Origin: Polyangiaceae bacterium
Lineage (GTDB): Bacteria; Myxococcota_A; Polyangia; Polyangiales; Polyangiaceae
Direction: 5' to 3'
NCBI GenBank assembly: GCA_029266615.1
Contig: JAQSWN010000038.1
Span: 1 to 64,000 of the forward strand
DNA: 64,000 nucleotides
Program-made: the position numbers and the translations under genes
Part shown: positions 1 through 64,000 of the stretch, piece after piece
Position numbering within the stretch: position 1 is the stretch's first letter
Layout: every line of letters begins with the position of its first letter
Notes under the pieces: generated by a model
Seen by the model: the letters and a program-made list of their open reading frames with translations, nothing else
Told to the model about the DNA's origin: nothing
Databases searched by the model: none

Positions 1-491
1 TCGTTCAACGCGACCAGGCTCTGGCCGTCGTCCAGCCGCACTTGGACCATCGTACGCTCTTCCAGCCTCGCATCATCCGCGACCACCGCGCGCAGCAGTT
101 GGCACCCGCGTGCGGGTGAATGGCGCACCAGCACGCCATCGAAGAGCTGCGGCGTCGGGTTGACGCCGAGCACCGCTTGCCCCGTCAGGTACTTGGCGAC
201 GTTGGCAACCAGGCCGTCCTGCCCGACGACCACGATGGTGTCGTCGGGCTCGAACAAGAACCTGTCGAGCTGGTGGCGGAGCACCAGGTTACGCCGAAAC
301 GTGAGCGGGATAGCGGCTTGCACAGTTATCACCGCGCTCTGCACCTGATGGTGCACCGCCTCGACCTCCGAGAGGGTCTGACCGCGCTGCTGGAGAAAAA
401 ACTCGGCCTGACTGCGGGTGGCGTGGCGCGCGAGCAGCTCTTCGTAAGCCGTGTGACGTGTCACCATCACCACGCGCGGGACGCGGGTCAC
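1..491 (-). CDS. NAD kinase-like protein (partial, C-terminus beyond left edge)
   Basis: An open frame runs from a GTG at 491 to the window edge, about 163 codons with no stop, so the C-terminus is missing. The N-terminal part has no recognised motif. Around residues 81-100 it reads FEPDDTIVVVGQDGLVANV and then AVLGVNPTPQLFDG. This matches the GGDG nucleotide-binding turn and the following GVN strand of ATP-NAD kinases (COG0061 type), but with GQDG instead of GGDG. Members phosphorylate NAD to NADP; whether this one does is uncertain because of the altered turn. The GTG overlaps the TGA of the upstream SPFH gene by four bases, so the two are translationally coupled. The locus also contains an NrtR-type regulator of NAD metabolism, which supports a link to NAD. 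It could instead be a non-catalytic nucleotide sensor of the same fold. Confidence 0.72.
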   Translation of the reverse strand, partial: MTRVPRVVMVTRHTAYEELLARHATRSQAEFFLQQRGQTLSEVEAVHHQVQSAVITVQAAIPLTFRRNLVLRHQLDRFLFEPDDTIVVVGQDGLVANVAKYLTGQAVLGVNPTPQLFDGVLVRHSPARGCQLLRAVVADDARLEERTMVQVRLDDGQSLVALN

Positions 492-1744
492 TTGCCGCCC
501 CCCCCCTCCAACTTCGCGACGCTGAGCCGCGCCACCTTTTCCAGCAAGCCTCCGAGCATGTCGGGCGTGACGGTGAGGTTCTGGATTTTGAGCTGCCCGG
601 CCAGTTCCTGCGCCGCGAGCGCCCACACCGCCTGCGGCGGCAGGTCCCGGTACGCGTCCATCCTCTTCTGCTCACCGAGCGCTCGCGCTTCCCCCACGGC
701 GCGCAGCTTCTCGGCTTCAGCCAAGCCCTGCAGCCGCGTTCGCTCCGCAACTGCGCCGCCGACGAGGCGCTCGGTTTCGGCTTGGGCACCAGCCTCCTGC
801 TTGCGTCGCTCGGCTGCGGCCGCGGCTTCGAAGCGGGTCTTGTCGGCTTCCGCCTCGGCTTGTTGTCGCAGCTCGTCGCCGGCGGCCACGCTGAGCACGC
901 GCTTGCGCATGGCTTCCGCTTCCGTTTCGAGCTGAGCGCGCTCGACGGTCGCGCGCGTCTCGATGCGCTTGTCCTCCGCTACCGCGACGATCCCGAGCCG
1001 GCGCGCTTCGGCCTCGCGCTCCACGCGCTGGCGGGCGTTTTGGCCGTTCTGCGCGATGAGCGACTCTTCGCGCTTGGCCAGCTCCACCTTCGTTTGCAGC
1101 TCGTTTTCGGCGATAGCGCGCTCCTTCTCCACGGCCAGAGCGCGGCGCTTGAAGACGGATTCGTCCGCGAGCTGTTGTAGCGTTTCACGCGTGGGCGTTT
1201 GAAGGGCCCGCTCCAACTCGGGCGTTGGCTTGAGCTCGTCGATACGCACCGTCTGCACCGCCAGGCCCAAGGCCGCGAGCGCCTCGTTGCCGTGGAGGGC
1301 GCGGGCCAGCTCCTCCCCCAACTTACCGAACCCGCTGACCATGAGATCCGCGATTTCACTCCGAGCGATGACGGTCAGCCCCGCCTGCTGAGCGATGCCG
1401 GTCAAAAGCACGGCGATCTGCTCCAGCGGCTGCTTCTTGTGCGTTCCCCGCTCCAGGTCGATGGCGAAGTCCACGCGATCGGCGAGGCGCCGCGCGTCCA
1501 TCACGCGGTAAGTGATGACGCCTTGCACGACCATTTCCTGGTAGTCGCGGGTGCGACCTTTGAAGAGGTAGTTGAGATCGCGGTCGTCGACCGGGATCTC
1601 TGCCACCGCCGCGGCCATGGGGAAGAACCAAAATGCCAGGCCTCGCCCTTCTCGAAGGAGCTCCCCGCGCCGGTAGTGCAGCACGTAGCTCGTGGCCTCC
1701 GCCCGCAAGTGCCGCATCCAGAAGAAACTCCTGATTTCTGCCAT
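488..1744 (-). CDS. SPFH/band 7 domain protein (slipin/flotillin-like)
   Basis: A 418-residue protein. Residues about 1-200 match the SPFH/band 7 fold: a short hydrophobic stretch near 36-48, then IPVDDRDLNYLFKGRTRDYQ and the strand-rich region ending near VRIDELKPTPELERAL. Residues about 220-390 are a long Ala/Glu/Arg-rich coiled coil typical of flotillin-like proteins. The C-terminus is a short helix ending in a Gly run. The family forms oligomeric scaffolds at the membrane. The ATG at 1744 has a strong ribosome site (AAAAGGAG) about 8 bases upstream. The stop overlaps the GTG of the NAD-kinase-like gene. Upstream lie two inverted repeats shared with the divergent methyltransferase gene, so the two transcripts are probably co-regulated. 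The exact role here is inferred, not known. Confidence 0.85.
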   Translation of the reverse strand: MAEIRSFFWMRHLRAEATSYVLHYRRGELLREGRGLAFWFFPMAAAVAEIPVDDRDLNYLFKGRTRDYQEMVVQGVITYRVMDARRLADRVDFAIDLERGTHKKQPLEQIAVLLTGIAQQAGLTVIARSEIADLMVSGFGKLGEELARALHGNEALAALGLAVQTVRIDELKPTPELERALQTPTRETLQQLADESVFKRRALAVEKERAIAENELQTKVELAKREESLIAQNGQNARQRVEREAEARRLGIVAVAEDKRIETRATVERAQLETEAEAMRKRVLSVAAGDELRQQAEAEADKTRFEAAAAAERRKQEAGAQAETERLVGGAVAERTRLQGLAEAEKLRAVGEARALGEQKRMDAYRDLPPQAVWALAAQELAGQLKIQNLTVTPDMLGGLLEKVARLSVAKLEGGGGK

Positions 1745-1760
1745 GTGGTCCGCTCCTTTT

Positions 1761-1783
1761 GATAGTGTTGTTTATACACTATC
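1761..1783. promoter_or_regulatory. Inverted repeat 1, probable operator in divergent promoter
   Basis: Perfect 8-base arms GATAGTGT and ACACTATC are separated by 7 bases. The element lies 17 bases upstream of the SPFH start codon. On the minus strand it contains TATAAA (1771-1776), a possible -10 box, so a protein bound here would block that promoter. It shares AGTGT-N7-ACACT with the next repeat. The NrtR-type regulator at the end of the divergent operon is the most likely ligand, by inference from position. Confidence 0.7.
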
Positions 1784-1807
1784 CTAAGTGTTCGCGCCAC
1801 ACTTAGG
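1783..1807. promoter_or_regulatory. Inverted repeat 2, probable operator in divergent promoter
   Basis: Perfect 9-base arms CCTAAGTGT and ACACTTAGG are separated by 7 bases. It abuts inverted repeat 1 and has the same AGTGT-N7-ACACT core and spacer length. The two centres are 23 bases apart, close to two helical turns, as expected for two dimers bound to one face of the DNA. It lies 55 bases before the ATG at 1863. Confidence 0.7.
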
Positions 1808-1862
1808 CCAGTAAGGAGTGATTTTCCAACCGAGGGCGAAAACGACTTAGAGTTCCCGGCAC

Positions 1863-4061
1863 ATGGCGCAGGACTATTCGCAGCAGCACCGGGGCGACGG
1901 CGACGCGTACCAACGTTACCTCGCGGGCATGGACCGCAGCATGCGCCAGAAGGTGGCGCTCACGGCAGCTCACCTGCTCGGGGAAGGCACCGTGGCGGAC
2001 ATGGGCATGGGGTCCGGCAGCGGCACGCAGGCGCTCGCCTCGCTCTACCCCCGCATGCGCGTGATCGGTGTGGACGTGAACCCGGAAATGGTCGACCGCG
2101 CCCGCGCGAAGCTGTCCCTGCCGAACCTGGAGTTCGTCGCGGGCGACATCGCGCAGCCGGTGTTTCCCCCGAACAGCCTGGACGCCGTGTTCGACTCCTC
2201 CGTGCTGCATCATGTCACGTCCTTCAACGGCTACGACCATGAAGCGGCGGCGCGCGCGCTCGGCGCGCAGGTGGAGCAACTGTCGATCGGCGGGAGTCTG
2301 ATCGTTAGGGACTTCGTCGCGCCGGACGAAGGAGAGATCCTGCTCGAGCTACCCACGACGGACGGCGACGAGACCGACGCCGCGGAGACTTGCTCGAGCG
2401 CGCGCCTTTTCGAACGCTTTGCTCGAGAATTCCGGCCGCTCTCGTCGGCGCCGGGCTTCGTTTTCGAAAAGGTTTTGCCGCGCGAGGCGGGTTGGGAGCG
2501 TTACCGAGTCCAGCGGCGGTGGGCGGTGGAGTTTCTGCTTCGCAAGGACTACCGCTCGGATTGGGCCTCGGAGGTGCTGGAGGAGTACACCTATTTCACC
2601 CAACCGCGCTTCGAGGCCGAATACCGTAGGCTCGGGCTGCGCTTGCTCGCGTCGTTCCCGATCCACAATCCGTGGATCGTTCAGCACCGATTCGTGGGTA
2701 AGGCGCGGCTCTGGTCCCTAGAGGACGAGCCGCTGGAGTTTCCCGCGACCAATGTGCTCATCGTCGGGGAGAAGGTCTCGCCGAACGAAGGCGTACGCTT
2801 CCATTCAGGCGAGCTGGCGCCGCCAAACGGCTTCCTCCTCACGCATTGCTTCAGTCACCGCGAGTCCGGCGGGCGGCGGGACCTCGTGCGCCGGCCGGGC
2901 ACGGCCGTGGACGTGGTGCCCTGGTTCGAAGAGCACGGGAGGGTATTCGTGCTCGCCCGTAAAGGGCACCCACGCCCCGTTTTGCAGGCTAACGACGCCG
3001 ATCCGGCGATAGATGAAGGCAGCGCGGTCGGGTACGTGACCGAGCCGATCCTAACGATTCAGACCGACAAGCCGCTCGCGCTCACGGTGGAGGACGCGCT
3101 GCAGCACGCCGCGGGCATCCTCCCCCACCAGATCGAGACCTTGATGGAAGCGACCAGCTACTACCCCTCGCCGGGCGGCTTGGTCGAGCAGGTCCGGGCC
3201 GTTCACGTGCGGGTGCCTCCCACCTACTTGAACCGGGATGCTCACAACACGAGCGGCTTCAGCACCGGCGGCAGCGTGCGCGCCATCGACGCGCAGCAGC
3301 TGCTGCGCGCCGCGCAGGTCGGCGCTTTGCCGGACGCCCGCTTGGAGCTCAACGTTTACGAGATCTTGCTACGGCAACGGCTGGATCCGGGACCATGGAT
3401 CGGCGCCGAGCTCTTGCTCGCCGAGCAACCGCCAGACCAGGAGCCGCCGCTGACGACCTTCGATCTCCCGCCGCGCCGCGCGTTCGTTCCCGACTCCGCG
3501 CCGTCGTCGACCGGCTTTTTGCGGCACCTCTGCCGCTATTTTTCCGAACACGGGCCCTCCGGGGACGAGCTCGGCCGCCACGCGCGGGAGTACGTCGTTC
3601 CAGGGCCGCTGAGCACCAACACCGTCGCTTGTGCGGTGCTACGTCGCGTCCGGGACGCCGTTCTGCTCGGCTTGGACGAAGACGATTTGCCCGCCGTGCA
3701 GATCTTCGGGGGTTCGAGCGCGATTTGGGTGACGCCCGCATGGCGCTTGCCACGCTCGGTCCGGGCGCGCTCCGAAGCGGAGGCGTGGACGCGCCGGCAG
3801 TTGGAGAGCGGTTACGGCGTGGAGGTCGCGCGGTTTCACGAGCTGGGAGGCCGCTATCACCCGTCGGCCGGCGTCACGCCCGAGATCGTATTTCCCTACG
3901 CGGTGGAGGCTCGCCCCGTACGAGCCGCCGAGCGCCGGCTGAGCTGGGCGCCGCTCGCCGAGGTCATCGCGCAGCTGCCGAGCTTTAGGGAGGGGCACTT
4001 GCGCGTAGTCGCGCTCCGCGCTGCGCACGCGCTCGGGCTATTGTCCGCGCCCCAGAGCTGA
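1863..4061 (+). CDS. SAM-dependent methyltransferase fused to two degenerate Nudix-like domains
   Basis: A 732-residue protein. Residues 1-200 are a class I methyltransferase: motif [12 protein letters not shown] at 44-54, the acidic strand end GVDVNPEM at 69-76, GDI near 94-96 and SVLHHV at 113-118. Residues about 285-510 resemble an ADP-ribose-type Nudix fold. After [12 protein letters not shown] they reach [20 protein letters not shown], the segment that follows the Nudix box in ADP-ribose pyrophosphatases, but no REUxEExGU box is present. Residues about 580-720 look like a second copy: [20 protein letters not shown] followed by LESGYG sits where a Nudix box belongs but lacks most of the catalytic glutamates. 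The likely role is a methyltransferase that senses an NAD-derived nucleotide; this is inference. The gene ends 2 bases before the NrtR-like gene, so they form one operon. The ribosome site is weak. Confidence 0.72.
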
Positions 4062-4063
4062 GC

Positions 4064-4747
4064 ATGTCGCACACGTACGAGTTTCCTCGCCCCGCGCTCG
4101 CCGTAGATTGCGTGGTTTTCGCAATCGACGAGGGCGCTCTGAAGGTGCTCTTGGTGCAGCGCGGGGCGGAGCCATTTGCGAGCGATTGGGCGTTGCCGGG
4201 CGGCTTCGTCCGATTGGAAGAGACGACGGACCAAGCCGCCCTGCGGGAGCTCCGTGAAGAGACCGGCCTTTCGCAGGTTTTTTTGGAGCAGCTCTACACG
4301 TTCAGCTCGCTCGAGCGTGATCCACGCGAGCGCGTCGTCTCCGTCGCGCATTACGCGCTCGTCCGGCCCGCGGCGGTGCAGGGAGGGACGGACGCGAGCC
4401 AGGCGCGCTGGTTCGCCTTGTCCGAGGTGCCCCCCCTCGCCTTCGATCACGACGGGATCTTGACGATGGCGCTCGAGCGCCTACGCGGCAAAGTTCGCTA
4501 CCAACCGCTCGGCTTCGAGCTTTTGCCGCCCAAGTTCACGCTCGGCCAGCTGCAACGGCTCTACGAGGCGATCCTCGGACGCGAGCTCGACAAGCGGAAC
4601 TTTCGCCGCGCGTTTTTGCGCATGGGCATCCTGGAGGAGCTGGACGAAATGCAGGACAACGTGAGCCACCGCCCGTCGCGCCTCTATCGGTTCCACCGCG
4701 CCGAGTACAAGCGCCTCGTGAAGCGCGGCTTCAACTTCGAGATTTAG
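4064..4747 (+). CDS. nrtR: NrtR-type Nudix/winged-helix transcriptional regulator
   Basis: A 227-residue protein with the NrtR architecture. Residues 1-140 form a Nudix domain, and residues about 147-225 a winged helix with the characteristic [11 protein letters not shown] and [13 protein letters not shown]. The Nudix box is intact: G47, E53, then RELREETGL at 61-69. Catalysis on ADP-ribose-like substrates therefore remains possible, although many NrtR proteins only bind the ligand. Characterised NrtR proteins repress NAD biosynthesis and salvage genes and are released by ADP-ribose. Here the gene closes an operon whose promoter carries two inverted repeats, and the divergent operon holds an NAD-kinase-like gene. 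Autoregulation plus control of the divergent genes is the simplest reading. The ATG follows the previous stop by 2 bases. Confidence 0.85.
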
Positions 4748-4760
4748 CGGGCAAGCTGGG

Positions 4761-5267
4761 TCAGGATATCCAAACGATCATGCCGAGCGATTCGTCTCGC
4801 GCGCGCTGAGTGAGGCGCTGCAAGCCGCGAAAAGGACCAAAGTAGTAGCCGAGATCGTAGTCGCTCTTCAGGTTCAGCTGCTCCCAGCGCCCCGGATAGA
4901 CGCCCAGCGCTTCGAGCTTTTTCGCGTCGAATCGCTCGAGAAGAGAGCTCTCCGTTACCGCTGCGAGCGCGGACGCAATGACCGCCACCTCCGCGGCGAG
5001 GAAGACGCGCGCGGGACCCGCGCCGCCCAAGTCCTCCTCCCCGACGGGGGTGCCCCCGGCGAGCAGGAACGCGAGCGGGCCTTCGCCGGCCTGAGCGCTG
5101 CCACTCAGCAGGTAGTGCAAGCAGTGCCACGCCTTGTCCAGATCCACGAACCCTTGCTCCGGCGCGTTGTACGCGCCGTCGATGACTCCGAAGATGTCCC
5201 CCGGGTTCTGGAGCAGAGCTTCGACCTTCGCTTCGGGAAGCAAATAGGCGTGTCCGATCAGGCTCAT
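4761..5267 (-). CDS. DUF1877 (YfbM-like) family protein
   Basis: A 168-residue soluble protein. It has the DUF1877 pattern: an N-terminal MSLIGHAYLL, then DLDKAWHCLHYLL near 43-55, FLLAGG near 66-71, and the C-terminal YYFGPFRGLQRLTQRARDE segment. The family is widespread and its function is not known; many members occur singly next to unrelated genes. The gene converges on the NrtR-like gene with 13 bases between stops. It begins 27 bases after the end of the TPR gene upstream and may be read with it. Confidence 0.85.
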   Translation of the reverse strand: MSLIGHAYLLPEAKVEALLQNPGDIFGVIDGAYNAPEQGFVDLDKAWHCLHYLLSGSAQAGEGPLAFLLAGGTPVGEEDLGGAGPARVFLAAEVAVIASALAAVTESSLLERFDAKKLEALGVYPGRWEQLNLKSDYDLGYYFGPFRGLQRLTQRARDESLGMIVWIS

Positions 5268-5294
5268 GGCGAGCCCAGCGTAGCACTCACGGCG

Positions 5295-7286
5295 TCAGCG
5301 CAAGCCTTCGCCGCCCACGTACTCGTCTTCCCAATCCTCGCCTTCGAACGGCCAGAACTCTTCGTCGTCTTGCAGAAATCGCTGCGCGTCGAGCGAGTCC
5401 ACGATGGTTTGCGGTAAAAGGCCCTGCGACAGCGCCTGAATCTCCACCTCGAGCGCGCGCTTCTTGCCGAGCACGGTCTCGATGCGACCAAGCCGCGCGC
5501 GTCGGAGCAACCGAGAGAGCCGCAGGTCCAACCGCTGTAGCGCGTCTCCAGCGAGCTCGAGCTGCTGCTGCTCGGCTTCCAGGCGCAGCGCCGCAGACTT
5601 TTGGTAAAGCTCCGTCGCTAGCTGCTGGTCGCCCGCGATGAGTCCGGCCAAATCCACACCCTTGGCGCCCGGGCCGCCGGGACTGCTCGTGAGGGACGCG
5701 CGCGCGGCTTTCGCCTGAAGCGCCAGCGCCACGACCTCCTTCCCGAGCAGCTCTAGATCCGGGCCCTTCTTGCCGGTGCGGTCGGCTTCACGCAGCAGCC
5801 GCTTGAGCTCACGGATTTGCGACTCGATGCGCGTCACCTTGTCCACCGGCGACGCGCTCAGCCCCGCCTCGGACTGGGCCTTCGTCTCCTTTTGGGCGGA
5901 GAGCTTGCTGGACGCTTCGGTGAGCTCACTCATCGAGCGCCGGAGGCCGCTCAGCTGGTGATCCAACAGCGAGAGCCGCCGCGCGGCGCGGCCGTAGCCG
6001 GCGTCGATGCGCAGCAACGAGCCCAGTGCCCGCGCGGTCTCGTCTGGCACCCCCACCCCAGCGCTGGCTGGATCCGCCCCCTCGCGCACGGTGTCTACCA
6101 ACGCCTTCATCGCGGCGCCGTCCTTCGAGATGCGGCGGGCAGCGTCGCGCACCGGCTCGTAACGCTTGATGAACGCGGCAAGCTTGTTGTCCGCTTGTGG
6201 AAAGCGGCACGTCGCGAGGTCCACGTACGAATCTAGAATGTACGACTCGTCTTCGTAGACGTGGTTGACCTGCAGGCGCTTGAGGTCGTCCAGCGCTTGG
6301 CGAGCGCCGTCGTAGTCCTTCGCCTCGTAACGCGTCGTCGCGGTCTCGTAGAGCGCCTCGGTGATGTTCTCCGAGTCGTTCGGGACGAGGTAGTAGTAAT
6401 ACCGCGCGTCGTCGAAGCGGTACTGCTCGTGGGCGACGCGTCCGAGGCCGAGGCGCGCCAGATCGCGAACGCGAAAGAACTCCGACCCTCCGAATAGCGC
6501 CGCGCGCTTGGGCGTCTGCTTCTTGTCCGCGACCTTACAGAACAGCTGCTCGCCGCGCTTGTAGTCGCGCTTCTCGACCGCAATGACGCCCGAAAGGTAC
6601 GTCGCTTGCGCCCAAAAGCGCGATTTTTCGCCGACCTTGGCGTAGGCCGCGAGCGCGTCGTCCGATTTTTTCCCTAGCTCGGCGGCGCGCCCACGCAAGT
6701 ACATGACGTCGCCCGTGAGCTCCTCCGGCGCGCTCGGCGGCACCGCTTCCAAGTCTTTCAGGATCACTTCCGGGCGGTCACTCGCGAGCCCCGCGTCCAC
6801 CAAGCTGCGCACCGCGCGCCGGTAGTACGTGTCGCCCGGATCCCCCTTGAGCAGACGGGTTAGATAGCCCCGTGCGGGCTGAAGGGCGCCCGCGCTCGCT
6901 AGCGCGTCCCCGAGCGAGAAGAGCGCGGCGCGTCCTTCCGCGGAGCTCGCGAACGGCTCGAAGCGCGGAGACTCGATCAGGTACACGAGGTCCCCGATCG
7001 CCTCGTCGCGCCGCCCCGTAGCGAGCTTCTCCTCGATGACGGGCAGCTCGTCGCGCAAGCGCGCGATACTGAGGGGAATGGTCGCGGCGAGCTGCTTCGC
7101 GCCCAGCGCCTTTTGATAGGCGCGCATCGCTTCTCCGCGGGTGTCGGCGGCGTCGTCGTAGGATTGGGGGGCCTGCCCGGCGGGTGCCTCCGTGATGGGC
7201 TCTTCCACCGTCGTAGGCGGCGTACTTTGGGCCCAAGCGCTGCCTGGGAGCAGGGCCGCGCAAAGCCACCAGGAGGCGACTCTCAC
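5295..7286 (-). CDS. Exported TPR-repeat protein with C-terminal coiled coil
   Basis: A 663-residue protein starting at a GTG that overlaps the TGA of the preceding gene by four bases. Residues 1-19 are a clear signal peptide ending SAWAQ. Residues about 75-400 are helical TPR-like repeats (for example GDTYYRRAVRSLVDAGLA and GRVAHEQYRFDDARYYYYLV). Residues about 430-640 are a long charged coiled coil, and the tail is acidic and aromatic (EEFWPFEGEDWEDEY). It is probably a periplasmic scaffold or outer-membrane-associated protein. It is third in an operon after gpmA and the 7283-8047 gene. No specific function is recognised; a part in an envelope or motility complex is possible but unproven. 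Confidence 0.75.
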   Translation of the reverse strand: MRVASWWLCAALLPGSAWAQSTPPTTVEEPITEAPAGQAPQSYDDAADTRGEAMRAYQKALGAKQLAATIPLSIARLRDELPVIEEKLATGRRDEAIGDLVYLIESPRFEPFASSAEGRAALFSLGDALASAGALQPARGYLTRLLKGDPGDTYYRRAVRSLVDAGLASDRPEVILKDLEAVPPSAPEELTGDVMYLRGRAAELGKKSDDALAAYAKVGEKSRFWAQATYLSGVIAVEKRDYKRGEQLFCKVADKKQTPKRAALFGGSEFFRVRDLARLGLGRVAHEQYRFDDARYYYYLVPNDSENITEALYETATTRYEAKDYDGARQALDDLKRLQVNHVYEDESYILDSYVDLATCRFPQADNKLAAFIKRYEPVRDAARRISKDGAAMKALVDTVREGADPASAGVGVPDETARALGSLLRIDAGYGRAARRLSLLDHQLSGLRRSMSELTEASSKLSAQKETKAQSEAGLSASPVDKVTRIESQIRELKRLLREADRTGKKGPDLELLGKEVVALALQAKAARASLTSSPGGPGAKGVDLAGLIAGDQQLATELYQKSAALRLEAEQQQLELAGDALQRLDLRLSRLLRRARLGRIETVLGKKRALEVEIQALSQGLLPQTIVDSLDAQRFLQDDEEFWPFEGEDWEDEYVGGEGLR

Positions 7287-8047
7287 TCGACCACCCGCGC
7301 GCGTAGCTTCACGCGCAAGTCGTATTGCCCATCCGCGTCGTCAGGGAAATCCTCGGCCATGTCCGAGTCGTCGACGATCGTCAGGTGGGTGTCCACGAGC
7401 TTGCTTTCAGGGATGACCACGCTGAAGCGCGAGCTCTGCCAGGTCCGAAACTCTTTGTTGCGCGCGTCGTAACGCTCAATCTCGACGCCGACCACGTGAT
7501 GGCCGGGAGCGACCGCGTGCTCGTAAACGGTGCGCTCGTCCTCGGCCGAGAAGCGCGCTGGTGCGGCGAAGACCACGCCGTCGTCCAGCGTGACGGTGAA
7601 GCTCGCGAGCCGCGCGTCCTCACCTTTGGTCTCGACGACGACACGTAGCTTGCTCGCGAACAAGGTTGTCGTCAGCGCGGCCACGCGGCTGCGAAGCGCT
7701 GCGATGTCCCCGAGCAGCTTGTCGTATTCGAAGGGGGGCGGCTTGGCGGCACCGCTGGGGAATTCTGGAGGCGAAGGCGTCAGCGGCGACGGCTTCTGCT
7801 CCGGCTTCTGCTCCGCAACGCTCTTCGGCGGCGGCGCACCCAAGTCGTCCGTGCCACTGGGCGCGGGCGCTTCAGGGCTCGGTGCGGCCTTCTCCGTGGT
7901 GGCGGCGTCCGCCTTGGCCTTCGCGGCGTCCGCCTTGGCTCGGTCCTCTTCTTTGCTCACCGCTGCCTTCTTGCCGGGCTGCGCATACGCGGCGAAGCCG
8001 AACGAGGTGGCCAAGGCGAGCGAGAAGAGGACCAGCCGTTGGCGCAT
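7283..8047 (-). CDS. Exported low-complexity/beta domain protein, unknown
   Basis: A 254-residue protein with a signal peptide at residues 1-22 (LALATSFGFAAYAQ). Residues about 25-100 are a Lys/Ala/Pro-rich linker that alternates positive and negative charge. A short coiled-coil stretch, DKLLGDIAALRSRVAALTTT, follows. Residues about 130-250 form a compact beta-rich domain with HHVVGVEIERYDARN. Such linkers often span the periplasm or peptidoglycan. The ATG overlaps the gpmA stop (TAATG), and its own stop overlaps the TPR gene start, so it is translationally coupled on both sides. It probably acts with the TPR protein. The family is not recognised. Confidence 0.68.
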   Translation of the reverse strand: MRQRLVLFSLALATSFGFAAYAQPGKKAAVSKEEDRAKADAAKAKADAATTEKAAPSPEAPAPSGTDDLGAPPPKSVAEQKPEQKPSPLTPSPPEFPSGAAKPPPFEYDKLLGDIAALRSRVAALTTTLFASKLRVVVETKGEDARLASFTVTLDDGVVFAAPARFSAEDERTVYEHAVAPGHHVVGVEIERYDARNKEFRTWQSSRFSVVIPESKLVDTHLTIVDDSDMAEDFPDDADGQYDLRVKLRARVVE

Positions 8048-8796
8048 TACTTACCTTTGGTTTGGTTGGCGACGGCCTTGGCGGCGGCTTCGGCCGCGGC
8101 CGCGTCGCCCAAGTAGTAGCGGGGCTTGATCGGCTTGAGGTCGTCGTCCAGCTCGTAGACCAGCGGGATGCCGGTCGGAATGTTGAGCTCGACGATGTCC
8201 TCGTCGCTCACGTTGTCCAGGTGCTTGACCAGCGCGCGGAGGCTGTTGCCGTGCGCGGCGATGATCACGCGCTCACCGCGTTTGATGGCGGGAGCGATCT
8301 CGCTCTCCCAAAACGGGAGAAAGCGCTCGACGGTGTCCTTCAGGCACTCCGTCTTTGGGATGTCGCTGGGCGCGAGGTTGGCGTAACGCGGGTCTTTGCC
8401 CGGCCAGAACTCGTGCGTCTCGTCCAATGGGGGCGGCGGCGTGTCGTAGCTGCGGCGCCAGACCAGCACCTGCTTGTCGCCGTGCTTCTTCACCGTCTCC
8501 GCCTTGTCGAGGCCTTGCAGAGCGCCGTACATGCGCTCGTTCACGCGCCACGTCTGCGTGACGGGGATCCACATTTGATCGAGCTCTTCCAGCGCGATGA
8601 AGAGCGTTTTGATGGCGCGCTTCAACACCGAGGTGTACGCGCGATCGAACACGAAGCCTTCAGCGCGCAGCAGCTTACCGGCGGCGCGTGCTTCCGCTTC
8701 ACCTTGCTCGCTGAGGGGCACGTCGACCCAGCCGGTGAAGCGATTTTCGCTATTCCACTGGCTGAGGCCGTGACGGAGGAGGACCAGTTTCTTCAT
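8047..8796 (-). CDS. gpmA: 2,3-bisphosphoglycerate-dependent phosphoglycerate mutase
   Basis: A 249-residue enzyme interconverting 3- and 2-phosphoglycerate in glycolysis and gluconeogenesis. The phosphohistidine motif [12 protein letters not shown] is at residues 4-15 (His9). It is followed by [14 protein letters not shown], the typical [15 protein letters not shown] substrate loop near 84-98, and the second histidine in [18 protein letters not shown]. Length and motif order fit bacterial GpmA. The C-terminus has an extra Ala/Lys-rich tail. It leads an operon with two exported proteins, an unusual partnership for a glycolytic enzyme. The 188 bases upstream hold its promoter; no clear boxes were assigned. 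Confidence 0.95.
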
Positions 8797-8984
8797 GATT
8801 CAGCAATCTTTCCAGACGCCGCGCCCGGGGGTGGGGCCGGCGCACCATCTCACTGCCATCGTGAGCCGATTGCAAGCGTAAGGAGCGCGGCCCGAAGCCT
8901 ACCCGCGGCCGCGAATGTCGGGAAAAAGGCGCGCGTTTCCAGGAAGCGCGTCAGAGGCGTCCACCCTGAGCGCGATGGCGGTCG

Positions 8985-9368
8985 TCAGTCGGAGACGCCG
9001 GGCACGTAGTCACTCCGCGGCGGCCCTCGTTTGATGCGGCGACAGCCGGCGGCCGCGACGTAGCCGTAGACGGCCGAGCCCGCGAAGGCGGCCGCGAACG
9101 CGGCGCCGACGGCCATGTCGGCTTGCTTGCTGATCGGATAGTTGCGAAAGCGTGACTCGTCCAGCGTCGAGACGTAGGCGACGCCGGCTGCTTCGTAGGC
9201 GAAGAGCGCCGTATCCACGATGGGCCAGAGGTAGCTGGTCGTGCAGTCGACTTGCGGACGCGAAACGCCGGGCCGAACCGCGGGCGGAGGCGTCACGAAC
9301 GTAAGAGAGCAGCCGCTCGAAAGGGCCGCGAGCACGAAGCCGCTAATTCGTGAACGGAAGGAAGACAC
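8985..9368 (-). CDS. Small lipoprotein, unknown
   Basis: A 127-residue protein beginning at GTG. Residues 1-20 are a lipoprotein signal with lipobox ALSSGC. A second hydrophobic Ala/Gly segment (AVGAAFAAAFAGSAVYGYVAA, about 86-106) may be a membrane helix. The start lies 26 bases inside the end of the outer-membrane-barrel gene, so the two are coupled. No family is recognised. Confidence 0.65.
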   Translation of the reverse strand: MSSFRSRISGFVLAALSSGCSLTFVTPPPAVRPGVSRPQVDCTTSYLWPIVDTALFAYEAAGVAYVSTLDESRFRNYPISKQADMAVGAAFAAAFAGSAVYGYVAAAGCRRIKRGPPRSDYVPGVSD

Positions 9369-10065
9369 TGAGCCCGCCGGTGGCCGTGATGTCGTTCACG
9401 ATTTTTTCGACGCCGAGAGCGGCGCGCTTCTGCTCGTGGACGAGATCCCGCACGTCCAGCCGCATCGCCAACCACTGCGTGAAGTAGAACTTCATACCGA
9501 ATCCGCCCGAGCCGGTCAGGCCAACGTCGCCCGGCTGCACGGTGGCGCCGCCGCCGAGGGAGAGGAAGAAGTCGTAGCGGCCGATCGCGCCGCCCATCCA
9601 GCGCACCTTGCCGTAGGCGAGTGACCAGACGACGTTACCGGTGAAGAACTGAATCGGGTTACTGTCAGCGCGGAGGAGCGCGACCTGGGGAGCACTGTTG
9701 GAGAGCGCTTCCAAAAGCTCGTAGTGCTCGCGCGAGCGCAGGTAGCCGGCTTCGAGCCCCAAGTCTTCGGTGAAGTGAAAAGTGTAGGCGCCGCCGTAGA
9801 TGGGCGCTCCGTCCGACAAATCCCCCGCAAACCAGCCGCCCAGCGCCGATACTTCGTGCCGCAAGGCCTTCTGGAACAGTCGCGGGACGACGCCGCGGTA
9901 GGCGCGCTCGCCGACGAGCTGCTGCTTGAGCGCTTCGTCCACGCATTGGGCGCGGGCCTCGCGCGGGGTCAGCACCGCGCCCAGCACGGTGAGCGAGAGC
10001 ACCACGAGCCAGAAGGAGCGGGAGTACCGGCGCGCGCCGGCGGCGAGGTGAAGGGGCGCGAACAA
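9343..10065 (-). CDS. Outer membrane beta-barrel domain protein
   Basis: The protein is about 240 residues if it starts at the TTG at 10065. That start gives an n-region with two arginines, a hydrophobic core (LVVLSLTVLGAVL) and a signal cleavage site after AREARA. The frame stays open to 10212 but the extra part is not signal-like. The mature protein opens with an Arg-rich segment. It then alternates strands such as GGAYTFHFTEDLGLEAGYL, VVWSLAYGKVRWMGG and FGMKFYFTQWLAMRLDVRD, and ends SVFLPFTN. This is the pattern of the myxobacterial eight-strand outer-membrane-barrel family. It is coupled to the small lipoprotein downstream. The start is uncertain; a GTG a few codons later is the alternative. 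Confidence 0.72.
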   Translation of the reverse strand: MFAPLHLAAGARRYSRSFWLVVLSLTVLGAVLTPREARAQCVDEALKQQLVGERAYRGVVPRLFQKALRHEVSALGGWFAGDLSDGAPIYGGAYTFHFTEDLGLEAGYLRSREHYELLEALSNSAPQVALLRADSNPIQFFTGNVVWSLAYGKVRWMGGAIGRYDFFLSLGGGATVQPGDVGLTGSGGFGMKFYFTQWLAMRLDVRDLVHEQKRAALGVEKIVNDITATGGLSVFLPFTN

Positions 10066-10236
10066 ACCGTGTACCGAACTATCATAACCGTCGTCCTTTT
10101 CGGGGGCGCATCTGTATGGGTCGTTACTGGGAGACCGGCCGGCAGCGAACTTCCGATAAAAAACACGCAAATTCGCAGGACCATGGGGCGGAGACCCGGG
10201 GCGCTCGCCCAAAGGCAGGGCAAGATAGGCCCGCGC

Positions 10237-11502
10237 ATGCCGCCTCTCCGTTCGTCGCTCGCCCGCGCCCTACTCCTCGCCGCTTCCTGCTCGCTCGTCG
10301 AGACGGCGGCGGCACAAGAGGCGCGGCCCCCGACGGGCTGTCGCCCTACTCAAGGCTCGCTCGGGCTGGTCGGCTGCCGCCTCGCCGAGCAGCTGGGCAA
10401 CGCGGCGCGCGGCGCCAGCGTCACCGTGCTGGAGGTCAAGAGCGATCGCGCGCTTCCGAGTCAGGATGCGCTGCGCGAGCGGCTGCGGAGCGTGACCGCC
10501 GACGCGCTGGGCCCCAGCGCCCAGATCCGCAAGCTACGCGTCGAGCTCACGGTGGAGAAGGTCGGGGGCGTGCTGCGCGTCAGCGCAGAGCTGCGTCGCG
10601 CGCTCGGCTTGTGGCAGCGCTTGCGCCGCGACAAGCCCAAGAGCGAGGGGCACGCGTTCGTCGAGGTACCGCTCGACGCCGAGCTACGCGCCCTAATACC
10701 TCCCCCCCCACTAGTCGTCGGGGAGACGCTGAAGGTGAAGTCCCCGGAGCGCGGCGTCGTGGCGCTGGCGTGCGGCCCGTTCGGCCCCGATGGAGGCCAG
10801 GAGCTGGTGTTGGTGTCGCGCAGTTTCATTCGCGTCGGTCGCGTGCAGGGCCGGGCGTTCGTCGAGCGAGCCCGCGCGGCGTGGTCAACGCTGTCACCGA
10901 TCGCGCCGAGCCCGCTCCGCGAGCCCTTGGGCAGCGCGGAGATCACCGCCGCTGGGAAGTTGCGCGTCGGGCTGAGCGACCGCCGCGACGCGCTGACTCT
11001 GGACCTTGATTTGCACGTATCCGAGCGCCACGAGGGCGTGTTGCCATTACCGGGCAGCACCTGTGCGATCCGTAACGGTCTCGGGTTGGCGCCGGAGCCC
11101 GGGCCGTGTGCGTCGCGCGCGCTTGCGACGACGGGAGCATCCACGACGACCCTGGACGCCGTCGCGGGGGCGAACGGCGCCTGGCTCGGCCGAGCGTTGG
11201 AGACGGGCACGCTCGTGGCGGGGACACGGGGGCTCACACTTCCCAAAGAGCGAGTCGGGGCGCAGCTCGCGCTCGGGGACGCGGACAGCGATGGCACCTT
11301 CGAGCTCTTGTTCAGCACCGACACGCTGCAGTCCGAAAAGGACCGGCTCACCTTGGTTACCCTCGGGCAGAGCAAGACCGCCTTCCGCTTCGACCTTTCG
11401 GCCCCGGGCATCTCCGCGCTCACCATCTGCCAGCGCCGCGAGGGGCCAGGGATGGCGGCGCTGGTTGCGGCCGTGAACGACGAGCTGTGGCTACTCCGAT
11501 GA
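10237..11502 (+). CDS. Exported protein with FG-GAP-like segment, unknown
   Basis: A 421-residue protein from the ATG at 10237, which directly precedes a signal peptide (ARALLLAASCSLVETAAAQ). Longer in-frame extensions upstream lie antisense to the barrel gene and are not credible. The N-terminal third is a mixed alpha/beta region (RKLRVELTVEKVGGVLRVSA). Near residue 345 it carries LALGDADSDGTFELLF, a calcium-loop pattern as in FG-GAP/VCBS repeats. The stop overlaps the next ATG (ATGA), so it is coupled to a substrate-binding-like protein. Function is unknown; an envelope sensor or surface protein is plausible. Confidence 0.72.
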   Translation: MPPLRSSLARALLLAASCSLVETAAAQEARPPTGCRPTQGSLGLVGCRLAEQLGNAARGASVTVLEVKSDRALPSQDALRERLRSVTADALGPSAQIRKLRVELTVEKVGGVLRVSAELRRALGLWQRLRRDKPKSEGHAFVEVPLDAELRALIPPPPLVVGETLKVKSPERGVVALACGPFGPDGGQELVLVSRSFIRVGRVQGRAFVERARAAWSTLSPIAPSPLREPLGSAEITAAGKLRVGLSDRRDALTLDLDLHVSERHEGVLPLPGSTCAIRNGLGLAPEPGPCASRALATTGASTTTLDAVAGANGAWLGRALETGTLVAGTRGLTLPKERVGAQLALGDADSDGTFELLFSTDTLQSEKDRLTLVTLGQSKTAFRFDLSAPGISALTICQRREGPGMAALVAAVNDELWLLR

Positions 11503-12815
11503 CGCGCGGAGCTGTGATTTCGCGCCGCGCGCTGCTGGCCGCAGCGGCGATCGCCGGACGCGCCGCCGGACTGGGTCGCGTTCCGTACGGCGGAAGGCTG
11601 CGGCTCTCCGTCCCCTATCCCATCGAAAGCCTCGACCCCTCCGCCTTGAACGACGCGTTCTCGGCGCTGTTTTCCGGCGCGGTGTTCGAGCCCCTCTTTG
11701 CGCTCGACGCCTCCGGCACTCCTTACCCCGCGCTGGCGCAGGCTCTTCCCCTCAAGCAGACGACGGGCTGTCGCTTCCAGCTTCGGCCCGGGCTCAAGAC
11801 CGGGTCGGGGCTGAGCCTCACGGCAGCAGACGTAGCCGCGACGCTCGCGCGGGCGCGTACGCGAGGTGGCGTCGGCTTGCTGGGAGAGCTCGAGCCGCCG
11901 GTCGTCAGCGCGAAGGAGCCAATGGTGGTGGAATTCCCGCGCGCGACGCCCGAAGCCGTAGCGCGTACGCTGTCGAGCCCGCTGCTCGCGCTGGTGCCAC
12001 GGCGCTTCTCACCGCTCACCCCCGACGGCTGCGGTGCGTTTCGAGTCGAGGTCGCGCGTGGCCGAGCGCTCTTCACCCGCAACCTGAACGCAGCGCGCGG
12101 TCCCGCGTTTTTGGACGCCATGGAGGTGGGCTCCGTCTCGGATTTGGCCGAGCTGCTGCGCGGCTTCGAGGCGGGTCAAACCGACGTCGGCTGGTTCGGC
12201 AGCGGGCTGTACCGGGCGGTGAAGGACGCGGTCGCGTTCGAAGCGCCACGGTATGGCTTCGCGGTGCTCATGGCGGGGAAGACGGCGGGGGCGTGGGGCG
12301 CCGCGGGAACGTTGCAATCGCTGCTCGACGCCATCCCGGCGGCACGCCTCCTTCACCTCGGGCTGCGCGGCTTGCCCCTCCAGACGCAGGGCTCGGCCGC
12401 GTGGGGCGGCCCCGCCACGACCATCGCCGTGCATGGCGCGGCGCCGCAGCTGGTCGCAGTGGCTCGCGCCTTGGCTGCGGCCATGGGCGTGCCCGGTCAC
12501 GAGCTGACCGTCGCGGAAAAAAGCGCCGAGGACCTTGGAGCATTGAAATCCAGCCGTCAATTCGGGCTACTCGTCGACTGCGTGCGCGCTCCGAGCACGC
12601 AACCACGCGATCTCGAGATGGCGCTTCGCACTGCCGCGAGCCCCGAAACCGCCAAGCGCACGCCGCGGACGACGAGCCCGCCCCCGCGTGAGCTCGGCCG
12701 CCAGCTCCCGCTCGGGGTCGTGGGCGAGCTGTCCGTTTGGGGTGCGCGACGCGCCGCGTTCGACGCGCTGGACGGATGGAACCTGGGCGCGGTGTCCTTT
12801 CGGAGCGGGGCTTAG
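11499..12815 (+). CDS. Family 5 substrate-binding-like protein
   Basis: A 438-residue protein starting at the ATG that overlaps the previous stop. Residues about 8-27 (SRRALLAAAAIAGRAAG) form a short twin-arginine-like or Sec export signal. The following LSVPYPIESLDPSALNDAF and FEPLFALDASGTPYPALAQA match the start of oligopeptide/nickel-type (SBP_bac_5) binding proteins. The protein is shorter than the usual 500-550 residues and later regions diverge. No permease or ATPase lies near, so a transport role is doubtful; it may be a ligand-binding domain reused in the envelope. It forms a two-gene operon with the upstream exported protein. Confidence 0.68.
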   Translation: MTRGAVISRRALLAAAAIAGRAAGLGRVPYGGRLRLSVPYPIESLDPSALNDAFSALFSGAVFEPLFALDASGTPYPALAQALPLKQTTGCRFQLRPGLKTGSGLSLTAADVAATLARARTRGGVGLLGELEPPVVSAKEPMVVEFPRATPEAVARTLSSPLLALVPRRFSPLTPDGCGAFRVEVARGRALFTRNLNAARGPAFLDAMEVGSVSDLAELLRGFEAGQTDVGWFGSGLYRAVKDAVAFEAPRYGFAVLMAGKTAGAWGAAGTLQSLLDAIPAARLLHLGLRGLPLQTQGSAAWGGPATTIAVHGAAPQLVAVARALAAAMGVPGHELTVAEKSAEDLGALKSSRQFGLLVDCVRAPSTQPRDLEMALRTAASPETAKRTPRTTSPPPRELGRQLPLGVVGELSVWGARRAAFDALDGWNLGAVSFRSGA

Positions 12816-12826
12816 CCCTGCGCGCC

Positions 12827-12846
12827 CGGCAAGACCGGCCTTGCCG
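12827..12846. terminator. Hairpin between convergent genes
   Basis: CGGCAAG and CTTGCCG form a perfect 7-base stem with a 6-base loop. It lies between the stop at 12815 and the convergent stop at 12876. There is no clear T-run, so a bidirectional terminator role is inferred from position and stem. Confidence 0.5.
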
Positions 12847-12875
12847 CGGTGTAGACTTGGCCCGACCAAGCCTCG

Positions 12876-13643
12876 TCAGGGCAGCTTCTTCGGCTCCGGC
12901 AAACTGCCACCGCCCCGGACGAAGGCGATCACGCTCTTGGTGAGCGCTTCGTCCGCCTTCACGCACTTCAGGCTCACCTCGCCGCTGGTCGCGCCCTTGC
13001 ACTCTTTGCGGCGCTCTTGCCACGCTTTGTTGATCTTTTCCTCTTTGCGCAGCGCCTCTTGCGTGTCGTCGTCCAAATAGCGAAAGTCGATCGGAGGGTA
13101 TTTCGGGGAGGGGGCCTTGGACATCGTCACTTCCTCGCTTTGAAGCGTGACGCACGAGCCGTCCCAACGCAGGGCGTCGAAGCTGCCTCCGGCTCCGCTC
13201 ACCTGCATTCCGCCCGCGTCGGCCACTCGCGCGTACAAGATCAGCACCTCTTCGTCGAACTCCACCCAGCCGCTATCCGAAGCGCCTCCGGACGCGTTCC
13301 ACGCCTTAGTGCGGCGCGTGAGGTAGCCGCGCGTCCACTTGGGATTCGAGAACAGGTACAAGCCCACCGACGGAAACTTTCCGTTACACAGCCTCTTGAC
13401 GAATTGCGGATCCGGCGAGCACATCGCGCCCTGTTTGAAACACTCCGTCGGGACGCCCGTCGCGCTCCTGGCGCTGTCCGCGCTCGCGGGCGGCGTCGCT
13501 TCCTCTGCCGCGGGCGCGCTCGGGGCGGGCGCGTCTTCGGGCTGATTCTCGGCCCGGGGAGCCTCTGCTGGCTTCGTGCCACCGCAAGCGGCAGCGAGCG
13601 CGAGCGAGATCCAGAGCGATAGACGAGGGACGGCCGGACGCAT
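12876..13643 (-). CDS. Lipoprotein, unknown
   Basis: A 255-residue protein. The signal is residues 1-19 with lipobox ALAAAC. A Pro/Ala/Glu-rich linker spans about 23-65. The folded part contains four or more cysteines (ECFKQGAMCS, RLCNGKF, GSCVTL, KECKGA), the aromatic SVGLYLFSNPKWTRGYLTRR, and a charged helical region near DDDTQEALRKEEKINKAW. It is monocistronic, divergent from serS across 168 bases. No family is recognised. Confidence 0.7.
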   Translation of the reverse strand: MRPAVPRLSLWISLALAAACGGTKPAEAPRAENQPEDAPAPSAPAAEEATPPASADSARSATGVPTECFKQGAMCSPDPQFVKRLCNGKFPSVGLYLFSNPKWTRGYLTRRTKAWNASGGASDSGWVEFDEEVLILYARVADAGGMQVSGAGGSFDALRWDGSCVTLQSEEVTMSKAPSPKYPPIDFRYLDDDTQEALRKEEKINKAWQERRKECKGATSGEVSLKCVKADEALTKSVIAFVRGGGSLPEPKKLP

Positions 13644-13727
13644 CCTGCGGTCATATCAGGAAACACGATCGCGGCGCAAAAGCGTGCAACGGCGCGCGAG
13701 AGCCGGGCTTAGGTCGCTCCGGGCCCC

Positions 13728-13745
13728 GAAAAGACCGATCTTTTC
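13728..13745. other. Short inverted repeat upstream of serS
   Basis: GAAAAGA and TCTTTTC are perfect 7-base arms around a 4-base loop. They lie in the divergent region between the lipoprotein gene and serS, 66 bases before the serS start. It could be an operator or a leader hairpin; no T-box or riboswitch features were seen. Confidence 0.35.
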
Positions 13746-13811
13746 TGCACCATCGCGGCCTAGCGCACCGGCCGCGGAGCTTGTGATAAGCATCGGCGGG
13801 AGACGCCCCCG

Positions 13812-15083
13812 ATGCTCGACCTCAAGCAGATCCGCGAAAACCCCGACCTCGTGAAGCGCGCCATCGCCGACAAGCGCGTGAGCCTGGACTTGGACGCGCT
13901 CCTCGCCGCGGACCAGCACGCGCTGGGGCTTTCCCGCACGCTCCAGGAGCTGCAGGAGAAGCGCAACGGCAACGCGAAGGCCATCCCCAAAGCCAGCGCG
14001 ACGGAGCGTCCCGCGCTCATCGCCGAAGGCCGCCGCATCGGCGACGAGATCGCCGCCCTCAAGCCGAGCATCGACGCCGCGGACGCCGCGCTTCGCGAGC
14101 TACTCTTGCTGGTGCCGAACATCCCCGCGGAAAGCGCGCCGCGCGGCGTTTCAGAGGCGGACAACGTCGTCGTCAAGACCGTAGGCGAGCCGACGCGCTT
14201 CGACTTCGCGCCGCTCGATCATGTCGCGCTCTTGGAGAAGCATGGCTGGGCCGATCTCGCTCGCGTCGCAAAAGTAGCCGGCTCGCGCTCCTACGCGCTC
14301 AAGGGCGACGGCGTCTTGCTGGAGCAAAGCCTGCTCCGCTTCGCGCTGGACCGCCTGGTGGAGCGCGGCTTCACGCCCATGAGCGTGCCCGCCTTCGCGA
14401 ACGAAGCCGCGTTCATCGGCACCGGTCATTTCCCGTCCGGCCGCGAACAGGTCTATCACCTGGAGGCGGACGACAAGTACCTCACCGGTACCTCCGAGGT
14501 CACGCTGAACGCTCTGCACAGCGGCGAAATTCTGAACGAAGCAGATCTACCCGTGCGCTACGCCGGCATCTCCAGCTGTTTCCGCCGGGAAGCAGGCAGC
14601 GCTGGAAAGGACGTGCGCGGTCTCATCCGCGTGCACCAATTCAACAAGGTCGAACAGTACGTCATGTGCAAAAACGATCCGGAAGAATCCGAGAAGTGGC
14701 ACCGCACGCTGCTCGAGATCTCCGAGAGCATCCTGGTCGACTTGGATATCCCCTACCGAGTCGTCGAGTGCTGCACGGGTGACATGGGACTCGGCAAGTA
14801 CAAGATGTTCGATGTCGAGTCGTGGGTGCCGAGCGAGAAGCTCTATCGCGAGACCCACAGCTGCTCGAACCTCCACGATTGGCAGGCCCGCCGCAGCGAC
14901 CTCCGCTACCGCGACGCGCAAGGGAAAGTGCGCTACTGCCACACGCTCAACAACACCGCCCTCGCCACTCCGCGTTTCCTTGTCCCTCTGCTGGAGAATC
15001 ACCAACAAGCCGACGGCAGCGTGCGCCTGCCCGCCAAGCTCCGCCCGTATCTAGGCGACCGCGAGCGCCTCGGCGCGCCGTAA
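13812..15083 (+). CDS. serS: Seryl-tRNA synthetase
   Basis: A 423-residue class II synthetase that charges tRNA-Ser. Residues 1-110 are the antiparallel coiled-coil tRNA-binding arm. The catalytic core shows GTSEVTLNALHSGE, motif 2 CFRREAGSAGKDVRGLIRVH, and the serine-specific motif 3 region ETHSCSNLHDWQARR with LRYRD. Length is normal. The ATG has GGGAGA about 8 bases upstream. The C-terminus has the expected LNNTALATPR and LPAKLRPY. It is a single gene with a hairpin just after the stop. Confidence 0.97.
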   Translation: MLDLKQIRENPDLVKRAIADKRVSLDLDALLAADQHALGLSRTLQELQEKRNGNAKAIPKASATERPALIAEGRRIGDEIAALKPSIDAADAALRELLLLVPNIPAESAPRGVSEADNVVVKTVGEPTRFDFAPLDHVALLEKHGWADLARVAKVAGSRSYALKGDGVLLEQSLLRFALDRLVERGFTPMSVPAFANEAAFIGTGHFPSGREQVYHLEADDKYLTGTSEVTLNALHSGEILNEADLPVRYAGISSCFRREAGSAGKDVRGLIRVHQFNKVEQYVMCKNDPEESEKWHRTLLEISESILVDLDIPYRVVECCTGDMGLGKYKMFDVESWVPSEKLYRETHSCSNLHDWQARRSDLRYRDAQGKVRYCHTLNNTALATPRFLVPLLENHQQADGSVRLPAKLRPYLGDRERLGAP

Positions 15084-15146
15084 CCCGCGGGCTATCGGGG
15101 CCCGAGCAGCGCAGGGCAGCGCTCCGCTCACGGCCGAGGCAACAAG

Positions 15147-15173
15147 CCGCGCCTGACGCCGTTCAAGGCGCGG
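15147..15173. terminator. Hairpin at convergent serS/efflux ends
   Basis: CCGCGCC and GGCGCGG form a 7-base stem with a 13-base loop. It lies after serS and overlaps the last codons of the convergent efflux gene. No T-run is present; a terminator role is tentative. Confidence 0.35.
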
Positions 15174-16596
15174 CGGCACCATCGAACGAGTCGGCGCCGA
15201 GCGTTCGGTAGAGAGTTACCAGCGTCTGGACCCGCACTAGCTCGGTCTCTACCAAAGACTGGCGTGCGGAGAAAAGCGTGCGCTGCGCTTCCAGCGTGGC
15301 CAGGAAGCTCTCCACGCCCCCGCGGTAGCGCGCTTCCGCCAAACGATAGCTGTCGTCAGCAGCTCGAACGACTTGCCGTTCGGCCGCCAGCTGCTCGTCG
15401 ATGGTGCCGCGACGAGCCAGCGCATCGGCTACCTCTCGGAAGGCGCTCTGGATGGTTCGCTCGTACTGCGCCAGGTACAGACGGCGCTGCGACCATGTGT
15501 AGTCCAGGTTCGCAGCGTTCGCGCCGCCGTTGAAGAGGTTCAAGCTCGCGCCGGGTCGCACGCTCCAGCCGAATGCGCCCGACGAGAACAAGCTCCCGAG
15601 GGAGGAGCTCGCAAAGCCGAGCACGCCGGTCAAGCTGATGGTGGGGAAGAACGCGGCCCTGGCCGCGCCGATGCGAGCGTTGGCGGAGCGCAGCAGAAAT
15701 TCGGCTTGCATGACGTCCGGCCGCCGCAGCATCACCTCCGAGCTGAGGCCTGGCGGCAGCTCGACTACGAGCCCGGCAACGTCATCGAGCGAGCGTGGCA
15801 AGAGGGCGCGATCGACGGGAGCGCCCGCCAGTGAGTCCAACGCGTTCAGATCCTGCTCCACGGCGCTGCGGCGCTGCGCAATGCTCGCGCGAGCTTGCGC
15901 CAAGATGGTCTCGGCTTGACGGACGTCCAACAGCTGGGCGATTCCGCCACTCAGCCGGGCGCGCGCGAGCTCCGCCGACGCGGTGGCGTTGCGCATCGTC
16001 TCCTCGGCGATCAGGAGTTGGCTGCGATCGGCCGCGAGGGTGAGGTACTGTAGCGCCAGCTGGCTCACCAAGCTGAGGCGCGTGGCCTGAGCGCCGGCGC
16101 GCGTCGCGAAGTAGGCCTCGCGCGCCGAGTTGCTGAGGCTGCGCACGCGGCCGAACAAGTCCAGCTCGAAGCTGGTGAGGGCGAGGTTGGCGGAGTAAAT
16201 GCTGTAGACATCGCCCGCTCCGCCGCTGGCTGGACCCAGCGCGGTGCCGGACGAAGACGCGCCGCCGCCGAACGTCGCGCCGGCGTTGGCGTCGATTCGC
16301 GGGAAGAATCCGGCGCGGGCGATGCGGTACTGGGCGTGCGCCGAAAACACGTTCTCCGCGGCGATGCGCAGATCCCTGCTACTGCGCAGCCCGGCGGCGA
16401 TGATTGCTCGTAGCTGCGGATCCCGCAGCACGTCTTGGTAGCGCAGCGCGGCGGTCGTGCTCGCCGGACGGGGCCCGTACGCGCCGCCGGACGGCCACTC
16501 CTTCGGAATGGGCGCCGCAGGCCGTTGGTAGCGGGGCGCCATGCTGCACCCGAGCGTGAGGCTGCCCAGGACGAGCAACGCCCCGAGCCGCCTCAC
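15163..16596 (-). CDS. RND efflux outer membrane factor (NodT/OprM family)
   Basis: A 477-residue outer-membrane channel lipoprotein starting at the GTG at 16596, which overlaps the pump stop by four bases. Lipobox LGSLTLGC puts the acylated Cys near residue 17. The two family repeats follow, with FELDLFGRVRSLSNSAREAY, LARARLSGGIAQLLDVRQAE, LLRRPDVMQAEFLLRSANAR, FFPTISLTGVLG and the C-terminal AEARYRGGVESFLATLEAQR. The family forms the TolC-like exit duct of a tripartite pump. It is the last gene of the MFP-pump-channel operon, the usual order. Confidence 0.93.
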   Translation of the reverse strand: MRRLGALLVLGSLTLGCSMAPRYQRPAAPIPKEWPSGGAYGPRPASTTAALRYQDVLRDPQLRAIIAAGLRSSRDLRIAAENVFSAHAQYRIARAGFFPRIDANAGATFGGGASSSGTALGPASGGAGDVYSIYSANLALTSFELDLFGRVRSLSNSAREAYFATRAGAQATRLSLVSQLALQYLTLAADRSQLLIAEETMRNATASAELARARLSGGIAQLLDVRQAETILAQARASIAQRRSAVEQDLNALDSLAGAPVDRALLPRSLDDVAGLVVELPPGLSSEVMLRRPDVMQAEFLLRSANARIGAARAAFFPTISLTGVLGFASSSLGSLFSSGAFGWSVRPGASLNLFNGGANAANLDYTWSQRRLYLAQYERTIQSAFREVADALARRGTIDEQLAAERQVVRAADDSYRLAEARYRGGVESFLATLEAQRTLFSARQSLVETELVRVQTLVTLYRTLGADSFDGAAAP

Positions 16597-19500
16597 GCTG
16601 GCGCCTTCGCGCGGAAGACTCGCCGCAAGGCCACGAAGAACAGCGGCACGAAGTAAATGGCCAGCACGGTCGCGGCGACGATGCCTCCCAGCACGGTGGT
16701 GCCGATGGCGATACGGCTCATCGCGCCCGCTCCCGACGAGATGGCGAGCGGGAACACGCCGAACATGAAGGCGAAGGACGTCATCAAAATGGGCCGGAGC
16801 CGGAGCCGCGCGGCTTCCAGCGCCGCGTCGGTCGCGCTTTTGCCTTGGCGCTCGGCGTGCTCCGCGAACTCGACGATCAGGATCGCGTTCTTGGCGGTCA
16901 GGCCCATCGTCGTCAACAGTCCTACTTGAAAGAAAACGTCGTTTTGTAGGCCGCGGAGCATGACGCCCAGCACCGCGCCCAGCACCCCCAGCGGGATGAC
17001 GAGCAGCACCGAGAGCGGGACGGACCAGCTCTCGTAAAGCGCGGCCAGACACAAGAACACCACCAAGAGCGAGAGGCCATAGAGCAGCGGCGCCTGCCCG
17101 CCCGACAATCGCTCTTGGTACGAGAGCCCGCTCCACGCGATGGACGTGCCCTCGAGCTTGCCGGCCAGCTCGGCGATACGCGCCATCGCTTCTCCGGAGC
17201 TTTGACCGGGCGGCGCCTGTCCTTGCAGCTCGAACGAAGGCAAGCCGTTGAAGCGCGCGCGCAAGGCGGGGGAGTTCTCCCAAGACGTTTGCGCGAAGGC
17301 GGAGAGAGGCGCCATGCTTCCGCTCCTGGAACGCACGAACCAACTTCCAAGGTCGGCCGGTTCCGAGCGATAAGGCGCGTCCCCCTGCAAGTAGACGCGC
17401 TTGACGCGCCCGCGGTCGACGAAGTCGTTGACGTAGGTGCTCCCCCACGCAAACGAAAGCGTCGCGTACACGTCGTCTTGGGAGATGCCGAGCGCGCCGA
17501 CCTTGGCTTCGTCGATCGTTACCCGCAAGGATGGGGCGTCAGGCAACTCGCTGGGTCGCACTGCTGCTAGCCGGGGATCTGCGATGGCCTCGCCGAGCAG
17601 CTGGTTGCGGCGTGCCAGAAACGTGTCGCGCGGCAAGGCCGACGAGTTCAACAGCTCCAACGTAAAGCCGCTGGACTGGCCGAGCCCGCGCACCGGTGGG
17701 GGTGTGAGCGCAATGATCTGCGCGTCCCGCTCGCCGCTCAGCTGCGAGGTGGCGCGTCGCGCGATGGCGGCCGAGGAGCGGCCTGCACCCGGGCGCTCGT
17801 CCCACGGCGTGAGCGACAAGAACCCCATGCCGGTGTTTTGTCCGGAGCCGCTGAACCCGAAGCCGCTGATGCTGAAAAGCGCCGCGACGTTGTGCTTCTC
17901 CGGGCCCAAGAAATACGCTTCCACCGCGTCCCCCACCTTGGAGGCGCGGCCCTGCGTAGCGCCAGCCGGAAGCGTGTACTGCACCATCGCCGTGCCGTCG
18001 TCTTCCGTCGGCAAGAAGCCGGTAGGCAGCCGTAGAAACAGGAACGCGAGCAGCGCCGATAGCGCCAGATAGCCGAGCAAGAACCAGCCTTGGTGCGCGA
18101 GCACGCGCTTGACGCCGCGCACGTAGCCGTCGGTGATGCGCTCAAACGCCCTCTCGAAGCCGCTGCTCAAACGCCCGAGCCAGCGCCGCTTGCCCGGCTC
18201 GGGCGCATCTGCCGGACGGCGAGGCTTGAGCAGACCGGCGGTGAGCGCGGGCGTGAGCACCAGCGCCACCACGACGGACAGCACCATCGCCGCGACGATG
18301 GTGACCGAAAACTGGCGATAAATGACCCCGGTAGAGCCGCCGAAGAAGGCCATGGGCAAGAACACGGCCGAGAGCACCAAGGCGATGGCGATGAGCGCGG
18401 TTTGGATTTCGCCCATGGAAACGATGGTCGCCTCCCGAGCGCTGATGCCGGGTTGCTCGGCCATCACCCGCTCCACGTTCTCCACCACGACGATCGCGTC
18501 GTCCACGAGGAGTCCGATGGCGAGCACCAGTCCGAACAAGGTCAGCGTGTTGATGGAAAATCCGAACGCCTGCAGCACCCCGAAGGTGCCGAGCAGCACC
18601 ACTGGCACCGCGATGGCCGGGATCAGAGTGGCTCGCCAGTTTTGCAAGAACACGAACATGACGACTACGACCAAGACGATGGCCTCGAGCAGGGTCTTGA
18701 CGACCTCCTCGATCGAGAGCCGAATGAACGCCGTGCTGTCGCGGGGGAAGGCGTACTCGTAACCACTGGGGAAGCCGGGCGAACGGCGCACCACCTCGGC
18801 CTTGACGGTCTCCGCCGTCTCCAGCGCGTCCGCTCCGGGCGCCAGCATGATGGCCATCCCCGACCCCGGATGCCCGTTGACCCGGGTCAGCGTGCTGTAA
18901 TCCTCGCTACCCATCTCGACGCGCGCCACGTCACCCAGCAGCACCTGCGCGCCGGTCGGCGCAGTTTTGAGGATGATGTTGCGAAACTGGTCGGGGGTCT
19001 GTAGTCGGGCTTTCGCGATCACGGTCGCGTTCAGCATTTGCTCGCGCGGGCCGGGTTGCGCGCCGAGCTGGCCGGCAGCAACCTGCGTATTCTGCGTTAA
19101 AATTGCGGCTCGAACGTCGGAGGGCATCAGCCCGTTGGCAGCCAAGCGCGCCGGGTCGAGCCACACGCGCATGGCATATTGCGAGCCGAACACGCGCAGG
19201 TCCCCTACCCCGGGCACGCGCCCAATCGCCTCCTGCATGGTGGAGACCAGGAAGTCCGAGACGTCACCGCTGGTGCTGCGATCCGTCGAATCATAGACCG
19301 CGATGATCAAGAGAAAGTCTGGGTTGCTCTTGGTGACCGTCACCCCCAGCTGTTGAACGATCTGCGGCAGCCGGGAGAGGGCCTGCTGGATCTTGTTCTG
19401 AACCTGCACCTGGGCGATGTCCGGGTCGGTGCCCTTCGCGAAGGTGGCGGTAATCGACGCGGATCCCTGCGAGCTGGAGCTGGAGGCGAAGTAGAGCAAC

Positions 19501-19724
19501 CCGACCAGCCCCGTGAGCTGCTGCTCCAAGACCTGCGTCACGCTCGTCTCCAACGTGTCGGCGGACGCACCTGGATACGTCGCTCGAATGTTGACCGTCG
19601 GCGGCGCAATATCCGGATACTGCTCGATGGGCAGAAGCAAGATGGAGCCGACGCCGGCCAGCATGATCGCGATCGAGATGACCCAGGCGAAGATCGGCCG
19701 ATCGATGAAAATGCGCGAAATCAT
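16593..19724 (-). CDS. RND multidrug efflux permease (AcrB/MexB, HAE1 family)
   Basis: A 1043-residue inner-membrane proton antiporter. It begins ISRIFIDRPIFAWVISI. The proton-relay Asp pair lies in IGLLVDDAIVVVENVERVM near residue 405, and the second half repeats the first with GLTAKNAILIVEFAEHAE and SFAFMFGVFPLAI. The periplasmic docking and porter domains show the usual TVTKSNPDFLLI and FLPTEDDG segments. Length is typical of the AcrB class. Substrates cannot be read from sequence. The ATG overlaps the end of the adaptor gene, and the operon is complete. No TetR or two-component regulator is adjacent. Confidence 0.96.
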   Translation of the reverse strand: MISRIFIDRPIFAWVISIAIMLAGVGSILLLPIEQYPDIAPPTVNIRATYPGASADTLETSVTQVLEQQLTGLVGLLYFASSSSSQGSASITATFAKGTDPDIAQVQVQNKIQQALSRLPQIVQQLGVTVTKSNPDFLLIIAVYDSTDRSTSGDVSDFLVSTMQEAIGRVPGVGDLRVFGSQYAMRVWLDPARLAANGLMPSDVRAAILTQNTQVAAGQLGAQPGPREQMLNATVIAKARLQTPDQFRNIILKTAPTGAQVLLGDVARVEMGSEDYSTLTRVNGHPGSGMAIMLAPGADALETAETVKAEVVRRSPGFPSGYEYAFPRDSTAFIRLSIEEVVKTLLEAIVLVVVVMFVFLQNWRATLIPAIAVPVVLLGTFGVLQAFGFSINTLTLFGLVLAIGLLVDDAIVVVENVERVMAEQPGISAREATIVSMGEIQTALIAIALVLSAVFLPMAFFGGSTGVIYRQFSVTIVAAMVLSVVVALVLTPALTAGLLKPRRPADAPEPGKRRWLGRLSSGFERAFERITDGYVRGVKRVLAHQGWFLLGYLALSALLAFLFLRLPTGFLPTEDDGTAMVQYTLPAGATQGRASKVGDAVEAYFLGPEKHNVAALFSISGFGFSGSGQNTGMGFLSLTPWDERPGAGRSSAAIARRATSQLSGERDAQIIALTPPPVRGLGQSSGFTLELLNSSALPRDTFLARRNQLLGEAIADPRLAAVRPSELPDAPSLRVTIDEAKVGALGISQDDVYATLSFAWGSTYVNDFVDRGRVKRVYLQGDAPYRSEPADLGSWFVRSRSGSMAPLSAFAQTSWENSPALRARFNGLPSFELQGQAPPGQSSGEAMARIAELAGKLEGTSIAWSGLSYQERLSGGQAPLLYGLSLLVVFLCLAALYESWSVPLSVLLVIPLGVLGAVLGVMLRGLQNDVFFQVGLLTTMGLTAKNAILIVEFAEHAERQGKSATDAALEAARLRLRPILMTSFAFMFGVFPLAISSGAGAMSRIAIGTTVLGGIVAATVLAIYFVPLFFVALRRVFRAKAPA

Positions 19725-20932
19725 CGTTCGCCGGCGCCCTCGGCGCGACTGCTCGTCGAGGCGCTCGGCGGGCTCGCTGCGGTCGCCGCGGCCGGCACCG
19801 GCCTCACGCGTTGCCCCGGCTTCACCTTGCTAGTCCCCTCCACGATCAGGCGGTCGCCGGGGCCGAGGCCCGCCTCGATCAGCCACATCTCACGCACGAC
19901 ACGCGAGGTGCGAACCTGCCGCAGCTCGACCTTATCGTCCGCTCCCACCACGAGACCGGTAGCGTTGCCCTTCGGGTCGCGCGTCACACCGGCTTGGGGC
20001 GCCAAGATCGCCGCTTGCCGCTGCGCTTGCTCGACGAGCGCGCGCACGTACATGCCCGGTAGTAGGACGGCGTCCGGATTGTCGAAGCGGGCGCGCAGGG
20101 TCACCGCGCTCGTGGTCGGGTCGACGGTCGCCTCCGCGAATTGCAAGGTACCCTTACGGCCGTAGTCGCTCCCTTCCGGCAACTTGAGCGTGACGCCTGC
20201 CTCCCCCGTGAGCGCCCCCCCTTCCGAGAGCGAGCGCCGTAGCGCGATGAGCTCGCTCGAAGACTGCTGCATGTCCACGTAGATCGGGTCGAGCCGCTGA
20301 ATCGTCGCCAGCGGCTCGGTCTGACTGGCCGTCACGAGCGCCCCCGTCGTTACCAGGGAGCGACCGATGCGCCCACCTATCGGAGCCGCTACCGCGGTGT
20401 ATTGCAGATTGATGCTGGCAGTCTGCAGGGCTGCGCGTGCTTGCTCTACGGCTGCTACCGCCTGCTCGGCGCTCGCGCGCGCGTCGGCGTAGTCCTGCTC
20501 ACTCACGGCTTGGATCTTGACCAACGCTCCGTAGCGCTCGGCCCTAGCGCGCGAGGCGTCGATCGCTGCCTGCGCGAGGGTCAGGTTTGCGCGCGCTTGC
20601 GCCTCGCTGGCCTGGTACAGGCGCGCGTCGATCCGATAAAGAATCTGACCCTGCTTGACGACCTGTCCCTCCGCGAAGGCGCGTTCCCGAATGAGGCCCG
20701 ACACTTGCGGTCGCACCTCCGAGGTTTCGTAGGCTGAAGTCCGACCGGGCAGCTCCGTGGTGAGCAGGATGGGCTGCGCTTGCAACACCACGATCCCCAC
20801 CTCCAACGGTGGAGGTGCAGGCGCCGCCGGCTTTTCGGCTCCGCAGGCGCAGCTTAATAGCGCCACGACCGACGAAAGCACCAGCGCGGCCGATTGGGCG
20901 CCGCACCGGGCGTTCGCGCGAAGGTCGATCAC
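19721..20932 (-). CDS. RND efflux periplasmic adaptor (membrane fusion protein)
   Basis: A 403-residue adaptor starting at GTG. An N-terminal hydrophobic stretch ends VVALLSCACG, a likely lipoprotein signal. Family hallmarks are GRTSAYETSEVRPQVSGLI (lipoyl half), RIDARLYQASEAQARANL with an alpha hairpin to about 165, then YTAVAAPIGGRIGRSLVTTG, TIQRLDPIYVD and the C-terminal VVGADDKVELRQVRTSR. It links the pump to the outer-membrane channel. It leads the operon; the 257 bases upstream to the glycosyltransferase stop hold its promoter and a weak CCGGG/CCCGG hairpin (21035-21048) but no gene. Confidence 0.94.
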   Translation of the reverse strand: MIDLRANARCGAQSAALVLSSVVALLSCACGAEKPAAPAPPPLEVGIVVLQAQPILLTTELPGRTSAYETSEVRPQVSGLIRERAFAEGQVVKQGQILYRIDARLYQASEAQARANLTLAQAAIDASRARAERYGALVKIQAVSEQDYADARASAEQAVAAVEQARAALQTASINLQYTAVAAPIGGRIGRSLVTTGALVTASQTEPLATIQRLDPIYVDMQQSSSELIALRRSLSEGGALTGEAGVTLKLPEGSDYGRKGTLQFAEATVDPTTSAVTLRARFDNPDAVLLPGMYVRALVEQAQRQAAILAPQAGVTRDPKGNATGLVVGADDKVELRQVRTSRVVREMWLIEAGLGPGDRLIVEGTSKVKPGQRVRPVPAAATAASPPSASTSSRAEGAGER

Positions 20933-21189
20933 GACGCCGGCGTTGCAAGCGGCACACCAGCTTCGAGACCGCGGCGGTGCGTTGGCGCCCCCGCGGCGTT
21001 TCGAAGGTTCCGTCTAACTTATGGTCCGCGGTGTCCGGGTAAGCCCGGTCACAACACTGCGCGGCTGAGACAATCGGCTCCGGCAGGGCTGTCGCTGCTC
21101 AGTGCCTCGAATGGCTCAGCCAGCCGCTCCGGTGCGCGACGTATCCCGGCCGGCTTCGTCGCTGCTAGGTGACAACGCAGTACGACGCG

Positions 21190-22395
21190 CTAGGCCTTCT
21201 TGCTGGTTAGGCGCTCGTAGAGGCGGGCGGTTTGGCGCGCGATGCTGGACCAGGCGAAGTGGTCTTCCACCCGTTTGCGCCCGGCCGCGCCCAGTTGATG
21301 AGCGAGCGCTGGATCCTCGCACAGCTCGTTGATGCGCGTGGCGAGCGCGCGCGCGAAGGCGTCGCGATCTTTGGGGGCCCCCATGGGCGTGCCGTCCGGC
21401 TCGAAGGAGACGAGGTAGCCGGTCTTGCCGTCTTCTACGACCTCCGGGATGCCGCCGACGGCGGAGGCGACGACGGGCGCACCGCAGGCCATGGCCTCCA
21501 GGTTGACGATGCCGAACGGCTCGTAGATGGAGGGGCAAACGAAGACGCGCGCGTGCGACAGCACTTGGATGAGCTCCGGGCGCGGCATCATTTTCTGGAT
21601 CCAAACGAGGCCGCCACGCTCCGCCTCGAGCTGCGCGACCAACGCCTCGACCTCCGCTTTGAGGTCCGGCGTGTCTGCTTCGCCGGCGCACAGCACGATG
21701 CGGACGCGCTTGTCGATGTGGCGCGCAGCCTCGAGCAGGTGGACGATGCCTTTTTGGCGCGTCACGCGGCCCACGAACACGGCATACGGCTGGCTCGGGT
21801 CGATGCCCTCACGCTCCAACACGGAGGTCCGCTCGTCGCGCTGGTACTCGTGCAGATCGATACCGTTGTAGATGATGTGCACACGTGACGGATCGACCGC
21901 CGGATACGCCTTGAGGATGTCTCGCTTCATGCCGCTGGAGACGGCGATGACCGCGTCCGCGGCTTCTATCGCAGTACGCTCACAGAAGCTGGAGATCGCG
22001 TAGCCGCCCGCGAGCTGCTCGGCCTTCCACGGACGGAGCGGCTCCAGGCTGTGCGAGGTCATCACGTGCGGGATGCCGTACATGAGCTTCGCGAGGTGCC
22101 CGCCGAAGTTGGCGTACCACGTGTGCGTGTGCACGAGCTCCGAGCCCGCGACGTCCTTGGCCATGGCCAAGTCGATTGACAACGTACGAAGCGCGGCCAG
22201 CTCCGGCGCGCTTCCGTCCAACTGCGACCAGGACTTGTAGGAGCCCAGCACCTCGGACGTTTTGCGATCTTGGCCGAAGCAGTAGACGCCCAAGTCCACT
22301 TGGCGCGTCAGCTCGCGCGCCAAGTACTCTACGTGGACTCCGGCCCCGCCGTACACCTCCGGCGGGTACTCACGCGATAACAGTGCAACCTTCAC
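21190..22395 (-). CDS. GT4 glycosyltransferase, glycogen synthase-like (GlgM/actinobacterial GlgA type)
   Basis: A 401-residue GT-B enzyme from the GTG at 22395 (KVALLSREYPPEVYGGAGVH), 4 bases after the glgC stop. An earlier in-frame start would overlap glgC and lacks a match to the family. Key segments are HTHTWYANFGG, VMTSHSLEPLRPWK, YNGIDLHEY, FVGRVTRQKGI and the donor-site YEPFGIVNLEAMACGAPVVA. This pattern matches the GT4 glycogen synthase / alpha-maltose-1-phosphate synthase paired with GlgC in actinobacteria. With glgC next to it, it likely uses ADP-glucose for alpha-1,4-glucan or maltose-1-phosphate synthesis. Which product is made cannot be decided here. Confidence 0.88.
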   Translation of the reverse strand: MKVALLSREYPPEVYGGAGVHVEYLARELTRQVDLGVYCFGQDRKTSEVLGSYKSWSQLDGSAPELAALRTLSIDLAMAKDVAGSELVHTHTWYANFGGHLAKLMYGIPHVMTSHSLEPLRPWKAEQLAGGYAISSFCERTAIEAADAVIAVSSGMKRDILKAYPAVDPSRVHIIYNGIDLHEYQRDERTSVLEREGIDPSQPYAVFVGRVTRQKGIVHLLEAARHIDKRVRIVLCAGEADTPDLKAEVEALVAQLEAERGGLVWIQKMMPRPELIQVLSHARVFVCPSIYEPFGIVNLEAMACGAPVVASAVGGIPEVVEDGKTGYLVSFEPDGTPMGAPKDRDAFARALATRINELCEDPALAHQLGAAGRKRVEDHFAWSSIARQTARLYERLTSKKA

Positions 22396-22399
22396 GCGC

Positions 22400-23650
22400 T
22401 CAACCCTGGCTCGGCGGGGGGATGACGTCACCCTTCCCGAGCACGACGACGCCGTTCTCGCTAACGGTGAAGCCGCGCGCGCGGTCCTCTTCCAAGTCCA
22501 CCCCGATACGCGCCCCCGGGGGCACTTGCACGTTCTTGTCCAAAATCGCGCGGCGCACGATGGCGTGACGTCCGATGTTCACGCCGTTCATGAGCACGGA
22601 GTCTTCTACCTCTGCGTAGGAGTGAACGTTCACCCCCGGCGAGAGGATGGAGCGCCGAACGGTACCACCGGAGACGATGGCGCCCGCGCTCACCATCGAG
22701 TCGATCGCCGAGCCGCGCCGGCCGTCTTGATCGAAGACGAACTTCGCGGGAGGGAGCGAGCCCATCGAGGTGTGGATGGGCCACTGAAAGTTGTACAGGT
22801 TGAACACCGGGTGAACGCTGATGAGATCCATCTGCGCGTCGTAGTAGCTGTCCAGGGTTCCGACGTCGCGCCAGTAGCCGGCGTCTCGCTCGGTGGAGCC
22901 GGGCACGTGATTCTTCGAGAAATCGTAGACGGCGGCTTGGCCGGTGTTGACCAGGTCCGTGATGATGTTGCCGCCCATGTCGTGAGCGCTGTCCTTGTTC
23001 TCGGCGTCCGCGCGCACGGCCTCCACGAGCGTCTTCGTGTTGAAGACGTAGTTGCCCATGGATGCGTAGACTTGATTCGGATTGTCCGGCAGGCCCTCGG
23101 CGTTGGTCGGCTTTTCCTCGAACTTCGCGATGCGGTCGTTCCTACCGGGCACGATGACGCCGAAGCGCGACGCTTCGTCGCGCGGTACACGGATGGCCGC
23201 GACGGTGACGCCAGCACCCGACTGCATGTGCGCGTCGACCATTTGCTCGGGATCCATGCGGTAGATGTGATCCGCTCCGAACACGCAAATGTAGTCCGGC
23301 GCTTCGTCCCCGATGAGATTGAGGTTCTGGTAGATGGCGTCGGCCGAGCCTTCGAACCAGCGCCGACCGAGGCGCATCTGCGCGGGCACGGTCATGACGT
23401 AGTTGTTGAAGAGCGGAGACATCCGCCACGTCTGGGCGATGTGCCGGTCCAGCGAATGGCTCTTGTACTGCGTTAGGACCGCGACGCGCAGGTACCGTCC
23501 GTTGACGAGATTGCTGATCGCAAAGTCGATCAGCCGGTAGTTCGCCCCGAACGGTACGGCCGGCTTCGCGCGGTCACGCGTGAGCGGCGAGAGCCGTTTT
23601 CCCTCGCCACCTGCGAGGACAACACCGAATACATGCGGACGTTTGGCCAT
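22400..23650 (-). CDS. glgC: Glucose-1-phosphate adenylyltransferase
   Basis: A 416-residue enzyme making ADP-glucose from ATP and glucose-1-phosphate, the committed step of bacterial glycogen synthesis. The pyrophosphorylase motif [20 protein letters not shown] starts near residue 10. It is followed by [32 protein letters not shown], the [13 protein letters not shown] sugar-phosphate site and the C-terminal beta-helix ([20 protein letters not shown]). Length is standard. It forms a two-gene unit with the GT4 enzyme. Confidence 0.96.
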
Positions 23651-23715
23651 TCGAAAGCAAGGAGCCTGCCTTAGCTTGGACGCCCTTGGAAGCCCCGAAA
23701 GTAAGGGGAGGCTGA

Positions 23716-23733
23716 CGTAGCGCGCAAGCTACG
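23716..23733. terminator. Hairpin downstream of the atp operon tail
   Basis: CGTAGC and GCTACG form a 6-base stem with a 6-base loop. It lies between the end of the Pro-rich gene (23790) and the glgC start (23650), both on the minus strand. It could end the atp transcript. A second, imperfect GC-rich hairpin lies near 23760-23780. There is no T-run. Confidence 0.35.
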
Positions 23734-23789
23734 GGGCGGGCGCTCGCAACTCGCCGCCAGGGGCGTCGCGAAGCGCCCGCGGGGCCGCC

Positions 23790-24449
23790 TCAGTAGGGGT
23801 TGTCGGCCGGCTTCGGCTTCGCCGCGGGCTCTGCTACCGGCGGCGGAGCGGCGACCGGAGGAACGACGACGGGCGCAGGCTTTGCGATCGCGGTCGGCGC
23901 AGGCGCGACAACGACGGGCGTCGGCGGTGGCGCGACGGGTTTGGAGACCTTGGGCCGAGCCGCAGACGCCACACTAGGGACGGCGGGCGGCTCGCTGGGC
24001 GTCGGCTCGGCTTCCGCGCGCACGGCCTCCAGGGGGGGCAGCGCGCTCGGCGCGGCGGCGGCGCTCGGCGCATCGGTCGGTGCGCTCGGCGTTGGGTCCG
24101 TCGACTGCAGCGCGGAGGCGTTGGACGTCGGGGCCGGCTCTGGACGAGCCTCCGTCAGCGCTTGGTCTCGCTGACGGCTGAGGAAATAGGCGCCTGCAAG
24201 CAGCGCGAGCGCAATGCCCGCGACCCACACCCATGGCGGCACTCCCGCGGACGCAGCCGCAGGGGCCGACGGGGCGTCGCTCGACCGAGCCTCGCCCCGC
24301 GTGCTGCTGCGGGGCTCAGGGGTCGCGGCACGGACCCGAAGCGGCTCTTGTCGCCGTTCGGGTAGTCCCCGCTCGCGAGCACGCTCCACGCGCTCCTTTC
24401 CGGCTCTGCGCCCGCTACGCGAGCTCTTGGAGCCGGTACGCTTGACCAT
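23790..24449 (-). CDS. Single-pass membrane protein with Pro/Ala-rich tail ending NPY
   Basis: A 219-residue protein. Residues 1-65 are basic and Arg-rich, likely cytoplasmic. One membrane helix (VWVAGIALALLAGAYFL) spans about 73-90. Residues 95-219 are a Pro/Ala/Val-rich low-complexity tail ending KPADNPY. The same NPY end occurs in the Ser/Thr kinase at 32308-33744. The start lies 2 bases after the atpG stop, so it is probably read with the ATP synthase genes. Composition suggests a periplasm-spanning linker; no function is recognised. Confidence 0.65.
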   Translation of the reverse strand: MVKRTGSKSSRSGRRAGKERVERARERGLPERRQEPLRVRAATPEPRSSTRGEARSSDAPSAPAAASAGVPPWVWVAGIALALLAGAYFLSRQRDQALTEARPEPAPTSNASALQSTDPTPSAPTDAPSAAAAPSALPPLEAVRAEAEPTPSEPPAVPSVASAARPKVSKPVAPPPTPVVVAPAPTAIAKPAPVVVPPVAAPPPVAEPAAKPKPADNPY

Positions 24450-24451
24450 GC

Positions 24452-25366
24452 TCAGTCCTTCAGCGCTTCGGCGCCGCCGATGATCTCCATCAGCTCCGTC
24501 GTGATCGCCGCCTGACGCGCGCGGTTGTAAACGAGGGTGAGCTTGCCGATTACCTCGGACGCGTTCTTGGTCGCCGAATCCATCGCCGTCATGCGCGCGC
24601 CGAGCTCGGACGCCATCGACTCGTACAGCGCGCGAAGGAGGGAAATCTCCACGTACATCGGCACGAGACGCTCGAGCAGGGCTTCCTTGCTCGGCTCGAA
24701 CAGGAACTCGTCCGGATTGACGAGCGCGGTGGGCTCCTCGCCCTTGCTCTCGACCGGCTTGGTGGGCGAAAGCGGGAACAACGCCTCCACCACGACCTTC
24801 TGGGTCATGGCGCTCTTGAACTCGTTGTAAACCACCTGCACGGAGTCGACCTCGCCCTTCAGGAAGGGGCCGAGCACCTTGCGCGCGACGACCCGCGCCG
24901 TCTCTGCTTCGAGCTTCTCCCAGATGCCAGAGAAGACGTGAAAGAGCGGTATTTTGCGGCGCTGGTAGAAGTCGCGGCCCTTACGACCGATGACGGCGAG
25001 GTGCACGGTTTGACCCTGCCCCTCACGCTCGCGGCGCTCCCGCTCGGCCGCGCGCAGGATGTTCGTGTTGAAAGCGCCGCACTGGCCGCGGTCGCTCGTG
25101 ATGACCAAGAGCAGCACGCTCTTGACCGGACGGCGCGTGAGGAGCGGATGCTCGGACTCGGTGCCCGACTCTTCCGCCTCGGCCTCACCTGCGGCCGTGA
25201 CCTCGGCCAGCACCTTCGCGGTTTGCACGGCGAACGGGCGGAGCGCCACGATGCGCTGCTGAGCGCGCGTGAGCCGAGCACCCGCGACCATCTTCATGGC
25301 GCGGGTGATCTTCTGCGTGCTCTTCACGCTCGAGATGCGCTTGCGAATCTGCTTGAGGTTCGCCAA
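24452..25366 (-). CDS. atpG: ATP synthase F1 gamma subunit
   Basis: A 304-residue central-stalk subunit. The N-terminal helix ANLKQIRKRISSVKSTQKIT and KMVAGARLTRAQQRI, the ITSDRGQCGAFNTNILR loop and the C-terminal ATKNASEVIGKLTLVYNRARQ are all present. It is slightly longer than usual, with an acidic insert near 60-75 (GEAEAEESGTESEH). The start is a TTG, 5 bases after atpA. It is the last F1 gene here: no beta or epsilon gene follows. Confidence 0.96.
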   Translation of the reverse strand: MANLKQIRKRISSVKSTQKITRAMKMVAGARLTRAQQRIVALRPFAVQTAKVLAEVTAAGEAEAEESGTESEHPLLTRRPVKSVLLLVITSDRGQCGAFNTNILRAAERERREREGQGQTVHLAVIGRKGRDFYQRRKIPLFHVFSGIWEKLEAETARVVARKVLGPFLKGEVDSVQVVYNEFKSAMTQKVVVEALFPLSPTKPVESKGEEPTALVNPDEFLFEPSKEALLERLVPMYVEISLLRALYESMASELGARMTAMDSATKNASEVIGKLTLVYNRARQAAITTELMEIIGGAEALKD

Positions 25367-25370
25367 AGGC

Positions 25371-27050
25371 TCACTCTTCCTCGGAAGCCACGAACTTCTT
25401 GCCGAACGACTTCAGCGCCTTGTCGAGCGTCTTCTTGATGTCGTCCGTGATCTCGCGCTTGGTCTTGATGTCGGTCCAGAGGTCGGGGTGCTTCTCGTCG
25501 ATGTAGCGGTAAAGGTCCTGCTCGTATTGCTTCAACGAGTCGACGGGCAGCTTGTCCGTGTAGCCCGCGGTGCCGGCGTACACGATGACGACCTGCTTCT
25601 CGACCGGGAGCGGCACGTACTGACCCTGCTTGAGCAGCTCCACCAGGCGCTTGCCGCGCTCCAGCTGAGCGCGCGTCGCGGCGTCCAAGTCGCTCGCGAA
25701 CTGCGCGAACGCGGCCATTTCACGGTACTGCGCGAGGTCCAGGCGCAAGGTGCCGGACACCTTCTTCATCGCCTTGATCTGGGCGCTTCCACCGACGCGG
25801 CTCACCGAGATGCCGACGTTGATGGCGGGGCGGACGCCGGAGAAGAACAAGTCGGACTCGAGGAAGATCTGGCCGTCCGTGATCGAGATGACGTTGGTCG
25901 GGATGTACGCGGAGACGTCGCCGGCCTGCGTCTCGATGATCGGGAGCGCGGTCAGCGAGCCGCCCGAGTGCGGATCTTTCTGCACCTCGAGCTCGCTCGC
26001 GTTGGCCTGCTCCTTGAGCGACGCATCGGCGGTGTGCTTCGCCTCTTCACCCACGTGCATCTTGCCGTCCACGCCGCGGAAGGTGAGATCGCCGGCCGGA
26101 ACCGTCGTACCCTTCTTCACCACGTGGTAGCGCTCGCCCATCTTGGCGGCGCGCTCCAGGAGGCGGGAGTGAACGTAAAACACGTCACCCGGGTACGCCT
26201 CGCGGCCCGGGGGGCGGCGGAGGAGCAGCGACATCTGGCGATAAGCGACGGCTTGCTTCGACAAGTCGTCGTAGATGCAGAGGGCGTGGCGGCCGGTGTC
26301 GCGGAAGAACTCGCCGATGGTGACGCCAGTATACGGCGCCAGGTACTGCAGCGGGGCCGACTCGGTCGCGGTCGCCACGACGACGATCGTGTAGTCCATC
26401 GCGCCGTGCTGCTTCAGCTTCTCCACCACCTGAGCGACGGTCGACGCCTTCTGACCGATGGCGACGTAGATGCAGACGACGCCGTTGCCCTTTTGGTTGA
26501 TGATGGTGTCGATGGCGATCGTCGTCTTGCCCGTCTGGCGGTCGCCGATGATGAGCTCGCGCTGACCGCGGCCAATGGGGATCATGGCGTCGATGGCCTT
26601 GAGGCCCGTTTGCATCGGCTCCTTCACCGGCTGGCGGCCGATGATGCCCGGCGCCTTGATCTCGATGCGGCGGCGGTGCGGCGTGTCGATCGTGCCCTTG
26701 CCATCGATCGGCTGGCCGAGGGCGTTGACGATGCGGCCGATGACGGCGTCGCCCACCGGAACGTCCGCGATGCGGCCCGTGCGCTTGACGACGTCGCCCT
26801 CTTTCACACCGCTGGCCTCACCGAGCACGGCCACGCCAACGTTGTCCTGCTCGAGGTTCAGGGTCAGCCCGAACAAGTTGCCCGGGAACTCGACGAGCTC
26901 ACCGGCCATCACGCCTTCGAGGCCGTAGACGCGCGCGATGCCGTCGCCGGTGGCCAGCACCGTGCCGGTCTCGCTGACCATCGCGGCCCGGTCGAAGTTC
27001 TGGATCTGCTTCTTGATGATCGATGAAATTTCGTCGGCGCTAAGCTGCAT
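25371..27050 (-). CDS. atpA: ATP synthase F1 alpha subunit
   Basis: A 559-residue subunit, about 45-50 longer than typical. It shows the P-loop [13 protein letters not shown], the LGQPIDGKG segment, [10 protein letters not shown], and the signature [14 protein letters not shown]. The extra length is an insert at about residues 305-360. There the usual short loop between RLLERAAK and [16 protein letters not shown] is replaced by a domain-like stretch including [20 protein letters not shown]. The 66 bases before the start hold only a short spacer after atpH. It catalyses ATP synthesis with the beta subunit, whose gene is not in the window. Confidence 0.97.
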
Positions 27051-27116
27051 GGCGTGGTCTCTGAATCTGCTGAGGTTGAGGGGTCGGAAGTCTGCGGTGG
27101 AGGTGGGGCGGCGGCG

Positions 27117-27623
27117 TTAGCCCACCAATTGGCGTTCGATCGTGTTGTCACCGATGCGCGTGACGAAGCCGGCGATGAGGGACGGATCCTCTTTGCGCTC
27201 GAGCACGATCTTGCGCGAGGTGGCGCTCTCCAGCTCTGCCACCAGCTTTTGATAGAAGCTGTCCGGCATCGGCCTCGCGCTCGTCACGGTGGCGCGAACG
27301 ACGCCCGCCTTTTCGTCGCTGAAACGGTCTAGACGCCGCGCGATGTCCGGCACGACGCGCAGCTTCTTGCGCGAGGAGAGCAGCCTGATCAGGTTCAAGG
27401 CGTTGCCAGCGAGGCCGAGGCGCGCCGCGACGTCCGCGAGCACGGCTTCGCGCTTTTCGGCCTCGATGATCGGATTGTCCAGCACGGCGCGGAGCTCCGC
27501 GCTGCCCGAGTAAACCTGGGCGAAGCGACGGACCTGCTCGGTGATCGACGCGAGTTGGTTGGTCTCCACGCCCAGCTCGAAGATAGCGCGGGCGTAGCGG
27601 TCGGCGACGGGGGCTTGGCTCAT
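27117..27623 (-). CDS. atpH: ATP synthase F1 delta subunit
   Basis: A 168-residue peripheral-stalk subunit. It begins APVADRYARAIFELGVE, has NLIRLLSSRKKLRVVPDIA in the middle and ends with the strand pair PSLIAGFVTRIGDNTIERQL seen in delta/OSCP proteins. It is slightly short for the family. The ATG overlaps the atpF stop by four bases. Confidence 0.94.
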   Translation of the reverse strand: MSQAPVADRYARAIFELGVETNQLASITEQVRRFAQVYSGSAELRAVLDNPIIEAEKREAVLADVAARLGLAGNALNLIRLLSSRKKLRVVPDIARRLDRFSDEKAGVVRATVTSARPMPDSFYQKLVAELESATSRKIVLERKEDPSLIAGFVTRIGDNTIERQLVG

Positions 27624-28387
27624 AGTCTTCCTCGCAGGGCGGCACCGGAGGCCTTGATGGAGGCCAGGTACTCGTCACCCAGACGGACCTGATCGCTTTC
27701 GCCAATCTTGGCGGCGATGCTGACCTCGGCGGACCGGACGGCGGCACGCACCGTCTCGCGCAGCAGCTCCTCGCGCGCGGCCTTGAGCTCCTGCTCGATT
27801 AACGTGCGGGCGTCGCGCTCCAGGCGGGTGCGACGCTCTTTGGCCTCGCTCACGATGCGCGCGCCCTCGGCCTCGCTCTGCTCTTTGGCCTCGCGCTTGA
27901 TGCGCGCGACCTCTTCGTCGATCTCGTCCAGCTGCTTCTGGTACTTGGCGAGCGAAGCCTCTGCCTCTGCCTTCATCTTGGCCGCGTCCTCCATGCCCTT
28001 CATGATGCCGACCTGGCGCGCCTTGAGCGCGTCCGCGATCGGCTTCCTTCCGAACTTGAAGATGAGCCAGTAGAGGATGCCGGCGTTGAGGAGGAGCGCA
28101 CCGAAGGGCACGGGCATGCCCTTGGGACGCCACAGCAGGCCAGGCTCCACGCCTTCCTTCTCGCCCAAAAAGCCGTAGCCCCAGTTGATGTCGTCGAAGG
28201 TCGGTGCGTGATCACCGTGACCCTCCGCGTGAGCTTCGCCGTGACCCTCCGCGTGGCCTTCGGCCGGGACGTGCGCGCCAGCGGCCGGCGCGTGCTCGCC
28301 GTGATCGTGCTGGCTGGCGGCGGCGGCGGGCAGCGCGAGCGCGGCTCCGAACGAGACGAGAGCGGCGATGCGAGAAAGGTGCTTCAT
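27620..28387 (-). CDS. atpF: ATP synthase F0 b subunit with His-rich exported N-terminus
   Basis: A 255-residue protein, far longer than the usual 155-170. Residues 1-25 look like a cleavable signal peptide (ALVSFGAALALPAAAAS). Residues about 27-60 are very rich in His, Gly and Glu (HDHGEHAPAAGAH, then further GH/EGH repeats). The membrane helix PFGALLLNAGILYWLIFKFG is at about 93-112. The long charged stalk helix follows, ending with EVSIAAKIGESDQVRLGDEYL. An outward-facing metal-binding segment is inferred; some deltaproteobacterial b subunits also have a signal-like extension. It follows the b' gene with a TGATG overlap. Confidence 0.92.
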   Translation of the reverse strand: MKHLSRIAALVSFGAALALPAAAASQHDHGEHAPAAGAHVPAEGHAEGHGEAHAEGHGDHAPTFDDINWGYGFLGEKEGVEPGLLWRPKGMPVPFGALLLNAGILYWLIFKFGRKPIADALKARQVGIMKGMEDAAKMKAEAEASLAKYQKQLDEIDEEVARIKREAKEQSEAEGARIVSEAKERRTRLERDARTLIEQELKAAREELLRETVRAAVRSAEVSIAAKIGESDQVRLGDEYLASIKASGAALRGRL

Positions 28388-28833
28388 CAGTTGGTCTCCC
28401 GCCCGAGGACGCGCGTGGCGATGTCGCCCGCGAGCCGCTCCGCCTGCTTACCGAGCTCGAAGCGAATCCCGTTCACCTCGGTTTCGATGCGGCGGCGGCC
28501 GTCTTCCACGATTCTGGCGGCGGCGGTGCGCGCCTCGTTCAAGATCTCCGCTTCGAGCTTGGTGGTCTCCGCGCGGAGGCGGTCGCGTTCTTGAGCGGCG
28601 GCTTGATGCACACGCGACAGCTCGGTCTCGTAGCGCTGCAAGAGCTCGCCCGCTTGCTCTTCCAGCTCTCGCGCGGTGGCGCGAGCGCCTTCCGTGCGCT
28701 CTTCGCGTAGCGCGAAGACCTTGAGCATGGGGTCGAACAAGAGCGGCTTGAGCACCGCGATCAAGAAGACGAAGATGACGACCTGGAACACAACGACGTT
28801 GTTGAAATCCAGGTCGATGGGGCTGGTGCTCAT
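28387..28833 (-). CDS. ATP synthase F0 b' (second b-type) subunit
   Basis: A 148-residue protein starting at the ATG at 28833 (STSPIDLDFNN). An upstream extension adds an unlikely Arg-rich leader. One membrane helix (VVVFQVVIFVFLIAVLKPLLF) is followed by a long helical stalk rich in Glu/Arg/Ala. With atpF this makes a heterodimeric peripheral stalk, as in photosynthetic bacteria and many deltaproteobacteria. It is the first gene of the atp operon; the 130 bases upstream to folK hold the promoter. No strong ribosome site is seen. Confidence 0.88.
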   Translation of the reverse strand: MSTSPIDLDFNNVVVFQVVIFVFLIAVLKPLLFDPMLKVFALREERTEGARATARELEEQAGELLQRYETELSRVHQAAAQERDRLRAETTKLEAEILNEARTAAARIVEDGRRRIETEVNGIRFELGKQAERLAGDIATRVLGRETN

Positions 28834-28963
28834 CGCGAGCGAACGCGGGGCAGGCAGCAAGTGAGTAAGGGCGCCAAATCCGGTCATCGGCGCGCGCGCT
28901 CGTACCACCTCGACATGTATCTGTCTACCGAACCCGGCGGAGTATTACGGCCCAAGTGCGAAC

Positions 28964-29482
28964 CTATTCCGCTCTGCCTGCACGCCAGCCGTCGTTCGTT
29001 TCGAGACGCCGCACGCCAGCCGCTCCGAGCGCTCGAAAGAAGTCGGCATAGGACCGCCCTGACCCCGGCTCGTAGGCGAGAGGCGCCACGTCCAAGAGAG
29101 GCGCGAGCGCAAAGGCGCGACGGGACAGCTCCGGGTGCGGAAGCGTCAGGCCCGGCTCTGCGAGCTCCAGGCCCGGGCTGAACAATAGATCCAGGTCCAG
29201 CGTGCGCGGCCCCCACCTTTCCCGTCGTTCGCGCCCGTGCTGGCGTTCGATGGCCAGCAGGGCTTGGAGGAGGGGCTGGGGGTCGAGGCAGGAATCCAGC
29301 AGCACGGCCGCGTTCAGGTAGTCGGGTTGGGGGGGGCCCACCGCAGCGGTCTCATACAAAGGAGAGACGCCTCTCACCTCTCCGAGCGCCGCCAGGGCGG
29401 CGAGAGCCGATCGGAGCGTTCCGACGCGGTCGCCGAGGTTGGCTCCCAGGCCAATCACGTACTGGCGGCGTGCCTCGAGCAT
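28964..29482 (-). CDS. folK: 2-amino-4-hydroxy-6-hydroxymethyldihydropteridine diphosphokinase
   Basis: A 172-residue HPPK of the folate pathway, transferring pyrophosphate from ATP to the pterin. Motifs present are YVIGLGANLGDRVGTL, SPLYETAAVGPPQPDYLNAA, the family signature RWGPRTLDLDLLF, and LTLPHPELSRRAFALAPLLD. Length is standard. It is divergent from the TatA-like gene across 53 bases and upstream of the atp operon on the same strand. Confidence 0.95.
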   Translation of the reverse strand: MLEARRQYVIGLGANLGDRVGTLRSALAALAALGEVRGVSPLYETAAVGPPQPDYLNAAVLLDSCLDPQPLLQALLAIERQHGRERRERWGPRTLDLDLLFSPGLELAEPGLTLPHPELSRRAFALAPLLDVAPLAYEPGSGRSYADFFRALGAAGVRRLETNDGWRAGRAE

Positions 29483-29535
29483 GGGCGGTGCTTACACCCC
29501 TCGCTCCGTGCCGCCAATTGCGTTAGACGCCTACG

Positions 29536-29700
29536 ATGCTCGGTCTCTCGTCTGGGGAGCTCACCCTCTTCGGGTTGCTCGTCTTCGCCGTCCTCTCGGC
29601 GCGATTCTGGCCGGCCGCCGGGGCGAGGCTCGCGGAAAGGCTTGGCGGAGCCGGTCCTGCCCCGAAGTCGGAGCGGACGAACGACGGGGACTCGACTTAG
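29536..29700 (+). CDS. TatA-like mini-protein
   Basis: A 54-residue open frame. It begins MLGLSSGELTLFGLLVFAVL, then ARFWPAAGARLAERLG and a charged polar tail. This copies the TatA/TatE layout: short N-terminus with GLSxxEL, one membrane helix, an amphipathic helix, an acidic tail. The FG hinge of true TatA is replaced by AR. It may be a degenerate Tat component or an unrelated small membrane protein. It ends 13 bases before the next gene and is probably in the same operon. Confidence 0.5.
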   Translation: MLGLSSGELTLFGLLVFAVLSARFWPAAGARLAERLGGAGPAPKSERTNDGDST

Positions 29701-29713
29701 ACTGAGATTCTAA

Positions 29714-32173
29714 GTGGTGCCCGATCCTCCGGCCGGAAGCGAAGCGGGGAGCTCGACTGGCAGCTCCTCTGGGAGCGCGTCCGAAGTCGGAGCCCTGATT
29801 TTCGTGAGCGACGCTTCAGCAGAAGCCGATCGCTTCATCTCGGCGCTACGCGCTCGAGGCTATCAAGTGGTGGACGTTCCGCTCGGGCTGCTCGTCAACC
29901 GCGTCTCCGTGCAGCGCCCTGCGCTCATCCTTTGCGATGCCGATGCACCTGGCGCTGTAGAGAGCGTCGAGCGCATTCACCGCGACGTGCCGGGCGGGCA
30001 TCGTGTGGACGTCGTCTTCATTCGCGAGCGCGGCGCTCATAGCGCGCCCGAGCTCACGGGCATCATCGAGCGCGAGGGCAGCGGCTCTTTCGACCGCCCG
30101 GTGGACGACGCGGCGCTGACGCGTAAGGTCGAGGCGCTGATCGGACCGCCAACGCGTCACGAGCCGCGGCCCCGCTTGGCGCCAGGTGGTCGCGCACCGA
30201 TCCTCGTGGCCGCGACGCGGCGTCCATTTCGATACGAACAGAAGTCGAGCCCCTCGGCGGCGCCCGAGCGTCCTCCGAGTCAGCCGCCGAAGAGCGCTAC
30301 CTGGGTCGCGCCCGCGCCGTCCTCACCGCCAAGCGCACCCGGGAGCTCTCCGGTCAGCGCTCCCGACGCGGTCGTCCCGCCCCCCGCGAGCCTCCGCCGA
30401 GAAGACGCACCTCCGCCGCTGTCGATGGCGCCGAACGCGCAGCAGCTCCCGCAAGCGCGGCTCAGCCCCGAGCTCGAAATGCTGCTAGGCAGAGCAGAGC
30501 AGCGAGTCACTCAGGGCCGCACCTCCGTTGCGCCGCCTTCGGATCGACTCTCGCCGGAAGCAGAGCTGGAAGCGATTCTTCCGAACGACGTGCTCGCCGC
30601 GTTGGACGAACCGCTCGATCTCGACGACGGCGACGAGAGCGACGCCGGCCCGAGCACGCACGGTGGAGACGAGCGCGGTAGCACGCGCGGCACAGCTGGA
30701 ACCGGCACCAAGACCAACAGCGGCAGCAAAGCACCAGGCCCCGAAAAGAGCGCGGCCGGGCACCCGAGCGCCGAGGTGCAGCCTAGCGAGCCGGGCAAGA
30801 CCGAGCCTCCGCCCAGCCGCGAAACGGAGCCGCCCAAGACGCCACCGAACATGCCGCTCCGCGCGCCCGTGGAGAGCCTCGGTTCCGATCCCGCGCCCGC
30901 ACCACCAAGCGATGGCGAGCAGCGCGGCACCGCGGCGGGCGTTCCTTCGGAGCTCCCGCCCCCGAGCGTCGCGCAGGGCGCAGCGCCGGAGCCCAGCCCC
31001 GATCATCCGCAGCAGATTTCGACCAAGCCGCCGCGCGCCACCGCCAACACGCCGCCGGAGCCCTTACACATCGCGCCCGCGCCCGCGCCGCCCGCGGTCC
31101 TCGCCGCCCCCTTGCCGCTCCAGCTCCCAACGACGCTGCGCGCCGGTGAGGCAATCCAATGCCTCGCGGTCGCGGTGCGCTCGCGTTACACGGGCGCGGT
31201 CGCCTTCGAAGCCCCGGACGGAATTCGTCGCATCGTGTTCCGCGACGGAGACTTCGTCACCGCCGCGACGAGCGTGGACGCGGAGTCGCTCGTCGCATGC
31301 CTCATCGAGCGCGGCACCCTGCCGGCGGACGCAAGCGCCAAGCTGGGCCGCAAGCTGCCCCTGTTCGGTCGACACGCGGGCGCGGCTCTCATCGCTCATG
31401 GCTACTTGCAGCAAGACGAGCTTTGGCCGGTGCTCCGCACCCACGCGGAGTGGCTGATCGGTCGCATCGCGCGGCTCGAACGCGGCGAGACGGGTGTCGA
31501 GCCAGAAGTGCCGCCGCGCCTCGCAACGGAGCCCGCCGTGTTCGGCGGCGCGACGGGCGCGGAGGTGCTGGTCGACCTCGTGCGCCGAGTGTCGCCACCG
31601 GACATGTCGATCGCGCGTCTCGGCGGCGCGGGCGTACGGCTACGCGGTGGCCCGAGCCTGAGCTTGCTCGGCGAGTGCGCATTGGAAGCGGACGAAGTGG
31701 AGCTCGTGCGCTCGCTCGACGGTGAGACTTTGGGCGACGTGATCGCCCGCGCACGCTCGCGCGATTTCGGCAGCGCGATCCTCGCCCTGGTCGCGCTCGG
31801 AGTCTTGGAAAAGTCGGGCGCGCTCCCCGAGCCGCGTCGCCCTGCGCCTGGAATCGCGGAGCGCCCTGAGCTCGACCGGCTCGATCACGAAGCGCTCCGG
31901 AAACGTATCGCTGCTCGACGCGCGCTCGTCGATGAAGGTGACTACTTCGCGCTCCTCGGGGTCGGCCGGGGCGCGACTGGTTACGATGTGCGACGCGCTT
32001 ACACGCAGCTACGTGAGGAGCTCGACCCCACACGAATCCTCACCGCGACGACCGCGGACTTACGCGACGACGTCGACGCGATCCTTTCGTTGCTGGACGA
32101 AGCGTACGAGATCCTGTCCGACGATTTGCGACGCGAGCGTTACCGTCGCGCGCTCGAAGCCTCACCAGCCTGA
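29714..32173 (+). CDS. Receiver-like / DUF4388 / J-like domain regulator
   Basis: An 819-residue cytoplasmic protein starting at GTG. Residues about 25-155 resemble a response-regulator receiver: D33 early, LILCDADAPG with D75 at the phosphoacceptor position, and FDRPV where Lys-Pro usually sits. Residues about 160-470 are a Pro/Ser/Glu-rich linker. Residues about 475-640 are a DUF4388 (PATAN-like) module (YTGAVAFEAPDGIRRIVFRD, GDFVTAAT). The C-terminal 70 residues resemble a DnaJ J domain (DYFALLGVGRGATGYDVRRA, DEAYEILSDDLRRERYR), but the HPD motif is missing (LREELDP instead). Such multidomain regulators are typical of myxobacteria. It precedes the kinase gene on the same strand across 134 bases. 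Confidence 0.75.
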   Translation: MVPDPPAGSEAGSSTGSSSGSASEVGALIFVSDASAEADRFISALRARGYQVVDVPLGLLVNRVSVQRPALILCDADAPGAVESVERIHRDVPGGHRVDVVFIRERGAHSAPELTGIIEREGSGSFDRPVDDAALTRKVEALIGPPTRHEPRPRLAPGGRAPILVAATRRPFRYEQKSSPSAAPERPPSQPPKSATWVAPAPSSPPSAPGSSPVSAPDAVVPPPASLRREDAPPPLSMAPNAQQLPQARLSPELEMLLGRAEQRVTQGRTSVAPPSDRLSPEAELEAILPNDVLAALDEPLDLDDGDESDAGPSTHGGDERGSTRGTAGTGTKTNSGSKAPGPEKSAAGHPSAEVQPSEPGKTEPPPSRETEPPKTPPNMPLRAPVESLGSDPAPAPPSDGEQRGTAAGVPSELPPPSVAQGAAPEPSPDHPQQISTKPPRATANTPPEPLHIAPAPAPPAVLAAPLPLQLPTTLRAGEAIQCLAVAVRSRYTGAVAFEAPDGIRRIVFRDGDFVTAATSVDAESLVACLIERGTLPADASAKLGRKLPLFGRHAGAALIAHGYLQQDELWPVLRTHAEWLIGRIARLERGETGVEPEVPPRLATEPAVFGGATGAEVLVDLVRRVSPPDMSIARLGGAGVRLRGGPSLSLLGECALEADEVELVRSLDGETLGDVIARARSRDFGSAILALVALGVLEKSGALPEPRRPAPGIAERPELDRLDHEALRKRIAARRALVDEGDYFALLGVGRGATGYDVRRAYTQLREELDPTRILTATTADLRDDVDAILSLLDEAYEILSDDLRRERYRRALEASPA

Positions 32174-32307
32174 AGGGTGGCGGCGCAGCTTTCGAAATCG
32201 CGACCATCCAAAGCGCCCCACCGAGGCGGTTCGCTACCGACGGATTCGGATCCGGGACTGGCAAACGGCGGTTTGGCGCTGGCGCGGAAGTTGCCAATGA
32301 GTTGGCG

Positions 32308-33744
32308 ATGTCCGCCGCCCCTCAATCCAGCGAAACCAGCGCCGAGGGCATTGTGATCGCCCGGAAGTACCGGCTCGAGAGCCTGCTGGGCGAAGGCGGG
32401 ATGGGGGCGGTGTGGCGCGCCTTCAACCTCCAGCTGGAGGTGCCGGTCGCGATCAAGCTGCTCCGCTCCGACCTCGCCGCCACGGACCTGGGCGAGCGCT
32501 TGCGCGTCGAGGCGCGCGCCGCCGCCAAGCTCGTGCACCCGAGCATCGTCCGCATCTTCGACATCGGAGAGTCGGACAGCGGCGAGCCGTTCATCGTCAT
32601 GGAGCTGCTGAGCGGCGAGAGCCTGAGCCAGCTGCTGCTGCGCGGTGCTCTGCCAGCCGTGAATGCCGTACAGTTGCTGCTCCCCATCGCGGAAGCGCTC
32701 TCGCTGGCGCACTCGCGCGGCGTCGTGCACCGCGATTTGAAACCAGACAACATTTTCCTTTCGCGCGAAGGGAGCGTGCTGCAGCCCAAGCTGCTGGACT
32801 TCGGCATCGCCAAGGTGACGAGCGGCGCCATCGCGGGCGGCCCCACGCTCACACAGACCGGAACGCTGCTCGGTAGCCCGGACTACATGTCGCCGGAGCA
32901 AGCCTACGCGCAGCCGGACGTGGACGAGCGCTCGGACGTCTGGGCCTTCTCGGTCGTCCTGTACGAGGCGCTGGCCGGCCACACGCCATTCCGCGGAGAA
33001 AGCGTGGCGTCGATCCTCCGCAGCGTGGTGCAAGACGAGCCCCCGCCGCTGGAGCAAGTGGGCCACGTGGACCCGGCGCTGGCGGCGATCGTGCGGCGCG
33101 GAATGACGAAAGATCGCGACGCGCGCCCCGCCTCCATTTTCGAGCTGGGGCGAGAGCTGGCCCTCTGGCTGTTCTCGCAGGGCGTGTTGGAAGACATCAC
33201 GGGCGCCTCGCTCGAAGCGAAGTGGCTGGGTCGAAGCGCGGAGAACGATTCGTTCGCGTCGGCCGCGACTCCGCGCGCGCACCACGAGCACGCGACCCTG
33301 GTCTCGGTGGTGCACCCCTCCCCGCGCATCAGCGAGCAACCACTCGCGCTGCCGCTCAAGTCACGGCGCCCCTGGCTGCCAGTCGCGATCGCGGTCGGTA
33401 TGGCCGCGGCGGCGGCGGTGCTACTCACCCTGGTGCCGTTCAAGGACGGCTCGGTTGCAACGGCGGCGACACTGCCCGACGCCCCTCCAGTGGCGGAGCT
33501 GGCCGCGCCCCGCGCCGAATCTCCCGCCCCCGCGGCCCCCGCGCCGGCGCCGGTGGACGTGAGTGACATCCCCCCATTACCCGCGCCGGCGACGGTCGTG
33601 ACGGCGCAGGCGATCGTCAAACCCGCTCCGGCGCGTAACCAGTGGGCGTCGCGGCCTGCGGCGCCGCGCAGCCTGCCCCGCGCCCTCCCGCCGGAGCCCG
33701 CCCCCGCGCGCGAAAAGCGCGCCGATCTCCTCAACCCGTATTGA
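32308..33744 (+). CDS. Membrane Ser/Thr protein kinase (PknB/Hanks type)
   Basis: A 478-residue kinase from the ATG at 32308 (a TTG two codons earlier is possible). The Gly-rich loop LGEGGMGAVW is at 27-36, the catalytic Lys is in VAIK (Lys50), HRDLKPDN lies near 140, DFG near 165, and SPEQAYAQPDVDERSDVWAF follows. One membrane helix (LPVAIAVGMAAAAAVLLTLV) lies near 355-375. Beyond it is a Pro/Ala-rich outer tail ending DLLNPY. All catalytic residues are present. It is 8 bases upstream of the TPR-PEGA gene, which overlaps a Cys-rich lipoprotein gene. This suggests that the kinase reads an envelope signal from its operon partners. Confidence 0.93.
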   Translation: MSAAPQSSETSAEGIVIARKYRLESLLGEGGMGAVWRAFNLQLEVPVAIKLLRSDLAATDLGERLRVEARAAAKLVHPSIVRIFDIGESDSGEPFIVMELLSGESLSQLLLRGALPAVNAVQLLLPIAEALSLAHSRGVVHRDLKPDNIFLSREGSVLQPKLLDFGIAKVTSGAIAGGPTLTQTGTLLGSPDYMSPEQAYAQPDVDERSDVWAFSVVLYEALAGHTPFRGESVASILRSVVQDEPPPLEQVGHVDPALAAIVRRGMTKDRDARPASIFELGRELALWLFSQGVLEDITGASLEAKWLGRSAENDSFASAATPRAHHEHATLVSVVHPSPRISEQPLALPLKSRRPWLPVAIAVGMAAAAAVLLTLVPFKDGSVATAATLPDAPPVAELAAPRAESPAPAAPAPAPVDVSDIPPLPAPATVVTAQAIVKPAPARNQWASRPAAPRSLPRALPPEPAPAREKRADLLNPY

Positions 33745-33752
33745 AGCGAGCG

Positions 33753-34724
33753 ATGTTCGTCCGGTCCTGCGCCGCTCTGCTCTCACTATCGCTCTCATTT
33801 GCTCACCCTGCGTTCGCGGACGCCCCCAGCAGCGAAGCCGCGGTCGAGTCGCGGCGCAGCGCCGCCAAGGTGAAGTTTCAGCGCGGCTCCGAGCTTTACG
33901 AAGCCGGGCAGTACGAAAAGGCCGTTCAAGCGTTCATGGAGGCGGATGCGCTCGCGCCGAGCGCCCCTTTGTCATTCAACATCGCGCGCGCCTACGAGCG
34001 CCTGGAGGACTCGAGCGGGGCCCTACGCTGGTACCGCGACTACCTTCGCCGTAGCCCGCGCGCGCCGAACGCGACCGAAGTGCGAGCGAGAGTCGCGGCG
34101 CTCTCAGCGAAGCTCGCGCAAACAGGGGTGCAGCAGCTTACGGTCGTTTCCATGCCCGTCGGCGCCTCCGTAATCGTGGACGGACGCTCGGTGGGCGTAA
34201 CGCCGTTCACGGGAGATCTCGCGTTGGGCAAACACCGCGTGAGCCTCGACCTGCCGGGCTACCGAAACCAGACCCAAGAAATCACGCTCGCTCCGAATGC
34301 GCCGACGGATCTCAGCTCCAACCTGGAGCCGGAGGCGGAACCGAAGCCCACCTCCGTGCCGGCCGCGTCCACGGATGCCGTCCCGGATCGAGGCGGAGGG
34401 CGTCGATTCGGCATCGCGCCGTGGATTGTCGCCGGAGGTGGCCTCGCAACCCTGGGCAGTGCGCTCGGTTTCGAGCTGGCGCGACGCTCGCACGAGACCG
34501 ACGCCGAGAACGCGGCCGACCAGCCCACCTTTCAGGCCGAGACCGACGCCATGCAGCGTGATAAAACGACGGCGCGGGTGCTGGCCTCCGTCGGCGGCGC
34601 GCTCTTCATTACCGGAACCGTCATGCTTATCATCAACGACAAGGATCCCGCTCGCTCGGCCCCGCGCGTCGGTGTGGGCTGCACCTTCTCCGGCTGCACC
34701 GCCTCAGCGCGAGGCACGTTCTGA
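33753..34724 (+). CDS. Exported TPR-PEGA protein with C-terminal membrane segments
   Basis: A 323-residue protein from the ATG at 33753, immediately before a signal peptide (LLSLSLSFAHPAFA). Residues about 30-115 hold TPR units (FQRGSELYEAGQYEKAVQAF, FNIARAYERLEDSSGALRWY). Residues about 128-175 form a PEGA domain (VVSMPVGASVIVDGRSVGVT). Two hydrophobic segments follow (WIVAGGGLATLGSALGF and VLASVGGALFITGTVMLI), and the protein ends SARGTF. Two other genes in the window (46093-47805, 47989-48861) have similar organisation and ends. It sits between the kinase and the Cys-rich lipoprotein, coupled to the latter by a TGATG overlap. Confidence 0.8.
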   Translation: MFVRSCAALLSLSLSFAHPAFADAPSSEAAVESRRSAAKVKFQRGSELYEAGQYEKAVQAFMEADALAPSAPLSFNIARAYERLEDSSGALRWYRDYLRRSPRAPNATEVRARVAALSAKLAQTGVQQLTVVSMPVGASVIVDGRSVGVTPFTGDLALGKHRVSLDLPGYRNQTQEITLAPNAPTDLSSNLEPEAEPKPTSVPAASTDAVPDRGGGRRFGIAPWIVAGGGLATLGSALGFELARRSHETDAENAADQPTFQAETDAMQRDKTTARVLASVGGALFITGTVMLIINDKDPARSAPRVGVGCTFSGCTASARGTF

Positions 34725-36571
34725 TGTCGTGGCTCACGCGCTGCCTCCTCGCGTTCGGTCTCATCCAGCTCCTCATCGGCTGCGAGTCGAACCTGTCGAT
34801 GAGCTTGGAAGGCAAAGCCTGCGCTGCGGGCGGCGTGTGCCTGAGCGGCTACGTGTGCGACGCCTCGCGCAACGTGTGCGTCAAGGAGGGGAGCCCCGGG
34901 GACCCAGGGGCCGGCAGTACCAGCGGCGCCTGCACCGCCGAAGAGGTCACGTGCGACGGCGCCTGCAGCGACCCGACTCGGGACCCGAAGAACTGCGGCG
35001 GCTGCGGCGCGCAGTGCGGCGCGCCCGCGAACGGGACCTCCGTATGCGTCGCAGGCGACTGCAACTTCGTCTGCAACAAGCCCTACTCCGCCTGCGGTAA
35101 CAGCTGCACGGACCTCGCGAAGGACCCGCGCAACTGCGGCGCGTGCGGTCGCGTGTGCGAAGGCGCAGCCGGCGCCGCCGCTGCGTGCGAGGACGGCACC
35201 TGCACCTTCGCCTGCCAAGCGCCCTTCGAGGCATGTGACGGCACGTGCGTAGACACTTCGAGCGACCCCAAGAGCTGCGGCAGCTGCGGCAACGCTTGCG
35301 CAGCCGGCAAAGTGTGCGACGCCGGGGCCTGCGCCGACAGCTGCCAGGGCGGCAAGCTCAACTGCGGGGGCGCATGCATCGACTCGGCCGTTTCTCCCGA
35401 ACATTGCGGGGCGTGCGGCAACCGCTGCTCGGCGCCGAGCGGCGCGATCGCGACCTGCAGCGCGAGCGGCTGCGACTTCACTTGCGCGGAGGGCCGCACT
35501 CCTTGCGGAGGCTCGTGCGCGGATGTGCAGGCCGACGCGCGCAACTGCGGTGCTTGCGGCAAAGTCTGCGATGCTCCCGCGAACGGAAGCGCCACCTGCG
35601 CGAGCGGCGAGTGCCAGGTGCTGTGCGACGCCGGCTTCGCGGCCTGCGGAGGCGCCTGCATCAAGACCTCGAGCGACCCGGCCAACTGCGGAGCTTGCGG
35701 TAAAGCATGCGCCACCGGTGAGGTGTGCAGCGCCGGGAAGTGCACCCGCGTGTGTGCGGATGGCACGCAAGACTGCTCGATGGCGTGCGTGAGCACGGCC
35801 ACCGATCCCGCGAACTGCGGCGCGTGCGACAAGATGTGCGAGGGCACCGCCCACGGCAAGGCGGCGTGCGCCGCCGGCAAGTGCGGGCTCACGTGCGACG
35901 CCGGTTATGCGTTGTGCGGCAACGCTTGCTTGAGCTTGGACGCAGACCCGAACAACTGCGGAGCCTGCGGGAAGGTGTGTCCCAGCACGCCCGGTGGAGC
36001 GCCCGCGTGCAGCGCCGGTAAATGCGGTATCAAGTGCAACCCGGGGCTGACGAGCTGCGGCGGGCAGTGCGTGGACCTCACGTCCAGCTCGAGCAACTGC
36101 GGCACTTGCGGCAAAACCTGCCCGACCGGCGAGTTCTGCCAATCCGGGACGTGCGACGACGGCTGCGGGACCAAGACCTCTTGCGGCGGCTCGTGCGTGG
36201 ACGTCAAAACTGACGCCGCCAACTGCGGCGAGTGCGACAAAGCATGCAGCGCCCCGCCGTCCGGCATTCCCACGTGCGCCGCGGGTACTTGCGGGTTCCA
36301 GTGCGCGCCGGGCATGGCCAAGTGCGGCGACGCCTGCATCAATACTACTTCGGATCCGAACAATTGTGGAATGTGCGGGAAGAAGTGCGAACCCGTGACG
36401 GGCGGGACCGTCACTTGCGAGCAGGGTGTTTGCGAGGTGTCGTCGTGCAGCGCCGGGCTATCGCTCTGTGGAGACAAGTGCGTCAACACGCGCACCGACA
36501 AAAACCACTGCCGGGTCTGCGACAACAGGTGCCCGGGCAAGCAGAAATGCTTGCTCGGAATCTGCCTCTGA
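34724..36571 (+). CDS. Cys-rich tandem-repeat lipoprotein
   Basis: A 615-residue surface lipoprotein. The signal is residues 1-19 with lipobox LLIGC. After a CxxGxxCxxxxC entry segment and a Gly/Ser linker, the rest is about twelve degenerate repeats of 40-45 residues. Each carries DPxNCGxCGxxC and CxxGxCxxxC. Roughly one residue in six is Cys, so many disulfides are expected outside the cytoplasm. Such proteins are common in Sorangium-like myxobacteria and are often mis-annotated by chance similarity. Function is unknown; adhesion or surface-layer roles are possible. It is the last gene of the kinase operon. Confidence 0.85.
   Translation: MSWLTRCLLAFGLIQLLIGCESNLSMSLEGKACAAGGVCLSGYVCDASRNVCVKEGSPGDPGAGSTSGACTAEEVTCDGACSDPTRDPKNCGGCGAQCGAPANGTSVCVAGDCNFVCNKPYSACGNSCTDLAKDPRNCGACGRVCEGAAGAAAACEDGTCTFACQAPFEACDGTCVDTSSDPKSCGSCGNACAAGKVCDAGACADSCQGGKLNCGGACIDSAVSPEHCGACGNRCSAPSGAIATCSASGCDFTCAEGRTPCGGSCADVQADARNCGACGKVCDAPANGSATCASGECQVLCDAGFAACGGACIKTSSDPANCGACGKACATGEVCSAGKCTRVCADGTQDCSMACVSTATDPANCGACDKMCEGTAHGKAACAAGKCGLTCDAGYALCGNACLSLDADPNNCGACGKVCPSTPGGAPACSAGKCGIKCNPGLTSCGGQCVDLTSSSSNCGTCGKTCPTGEFCQSGTCDDGCGTKTSCGGSCVDVKTDAANCGECDKACSAPPSGIPTCAAGTCGFQCAPGMAKCGDACINTTSDPNNCGMCGKKCEPVTGGTVTCEQGVCEVSSCSAGLSLCGDKCVNTRTDKNHCRVCDNRCPGKQKCLLGICL
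34940..36560 (+). repeat. About 12 coding tandem repeats of about 130 bases
   Basis: The repeats encode the DPxNCGxCG units of the Cys-rich lipoprotein. I count the cores PKNCGGCG, PRNCGACG, PKSCGSCG, PEHCGACG, ARNCGACG, PANCGACG, PANCGACD, PNNCGACG, SSNCGTCG, AANCGECD, PNNCGMCG and KNHCRVCD. Divergence between units argues against recent expansion. Confidence 0.85.
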
Positions 36572-36586
36572 GCCTGAGCCTCGCCG

Positions 36587-39094
36587 TCACTCAGCGGCGG
36601 GAGCACGCCGCTCCAGCACGTCGATGAGGAGCTCGCCGCGCTCCGTGTTCACCAAGAGCACGCCGCCGCGCGGCAGCTCGCCCCGCAAGATGCGCTCGGC
36701 CAGCGGCGCCTCGAGCAGCCGCGCGATGGTGCGCTTCATCGGGCGTGCGCCGAGCGTCGGCTCGAACCCGCCCGCGTCCATCAAGTACTCGAGCAGTTCC
36801 GGCGAATACTCGAGCTCCACGCCGCGCTGAGCGAGCAGGGACTGCCGCACGCCGTCCAGCAAGCGCCGGGCGATTTCGCGCACGTCGTCCCGGCTCAAAG
36901 GCGCGAAGACGAGAACTTCGTCGATGCGGTTGTAGAGCTCGGGCGCCAGCGCCGCCCGCGCCGCCGCGACAATCTTGGAGGACACGTCATCCACCGACGC
37001 CGGCTCTCCGCCGCCGAAACCAACGCGCCGCTTGCTGGCCTGCCCCAGCACTTCGGCGCCGAGGTTCGACGTCATCAAGATCACGGTATTGGTGAAGTCG
37101 ACCAAGCGACCGCGACCGTCGGTCAGGCGCCCCTCATCGAACACGCCCAGGAACGTCGTCAGCACGTCCGGGTGCGCCTTCTCCAGCTCGTCGAGCAAGA
37201 TGACTTGGTAGGGCCGCCGACGCACCGCCTCCGTGAGCTGCCCGCCCGCTTCGTGCCCGACATATCCGGGCGGCGCGCCGATCAGCCGCGCCACCGAGTG
37301 CGCCTCGCTGAACTCGGACAGATCCAAGCGGGTCATGGCGCTCTCGCAGTGGAACAGCACCTCCGCGATTGCCTTGGCGGTCTCGGTCTTGCCCACGCCG
37401 GTCGGGCCGAGCAAAAGAAAGGTGCCGATCGGTCGACGAGAGCCGAGCCCCGCCGCGTTGCGCCGCAGGATGCGCGCAATCCGCCCGATTTGCGAGCCAT
37501 GGCCCACCACGCGGTCGGCCAGGATTTCTTCCAGCCGGAGCATGCGGTCACCGTCCGACTCCAAAAGTCGTTCGACCGGCATGTCGGAAAGCTCGGCTAC
37601 GACTTCCGCGACCGCCTCCGCCCCCACCTCGCTCTTGCCGCGGCGACGCGTGCGCGCGCCGGCTAAGTCGAGGATCGAGACCGCCTTGTCCGGCAGAGCC
37701 CGGCCCGGCAAGTAGCGAATCGACCAAGCGACGCCGGCCGCGAGCGCTTCCTTGTCGTAGCTCACGCGGTGATGCTGCTCGAGGCGCGGCCGCAGGGCGT
37801 CCAAGATGAGGAACGCGTCCTCTCGCGAAGGCTCTTCCACCTCTACGAGCCCGAACCGTCGCGCCAGCGCGGCGTCGTGGCCAATGGCTTTTTGAAACTC
37901 CTCGAAGGTGGTCGCGCCGATGCACGGCAGCTCCCCGCGCGAGAGCGACAGCTTCAGCTCCGAAGAGATTTCCTCCGCGGCCTCACCCAGAAATAGCTGG
38001 TGAATCTCGTCGAAGAACAGGACCACGCGCCCCCGCGCCAGAAGGACCTCTTTGCGAATCTGAGCGATGCGTCCCGCCAGCGCCCCGCGCACCGCCGTAC
38101 CCGCGATAAGCTCGCCGATCGGGATCTGAATGACTAGGCGATCGTCGAGCGCCTGCACGTCGCGCCCTTCCGCGATGCGCTGAGCCAGCCCCCGCACCAC
38201 GCTCGTCTTGCCCACGCCGGACACGCCGACCAAGCAAGGGTTGTTGCCCTCGCGCTTGGCGAGCACGTCCAACGTTTGCTCGATGACGTCGTCGCGACCC
38301 ACGACCGGGTCGAGCTCACCGCGCGCAGCCGCGAGGGTGAGGTTCCGACCTAGCTCGCAAAGGAGCGGGAAGCGCTGCGGATCCAGCTGGAAGCGCTGCT
38401 CCGGGGGGGGCGCTCCCGGGGCGGCCGGAGCGGCGTTAGCGGACGGGATGGTAAGGCGCGTGATGGTGAGCCCGAGCTTGGGCTCGGGCGGCGGCTGTGA
38501 CGGCGACGCGGCGGGCTCGCGCGACTGCATGAGCGGAACCGTCTCCGCCGTCGCGACGCGCTTGGGCGGGGGGAAGAGCGGCACCTTCACCGCGCCGGTC
38601 TTGCGCGGCGCGGGCGTCGCTTCGGTCGTCTCGGCCACCGGGACCGAGACGCTCAGCGCTTGCTGGGCTTGCGGCCTTCGGCGTCCGACCAGGCCGAGCC
38701 CAACCTGCATGGCCTGCGCGCGCAAGCGGCTGGCGTCGACTCCGAGCGTCTCGAGCGTCCGACGAGCGACCGCGCGCGGCTCGCCGAGGAGCGCGAGCAG
38801 CAAGTGCGGCGCAGACGGCACGTTGGTCCCCATGCGCGCGCCGATCTCTTTGGCGCGCGTGAGCGCGGAGACGATCGGCTCGGCGAGCTCGTCCCCGGCG
38901 AGGCCGCGCGCGGTGCGCAGCACGTCATCCGGCGTCACGCGGCGTTCACGCAGCAGCTCGGAGGTGCTGCTCGGTTGCATCACCAGCGCGGCTAGTAAGT
39001 GCGCGGTCGACGCCCGCTCCTTCAAGCGACGCGCGAGGTCTTCGGCTAGCTTGCGCAGCTCACGCAGCTCGGGCTCGCTTGCAGAGGCTGACAT
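36587..39094 (-). CDS. ClpC/ClpA-like AAA+ ATPase without middle domain
   Basis: An 835-residue Hsp100-type unfoldase. Residues 1-140 are the double Clp N domain (ASTAHLLAALVMQPSS, PSAPHLLLALLGEP). A Pro-rich linker reaches about 230. The first AAA+ module has Walker A GVSGVGKTS near 290 and Walker B VVLFFDEIHQLF; the second has GPTGVGKTETAKA near 562 and VILLDELEKAHPDV. No coiled-coil middle domain lies between them. In the second module RRVGFGGGE near 690 places a VGF tripeptide where ClpC and ClpA carry the loop that docks on ClpP. A proteolytic partner elsewhere is therefore likely. It converges on the Cys-rich gene with 15 bases between stops. Confidence 0.88.
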   Translation of the reverse strand: MSASASEPELRELRKLAEDLARRLKERASTAHLLAALVMQPSSTSELLRERRVTPDDVLRTARGLAGDELAEPIVSALTRAKEIGARMGTNVPSAPHLLLALLGEPRAVARRTLETLGVDASRLRAQAMQVGLGLVGRRRPQAQQALSVSVPVAETTEATPAPRKTGAVKVPLFPPPKRVATAETVPLMQSREPAASPSQPPPEPKLGLTITRLTIPSANAAPAAPGAPPPEQRFQLDPQRFPLLCELGRNLTLAAARGELDPVVGRDDVIEQTLDVLAKREGNNPCLVGVSGVGKTSVVRGLAQRIAEGRDVQALDDRLVIQIPIGELIAGTAVRGALAGRIAQIRKEVLLARGRVVLFFDEIHQLFLGEAAEEISSELKLSLSRGELPCIGATTFEEFQKAIGHDAALARRFGLVEVEEPSREDAFLILDALRPRLEQHHRVSYDKEALAAGVAWSIRYLPGRALPDKAVSILDLAGARTRRRGKSEVGAEAVAEVVAELSDMPVERLLESDGDRMLRLEEILADRVVGHGSQIGRIARILRRNAAGLGSRRPIGTFLLLGPTGVGKTETAKAIAEVLFHCESAMTRLDLSEFSEAHSVARLIGAPPGYVGHEAGGQLTEAVRRRPYQVILLDELEKAHPDVLTTFLGVFDEGRLTDGRGRLVDFTNTVILMTSNLGAEVLGQASKRRVGFGGGEPASVDDVSSKIVAAARAALAPELYNRIDEVLVFAPLSRDDVREIARRLLDGVRQSLLAQRGVELEYSPELLEYLMDAGGFEPTLGARPMKRTIARLLEAPLAERILRGELPRGGVLLVNTERGELLIDVLERRAPAAE

Positions 39095-39163
39095 TCGCCC
39101 CCACTAGTGCCTGGAAGCGCTGCGCTCGGCCAAGTTTGTGACGACGGCCGCACCCGAACGTAA

Positions 39164-40309
39164 CTACCTGATAGGTATAGACAAAGTAGCGACAGCAGAC
39201 TCGTCATAAATCGTCAGGCGATCGGGCCCGCCGACCGCGACCCGAGCGGACCGCGGCGCAACCGCCAGCTCTTGATTGCGGGTTACGACCCGAACCCAGT
39301 CGCGCTCACCGGTCGGAGGCTCGCCCGGCAAGCGAGCTCGGGCGAGCTCACGGAGGTCGGCGTCGAACAAGGAGAGCTCGAAGCGTGGCCCTGCGCCCGT
39401 CACGGTGATGAGCGCGAGCAGCCTCCCCTCATACCCGGCTCCAGCGGCGTAAGTTGACCCCGGATAGCTCACCGTGCCGAGAGGCTTGAAGACGGGGCTG
39501 ACCAGCGCCCGGGTCAGCTTGCCCGCCTCGTCCACCCAGACGCTCTGATCCACGCGACGCGTCGGTAGCGACCAGCTCGGTACCGGGGCGGGTCCCCCCA
39601 CGAGCGGGGTAAGCTGGAGGCCGGACGGGGCGAGTCGCTCGACCCGATGGGGGCTGAGGTAGAGCCAGACGCCTTCGCGAGTGACCCCCAAGGTGCCTCC
39701 GCGGGGACTCTCGAGGTCGATGGCTTGCTCGGGCACGAGAACGCCGCCGACCGAGCTGGCGCCGAGCCGATAGCTCCGGAGGTTCGGAGGCGAGCTCTCG
39801 GCGTCGAAGACCCAAAGCAGGTCCGGGCTCCGCGCGTCCGGGTACAGCTCGGCGCCGGGGAACAGCACGGGGCGAGGGCCCGGGGCCGCGACGCGCTTGC
39901 CCCGCTCGAAGCGCACGAGGCCACCGTCCCCCACCGCCACGAGCGCGCCGTCCGCCATGCCCACCACCGCGCGTGGCCGTTCGAGCGGGACGACGGCCAG
40001 CTCGTCCAAGCTCCGGTCGTCCAGCACTTGCACGTCGCCATCGCGCAGACGCGCCAGCGTGCCAGCGCCGAACGCTAGCTGCGGCAGGTGACGACGGCGC
40101 GGCGGCAGCGTGAGCCGCGTCGTTTGCAGGCTCCTCTCCACGGCCGTGATGGCAGCGCGACTTAGGGGCAGCGCGGTCGAGCCGCTCGCGCTGGGGACGG
40201 GCTCCGTGGCGTCGGCTCGGTGAAGGGGCACCGGTTTTGCTCGGCACCCGGCCACGGCCAAGCCGAACGAGCAAGCGCAAGCGAGGACGCCGATGAGCGA
40301 GCGACGCAT
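39164..40309 (-). CDS. Beta-propeller-like lipoprotein, unknown
   Basis: A 381-residue protein from the ATG at 40309, which directly precedes a lipoprotein signal with lipobox LAVAGC. The body alternates short strands with Gly/Asp turns (RLRDGDVQVLDD, VGMADGALVAVGDGGLVRFE, LGVTREGVWLYLSPHRVERL). This suggests WD/PQQ-like blades, but no repeat signature is clear enough to name. Longer upstream frames overlap the divergent lipoprotein promoter. Function is unknown. Confidence 0.7.
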   Translation of the reverse strand: MRRSLIGVLACACSFGLAVAGCRAKPVPLHRADATEPVPSASGSTALPLSRAAITAVERSLQTTRLTLPPRRRHLPQLAFGAGTLARLRDGDVQVLDDRSLDELAVVPLERPRAVVGMADGALVAVGDGGLVRFERGKRVAAPGPRPVLFPGAELYPDARSPDLLWVFDAESSPPNLRSYRLGASSVGGVLVPEQAIDLESPRGGTLGVTREGVWLYLSPHRVERLAPSGLQLTPLVGGPAPVPSWSLPTRRVDQSVWVDEAGKLTRALVSPVFKPLGTVSYPGSTYAAGAGYEGRLLALITVTGAGPRFELSLFDADLRELARARLPGEPPTGERDWVRVVTRNQELAVAPRSARVAVGGPDRLTIYDESAVATLSIPIR

Positions 40310-40352
40310 CCGCGGCCAACATAGCAGCGCTGCGTGGTAACGTCCCCGGCGC

Positions 40353-40763
40353 ATGTCTCGCTCCGGGTCCTTGCTCGCCTTGGCCGTCGTCGTCCTGACC
40401 ACGAGCGGCTGCTCGAGGGTGCGCGAGATCCGCGCGTGCCGGGCGATCGTGCGGGAGGTCAACGGCGCGTTGGCCGAGGTGCAACAGCTTAGCGAAGCGA
40501 AGCCGGTGGATGAGCCGCGCATCGCCCGGCGCTACGGGGACTTGGCCAAGGCGCTCGTGCCGTACGCCCAGGGCGAGTCATCACTGGCGATCGCCATGCG
40601 CGATTACATCGCGGTCGTGCAGAGCACCGAGGTCGCGGTCCGAGCGCACGCCAACGCCGTGAGCACCCAGGGTCGTGTCTCCGAGGCCCGCCGAGAGCTG
40701 GACAAGCTAACGAAGCGCGAGCGCGCCGCCGCGAGCCGCATCGAGAACGAGTGCGCCCACTGA
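40353..40763 (+). CDS. Small helical lipoprotein, unknown
   Basis: A 136-residue protein. The signal is residues 1-19 with lipobox LTTSGC. The mature part is almost all helical and charged (EVNGALAEVQQLSEAK, SEARRELDKLTKRERAA) with a Cys three residues from the end (ENECAH). It is divergent from the 39164-40309 lipoprotein across 43 bases, so the two may share a promoter region. No family is recognised. Confidence 0.65.
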   Translation: MSRSGSLLALAVVVLTTSGCSRVREIRACRAIVREVNGALAEVQQLSEAKPVDEPRIARRYGDLAKALVPYAQGESSLAIAMRDYIAVVQSTEVAVRAHANAVSTQGRVSEARRELDKLTKRERAAASRIENECAH

Positions 40764-40770
40764 GGCGCCG

Positions 40771-41370
40771 TTAGCTGCCCGGCACCTGGGGCAACGGGTG
40801 GCCCTCTCGCGCCGCGAAGAAGACGAGGCGGCCTTCGCCCTCGTCCTGGTAGAAGCCACCGTTGTTCAGCGGCGGCAGCCCGATCTTCAACTTGAACGCC
40901 TCGCGTCCCCCGTCGTCCGCGAAGCGCACTCGTAGCCGGCACATGCTGGAGCGACACGAAACCGACTCGAGCGCCGCGCCATCGCCCGCTTCTTCCCGCA
41001 CGAAGGCGCCGATGCTGCGCTCCTCCTCCCTCGCCCACGCTGGGTCCCAAGGCTCGGACTCGATCACTTCATCGAAGTGAGCGCGGGCGGCCTCGGGCGT
41101 GACCGGGGTCGGCGGGGAAGGAGGCGGGAGCGCCGCGGGCGGGGCCGGGTCGACCGGGGTCGCCGTGCTCGACCGCGGCTGGGCCTTCAAGGCGGCGACC
41201 TCGGCGCGGAGCACGGCTAGCTCCCGGCTCATCTCGGTTGGGATGGTTGCCGGAGGGGCGTCCTGCGCGCGCGGGGCGGGCGCGCGGCTTGGCTCTCGCA
41301 GCGCGAACACGAGCCCCAAAGCGCCGAGGGCCAGCGCCGCGAACCCGAGCCCATAGTACGGCGACGGCAT
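40771..41370 (-). CDS. Membrane-anchored protein with Pro-rich linker, unknown
   Basis: A 199-residue protein. The ATG at 41370 has GGAGTGAT directly upstream, which settles the start. Residues 5-23 are a membrane anchor (YGLGFAALALGALGLVFAL). A short coiled coil (MSRELAVLRAEVAALKAQ) and a Pro-rich linker follow. A C-terminal domain has two Cys in SVSCRSSMCRLRVRF, a probable disulfide outside the membrane. The start lies 1 base after the stop of the secreted protein gene, so they are one unit. No family is recognised. Confidence 0.7.
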   Translation of the reverse strand: MPSPYYGLGFAALALGALGLVFALREPSRAPAPRAQDAPPATIPTEMSRELAVLRAEVAALKAQPRSSTATPVDPAPPAALPPPSPPTPVTPEAARAHFDEVIESEPWDPAWAREEERSIGAFVREEAGDGAALESVSCRSSMCRLRVRFADDGGREAFKLKIGLPPLNNGGFYQDEGEGRLVFFAAREGHPLPQVPGS

Positions 41371-41371
41371 A

Positions 41372-41863
41372 TCACTCCTCGGTGATGGAGTACGAAACCA
41401 CCGCCGAGCCATCCGCTCCACCCGCCGGCGGCATCGTGCAATGGATGATTTTCGCCCCGTGCGCGACGAAGCCGGTCGTGCCGACGCCGGTCAGCCGCTT
41501 CGTGCCGCCAAAGGCGACGCCGCTCGAGACGCTCGGCGAAACGAAGGCGGAGCTCGTGAACTCGGCCGTCGCCCGTGCGCTACACACGACCTCTCCGACC
41601 GGAGTCGTGTCACGCACCGAGACGCTCCACTCCGTGATGGCTCCTCCCTGTTGAACGCCGTTGCAGATGAAGAACTTACTCGCGCCCGATTGGTTGCGCG
41701 TGATGGTGCCCTCGTAATAGATCGTCGCGCTGCTCAGGTTCGTCATCACTTGCACGCAGGAGGTGCCCGGGTATCCGGTGGTACTTCCCGCCCGCGCGCT
41801 CGATCCGACGAAAGCGGTGGCAAGCCCACAACCGAGCAGCGATATGACGCGACGCAATTTCAT
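41372..41863 (-). CDS. Small secreted protein, unknown
   Basis: A 163-residue protein from the ATG at 41863, preceded by AAAAAAGGA, a strong ribosome site. Residues 1-25 are a signal peptide ending SSARAG. The mature part is Ser/Thr/Gly-rich, beta-prone, with Cys in TSCVQV, FICNG, VVCSAR and IIHCTM, suggesting two disulfides. It is the first gene of a pair with the membrane-anchored protein. No family is recognised. Confidence 0.68.
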   Translation of the reverse strand: MKLRRVISLLGCGLATAFVGSSARAGSTTGYPGTSCVQVMTNLSSATIYYEGTITRNQSGASKFFICNGVQQGGAITEWSVSVRDTTPVGEVVCSARATAEFTSSAFVSPSVSSGVAFGGTKRLTGVGTTGFVAHGAKIIHCTMPPAGGADGSAVVSYSITEE

Positions 41864-41970
41864 CCGATCGTCCTTTTTTGCGGCCGCTTTCGAGTCCCCC
41901 GTCGAAAGCAACTGGACGATACTGCGCGACGGCGCTGCAAACCATGGTCAAATTGACCGCCAGGCAAGCG

Positions 41971-43209
41971 TCAGCGCTTCTTCTTGAGCTTGTCGCCCTT
42001 ACTCTTTCGCGGCTTGTCGACATGCCGCTCGAGCGGCCCGACGCTGATCTGTCCCCATGAATAGCCGATCCAGCGCTTGAAAGGGCCGGGGTCATCTCCG
42101 CCCAGGAGCCACACCTCACGCGCGTTCTGCTCGATGTGCAGCGAGCCGGGGACGAAGCCGCTCTCGACCCACGTTAGTAGCTCGGGAACGCCGATGCCCA
42201 GTCGAACGAAGAGCAAGCCGCACGAGGGTTGCTTCCCGAGACCCGCGCAGATCCGCGCGACGTGCAGCTCTTCGTTGGGAATGGGGCGCCAAATCCAGAA
42301 CATCTCCACGCGCGGCTCGCCGAACCGGCGCAGCTTGGTTTCGGCCTCCTTCGGCAACGTGGCCATGAAGGTGCGCGCCAGGCTCTTCTCCACGATCCCT
42401 TTCGCTTCGAGCTTCGGACCGCGGCGCAGATCCAAGACGACCTCGGTCGTATTGGCGGGCCCCGCGCAGCACCGAAACCCGAGGCTAGGGGCGCGGGCAT
42501 CCGGCGCTCGAGGCTCGGCGTTAGCGCAACGGCCGGTCAGCTCGCCACTCGGGCTGTTGCCGCCGCGGATCGCGAAGTAACCAGCCTCCGTGCCACGCCC
42601 CCAGGGACTTGCCGTCCACTCGAAGGCCCCGCCGTGCAGATCGCGCACGCCGAACTCGCTCCGGCAGGCGACGCGCAGCCCGCTCGGCCGCAGCGACGGC
42701 TCGTTGCCGGTCCCACAGCGATCAGCGTGGTAGCCGTTGCCGTACTCGAAGGTCGTGTTGCTCGGTCCCTTGCACGCGCGCTCCCACTCGAGCTCGCCGC
42801 ACAGCCGCTTGTCCTGCTCCGCGCACAGCTTGGCGGCGGCGTCGCGGGTCACGTTGGTGAGCGGAATAGCGCCTTCTTCGTTGGGATACGGGTAAACGTC
42901 GATGTAGTAACCCTTGAGTATTACTTGCTCGCCCGGCATCTCCTGATCAGCGAGGCGCGGCAGCTGTCCGGGCGGGGTGCCGGCGACGAGCGGCCCGGGC
43001 TCGATCCAAATCATGCCGCGTCGCGGCTGAGGGGGCGGCGTCGGGGCCGCGATCGATGAGCTGAAGGAGCTGCTCGGCTGAGCCGCGACCGCGGAGGCGC
43101 TGGGCGCGCCCGAAGGGCTCTGACTTCGACGCTCGCAGCCTCCCCCCGCGAGGAGAAGCGAGAGGGACGACGACGCGAGCGTCGCCGAACGCCACGGCCA
43201 GCGCGTCAC
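41971..43209 (-). CDS. FGE-sulfatase (SUMF1-like) domain lipoprotein
   Basis: A 412-residue protein starting at GTG, 4 bases after the NtrC-type regulator gene. The lipobox is LLAGGGC. After a Ser/Pro linker, residues about 65-250 match the formylglycine-generating-enzyme fold: GMIWIEPGPLVAGTPPG, GYYIDVYPYPNEEGAIPLTN, RLCGELEWERACKGPS, GVRDLHGGAFEWTASPWG and SLGFRCCAG. In bacteria most such domains are not sulfatase activators but ligand-binding or non-catalytic surface modules. Residues 250-400 are a separate unrecognised domain with a Lys-rich end (SKGDKLKKKR). Confidence 0.8.
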   Translation of the reverse strand: MTRWPWRSATLASSSLSLLLAGGGCERRSQSPSGAPSASAVAAQPSSSFSSSIAAPTPPPQPRRGMIWIEPGPLVAGTPPGQLPRLADQEMPGEQVILKGYYIDVYPYPNEEGAIPLTNVTRDAAAKLCAEQDKRLCGELEWERACKGPSNTTFEYGNGYHADRCGTGNEPSLRPSGLRVACRSEFGVRDLHGGAFEWTASPWGRGTEAGYFAIRGGNSPSGELTGRCANAEPRAPDARAPSLGFRCCAGPANTTEVVLDLRRGPKLEAKGIVEKSLARTFMATLPKEAETKLRRFGEPRVEMFWIWRPIPNEELHVARICAGLGKQPSCGLLFVRLGIGVPELLTWVESGFVPGSLHIEQNAREVWLLGGDDPGPFKRWIGYSWGQISVGPLERHVDKPRKSKGDKLKKKR

Positions 43210-43213
43210 GAGC

Positions 43214-44683
43214 TCAAACCTCGCCGCGGTCGCCCGGCTCGCGCAGGCCGAGCTCTTTCATCTTCAGCTGCAAGCCCTTGCGCGAAATCTTCAAGAGGCG
43301 GGCGGCGTGAGTCACGTTTCCGCTCGTCTGCTCGAGCGCCCGCACGATGAGCTCTCGCTCCAGCCGGCTCATGGCGGCTTTGACTTGCTCCTTCAAGCCG
43401 TCCGAAGGTGAAGAGGAGCTCGCCTCGGCGGAGGGCGGCGGAAAGGGCGTACTCGACAGCGCGCTCTCGGAGAAGCCGAGCGGGAAAGCGGGCGGAGCGG
43501 CGCCGCGCACCTCCGCCGGCAAATCCGAGAGGTGAAGCTCGTCTCCATCGCAGAAGAGCACGGCGCGCTCGATGACGTTCTCGAGCTCGCGGATGTTGCC
43601 GGGCCACGGGTAGCCGGTCAGCCTCGCCAGGGCCGCCGGCTCGACGCCGTCGATGTCCTTCTTCAATCGGGTGTTGAACTTCTGGATGAAGTGACTCACC
43701 AAAAGCGGGATGTCCGACGCGCGCTCACGCAGTGAAGGCAGCCGGATCGGCACGACGTTGAGGCGGTAGTACAGGTCTTCGCGGAAGCCGCCCTGCGCGA
43801 TTTCCTTCTTCAAGTCGCTGTTGGTCGCCGCAATCAGCCGCACGTCCACGCGGATCGTGCGGACGCCGCCCACGCGCTCGAACTCGCTTTCCTGAAGCGC
43901 CCGGAGCAGCTTGACCTGCATCTCCACCGGGATAGAGCCTATTTCGTCCAGAAACAGCGTACCGCCGCTCGCGAGCTCGAAGCGTCCGGGCTTGGAGCCT
44001 ACCGCGCCCGTGAAGGCGCCGCGCTCGTAGCCGAACAGCTCGCTCTCCATCAAATCCTTGGGGATCGCGGCGCAGTTGACCTTGATGAAGGACTTGTCGT
44101 GCCGCGAGGAGCTCTCGTGCAAAGCGCGCGCGACGAGCTCCTTTCCGGTGCCGGACTCGCCCGTGATGAGGACGGTGGTGGGCGTATCCGCGACGCGGTC
44201 GAGCACCGCGTACAGATCGAGGATGCTCGGGCTCTGGCCGATGATGCCGTAGCGCGCCCCCTCCGTAGGGATTTCATGAAAGGGACGGCTCGCTTCGGTC
44301 GCCGAGAGATCGCGCGTGCGAAGCGCCTTGGCCACGATGGTGCGCACCTCGACCTGATCGAAGGGCTTGGTCAGGTAGTCGAAGGCGCCGGTCTTCAGCG
44401 CCTCCACCGCGTTGTCCACCGTGCCGTGGGCCGTGATCATCACCACCGGCAGCTCCGCGTCGAGCTTCTGCGCGCGCCGCAATAGCTCCATGCCGTCCAG
44501 GCGAGGCATACGCAGATCCGTGATGACCAAGTCGATGTGGTGCTCTTTGAGGATGCCGAGCGCTTGCTCGCCGTCCTCGGCGGTGTGCACGTCATAGCCG
44601 TCTCGCTCCAGCTGCGCGCTCAGCACGCGCCGCAAGTTCGGCTCGTCGTCTACGACCAGGATTTGCTTGTGCTCGGGCAGCAT
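43214..44683 (-). CDS. Sigma-54-dependent response regulator (NtrC family)
   Basis: A 489-residue three-domain regulator. The receiver is residues 1-120 with phosphoacceptor D56 ([13 protein letters not shown]). The AAA+ domain has Walker [12 protein letters not shown] near 174 and the sigma-54 contact motif GAFTGA in [11 protein letters not shown]. The C-terminal Fis helix-turn-helix is [21 protein letters not shown] Ser/Pro linker precedes the DNA-binding domain. All residues for activity are present. No histidine kinase is adjacent. It lies between an FG-GAP-like lipoprotein and an FGE-domain lipoprotein on the same strand, and may control this envelope group or distant genes. Confidence 0.95.
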
Positions 44684-44710
44684 GTAATTTCCGAGGCGCC
44701 TCGGAGACGG

Positions 44711-46093
44711 CTACTTGCAGCGCCCGCCCGCCAGCTCGGGCGGCAGAAACGATGGGCAGTAGAACAACGCGGCCTTACCACCCCCGGGCGCCCCCGCAAC
44801 CAGCAGCTGGTGCGTGCCCAGGTCCGGAAGCGCGATGGAGCGACCGAGCTGGTCGTCCTGCTCGGCCGAGGACAGGAATGCGATGTCCAAAAAGTCGTGC
44901 AACTCGCGGGGGTTGCTCGTGCTTCGCGGCTCTACGTCGTAGATGACGAGCGCCCCGGCCCGCGGTGTGTGACGAACGGTCATGTTTGGCGCGCCGACGA
45001 CGACCTCGCCGTCCCCGTCCCCGTCCAGATCCCCGACCGCCAACGCGGCGCCGAACTCCGAAAATTCGCAGCCGGAGATGTTCTTGGTCGCGCCACAACC
45101 GAAGGACGTGACGAGCGCCCCCTCGGGCAGCGCGCCCAGGGAGCAGTCCGTGCTCGTGGTCGGCGGCAAGCCAGCCAGCGTCGGACCGTCGAAGACGAAG
45201 ACATGAAAGTCGTCCGCGATCACGAGCTCGTCCGCGTCGTCCGTGCCGACGCGGCCCGTCGCCAGCGCGCGGCCGAAGCCGGCTGTTCCACCGAGGCACC
45301 CGACATACTGGGGCGCGGCGGTGCTGTCGTCGGTAGTGAAGAGGCGAACGGCGCCGGCGTCCGGCTCGCCCACGGCGAGCAAGCGAGTGGACTCCCCGAT
45401 GCGCGCCACCGCCAGCTTGCGCTCCACTTCCGTTTCCCACCGCCCGCGAGATTCAGCGGGGTTGGCTATTTCCACGAAGCGTTGGGAGAGGGACGGGTAG
45501 TACCAGACTGCGTCCTCCTCCAGCGCCGTCGCGAGCAGGCCGGGGCTCGGTCCCGGATCGACGGCGAAGCGGAACGGCGTGGGCTGCGCCGCGTTGATGG
45601 AAAACTGCAAAAACTCGTCGACCGCGTCTGGCACCGGCAGCGCGTACTCGACGTCGTTGAAGCAGCGCACCACCAACCCGCGGTCGCCCGACGCGATGCC
45701 CGCGCCATTCACGAAGCACAGATCGATGTCGTTGCGAGGGCCCTTGGCCTTGGCGAGCGGCACGGGCGTGCTCGAGAAATAGCAGGCGGTTTCGGCGCCG
45801 AGGCAATGGCCGGTGTCGCTCGCTTCGAGCGACGGCGAGTCGCCACTGCCGAGGTCGAACTCGGCGCCGCCGGAAGCGAGCGCCGCGCCGCCCACCAGGA
45901 GAGTGACCTCCTCCGTCCCGGTGTCCTCGTTGGTCCAACGCGCCGCGGCGAGGCTGGTGCCAAAACCGTTCGCGAGATCCTTCGGCCGATTGAGGAGCAC
46001 GATCGGCGCGTTCTCCGTCACGTCGTCGAAGCGGCTCCAGGAGCAGCCGAGGCTCGGCAAAACGAGCAACACCAAACAGAGAGCGGAGCGCAT
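44711..46093 (-). CDS. FG-GAP-repeat-like lipoprotein
   Basis: A 460-residue lipoprotein (lipobox LPSLGC). It carries several calcium-loop repeats such as AVGDLDGDGDGEVVVGAPN, TGRVGTDDADELVIADD and ALPDLGTHQLLVAGAPGGG, the beta-propeller pattern of FG-GAP/integrin-alpha-like proteins. These usually sit on the surface and bind partners. The start overlaps the stop of the TPR-PEGA gene (TGATG). It lies 27 bases upstream of the NtrC-type regulator gene. Confidence 0.8.
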   Translation of the reverse strand: MRSALCLVLLVLPSLGCSWSRFDDVTENAPIVLLNRPKDLANGFGTSLAAARWTNEDTGTEEVTLLVGGAALASGGAEFDLGSGDSPSLEASDTGHCLGAETACYFSSTPVPLAKAKGPRNDIDLCFVNGAGIASGDRGLVVRCFNDVEYALPVPDAVDEFLQFSINAAQPTPFRFAVDPGPSPGLLATALEEDAVWYYPSLSQRFVEIANPAESRGRWETEVERKLAVARIGESTRLLAVGEPDAGAVRLFTTDDSTAAPQYVGCLGGTAGFGRALATGRVGTDDADELVIADDFHVFVFDGPTLAGLPPTTSTDCSLGALPEGALVTSFGCGATKNISGCEFSEFGAALAVGDLDGDGDGEVVVGAPNMTVRHTPRAGALVIYDVEPRSTSNPRELHDFLDIAFLSSAEQDDQLGRSIALPDLGTHQLLVAGAPGGGKAALFYCPSFLPPELAGGRCK

Positions 46094-47805
46094 CAGAACT
46101 TACCTCCAAGGAACAGACCCGCGGCATCCGGTGCAACGGCGCCAACGCTCACCTTGGGTGGCTCGAGCGCTGGTCCTGGAGCGGCGGGCGGCTTCTGCGC
46201 AACACGCGAGCCCCGTGGTGCCGGAGCCAGCGCGAGGGGTCGCGCCTTGCGCGGGTCGTCGAACTCCACGGGCTTGTCCGTGCGGATCGACGACTCCGGA
46301 AGCGGGTCTTTCACGAAGTTGTACGTAGCGAGCACGCCGAGCACGCCGCCGACCGCAAAGCCGCCGTTGGCGCCCACCGCGTACCAACGACCGCGCGTCG
46401 CGCGCGAGTCGCCTTCTTCGAGCCGGCCCGCCGCGCGATCCGCCTCGAGCTGATCGTGGAGCTTGTTCGACTCGTTGCCGAAGTAAGCGGCGGCGCCGAT
46501 GAACGCCGCGCCAATGATGGCTTGCGTCCACGCCGCGCCGCGCGGGTACTTCGGGATCATCTTGACGTGCACCGGCAGCACCTGGCCGCGGGGCACGTCG
46601 ATGATGGACTCGTACGTCTTGCGACCGTCAGCGATCACGGTGAGCTTGTGCTGACCAGAGGGAGCCTGCACGTCCAGCGGCTCCGTGCCCGCGCGCCACA
46701 CGCCTTTTGGCTGCTCGTCGATGCGCACCTTCACTTCCGGCGCGTTCGAGTCGATGCGCAAAAATCCGTAGTTTACGCGGACCATCGCGACTTCCATTTC
46801 CTTCTGCTCGCCGTGGTTCACCATGACGGGGGCGAGCAGCGGCTCGAAGCCGGGCGCTTCGACCAAGACCTCGTGCGGGCCTGCGCTCACGAGCTCCCCG
46901 TGAGGAGTCGCGCCCCAGAACGGACGCTCCTTCTTCTTGTCATCGAGCCAGACGTAGGCGCCCTTGACGTTCGCGGAGACCCGCAAGAACGCCATGAATT
47001 CCCCCTGGGAGAGGTTGGCTTTGAACTGGTAAACGTGGCCCGGCGAGACGTCGATGTCGGAGTGGCTCTCGTTGAAGTCACGGAACTTCTCGACCACGAC
47101 GTGGTACTTGCCGACCGCCAGCGTGAGGTTCGCCGGCGCGCGCGCGTTGGCGATTTCCTTCCAACCTGGGTTCTGCGCGCCGAGCTTGAAGGCCGGCGCG
47201 TTGTCGTCGAGGCGGGCATAGAAGCGCAGCGGCGCGTCCGAGGGCTCGGTCTCGACGACGACCAAGGACCGCATCGCGCTGTCGTCGTCGGCCGGGCCCG
47301 GCGGAGCGACGACGGGCGCGCCCCCGCTGCCCCCCAGACCGGCGCTGCCCGCCATGCCGCCCATGCCCGCGCTGCCACCCACCTCTGGCGCCAGCGGCAC
47401 CACCGCCTTGGTGGCCTCGAGCGCGGCGATGCGCTGCTTCACCTTGTCGGCGTCGGGGGCGGTCGGATCGACCGTCAAATACTCTCGGAACTTTCCAAGC
47501 GCGCGGTCGGTCTCGCTCAGCTTCTGGTAACAGATGCCCGCGTTGAACAGGAACGCCGAGTAGGGATACTGCTTGAAGCCCCCTTCGAAGACGTCCGCCG
47601 CGCCTTGGTAATTGCCGGCGATGTAGAGCCCCTGCCCCTTCTCCATCAACTGACGAATCGCCTCGAGCTTCTGCGACGCGCTTCGTGTCTGCGCAGTCGC
47701 GGTCGTGGGCGCGGTGCCCAACGTGTAGAGCCCCAGACCGATGGAGAGCACGGCAAGCGCGCGGCGCGCGAAGGAAGACGATTTCACCGCGCGAAACTTC
47801 GCCAC
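46093..47805 (-). CDS. Exported TPR-PEGA protein, three-part
   Basis: A protein of about 570 residues starting at the GTG at 47805 (another GTG lies two codons earlier). A signal peptide ends near TTATAQ. TPR units follow (GQGLYIAGNYQGAADVFEGG, FNAGICYQKLSETDRALGKF). Two PEGA-like domains are near residues 290-420 (LRVSANVKGAYVWLDDKK and LRIDSNAPEVKVRIDEQPKG). Two membrane-like helices flank AIIGAAFIGAAAYFG and GGFAVGGVLGVLATYNF, and the protein ends FLGGKF. It is first in the operon with the FG-GAP-like lipoprotein. It is probably periplasmic or outer-membrane; exact role unknown. Confidence 0.8.
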   Translation of the reverse strand: MAKFRAVKSSSFARRALAVLSIGLGLYTLGTAPTTATAQTRSASQKLEAIRQLMEKGQGLYIAGNYQGAADVFEGGFKQYPYSAFLFNAGICYQKLSETDRALGKFREYLTVDPTAPDADKVKQRIAALEATKAVVPLAPEVGGSAGMGGMAGSAGLGGSGGAPVVAPPGPADDDSAMRSLVVVETEPSDAPLRFYARLDDNAPAFKLGAQNPGWKEIANARAPANLTLAVGKYHVVVEKFRDFNESHSDIDVSPGHVYQFKANLSQGEFMAFLRVSANVKGAYVWLDDKKKERPFWGATPHGELVSAGPHEVLVEAPGFEPLLAPVMVNHGEQKEMEVAMVRVNYGFLRIDSNAPEVKVRIDEQPKGVWRAGTEPLDVQAPSGQHKLTVIADGRKTYESIIDVPRGQVLPVHVKMIPKYPRGAAWTQAIIGAAFIGAAAYFGNESNKLHDQLEADRAAGRLEEGDSRATRGRWYAVGANGGFAVGGVLGVLATYNFVKDPLPESSIRTDKPVEFDDPRKARPLALAPAPRGSRVAQKPPAAPGPALEPPKVSVGAVAPDAAGLFLGGKF

Positions 47806-47988
47806 GTTCACGCCCGCGGCACAAGACCAGGAACACAAACGAACGCGAACACTCGGCCAGTCGGCCGGCGCTTTGTTCGGTCAGCGAGGAATCGCGTACG
47901 GGTACGCCTCCCGAAACGTTGAGATCATGCGAGCCCTGCTCCTATGCTACGGGCCTCGTTCGACTTCCTTCAGAAGCTCGGGACTCGC

Positions 47989-48861
47989 ATGCTCAGAACT
48001 TTGACCTCATTGCTCGCTGCCCTCGCCTTGACGGCCGTCACCACCGCTGCACTCGCGGAGGAGCCGACGAAGAGCTACCCGGATTGCGGGCGTGAACCGA
48101 CGGACGCCGAGGTGGCGGCCGCCAAGGGCGCCTTTCAGGCCGGCAATGCTTCTTTCAACGAAGCGGACTACGCCCGCGCCATCGACTACTGGGAAGACGC
48201 CTACCGTCGGGACTGCACCGCGAACCCATTGCTGCTGAACCTGGCGCGCGCCTACGAGCTGGCGGGCCGCAAGCGACAGGCGGTGGTGTCGCTCGAGACC
48301 TTCTTGGCGCGCGAGCCCAACAGCGGCGAAAAAGATCAAATCAATCGCCGCATCGAGGTCCTCAAAAAGAAGATCGCGGAGGAAGAGGCCGCGGCTGCTT
48401 CCGCGCCCGCTCCGGTCAACGGCGGAGCTACGCCGCTGCCGGCAGGCAGCAGCCAACCAGGTCCGGTCGAGCCTTCTACGGAGCAAGCAAAGCGCTCGCC
48501 CGGCCCATGGATCCTGATTGGCGTCGGTGGCGCCGCCGTCATCGTGGGCACGATTGGCATCGTGGGTAACAAGAAGAAGGTGGACGACGCGAACGACGAG
48601 TGCGGCGGCAACCGCAACATGTGCCCGTTCGATGTTGCCAAGCGCGGCAACGACGCGCGCACGGCGCTCAATGCCTCCGCGGTCATCACCGGCGCCGGCG
48701 CACTGCTGGTCGGCGGCGGCATCGTTTGGTACATTTTGGACAGCCAGCGTGTCGAGCGCGCCAACCGGACGGTCGCCTCGTCGGAGCGATCGCTCCGTGC
48801 GCGCGTGATTCCGGTCGTGGGACCCGGGGTTGCGGGGCTCAGCCTCTCCGGCGCGTTCTGA
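47989..48861 (+). CDS. Exported TPR protein with C-terminal membrane segments
   Basis: A 290-residue protein from the ATG at 47989; an earlier in-frame ATG at 47944 adds a non-signal leader. The signal is LTSLLAALALTAVTTAALA. TPR units include AFQAGNASFNEADYARAIDY and LLNLARAYELAGRKRQAVVS. After a Glu/Ala-rich linker come two hydrophobic segments (WILIGVGGAAVIVGTIGIVG and ITGAGALLVGGGIVWYIL) and an end GLSLSGAF. It is a smaller relative of the TPR-PEGA proteins, without a clear PEGA domain. It is divergent from the 46093-47805 gene, so the two share a promoter region of about 180 bases. Confidence 0.78.
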   Translation: MLRTLTSLLAALALTAVTTAALAEEPTKSYPDCGREPTDAEVAAAKGAFQAGNASFNEADYARAIDYWEDAYRRDCTANPLLLNLARAYELAGRKRQAVVSLETFLAREPNSGEKDQINRRIEVLKKKIAEEEAAAASAPAPVNGGATPLPAGSSQPGPVEPSTEQAKRSPGPWILIGVGGAAVIVGTIGIVGNKKKVDDANDECGGNRNMCPFDVAKRGNDARTALNASAVITGAGALLVGGGIVWYILDSQRVERANRTVASSERSLRARVIPVVGPGVAGLSLSGAF

Positions 48862-48886
48862 GCAACTAGTACTAGTACTAGTTGCT
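48861..48886. promoter_or_regulatory. Perfect 26-base palindrome at convergent gene ends
   Basis: The half-site AGCAACTAGTACT is followed at once by its exact reverse complement, with no loop. It starts at the last base of the plus-strand TPR gene and contains the TAG of the convergent lipoprotein gene (48878-48880). The centre consists of overlapping ACTAGT units. It could be a bidirectional terminator or a protein-binding site; there is no T-run. Confidence 0.7.
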
Positions 48887-49216
48887 AAGCGGCCTGCTGC
48901 TCGCGCTGGGCAGCGGCGGCGCAGATGGAGCCGCGGGCGCCGGCGCCGGCGCCAACTTGGGCGCAGCCCTACCGGTGCCCCACGTCGTGCGGGCCGGTCG
49001 CGAGGGGACCGCGGGGCCTTCTTCCGCCGCAGGTTCCGGCTCCGCCGCCGCGCTTCGTGCCGCGTCCTCCGCGGAAGGGAAGCGCGGACCCGTATAACGA
49101 GCGCTGGTCGGATCCGGCTCGAGCGGCGGAGGCGTCTCGCTCGAAGACCCGCCGCAAGCGGCGGCGAGCAAGACCAGCAGAGACGCCAAGGCGTGAGCGC
49201 GCATGCGCGGGGCCAT
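48878..49216 (-). CDS. Small Pro/Ala-rich lipoprotein, unknown
   Basis: A protein of about 112 residues from the ATG at 49216 (a second ATG lies four codons on). Lipobox LLAAAC, then a polar, Pro/Ala/Ser-rich region with little predicted fold (PAPAPAAPSAPPLPSAS near the end). The stop lies inside the 26-base palindrome. Its start lies 65 bases upstream of ruvA, divergently. No family is recognised. Confidence 0.6.
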   Translation of the reverse strand: MAPRMRAHALASLLVLLAAACGGSSSETPPPLEPDPTSARYTGPRFPSAEDAARSAAAEPEPAAEEGPAVPSRPARTTWGTGRAAPKLAPAPAPAAPSAPPLPSASSRPLSN

Positions 49217-49281
49217 AACATGGCGCTCGGAGTCGTAAAAGGAGTAGCGGTGCGCCGAGCCGAGGTATATGGCCGAACCCA

Positions 49282-49890
49282 ATGCTTGGCTGGCTGCGTG
49301 GACGCGTCTTGGTAGAGGAGCCGAGCGGCTTCGTGCTGGACGTGAACGGCGTCGGCTACGAGCTCACCGCGCCGGTCGGAACGCTCGGCAGAGCGACGCG
49401 AGAGCCAAGCGGAGACGTCGAGATCTGGGTCCACACTCACGCTCGCGAAGACGCGCTAGAGCTGTTCGGATTTGCGAGCGAGCTCGAGCGGCGGGTCTTC
49501 CGGCTGCTGGTCACGGTGCCCAACGTCGGGCCGAAAACGGCGATCGGAGTGCTGGGGGCCTTACCGCTGGGCGACCTGGCGCGTTCCATCGCCAATCGCG
49601 ACCTTGGGCGGCTCGGCAAGGTCCCCGGCATCGGCAAGAAGACGGCCGAACGGCTGGTCGTCGAGTTGGTCGAGAAGCTGCCGGCAATGGTTCCACTCGA
49701 AGCTGCGGGTAAGGCTGGTAGCGCCGCGAAACCCACGGCTGGCAACGGCCAACTGTTACTGAAGGCGCTCGTGAACATGGGCTATCGCCCCGCTGAGGCC
49801 GAACGCGCCGTGGCACACCTGGGAAAGCGCGTCGACGCGGAACCTCTGTCGGATCTGCTCCGCTCGGCCCTTGCGTTTTTGATGGCCTAA
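49282..49890 (+). CDS. ruvA: Holliday junction branch migration protein RuvA
   Basis: A 202-residue DNA-binding subunit that tetramerises on Holliday junctions and loads RuvB. Domain I opens GWLRGRVLVEEPSGFVLDV and NGVGYELTAP. The two helix-hairpin-helix motifs are VPNVGPKTAIGVLG and VPGIGKKTAERLVVEL. Domain III, which contacts RuvB, ends LVNMGYRPAEAERAVAHL. Length is normal. ruvB and ruvC are not nearby. Confidence 0.96.
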   Translation: MLGWLRGRVLVEEPSGFVLDVNGVGYELTAPVGTLGRATREPSGDVEIWVHTHAREDALELFGFASELERRVFRLLVTVPNVGPKTAIGVLGALPLGDLARSIANRDLGRLGKVPGIGKKTAERLVVELVEKLPAMVPLEAAGKAGSAAKPTAGNGQLLLKALVNMGYRPAEAERAVAHLGKRVDAEPLSDLLRSALAFLMA

Positions 49891-50002
49891 GGGTTTGCTG
49901 TGCGCGCTTGACCCCTTAGGGGGAGCGTAGATAATCGCGCGGTTACGAGGGTTTGAGGGTACAGTCCCCTCACCCGGCAGCCGGGCCCCTGGAGCACCCA
50001 TA

Positions 50003-51052
50003 GTGATCACCTGTTCAAAGTGCGGCAAGGAGAACCAGGACCACTACAAGTTTTGCCTTGGCTGCGGCGCGGAGCTTCCGCGCGGCTCAGCCCAAGCCAA
50101 ACCGTTTTCGTCCAACACCCCGCCTCACGGCGTTCCGCCCGTGGCCGCGCCTGCGCCCGTCGCGGCGCCTCCACCACCCGTTTCGGCGCCGCCGCCTGCA
50201 GCCGCGGCCCCGCCCCCCGTCGCATCTGCCAGCGTGGCTCCGCCCGCCGTCGCGCCTTCGGCGCCTCCGCCCGGTGCCGGTGTCGCTTGCCCGCAATGCG
50301 GTCACGTCAACGCGGGTAATCGCTTCTGCGCTTCGTGCGGTTACAACCTCGGCGCGCTCGCGGGCGCCTCGCCGTCCGTTCCTGCCGCCGCAGCGGCCGC
50401 CCCAGCTCCGGTCGGCTCCGGCATCATCCTCACCGCGCTCCGCGCGGATGGCAGCGAGGCCGGCACGTTCCGCATGCCGGACGCGCCCGTCGTCACCGTT
50501 GGGCGTGACACGGGCTCCATCTTCGCCGGCGACAGCTACCTTTCGCCACGACATGCCACGTTCAGCAAGCGCGGCGGCCAACTGTTCATCAAGGACGAGG
50601 GCTCGCTCAACGGCGTCTACCTGAAGGTGCGCCCGAACGAACCGTGCTTGCTGGAGTTCGGGGACGTGTTCCGCATCGGTCAAGAGATCATCCGGTTCGA
50701 AGAGCTGCGCAGTCAGGGCAAGTCCCCGGACGGCGTGGAGCGCTTCGGTAGCCCCGCCAAGGGCTACATCGGGCGACTCGCGCTCGTCATCGGGCGTGAC
50801 ACTACCGGCAATGCGTTTCCGGTTCCGGAACGCGGCGTGCACTGCGGTCGTGAGCGCGGCGACATCTTGTTTTCGGAGGACGGCTACGTCTCCGGCTTGC
50901 ATTGCCGCATCGCGCGCGGCCCCGATGGTCGCGTTTACCTGACGGACGTGGGCAGCTCCAACGGCACTTTCATTCGCCTTCGGGCGGAACGCGCCGTCGG
51001 GGGCACCGACATCTTGCTCATGGGCCAGCAGCTGTTCCGCATCGACGCGTAA
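50003..51052 (+). CDS. Zinc-ribbon protein with two FHA domains
   Basis: A 349-residue protein starting at GTG. Two zinc ribbons are visible: C4, C7, C18, C21 and C96, C99, C109, C112. Between them is a Pro/Ala-rich linker. Two FHA domains follow: residues about 155-235 (VGRD, LSPRH, SLNG) and 262-349 (GRERGD, SGLHCRI, GSSNGTF). FHA domains bind phosphothreonine, so it probably acts downstream of Ser/Thr kinases, which are present in this genome. It has no output domain besides the ribbons. It is 11 bases upstream of the Nudix-like gene. Confidence 0.88.
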   Translation: MITCSKCGKENQDHYKFCLGCGAELPRGSAQAKPFSSNTPPHGVPPVAAPAPVAAPPPPVSAPPPAAAAPPPVASASVAPPAVAPSAPPPGAGVACPQCGHVNAGNRFCASCGYNLGALAGASPSVPAAAAAAPAPVGSGIILTALRADGSEAGTFRMPDAPVVTVGRDTGSIFAGDSYLSPRHATFSKRGGQLFIKDEGSLNGVYLKVRPNEPCLLEFGDVFRIGQEIIRFEELRSQGKSPDGVERFGSPAKGYIGRLALVIGRDTTGNAFPVPERGVHCGRERGDILFSEDGYVSGLHCRIARGPDGRVYLTDVGSSNGTFIRLRAERAVGGTDILLMGQQLFRIDA

Positions 51053-51063
51053 GCGCGCGGTCG

Positions 51064-51459
51064 ATGGCCCAAAAAATTCGCGTGGTCGCGGCGGTCATCG
51101 CCCAGGATGGCCGCTACTTGGTGACGCAGCGCCGCCCCACGGCGGTGCTGCCGTTGCTGTGGGAGTTCCCGGGCGGCAAGGTCGAATCCACCGAGACGGA
51201 TCTGGACGCCCTCAAGCGTGAGGTCCGGCACCGCGTGGGCGTCGAGATCGAGCCGGGAGCGCAGATAAGCTCCGTGGCTCACGAATACGAGCACTACACG
51301 GTCGAGCTCTTTCTTTACGAGTGCCGCCTCACCCTCGGCAAGCCGGCCGCCGTGAACGTGCACCAGTACCGCTGGGTCGCCAGCGAAGATTTCGAGGACC
51401 TAGCGTTCACGCCCGCGGACGAAGCTTCGATGAGCAAGCTGCTCGGCATGACCCAATAA
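51064..51459 (+). CDS. MutT-like Nudix-fold protein with altered catalytic box
   Basis: A 131-residue protein with the MutT fold: IRVVAAVIAQDGRYLVTQRR, PLLWEFPGGKVE and YRWVASEDFEDLAFTPAD near the end, as in 8-oxo-dGTP diphosphatases. The Nudix box reads GKVESTE, TDLDALK, REVRHRVGV. The two glutamates that bind the metal (REUxEExGU) are replaced by His and Arg. Catalysis in the usual way is therefore unlikely; the protein may bind nucleotides without cleaving them. It follows the FHA gene by 11 bases. Confidence 0.85.
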   Translation: MAQKIRVVAAVIAQDGRYLVTQRRPTAVLPLLWEFPGGKVESTETDLDALKREVRHRVGVEIEPGAQISSVAHEYEHYTVELFLYECRLTLGKPAAVNVHQYRWVASEDFEDLAFTPADEASMSKLLGMTQ

Positions 51460-51495
51460 CCCGCAACCGCGGACGGGCCTGGCCGACGAGGGGCC

Positions 51496-52137
51496 ATGAA
51501 GCTCTTGGGGCGGGTGCTGTCGGAGATACTGGAGGGCTTGGCGCCGAGCGTGTGCGCGGCGTGCGACGAGCCCACGCGCAACGCCTTCTGCGCGGCCTGC
51601 GCGGAGACGTCCTTGCATCGGCCCCCGGCGCGATCGGTCGCTGGCGCTCCGCTGCTCGTCGCTGGCGCCTACGCGCCGCCGCTCTCCACCGCCATCGTGC
51701 GTTTCAAGTACGGCGGCCGGCCGGAGCTGTCTCGCTCGCTGTCGCAGCTTCTGTCGGCGTCGCTCGGCGCGCAGGCGCTGCCCACGGACGCCGTGCTCGT
51801 GCCCGTGCCGTTGCACCCCAAGCGGCTCGCGATGCGCGGCTACAACCAGGCCGCGCTCCTGGCGCAAGAGCTCGGGCGCGTCTGCGGCCTCGCTTGCCGG
51901 CCACGCTTGCTGTCGAGAATGCGCGAGACCCAGCGTCAAGTTGGCAAGGCTCGCGTCGAGCGTCTGACGAACGCAGCTGACGCCTTCGAGGTGAGGCAAC
52001 GTGGCGTACGCCGCGTGGTCGTGGTGGACGACGTCGTCACGACAGGCGCCACGGTACGTGCGTGTGCGCAAGCGTTGGCGCGCGGAGGAGTCGAGCTCTG
52101 CGCGGTGGTAGCGCTCGCAGAGGCGTTCGGCGACTAG
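51496..52137 (+). CDS. comF: ComF family phosphoribosyltransferase-like protein
   Basis: A 213-residue protein. The N-terminal Cys pairs (CAACDEPTRNAFCAAC) fit the ComF zinc-binding end. The C-terminal half is a type I phosphoribosyltransferase with PRPP loop VVVVDDVVTTGATVRACA and the preceding LVPVPLHPKRLAMRGYNQA. ComF proteins act in DNA uptake in some bacteria and are widespread elsewhere. It lies alone on its strand 36 bases after the Nudix-like gene. Confidence 0.92.
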   Translation: MKLLGRVLSEILEGLAPSVCAACDEPTRNAFCAACAETSLHRPPARSVAGAPLLVAGAYAPPLSTAIVRFKYGGRPELSRSLSQLLSASLGAQALPTDAVLVPVPLHPKRLAMRGYNQAALLAQELGRVCGLACRPRLLSRMRETQRQVGKARVERLTNAADAFEVRQRGVRRVVVVDDVVTTGATVRACAQALARGGVELCAVVALAEAFGD

Positions 52138-52160
52138 CGGTCACGACGGATTTGCTTGTA

Positions 52161-54014
52161 GTGTTGAAGACGTCCGCTTTCGTGCACGGCAATGTCGCGC
52201 GAGCCGCGCGGAGTCGCTTCTTGACCGAGTCCTCGAAATCCCCGCCCCGGCCCGGGCCTCGCCCGGCGAGCGCACCCGACGCCGCGTCCGCGCCCGTCGA
52301 TGCGCCGCACGGCTCGGGTCGGAACGACGTGAAGCCGCACGGGCCGCCGCCACCGCCGGTGCGCCCGCCCGGCAGAACGGACACCGCCGCACCGCTGCCA
52401 CCAGCAACGATGGTGCTGCCGCCTGCGCGAGGCCCCGAGCCGACACGAGAAGAAGCGCGCGACACGCTCGCCCCTTCGAGCTTCGGTAACCTCGGCTCGC
52501 GCCCGCAAGCCGCGCCGACACCCACCGGCATGCGCAGCGCACGCGCTCCCCTCCCCACCCTAGGAGAGCTGGAGGGCGCCTCGGCGACGGCGACGCTTCG
52601 TCCCCCCGGCGCGGTTCCGCCGCCGCCGCGCTCGCTGCCCGGCTCCACCCCGAGCCCGGACCCGGTCTCGATGGAGCGCCACCCGGTGCTGGAGACACCA
52701 CTGCCGCTACCGAATAGCGGCCTCACACGCGCGCCCGAGCTCGACTCGACGCTGGACATGAGCGGCAGCGCGTCGAAGAAAGCCGCTCAAGCCGCGCTCA
52801 TCGAACAGACCCGTACCGCGGACGCCAGCGCCGTGCCGGCGCCGGGCCTGTACATCGCGGACGAGCCCCTCGAGCCTCGCCCCCGGCAAGCATCTCTCGT
52901 CACCGTTCAGCGCCAAGAGCTCTCGCGTCTTCGAGCGGGCATGCTGCTGCTCGGCGGCTTGCTGCTGATGGCGGCAGGCGCGCTCGTCGTCCTCATTTTT
53001 CGCCGCGCAGAGGCGAGCGCGAACCGGCAAGCGGCCGTCACTTCGGCGAGCGCGCCGGCCACGCTGCCGCCGGGTTGCGCTCTGGTGGCGCCTCCCAGCC
53101 GCATTTCGCCCATCGAGCGCTCCGTACCCATTGGCGCGCGGACCTCGTCCGACGGCAACGTCTCGCTGGTCTTCGCTGAAACGAAGACCAGCGCGGCCGC
53201 GTTTCTCTACCGCCCGCTTTCCGGCGACGCGGAGCGGCAGCAAAGCATGGCCGGCAGCGTCGAGGTGACGCACGTCGCGGTAGGTGATCCGCCCTTGGTG
53301 AGCCGCGCCGGGGTGGACTTCGCTTTCGGACAGACGCTGACCCCGGGGCTAGAGCTCGGCGTCGGGCCAAGCGGTATCTTGCGTCGCGGGAGCGACGGCG
53401 CGACGGGCGTGGTGTGGCAACTCCCGGCCGGGGCGCGCGTCACGCAGCCGCGCGTCGCCGCGCTCGCCAATGGCTACTTCGTCACCTTCAGACAAGGAGG
53501 CGCTGAAGGCCAAATCGTGAGCGGCTGGTTGAGGGCGGACGGCAGCGCCGCTTCCGAGCTCACGGCGCTGCAAGGTTTGCCCAAGAGCCTCGGCACGCCG
53601 ACGGCAGCGCCCTTTGGAGATCGGGCTCTGTTGCTCGTCTCCGCCCGCGCGGACAAATCGGACCGCTTTCGTGTCTTCGCCGCGCCAGCGGTCGTGAGCG
53701 GCGTCGCCGGTCCGGTGCGCGCGCTGGACGCGCCCGGGGACGGCGGAGGCGCTATCGCCCCGTCGCTCGGCGCGCTTGGCGGAGGCCACTACCTGCTGCA
53801 GTGGACGGACGGAAACGTGGGTCAGTACCAGGTGCACTCACGCATCTTGGACGCGGAGCTCGCGCCGCTCGCACCACCCCTGCGGGTATCCGCCAAAGGC
53901 GCCAACGCCGGTCAAGGCGTCGTCGTCGGAACCGCGCGCGGCGCGGTTTCGTTCTTCATTCAAACCACGGCCGGTCACGACGAGCTGTGGGGAGTAGCGC
54001 TATCGTGTCATTGA
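52161..54014 (+). CDS. Single-pass membrane protein with Pro-rich N-terminus, unknown
   Basis: A protein of about 617 residues. The GTG at 52161 is chosen because it is the first start after comF ends; GTG at 52182 is equally possible, and no ribosome site decides. Residues 1-250 are Pro/Ala/Ser-rich and probably unfolded cytoplasmic. One membrane helix (GMLLLGGLLLMAAGALVVLI) lies near 260-280. The outer 330 residues are beta-rich with propeller-like turns (LVSRAGVDFAFGQTLTPG, LGGGHYLLQWTDGNVGQYQV). It overlaps the next lipoprotein gene by 10 bases. The family is not recognised. Confidence 0.68.
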   Translation: MLKTSAFVHGNVARAARSRFLTESSKSPPRPGPRPASAPDAASAPVDAPHGSGRNDVKPHGPPPPPVRPPGRTDTAAPLPPATMVLPPARGPEPTREEARDTLAPSSFGNLGSRPQAAPTPTGMRSARAPLPTLGELEGASATATLRPPGAVPPPPRSLPGSTPSPDPVSMERHPVLETPLPLPNSGLTRAPELDSTLDMSGSASKKAAQAALIEQTRTADASAVPAPGLYIADEPLEPRPRQASLVTVQRQELSRLRAGMLLLGGLLLMAAGALVVLIFRRAEASANRQAAVTSASAPATLPPGCALVAPPSRISPIERSVPIGARTSSDGNVSLVFAETKTSAAAFLYRPLSGDAERQQSMAGSVEVTHVAVGDPPLVSRAGVDFAFGQTLTPGLELGVGPSGILRRGSDGATGVVWQLPAGARVTQPRVAALANGYFVTFRQGGAEGQIVSGWLRADGSAASELTALQGLPKSLGTPTAAPFGDRALLLVSARADKSDRFRVFAAPAVVSGVAGPVRALDAPGDGGGAIAPSLGALGGGHYLLQWTDGNVGQYQVHSRILDAELAPLAPPLRVSAKGANAGQGVVVGTARGAVSFFIQTTAGHDELWGVALSCH

Positions 54015-54880
54015 AGTGGAGCGGGCTGCTTTCGCTGATGCTCGCAGCCGGGTGCAGCGTGCTCGCGCCGCAAGGCCCCACCGAGGTCGCGCGGGGGGAG
54101 TACTACGCGGCGGGCCGTCCCGAATACGACAGCTTCTTCATTTTGCTCCACGAGAAGCAGGTGGAGCTGCTCTCGGCGCCGGCCGAGCCGCGCGCCGCGC
54201 GCCAGGCTTTGACGGCCGTGCTCGGGCTCACCGCCGACGCGTCGAACGACGCGCTCGCGCAGCGACTCCGCCAAGAGATGCAAAAGCTCGCGAGCCAGGG
54301 GCTGCGCGTCCGCTTGGAGGTGCCGACACCCTCCACGGCCGTGGATGCGTCCGCCACGCTGCACACGTCAGAGACGAGCACGCCCTCCCCGCTCCGCACC
54401 GCCCTGCCGCAAGAAGCGACTCGCTTGGTCCGCGCTCGGAACCGCATGGTTTCGACCCGGGCCGAGCTGGAAAAGCTGCGCGTCATGGGAATTACCCTTG
54501 AGGGTGGTGTGCCCCGCGCCTTTCGAACCGAAGGGCCGTGGAAGCGGGACGAAGTGCGGGACAACCTGAGCGACGGGCAGAAGGTCATCACGCTCATGGA
54601 GGCACGCGCCGGAGAGGTGGAGCTGGTCGCGGCCCAGCTGCTCGCGCTCATCGGTTCAGCTGCGACCACCGACGGAAGCGTGGGGCAAACCGTCGCCGAG
54701 CCTGAGCCCACGGTCCCCCCTCCCAAATCTCGCCGCTCGTCATCGCGCGGCACCACGTCTGCGAAGCCAACTCCAGCGGGCCCTCTCCCCGCCGGAAAAC
54801 CACCGGCCCCGCGGAGCGAGGGCGAAGCGGCGGGCCCCAAGCCGGTTCAGGGCAGCGCGCCCGCCGAAATCGAGCCCTGA
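54005..54880 (+). CDS. Lipoprotein with helical core, unknown
   Basis: A 291-residue protein from the GTG at 54005, which overlaps the end of the upstream membrane protein. Lipobox SLMLAAGC. The middle is helical and charged (LAQRLRQEMQKLASQGLRVR, RMVSTRAELEKLRVMG), and the end is a Pro/Ser-rich tail (PPPKSRRSSSRGTT). It is coupled to the upstream gene and probably works with it. No family is recognised. Confidence 0.68.
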   Translation: MSLKWSGLLSLMLAAGCSVLAPQGPTEVARGEYYAAGRPEYDSFFILLHEKQVELLSAPAEPRAARQALTAVLGLTADASNDALAQRLRQEMQKLASQGLRVRLEVPTPSTAVDASATLHTSETSTPSPLRTALPQEATRLVRARNRMVSTRAELEKLRVMGITLEGGVPRAFRTEGPWKRDEVRDNLSDGQKVITLMEARAGEVELVAAQLLALIGSAATTDGSVGQTVAEPEPTVPPPKSRRSSSRGTTSAKPTPAGPLPAGKPPAPRSEGEAAGPKPVQGSAPAEIEP

Positions 54881-54887
54881 GCTCGAA

Positions 54888-55184
54888 TTAGAGCAAGCAC
54901 TGCTCGAGGCGGTTGGCGTCCTCGGCCTGCATCGCGCAGTCGAACCCGCGGCGAGAGACGCGGCTCGAGCACTCGGAGAACGCCGGATCTCGCTGCGCCT
55001 TCTTGCGAGCCTCCTGCTGGATCCGCAACACCTCGCCCGCGCTAGACTTGGGACGGTCGTCTCGCAGCAAGAGCTCCACGTAGTGGTCGAGCAGCTGCTG
55101 GCATTCGCTGCTCTCGACGCGCCGGCCGCAGCCGCTGCCCAGGAGCAGCAACAACAGAGCGCCAGTGGCGCGCGCCCGGCTCAT
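54888..55184 (-). CDS. Small four-Cys lipoprotein (paralogue 1)
   Basis: A 98-residue protein from the ATG at 55184. Lipobox LLLGSGC, then a short helical domain with Cys at ECQQLLDHY, FSECSSRV, GFDCAMQAED and EQCLL. It aligns with its neighbour at 55181-55531 over the whole mature part (EC, a Gln/Lys-rich helix, EC, a CA/MQ stretch and a final C). The two overlap by four bases and probably arose by tandem duplication. Function is unknown. Confidence 0.7.
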   Translation of the reverse strand: MSRARATGALLLLLLGSGCGRRVESSECQQLLDHYVELLLRDDRPKSSAGEVLRIQQEARKKAQRDPAFSECSSRVSRRGFDCAMQAEDANRLEQCLL

Positions 55185-55531
55185 CGGAAGCAGCGGTCCG
55201 TGATTTCTTGCGCTTTGGTGGCGGTGCGGACGCACTGCATGGCCGCGTCCGTGATGCGCCGGCCAACGCACTCCTTCAGCTGGGATTCTTTGACCCAGCT
55301 TCGGGTGCGCTCGAGCTGCTCCTTGGCAGTGTCCGGATCGCGCCCGATCGCGCTGCTCTCCAGCTCCAGCTTCGTCACTCGGTCTGCGATTTCCTGGCAC
55401 TCCTGCTCGGTGGCGGGGTGCCCACAGCCGAGCGCGAGCGCGGCTACGGCGCCGAGCAGCACCGACGAGGCGACGCGGCGGCGGAAAGAGCGGGAAAGGG
55501 CGGAAGGGGCCAAAGCAGGCGCCGAAATCAT
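55181..55531 (-). CDS. Small four-Cys lipoprotein (paralogue 2)
   Basis: A 116-residue protein from the ATG at 55531. An Arg-rich leader precedes the signal (VLLGAVAALALGC). Mature Cys positions are EQECQEIAD, LKECVGRR, AMQCVRTA and DRCFR, the same order as in paralogue 1. It is the first gene of the pair. It is divergent from the TPR gene at 55641 across about 110 bases. Confidence 0.7.
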   Translation of the reverse strand: MISAPALAPSALSRSFRRRVASSVLLGAVAALALGCGHPATEQECQEIADRVTKLELESSAIGRDPDTAKEQLERTRSWVKESQLKECVGRRITDAAMQCVRTATKAQEITDRCFR

Positions 55532-55603
55532 CGAACCCCGAGCTTTTGGTCCCGTTTCCAGCCGTTGGCAAGGCCAAGGAGCGAGCAAGATCGCCGCCGA
55601 AAT

Positions 55604-55619
55604 CTGGACGCTTGTCCAG
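55604..55619. other. Inverted repeat in divergent promoter region
   Basis: CTGGAC and GTCCAG are perfect 6-base arms around GCTT. They lie 21 bases before the TPR gene start and within the region shared with the divergent lipoprotein pair. It could be an operator or a leader hairpin. Confidence 0.35.
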
Positions 55620-55640
55620 GTGCTGCTAAATTGAGGAGGA

Positions 55641-56396
55641 ATGACGCAGAAGCGTCCCGCCGCCGCCGTCGCCCCCATCACCCCGGAGCTCCTCCTCCGC
55701 AAGGCGACTCTAGCGCGGACATCTGTCAGTCGCGCCAAATATGCGCAACGGGGGCTCTCCTATGCGGCCCCGCTGGACCACACCACGCGGGTGCTCTTGT
55801 TGCGGCAGCTGTACCTATCCCACATGGAGGGCCGGCGCTTTGCGGACGCGCTCGCCATCGCGGAGCAGATGCTCGGAACGACGGTCATGCCGGACGTGGC
55901 TCGGCAGGACGCGGCGCGCGCGAGCCTCGGCCTGGGCGACCGAGACGCCGCCATCGAGCATCTGCGTATCGCGAGCCGGGTGAGCCCGCCCGCGCGCCGC
56001 GCTTTCCACCTTTGGACGCTCGGCACCGTGTTGTACCTGGAAGGCCGTTACCCAGACGCGTGCGGCGCTCTCTCGCGCGCCGCGCGTTGGGGCACGACCG
56101 ACAAGCCGCTTTACCTCGCCGGCCTTGGCCTCGCTCGCCTGGCCGCGGGGGAGGACGTGCCGGAGCTCGCGGAGCTGCGCGAGCGCCTTTCGGACGCCCC
56201 ATGCGGCCAGGGTTACGGCCAGTTCGTGCTCGGCGAGCTCTGCTTCGCGCTCGAGGACTACGCCGGTGCCGCGCGCTATTTGCGCGCCTTCGTGAAACGG
56301 GTCACGAGCGGCCGCGTAGCTCTACAAGTGTCCCTCTCCGGTGAAATCCTGCGCGCGAAAAGGCTGATTCGTCGCGCTTCGGCCAAGGTCAGGTAA
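55641..56396 (+). CDS. TPR-like cytoplasmic protein, unknown
   Basis: A 251-residue helical protein. The ATG follows GAGGAGG by 1-2 bases, a strong ribosome site close to the start. There is no signal peptide. Helical repeats include YLSHMEGRRFADALAIAEQM, ARASLGLGDRDAAIEHLRIA and LGTVLYLEGRYPDACGALSR, as in TPR or SEL1-type scaffolds. It ends 10 bases before the dsbD-type gene, so the two are likely one operon. No partner is identified. Confidence 0.78.
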   Translation: MTQKRPAAAVAPITPELLLRKATLARTSVSRAKYAQRGLSYAAPLDHTTRVLLLRQLYLSHMEGRRFADALAIAEQMLGTTVMPDVARQDAARASLGLGDRDAAIEHLRIASRVSPPARRAFHLWTLGTVLYLEGRYPDACGALSRAARWGTTDKPLYLAGLGLARLAAGEDVPELAELRERLSDAPCGQGYGQFVLGELCFALEDYAGAARYLRAFVKRVTSGRVALQVSLSGEILRAKRLIRRASAKVR

Positions 56397-56406
56397 GGTT
56401 CTGACC

Positions 56407-57711
56407 GTGCCGCTCGGTTCTCGCCGCTTCGCTCTGCTGCTCACGGTTTTGGTGCTGTTGGTTCCCGAAAGCGCCCTCGCCGCGCCGGAGGACGCGTTCA
56501 CGCGCGCGCTCGCCCAGGGCCCGCTCTACGCCGCTCTCGCGGCGCTGGTCGGAGGCTTGGCGGTGAGCCTCACCCCGTGCGTTTACCCGATGGTTGCGGT
56601 CACGGTCAGCGTGTTTGGAGCAAAGCAAGCAAAGAGCCGCTCGGAGGGCGTGCTCCTGTCCTTGGCCTTCGTGCTTGGCATCTGCGGCATGTTCGTGCCG
56701 ATGGGCGTGGCCGCGGGCATGACCGGCAGCTTCTTCAGCGCCGTTCTGCAAAACCGCTGGGTCGTCGTCGGCATCTCCGGCGTCTTTCTGCTCATGGCCG
56801 CCAGTATGTTCGGCGCCTTCGAGCTCACGTTGCCTTCCTCGCTGAACAACAAGCTCGCGGAGCTGGGCGGCATCGGCAAAAAGGGCGCCTTCGTGCTCGG
56901 CCTGGTGTGCGGGCTCATCGCGGCGCCGTGCACGGGCCCCGTGCTCACCGGCATCCTGGCGTGGATCGCGAGCACGCAAAGCGCTGCGCTCGGGGCGCTT
57001 GCCATGGGCGCATTCTCGCTCGGCTTGGGCGCTCCGTTCTTCGTCGTCGGAGCTTTTGCCGTGCAGCTGCCCAAGAGCGGCCACTGGATGGTTCACGTCA
57101 AGAGCGCGCTCGGCATCGTGCTCGTCGTCGTCGCGCTCTACTTTTTGAACAACTCTTTCGGCTTCGCCAACCGGCTGGTGTCGAGCTCACTGCCGTTCAT
57201 CGCCGGTGCGCTCGGGGCCGTCCTGGTCGGCTTGCTTCTCGGCGCCGTGCACCGCGAGTTCGGAGAGCCTGGCGTTGGCGTGAAAGCTGCCAAGGGTGCC
57301 GGCATCACTCTCGTCAGCATTGGGGCTCTCGCCGCGATCCTCGGCTTCATCAAGCCGGCGGAAGCGCTGGCCTGGGAGAAGAAAGACATCGAGGGCGCTC
57401 TCGCTCGTGCGGCCACGGACAACCGCCCGCTCATCGTGGACTTCACGGCCGCGTGGTGCGCCGCCTGCAAAGAGCTGGACAAGCAGACCTTCTCGGAGCC
57501 GCGCGTGGGTCAGGAGCTGAGCCGCTTCGTCGCCGTCAAGGTGGACGCCACCAACAACGACGATCCCAAGGTCGAGGCGCTGCTAGCTCGTTACAAGGTC
57601 GTCGGACTGCCGACCGTGCTGCTCTTCGACTCACGCGGTAAAGAAGCCGTGCGCTTCAACGATTTCGTCCCGCCAGACGAGTTCCTCAAATCTGTACAAA
57701 TGGTCGACTGA
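56407..57711 (+). CDS. dsbD: DsbD-type thiol:disulfide interchange protein (no N-terminal domain)
   Basis: A 434-residue inner-membrane protein that passes electrons from cytoplasmic thioredoxin to the periplasm. After a signal-like helix come about eight membrane helices. Their two redox Cys are in SLTPCVYPMVAV and LIAAPCTGPVLTG (DsbD-beta/CcdA type). The C-terminal thioredoxin domain (about 330-434) has WCAACKELD. The N-terminal immunoglobulin-like domain of E. coli DsbD is missing, as in several shorter family members. The many Cys-rich exported proteins here are plausible clients. It starts at GTG. Confidence 0.9.
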   Translation: MPLGSRRFALLLTVLVLLVPESALAAPEDAFTRALAQGPLYAALAALVGGLAVSLTPCVYPMVAVTVSVFGAKQAKSRSEGVLLSLAFVLGICGMFVPMGVAAGMTGSFFSAVLQNRWVVVGISGVFLLMAASMFGAFELTLPSSLNNKLAELGGIGKKGAFVLGLVCGLIAAPCTGPVLTGILAWIASTQSAALGALAMGAFSLGLGAPFFVVGAFAVQLPKSGHWMVHVKSALGIVLVVVALYFLNNSFGFANRLVSSSLPFIAGALGAVLVGLLLGAVHREFGEPGVGVKAAKGAGITLVSIGALAAILGFIKPAEALAWEKKDIEGALARAATDNRPLIVDFTAAWCAACKELDKQTFSEPRVGQELSRFVAVKVDATNNDDPKVEALLARYKVVGLPTVLLFDSRGKEAVRFNDFVPPDEFLKSVQMVD

Positions 57712-57763
57712 CGCGCCGCCGAAGCGTAGCGACATAGCAACGGCGAGGCACTAACGTCCGTGC

Positions 57764-58420
57764 CTATTTTGTTTTAGCGCGCTGAGGCGACGGTTCCAGG
57801 TCGCCAACCGCAAACGTCCCAGACCGGGGCAAACGACGATGACCAACGGAGTCGACCTCTCGGAGGAGGACGTCGCGAGGCACGGGTTTGTCGAGGATTT
57901 TAGGCATGCTGGGCAAGTTCTCGCGCCGAGCGATGGCCGAGCACAGCAGCGACGCACCGTAACTATCCCCGCTCAGGAGCAGGAAGCGCTCGGCGAGGTG
58001 CGAGTGACGCTCGCGAATCCGCACGTACAGCTCCGGTCCGCTCATTTGCGGCATCGAGACGTCCGACACGATGACGTCGAAGTGGCTGCCGTCTGCCAAC
58101 TTGGCCAACGCTTCCGCGGCGCTGCCGGCGGTGACGACGTCGAGCTCGCGGAGCATGCCGGCGGTGGCGCGGAGGACCAGCACCTGATCGTCCACCAGCA
58201 GCACGCGCAACCGGCGCCGCGGAGGATCGGAATCCGACGCGAGGTCCCACACCCCGGACGCCGCATGGCGCTCGTTGCACGCGGGGCATCGCCATTCGGG
58301 CTCACCTCCGGCGTCGCCGAGCTGCGCCGTCCAACCGTGGCGTGCGAGGAGGACGAACCCCCATTCGACCGCTGCGGACGAATCGCCGCAATCCTTGCAC
58401 ACCACGAAGGAGCTGCTCAT
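57764..58420 (-). CDS. Response regulator with N-terminal zinc-ribbon-like module
   Basis: A 218-residue protein from the ATG at 58420; a TTG at 58438 would add six residues. Residues 1-55 hold two Cys pairs (C8, C11 and C45, C48), a probable zinc ribbon. Residues about 71-185 are a receiver: VLLVDDQ with the acidic pair, D120 in DVIVSDVSMPQMSG as phosphoacceptor, the Ser in LLLSGDS, and Lys-Pro in LDKPVPR. The last 30 residues are basic and have no output domain. It is a single-domain-type regulator with a possible metal or partner-binding head. The cognate kinase is not adjacent. Confidence 0.82.
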   Translation of the reverse strand: MSSSFVVCKDCGDSSAAVEWGFVLLARHGWTAQLGDAGGEPEWRCPACNERHAASGVWDLASDSDPPRRRLRVLLVDDQVLVLRATAGMLRELDVVTAGSAAEALAKLADGSHFDVIVSDVSMPQMSGPELYVRIRERHSHLAERFLLLSGDSYGASLLCSAIARRENLPSMPKILDKPVPRDVLLREVDSVGHRRLPRSGTFAVGDLEPSPQRAKTK

Positions 58421-58494
58421 GCCTCCAGGGTGATGCAAGTCGCGCGCCGCTGGAATCCGTCCGACAACCTATGTGCTTGTCGGATGTAGCGTTT

Positions 58495-61104
58495 TTACTT
58501 CTTCACCCAGCGCTCCAGCTTGGACAAGGCGCTCGCTACGTTCGGCTTCGCCTCATCGAATCCTACCCACGGATCGTCGATTTCCGCGGTCCGCGTCGGC
58601 ACGGACACGATCGTGAAACGCGAAGGATCGAGCCCGGCGTGCAGCTCTTCCCACGCCAATGGAGTCGAGACGGTCGCGCCGGGATGAGCTCGCACCGAGT
58701 AAGGCGCCACGATGGTACGCGACGTGCCCGTCTGCCCGGTGTCGACGTACATGCGGTCGCCGCGCTTGTCGACCTTACGCTCCATGGTCGCAATCTGCGA
58801 GTGCTGCGCGGTCACGATGCGGCCGATGAACTCGACCAGGAGCTTGGCGGCCTCGAACGGGATTCCGTTACCGAGAGGAATCAAGACGTGAAGCCCGCGC
58901 TGACCGGACGTCTTCGGGAAACCGGGTAAGCCCGCGTCGTCGAGCACCTCTTTCAAAGTGAGCCCCACCTTCACCGCGTCGGAGAACTTGCGCTCTCCAA
59001 GATCGAAGTCGATGGTGATGAAGTCGCATGTCCCGAGCGATTGCTCGCGGCATGCGAGCACGTGCAGCGGTATGCACCCGAGCTGCGCGAGGTAAACCAA
59101 CCCGTCTACGTCATCGACCAGGAACACGTTCTTGGGCGTTCGGTCCACCTCGTCCGTGTCCGAGATGTCGAGCCTTCGCATCCAACTCGGCGTGCCTTCG
59201 GGCACGTTCCACTGATAAAAGCTCTTGCCCGCGATGCCGTCGGGATGGCGCACCAGCACGAGCGGGCGCCCCTTCAAGAACGGCAGCATGCGCGATGAAA
59301 TGCTCGCGTAGTAGCTGCACAGGTCCGCCTTGGTGTAGCCGGACTCGGGCCAAAAGACCTTTTCCGGATTGGTGATGATGACGCGCCCCGTTCCGAGTGA
59401 AATCACGCTGCCGGGCTCGGGCTCGCTGATCGGCGCCGGCGGCGAAGCGTGGCAATCCTTCGGCGGCACGTCGGGGCGGAGCCCCAAGAAGACCGGCGCG
59501 CGCAGCCGCCCCTCTTCCGTAAAGCCGAGGTAGCGCACCTGCACGACGAGCTCCGGCCGCGTCCAACGCGCTTGCTCGGTGCCTGGATCTTCCGGCACGT
59601 TCCCGTGCCCCGGATACGTCGGTTGCTCGAGCTTCGGAAGCTCCTCCAGAAGCACGCGAATGGTCGAGTCGGTCAGGCCGCTGCCCACACGCCCGCGGTA
59701 TTGGAGCTGGCCGCGCACGTACGCTCCCAAGCACAGCGCGCCCAAGCTCTTGCGCGACCCCGTACCCGGCACGTGACCGACTACGACGAAGTCGTCGTCT
59801 CGCTCGCACTTGATCTTCACCCAGTCGCTCGTGCGACGAGGCCCGACGCGGTACGGCGAAAGCTTGCGCTTGGCCACCACTCCTTCGAGCCGCTCTCGCC
59901 TGCAGAAGTCGTGCAGCGCCGTGCCGTCGTCTTCGATGTGATCCAGCACCCGCACGAGACCTCGCCCACGAACCAGCTGTGAGAGAATGTGTTTGCGCTC
60001 CAGCAGCGGCAGCCCCGTGAGGTCGCGTCCGCCGAGCGCGAGCAAGTCGAACACGAGGTAGACGACGGGGACCTGCGAGCGCGCATGCTCGATATCCAGC
60101 GGCTTCTGCGCGTGAATGCGCGGCGCTAGCTTTTCGAAGCTGGGTTTGCCCTCCGCGTCGAAGGTCACGATCTCGCCGTCCAGCAAGGCATCTTCCACGG
60201 GCAGGAGGGACACTGCACGCGCCACCTCCGAGTAGCTGGCCGTCGCCGCGCGGCCGTTGCGGTACCGCAGGGCAACCTGCCCTCCGCGCTTGTCGGCCAC
60301 GATCCGCACTCCGTCGAGCTTCAGCTCGTACAGGCGCTCCGGATCGCTGAGGCTCGCGCCTTCCAGCGCGCACAGCATCGGCTGAAGACCGTTCGCGGTG
60401 ACGAGCTTGCGCGGCGCTTGCTCCACCAGCTGCAAAATCTCCGTGGCCACCTCGGCTTTACGAAAGTTCTCTTCCCCCGTCAGGCCCGACAGCACCCCGC
60501 GTGGCTGGCTCGCTACGACGTCCTCGTCCTTGGCGTAGGCGTCTTGCTTCTTGATGAGCAGCCAGTCGCTTTGCTGACCGTCCCCCACCTCGAGCTTGTT
60601 CTTGCTGCGCCCGGTGCGCACCAACGCGTACGTGCCACGCAGCTTGAAGCCGGAGAGCTCGAACTTTAGATCTCCCCGCTCGATGCCCTCCTCCGCGGAC
60701 GTCTCCAGGTAGCGAATGCGCCCCATATCCCAGACGATCATCGACCCGGCGCCGTAGTTGCCGGCCGGAATCACGGCCTCGAAGTCCAAATACTCCAAGG
60801 GGTGATTCTCGGTGTGCACCGCGAGGCGCTTGTCGAGCGGCTTCAGGCTCGGGCCGCGCGGCACCGCGAAGCTCTGCAGCGTGCCGCCACACTCGATTCG
60901 TAGGTCGTAGTGCTCGCGCCGGGCCTGGTGGAGGTGAACGACGAAGCGGCCGCTCCGCGTCGCGCGGACGCTGCCCTTTCGTTCAGCACTGAACGGCTCC
61001 GTGGTTTGCGCCGGGTCGCGCTTACTTCGATAACGTTTGAGCTCGCTCGGATCGCGGCCACTTTGCCCAGCTCCGGGAGGAGATTCACCCGAACTTTTCT
61101 TCAA
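58495..61104 (-). CDS. ligD: Bacterial NHEJ DNA ligase LigD (phosphoesterase-ligase-polymerase)
   Basis: An 869-residue three-domain repair enzyme. It starts at a TTG with AAGGAG 8 bases upstream. Residues about 40-190 are the 3'-phosphoesterase (FVVHLHQARREHYDLRIE). Residues about 240-530 are the ATP-dependent ligase with active-site Lys in YELKLDGVRIVADK (near 262), LDGEIVTFD and VKIKCERDDD. Residues about 570-869 are the primase-polymerase (FWPESGYTKADLCSYY, ITIDFDLGERKFSD with its metal-binding Asp pair, GLHVLIPL). This domain order is that of Pseudomonas LigD. It is divergent from ku across 28 bases, so break repair by end joining is complete here. Confidence 0.95.
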   Translation of the reverse strand: MKKSSGESPPGAGQSGRDPSELKRYRSKRDPAQTTEPFSAERKGSVRATRSGRFVVHLHQARREHYDLRIECGGTLQSFAVPRGPSLKPLDKRLAVHTENHPLEYLDFEAVIPAGNYGAGSMIVWDMGRIRYLETSAEEGIERGDLKFELSGFKLRGTYALVRTGRSKNKLEVGDGQQSDWLLIKKQDAYAKDEDVVASQPRGVLSGLTGEENFRKAEVATEILQLVEQAPRKLVTANGLQPMLCALEGASLSDPERLYELKLDGVRIVADKRGGQVALRYRNGRAATASYSEVARAVSLLPVEDALLDGEIVTFDAEGKPSFEKLAPRIHAQKPLDIEHARSQVPVVYLVFDLLALGGRDLTGLPLLERKHILSQLVRGRGLVRVLDHIEDDGTALHDFCRRERLEGVVAKRKLSPYRVGPRRTSDWVKIKCERDDDFVVVGHVPGTGSRKSLGALCLGAYVRGQLQYRGRVGSGLTDSTIRVLLEELPKLEQPTYPGHGNVPEDPGTEQARWTRPELVVQVRYLGFTEEGRLRAPVFLGLRPDVPPKDCHASPPAPISEPEPGSVISLGTGRVIITNPEKVFWPESGYTKADLCSYYASISSRMLPFLKGRPLVLVRHPDGIAGKSFYQWNVPEGTPSWMRRLDISDTDEVDRTPKNVFLVDDVDGLVYLAQLGCIPLHVLACREQSLGTCDFITIDFDLGERKFSDAVKVGLTLKEVLDDAGLPGFPKTSGQRGLHVLIPLGNGIPFEAAKLLVEFIGRIVTAQHSQIATMERKVDKRGDRMYVDTGQTGTSRTIVAPYSVRAHPGATVSTPLAWEELHAGLDPSRFTIVSVPTRTAEIDDPWVGFDEAKPNVASALSKLERWVKK

Positions 61105-61132
61105 TTGGTGCTCCTTCCGCTAGCATAGCGCC

Positions 61133-62002
61133 ATGCCCGCACGCGCCGTGCTTTCCGGCACGATTTCCTTCGGCTTGGTGTCGATCCCGGTCAAGTTTTT
61201 CACGTCCGCTTCGTCCGAACAGGTCAGCTTCAACATGCTGCACAAGAAGTGCGGCGGCCGGCTCAAAATGCAGTTCGTCTGCCCGACCGACAACGAGGTC
61301 GTGGAGCGCTCGGATACGGTGAAGGGCTACGAGTACGCCAAGGGCCAGTACGTCCAGTTCACGGAAGAAGAGCTGAAGGCGATGGAGGCCGAGCGAGGGG
61401 GCTCGATCGAGATCACCGAGTTCGTGCCGGTGACGAGCGTCGACTTCATCCAGGTCGAAAAGAGCTACTACCTCGGTCCTGACAAGGGCGGTGACAAGGC
61501 CTACCGGCTTCTCGGCGAGGCGATGAACGCCAAGGGGCGCGTCGCGGTGGGTCGTTGGTCCGCACGCGGTAAAGAGCAGGTCGTGCTGGTGCGCCCCTAC
61601 GGCAAGGACGGCCTCGTCATCCATCAGCTCTACTATTCCAACGAAGTGCGCGCCTTCAGCGAGATCGACACCGGCGCCACTTTCACATTCAGCGACAAAG
61701 AGCGTGAGCTTGCGGAAAAGCTCATCGAAGAGCTCGGCACCGACTCGTTCGACGCGACCAAGTACGTCGACTCCTACAGCGAACGCGTGAAAGCCGCCGT
61801 GGACCAGAAGGTCGCCGGCCAAGAGATCACGATCGCGCCCGAGGCCCCCAAGGCGCAAATCATCGATTTGTTCGAAGCGCTCAAGAAGAGCCTCGCCGAC
61901 GTGCAAGAAAAAGGCGGGCCCCTCGCCGGTCCCAAGAAGGCCGAGCCCGTTGCGGAAGAAGCCGCCCCCGCGAAGAAGCCGCGCGCCAAAAAAGCGCAGT
62001 AG
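61133..62002 (+). CDS. ku: NHEJ DNA end-binding protein Ku
   Basis: A 289-residue homodimeric Ku that holds double-strand ends and recruits LigD. It opens ARAVLSGTISFGLVSIPVKF, the bacterial Ku signature, then FNMLHKKCGGRLKM, VERSDTVKGYEYAKGQYV and KSYYLGPDKGGDKAYRLL. The core ends IDLFEALKKSLADVQEKGG, and the Lys/Ala-rich tail (AKKPRAKKAQ) likely binds DNA. The start lies 28 bases from the ligD start. No Shine-Dalgarno match is evident. Confidence 0.96.
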   Translation: MPARAVLSGTISFGLVSIPVKFFTSASSEQVSFNMLHKKCGGRLKMQFVCPTDNEVVERSDTVKGYEYAKGQYVQFTEEELKAMEAERGGSIEITEFVPVTSVDFIQVEKSYYLGPDKGGDKAYRLLGEAMNAKGRVAVGRWSARGKEQVVLVRPYGKDGLVIHQLYYSNEVRAFSEIDTGATFTFSDKERELAEKLIEELGTDSFDATKYVDSYSERVKAAVDQKVAGQEITIAPEAPKAQIIDLFEALKKSLADVQEKGGPLAGPKKAEPVAEEAAPAKKPRAKKAQ

Positions 62003-62008
62003 CCCCCC

Positions 62009-62036
62009 GAACGAGGTTCACGGGAACGAGATTCAC
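62009..62036 (+). repeat. Short direct repeat after ku
   Basis: GAACGAGGTTCAC and GAACGAGATTCAC, 13 bases with one mismatch, are separated by 2 bases. They lie just downstream of the ku stop. No role is evident; the rest of the 216-base gap before 62219 holds nothing else I can support. Confidence 0.4.
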
Positions 62037-62218
62037 AGGGGGCTCGGGGGATCGGGAGTCGTGCGAGTTTCTTGGGGTTCGCGCTGCTGCCGCTCAGACT
62101 GATGCTCCCGAGCGAGTCGGACGCGTTCAACCCGCAGGGCCCGAGCCGGAACGCCAACCACGGTTTCTTGGCCCACCGCCCGAAGGCGACCTAATCAAGG
62201 GGCGCAAGGAGGCTCGTC

Positions 62219-62683
62219 ATGAAGGCTCGTCCGGCGACTCTGGTCGTCATCGAATTCGGCGCCAGCTGGCCACGTTGGCTCAATCCGAGCGGCGATCGCG
62301 GAGATCTCGCCGTCGTGGCGCAGCATTACGCGGGTCCGCCTACGGATCTGATCACGCAAGTTGCGATGCGCGTCACCCGCTTGCAGGCGAGAGGTTGGCG
62401 GCTTTCTTCGATGGTGCTGGTGTCCAATGGTCGCGCCGACGTGCAGACCGCCGCGGCGCGGTCGATCCTGTCGCGCGGCTTGCTCGCGCACCTCGCGGGA
62501 TCGGGCGGCGGCAGCTTCGTGCTCAGCGTCGACAGCTACTTGGGTCACCGCGCCGAGAACGACATCGCCAGCCTTTTGGCGGCGCTTTCGCCTATCGCGG
62601 TGACGAGTAACGTGGATCTGCGAAGCGAGTATTGCGGTAGCCAGACCCCGGAGTTGCCGCTGGCGGTGCCCCTGACGGCCTGA
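62219..62683 (+). CDS. Orphan soluble protein, unknown
   Basis: A 154-residue protein without signal or membrane helix. It has an alternating alpha/beta layout: ATLVVIEFGASWP, ITQVAMRVTRLQARGWRLSS, MVLVSNGRADVQTAAARSIL, GGGSFVLSVDSYLGHRA and SLLAALSPIAVTS. This resembles a small Rossmann-like sensor fold such as universal stress proteins, but no signature confirms it. It lies between ku and mutS2 on the same strand, 22 bases before mutS2. Confidence 0.6.
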   Translation: MKARPATLVVIEFGASWPRWLNPSGDRGDLAVVAQHYAGPPTDLITQVAMRVTRLQARGWRLSSMVLVSNGRADVQTAAARSILSRGLLAHLAGSGGGSFVLSVDSYLGHRAENDIASLLAALSPIAVTSNVDLRSEYCGSQTPELPLAVPLTA

Positions 62684-62705
62684 AAAAACGTGCTATGGCG
62701 GCCGC

Positions 62706-64000
62706 GTGAACTCCGACGCGGCGCCCTACGACCTTCCGCCCGTGCTCGACGCGGACACCTGCGCCGCGCTGGAGTGGCCGACGTTGCTCGCGGCGATCGC
62801 GGGGAACTGCACCAGTAGCTCAGGCAAAGCGCGCGCGCTCCGCCTCCTCCCCGAGACTGACATCGACGCGGCGCGCACCCGGAATCGCGTCATGAGCGAG
62901 CTGCTCGATTGCGACAGGCTCGGGCTCGCCCCCACCGCACGCGCCTTTCCGGACGTAACTTCGGCTCTCGAACGGGTAACCAAGGGCGGAGTCGCGAGCG
63001 CCGCGGAGCTCTGGCAAGTGCGCGAGCTCCTAGGAGTCGCCGCTGAGCTGCGCGTCTTCGCGAGGGGGCGTCGCGAGTCGCACCCGGCCTTGTCGGCGGC
63101 AGTCGACTCGCCCTCGGAACTTTCTGGGCTCGAAGAGGATTTGACACACGCCCTCGAGCCCGACGGCACCGTCGCGGATCGCGCGTCGCCGGAGCTGTCG
63201 CGCGCTCGCAAGCGCTCACGGGAGCTGCGCGAGGAGCTGAAACGCCAGCTGGGTCGCTTGATCGAGAAGCACTCGGACGTCGTGCAATCGGACTATTACA
63301 CGGAGCGCGAAGGTCGCTACGTGTTACCCGTTCGCTCGGACGCTCACCTCCGCGTCCCTGGCATCGTGCTCGGCTCGAGCGCTTCCGGCGCGACGTTGTT
63401 CGTGGAGCCACAGGAGCTCACCGGCCTCGGCAATCAGCTGCGCATCCAAGAGGCGGAGGCACTGCGGGAAGCGGCCAAAGTGCTGGGGGTGCTGTCCGGT
63501 TACGTCGCGAGCGACGGAGACCACGTACGTGCCGCTCGGCGCGCCTGCGAGGAAGCGGATCTGCTTGGCGCCCTCGGGCGCTTCGCGCGCCAGACCCGCG
63601 CCGTGGTGCTGCCTCTGGAAGACGAAGCGCACCTGGACTTGCGGCAATCGCGGCACCCGCTGCTCGCGCTTGGCCCGCACGAGGTGGTCGCCAACGACAT
63701 CGCGATTCGAGCCCACGGCGCGCTCGTCATCTCCGGTCCCAACGCCGGCGGCAAGACGGTGGCGCTCAAGACGCTCGGTCTCACGGTGTGGATGGCGCGG
63801 GCCGGCATTCCCCTGCCCGTCGCGGAGGAGTCGCGCGTCGGCTGGTTCGACGCCGTGCTCGCGGACATCGGCGACGAGCAGAGCATCGCGCGTTCACTCT
63901 CGACGTTCAGCGCCCACGTGCAGCGGCTGTGCTCGCTGCTCGAGCAAGCGTCGCCTCGGAGCTTGATCTTGCTGGACGAGCTCGCTTCTGGCACGGATCC
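62706..64000 (+). CDS. mutS2: MutS2 endonuclease/ATPase (partial, C-terminus beyond right edge)
   Basis: The frame runs from the GTG at 62706 to the window end with no stop, about 431 codons. It has the MutS2 layout: LEWPTLLAAIAGNCTSSSGK, YYTEREGRYVLPVRSDAH, GIVLGSSASGATLFVEPQ, Walker A ISGPNAGGKTVALKTLGL near residue 343, then DIGDEQSIARSLSTFSAH and Walker B SLILLDELASGTDP at the edge. It lacks the mismatch-recognition domain of MutS. The family acts in suppression of recombination or ribosome rescue, depending on species. The Smr nuclease domain would lie beyond the window. Confidence 0.93.
   Translation, partial: MNSDAAPYDLPPVLDADTCAALEWPTLLAAIAGNCTSSSGKARALRLLPETDIDAARTRNRVMSELLDCDRLGLAPTARAFPDVTSALERVTKGGVASAAELWQVRELLGVAAELRVFARGRRESHPALSAAVDSPSELSGLEEDLTHALEPDGTVADRASPELSRARKRSRELREELKRQLGRLIEKHSDVVQSDYYTEREGRYVLPVRSDAHLRVPGIVLGSSASGATLFVEPQELTGLGNQLRIQEAEALREAAKVLGVLSGYVASDGDHVRAARRACEEADLLGALGRFARQTRAVVLPLEDEAHLDLRQSRHPLLALGPHEVVANDIAIRAHGALVISGPNAGGKTVALKTLGLTVWMARAGIPLPVAEESRVGWFDAVLADIGDEQSIARSLSTFSAHVQRLCSLLEQASPRSLILLDELASGTD

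Follow-up and report, generated by a model that had tools for sequence, protein, structure and literature searches.

An SPFH and NAD-kinase-like gene pair beside an NrtR-type regulator and a methyltransferase fusion in a Polyangiaceae bacterium: a conserved three-gene module with a probable local addition

Close to one end of a contig from a Polyangiaceae bacterium, four genes diverge from a common intergenic region and encode an NAD-kinase-like protein, an SPFH protein, a methyltransferase fused to two Nudix-like domains and an NrtR-type regulator; the question raised by this locus is whether these proteins make up a single system, linking NAD chemistry to membrane organisation and methylation, or whether only some of them belong together. 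The window analysed here is the first 64 kb, starting at base 1, of a 66-kb contig (C341) in an assembly of 8.9 Mb composed of 444 contigs, with an estimated contamination of 7%. The four genes are real, but they are not one four-part system: three of them are a module of several bacterial groups, to which the methyltransferase fusion looks like a local addition.

From the contig end, the order is NAD-kinase-like gene, SPFH gene, divergent promoter, methyltransferase fusion, NrtR and a DUF1877 gene (Table 1). The GTG start codon of the kinase-like gene (489–491) overlaps the stop codon of the SPFH gene, and the gap between the stop of the fusion and the start of NrtR is 2 bp, so that each side looks like an operon and the locus like two divergent operons. 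The four genes placed on one divergent promoter by the preliminary description are thus confirmed, together with their coordinates and the promoter itself, with the exception of the completeness of the kinase-like gene: the contig begins inside it, leaving 163 of about 296 residues. A scan of the intergenic region (1745–1862) for consensus promoters yielded no site of the sigma-70 type.

Table 1. Features at the left end of the window.
Feature	Position	Strand	Basis or remark
NAD-kinase-like gene	1..491	-	cut by contig end; GQDG replaces GGDG; aligned with full-length relatives
SPFH / Band 7 protein, 418 aa	488..1744	-	Band_7 2.2e-12, above Pfam cut-off
Divergent promoter region, 118 bp, between SPFH-kinase and fusion-NrtR	1745..1862	.	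holds two palindromes
Putative operator 1, GATAGTGT-N7-ACACTATC	1761..1783	.	motif scans; just upstream of the SPFH ribosome-binding site
Putative operator 2, CCTAAGTGT-N7-ACACTTAGG	1783..1807	.	two mismatches to TAGTGT-N7-ACACTA
Class I methyltransferase with two Nudix-like domains lacking Nudix boxes, 732 aa	1863..4061	+	methyltransferase 4.7e-15; profile comparison
NrtR regulator, Nudix box intact, NAD-salvage type	4064..4747	+	NrtR_WHD 1.4e-29, NUDIX 6.3e-20
Right-hand synteny break	4760..4761	.	comparison with congener G287

The conservation of the SPFH and kinase-like genes as a pair was surveyed in 282 genomes of the phylum, where the kinase-like gene, counted at 39% identity or more, is present in 25 genomes, including that of the window. 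An SPFH gene adjoins it at 23 of the 24 other survey loci, and at the 24th the contig stops about 200 bp past the kinase. Other phyla were sampled through plasmid records, which returned 68 kinase matches; 11 of these were opened, and SPFH adjoins the kinase in all of them, being truncated in one (L209). As to the regulator, an NrtR gene lies on the fetched stretch at 9 of the 24 survey loci, and either NrtR or its operator at 11 (L112, L113, L116–L120, L122, L123, L125 and L127); that neither was recognised at the remaining 13 weighs against a module under NrtR control, as does the failure to find NrtR at five of the 11 plasmid loci (two Streptomyces, Kitasatospora, Roseomonas and pHHV216, in which a transposase gene occupies the place of NrtR). 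A divergent NrtR is present at the other six (three Rhizobium, Cupriavidus, Acinetobacter lwoffii and Proteus mirabilis). The co-occurrence of all four families across genomes, by which the preliminary description proposed to check its idea, holds for three of them: several genomes of the phylum, as well as records from the plasmid search, carry NrtR, SPFH and kinase-like genes together, and the methyltransferase fusion stands beside none of the 24 other SPFH–kinase loci. Indeed, no second occurrence of the exact four-gene set was found in the survey and the opened plasmid loci. Two groups of candidates were set aside: the Streptomyces loci L024 and L025, considered as SPFH relatives, in which tblastn finds no module genes (L024 holds long coiled-coil-like frames), and the weak kinase matches (22 of 47 genomes, 26–33% identity), of which the five examined (L063–L067) are nearer to the housekeeping-type kinase.

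Some neighbours of the module on the plasmid-search records deserve a separate mention. In the records from Acinetobacter lwoffii and Proteus mirabilis, the immediate neighbours of the NrtR–SPFH–kinase set are genes for tetracycline efflux, tet(H) or tet(J), and the truncated set on plasmid pHHV216 likewise adjoins such a gene (L208, 4064–8811; L209, 5384–8814; L212, 4106–8798), so that the module seems to have moved together with them. Of the three Rhizobium copies, two have a RES-domain gene no more than 3 kb away (L207, 8487–9044; L210, 6699–7094), that of L207 being annotated as a member of the NAD+ phosphorylase family.

The N-terminal half of the fusion is a class I methyltransferase. 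The two degenerate Nudix-like domains ascribed to the remainder are supported by profile comparison and not by Pfam: with a Nudix profile built from 16 of 20 loci, domain 2 and domain 1 match a Nudix family of the same genome end to end (probability 96%, E 1e-9 and 78%, E 2e-5, respectively), the corresponding probabilities against the Nudix domain of NrtR itself being only 2% and 22%, and those of an NAD-kinase profile, used as control, below 1%. For the C-terminal half, examined in 11 members, Pfam offered no credible match, its profile retrieved nothing from the PDB, and the structure model of domain 2 is unusable (mean pLDDT 37). The two domains thus resemble Nudix hydrolases over their whole length, but differ from them in the absence of a Nudix box from both, as seen in the alignment, and in being joined to a methyltransferase. 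The fusion is present in 11 of the 282 genomes, including that of the window (in one it is split over two contigs), and two further genomes match in the methyltransferase half only. None of the stretches fetched around it in the 10 other genomes carries the SPFH–kinase pair, and a single one (L026) has NrtR near the fusion, 1.7 kb away and followed by pncB; these neighbourhoods share one other family (4 of 10), which resembles a common protein-kinase family.

The distribution of the fusion bears directly on the pathway first proposed for this locus, in which NAD-derived nucleotides would control a membrane-linked methylation through all four genes, the box-less Nudix domains sensing ligands similar to ADP-ribose. 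The operon formed by fusion and NrtR in the window, the presence of two Nudix-like domains and the arrangement of L026, whose closeness would arise by chance roughly once in 100 cases (a hand estimate, the 10 other fusion genomes holding 9 NrtR genes between them), speak in its favour; yet the fusion is missing from every other SPFH–kinase locus, the pair is missing from the other fusion loci, nine of 10 of which also lack NrtR, and in the genomes G214 and G218 fusion and pair lie on different contigs. We regard this pathway as highly improbable, and methylation as the shared output of the four genes is not supported. A role in anti-phage defence was also discarded: PADLOC recognised no more than the methyltransferase domain of the fusion (mad2) and NrtR as a Nudix protein, and gave nothing for the SPFH or kinase-like genes.

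Both the NrtR_WHD and the NUDIX domain of the regulator are above the Pfam cut-offs, which bears out its description as an NrtR-type protein, although its 174.9 bits stay short of the 400 required for the NCBIfam equivalog. For comparison, 35 NrtR neighbourhoods were fetched besides the SPFH–kinase and fusion loci. The Nudix box is lost in all 14 SPFH-linked NrtRs compared (L212 was left out), and the REL-EE core is kept in 34 of the 37 others, the NrtR of the window among them. Of 17 relatives of the latter at 54–66% identity (L026, L136–L151), 14 have pncB beside them, and nadE-like and nicotinamidase-like genes, recognised by eye, are often nearby. With its box kept and its relatives next to pncB, the regulator of the window appears to be of the salvage type, having replaced above the SPFH–kinase pair the usual box-less one; the regulator of the module may be exchangeable.

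NrtR operators have been described as palindromes with N7 spacers, from which the protein is released by ADP-ribose, in the portion consulted of a report (PMC6800001). The intergenic repeats noticed at first sight proved to be two palindromes of precisely this build, with 7-base spacers and centres 23 bp apart. The sequence TAGTGT-N7-ACACTA at 1763 is the sole perfect copy in the 8.9-Mb assembly; genome-wide, with up to two mismatches, 17 sites were counted against 56 for the reversed control, i.e., the motif is rarer and not enriched, a result unfavourable to the NrtR-module model. In a scan of 74 loci (982 kb, window included), chosen because they hold genes of interest, 20 copies with at most one mismatch were found, and two permuted patterns gave none. 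Of the 20, 18 precede SPFH, nrtR or pncB by no more than 300 bp; L153 and L159 hold the remaining two. Leaving out the window and L023, a contig of only 5.7 kb whose SPFH protein is 70% identical, there remain 17 copies, compared to 0, 0, 0 and 1 for four control patterns; at exactly two mismatches the figures are 8 against 7, 7, 5 and 6, so that only near-perfect sites are informative. Operators of the window type precede pncB and nrtR in relatives of the locus. They also precede SPFH on L023 and L123, where NrtR is absent from the stretch; the genome from which L123 derives (G042) encodes an NrtR of the window type, together with an operator of its own, on a different contig (L138). A distance of 22–23 bp between paired sites recurs in L023, L026 and L136.

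A second motif, TAKATG-N7-CATMTA, goes with a second clade of NrtR and is present at seven survey loci (L112, L113, L116, L117, L119, L122 and L127), doubled at four of them with a distance of 15 bp; all 11 copies in the 982 kb belong to SPFH–kinase loci, where they precede nrtR or SPFH by at most 300 bp, against 0, 0 and 1 for three controls. In Cupriavidus, TAAGTTG-N7-CAACTTA, of the same geometry as the operators of the window, stands before SPFH. The link with NAD suggested at the outset is upheld by these observations, namely the presence of NrtR, the operators of the window type that precede the pncB and nrtR genes of relatives, and the co-occurrence of NrtR, SPFH and kinase-like genes. 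The Kitasatospora and Streptomyces SPFH promoters (L202, 3801–3918; L205, 3791–3945) contain no NrtR-type sites; repeated TCGTCA / TGACGA half-sites were seen there by eye, and another regulator may act on them.

In NrtR regulons, according to the parts used of PMC6800001 and PMC5343134, the targets are genes of NAD biosynthesis and salvage and, in Bacteroidetes, sugar genes. The locus shares with such regulons the domain make-up of NrtR, the palindromes with 7-base spacers and the operator type found before pncB and nrtR in relatives, but differs in its targets, which would be an SPFH protein, an NAD-kinase-like protein and a methyltransferase fusion. Elsewhere in the genome of the window, another NrtR-like gene, whose Nudix box is degenerate (L168, 297–974, contig G000:C120), is followed by a gene resembling, by eye, glutamate dehydrogenase, and NadM–Nudix-like, phosphoribosyltransferase-like and nicotinamidase-like genes, also recognised by eye (L178, 3640–6434, contig G000:C47), form a probable NAD salvage cluster, on whose 6.4-kb contig neither operator motif was found.

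The Pfam NAD_kinase scores of the kinase-like protein, 17.2 bits for the fragment of the window and 21.5 bits for the full-length relative of L023, are both below the cut-off of 25.5; nonetheless, among solved structures the best matches of the L023 protein are NAD kinases only, headed by human mitochondrial NADK2 (PDB 7r4j; E 2e-10, or 2e-19 with a profile). NAD kinases are characterised by the GGDG and NE/D motifs and a third region, with the Asp acting as proton acceptor, as stated in the section consulted of PMC8553519. In an alignment of 29 module sequences, covering 17 of the 24 survey loci and 10 of the 11 plasmid loci (L209 was left out), GQDG is found in 27, GPDG in two and GGDG in none; the catalytic Asp is kept in all 29, and the NE/D motif in 28 of 28, the copy of the window ending before it. 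These 29 sequences split from six housekeeping-type sequences with a support of 1.0. The genome of the window encodes a separate kinase with GGDGT, whose best match is likewise NADK2, so that the likeness to NADK2 is not special to the module. The proteins therefore share with NAD kinases, the human NADK2 being nearest, the fold family as judged by sequence, the catalytic Asp and the N-E/D motif, but are set apart by GQDG, by their own clade and by their place in an SPFH operon. A single NAD kinase is typical of prokaryotes, and duplicates occur in sporulating groups (PMC6675116, in the part available); the module family would be a further paralogue.

The replacement of GGDG by GQDG may mean that the protein is no NAD kinase at all, and two alternatives follow this line. 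The first is that it acts on another substrate, such as a lipid or a sugar, the link with NAD being regulatory only; it draws on the name "sugar kinase" given by annotators (most of the Rhizobium records carry it), on GQDG or GPDG throughout the family, on the scores below the Pfam cut-off and on a faint match to diacylglycerol kinase (E 0.14–0.18), but we consider it unlikely in view of the exclusive match to NAD kinases among solved structures and of the preserved catalytic Asp and N-E/D motif. The second is that it is a catalytically silent NAD(P) sensor tuning the SPFH scaffold, with a membrane or stress function as output. The rewritten phosphate loop, the separate GGDGT kinase and the fact that most SPFH-linked NrtRs are box-less too, i.e., sensors, would agree with it; set against these, the invariance of the catalytic Asp in 29 sequences makes a silent protein rather unlikely.

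The partner of the kinase-like protein was described at first as an SPFH membrane scaffold. The SPFH assignment is sound (Band_7 47.8 bits against a cut-off of 23.6); the word "membrane" is unproven, no clear transmembrane segment being seen (highest 19-residue hydropathy 1.46), which also counts against the NrtR-module model. The SPFH protein of a Rhizobium locus (L203) reaches 1.61 in the same scan, which is blind to peripheral attachment. In common with flotillin-like scaffolds, the module protein has a Band_7 domain followed by a long, charged half rich in Ala and Glu; it differs in having neither a clear transmembrane segment nor a solved relative, a PDB search with its sequence being negative, and in its kinase-like partner. 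The nearest named relative of the gene is in a Polyangiaceae assembly.

The congener G287 aligns in one piece, at 80% identity, with 4761–13403, where the fetched stretch stops, and carries a different gene to the left of the break; an SPFH match at E 1e-30 is absent from the seven other genomes of the genus. The synteny break and this absence make the block look acquired; it was probably acquired, with its left end beyond the contig. A GltC-type gene adjoins the block.

Taken together, the account that we favour, and hold to be probable though with considerable doubt, is that the locus is an acquired copy of a conserved, NrtR-controlled SPFH and NAD-kinase-like module, in which the methyltransferase fusion has been joined to the regulator. 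The order of the genes, the operator motifs and where they lie, the conserved pair, the altered kinase motifs and the synteny break are seen in the sequence itself; binding, ligand, complex formation, activity and location are predicted. With NrtR on the two palindromes, both divergent operons would be repressed until a rise in the products of NAD turnover, of which ADP-ribose is the likeliest by analogy with the NrtR proteins studied, released it; the SPFH protein would form an oligomeric platform holding the kinase-like protein, which would bind NAD(H) and then either phosphorylate it to NADP(H) or sense it. A wider proposal, possible but put forward only tentatively, is that of an undescribed NAD-state module spread over several phyla, in which a Nudix-derived, mostly box-less and exchangeable regulator controls an SPFH scaffold carrying a kinase similar to NADK2 but altered in its phosphate loop, serving as a localised source of NADP or as an NAD(P) sensor and moving on plasmids and islands.

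The set of regulator, scaffold and kinase is conserved, and no description of it was found in the literature searched. A full-text search returned no paper joining SPFH (or SPFH domain) with NAD kinase or NADK, NrtR with SPFH or prohibitin, or stomatin-like with NAD kinase; the article by Rodionov et al. (2008), reportedly the founding one on NrtR regulons, was outside its scope. The names given in databases, "sugar kinase" or "hypothetical protein" for instance, mask the family. If the conserved set holds, bacteria would place or sense the formation of NADP on an SPFH platform, SPFH proteins of unknown role would gain a testable partner, and NrtR regulons an additional class of targets.
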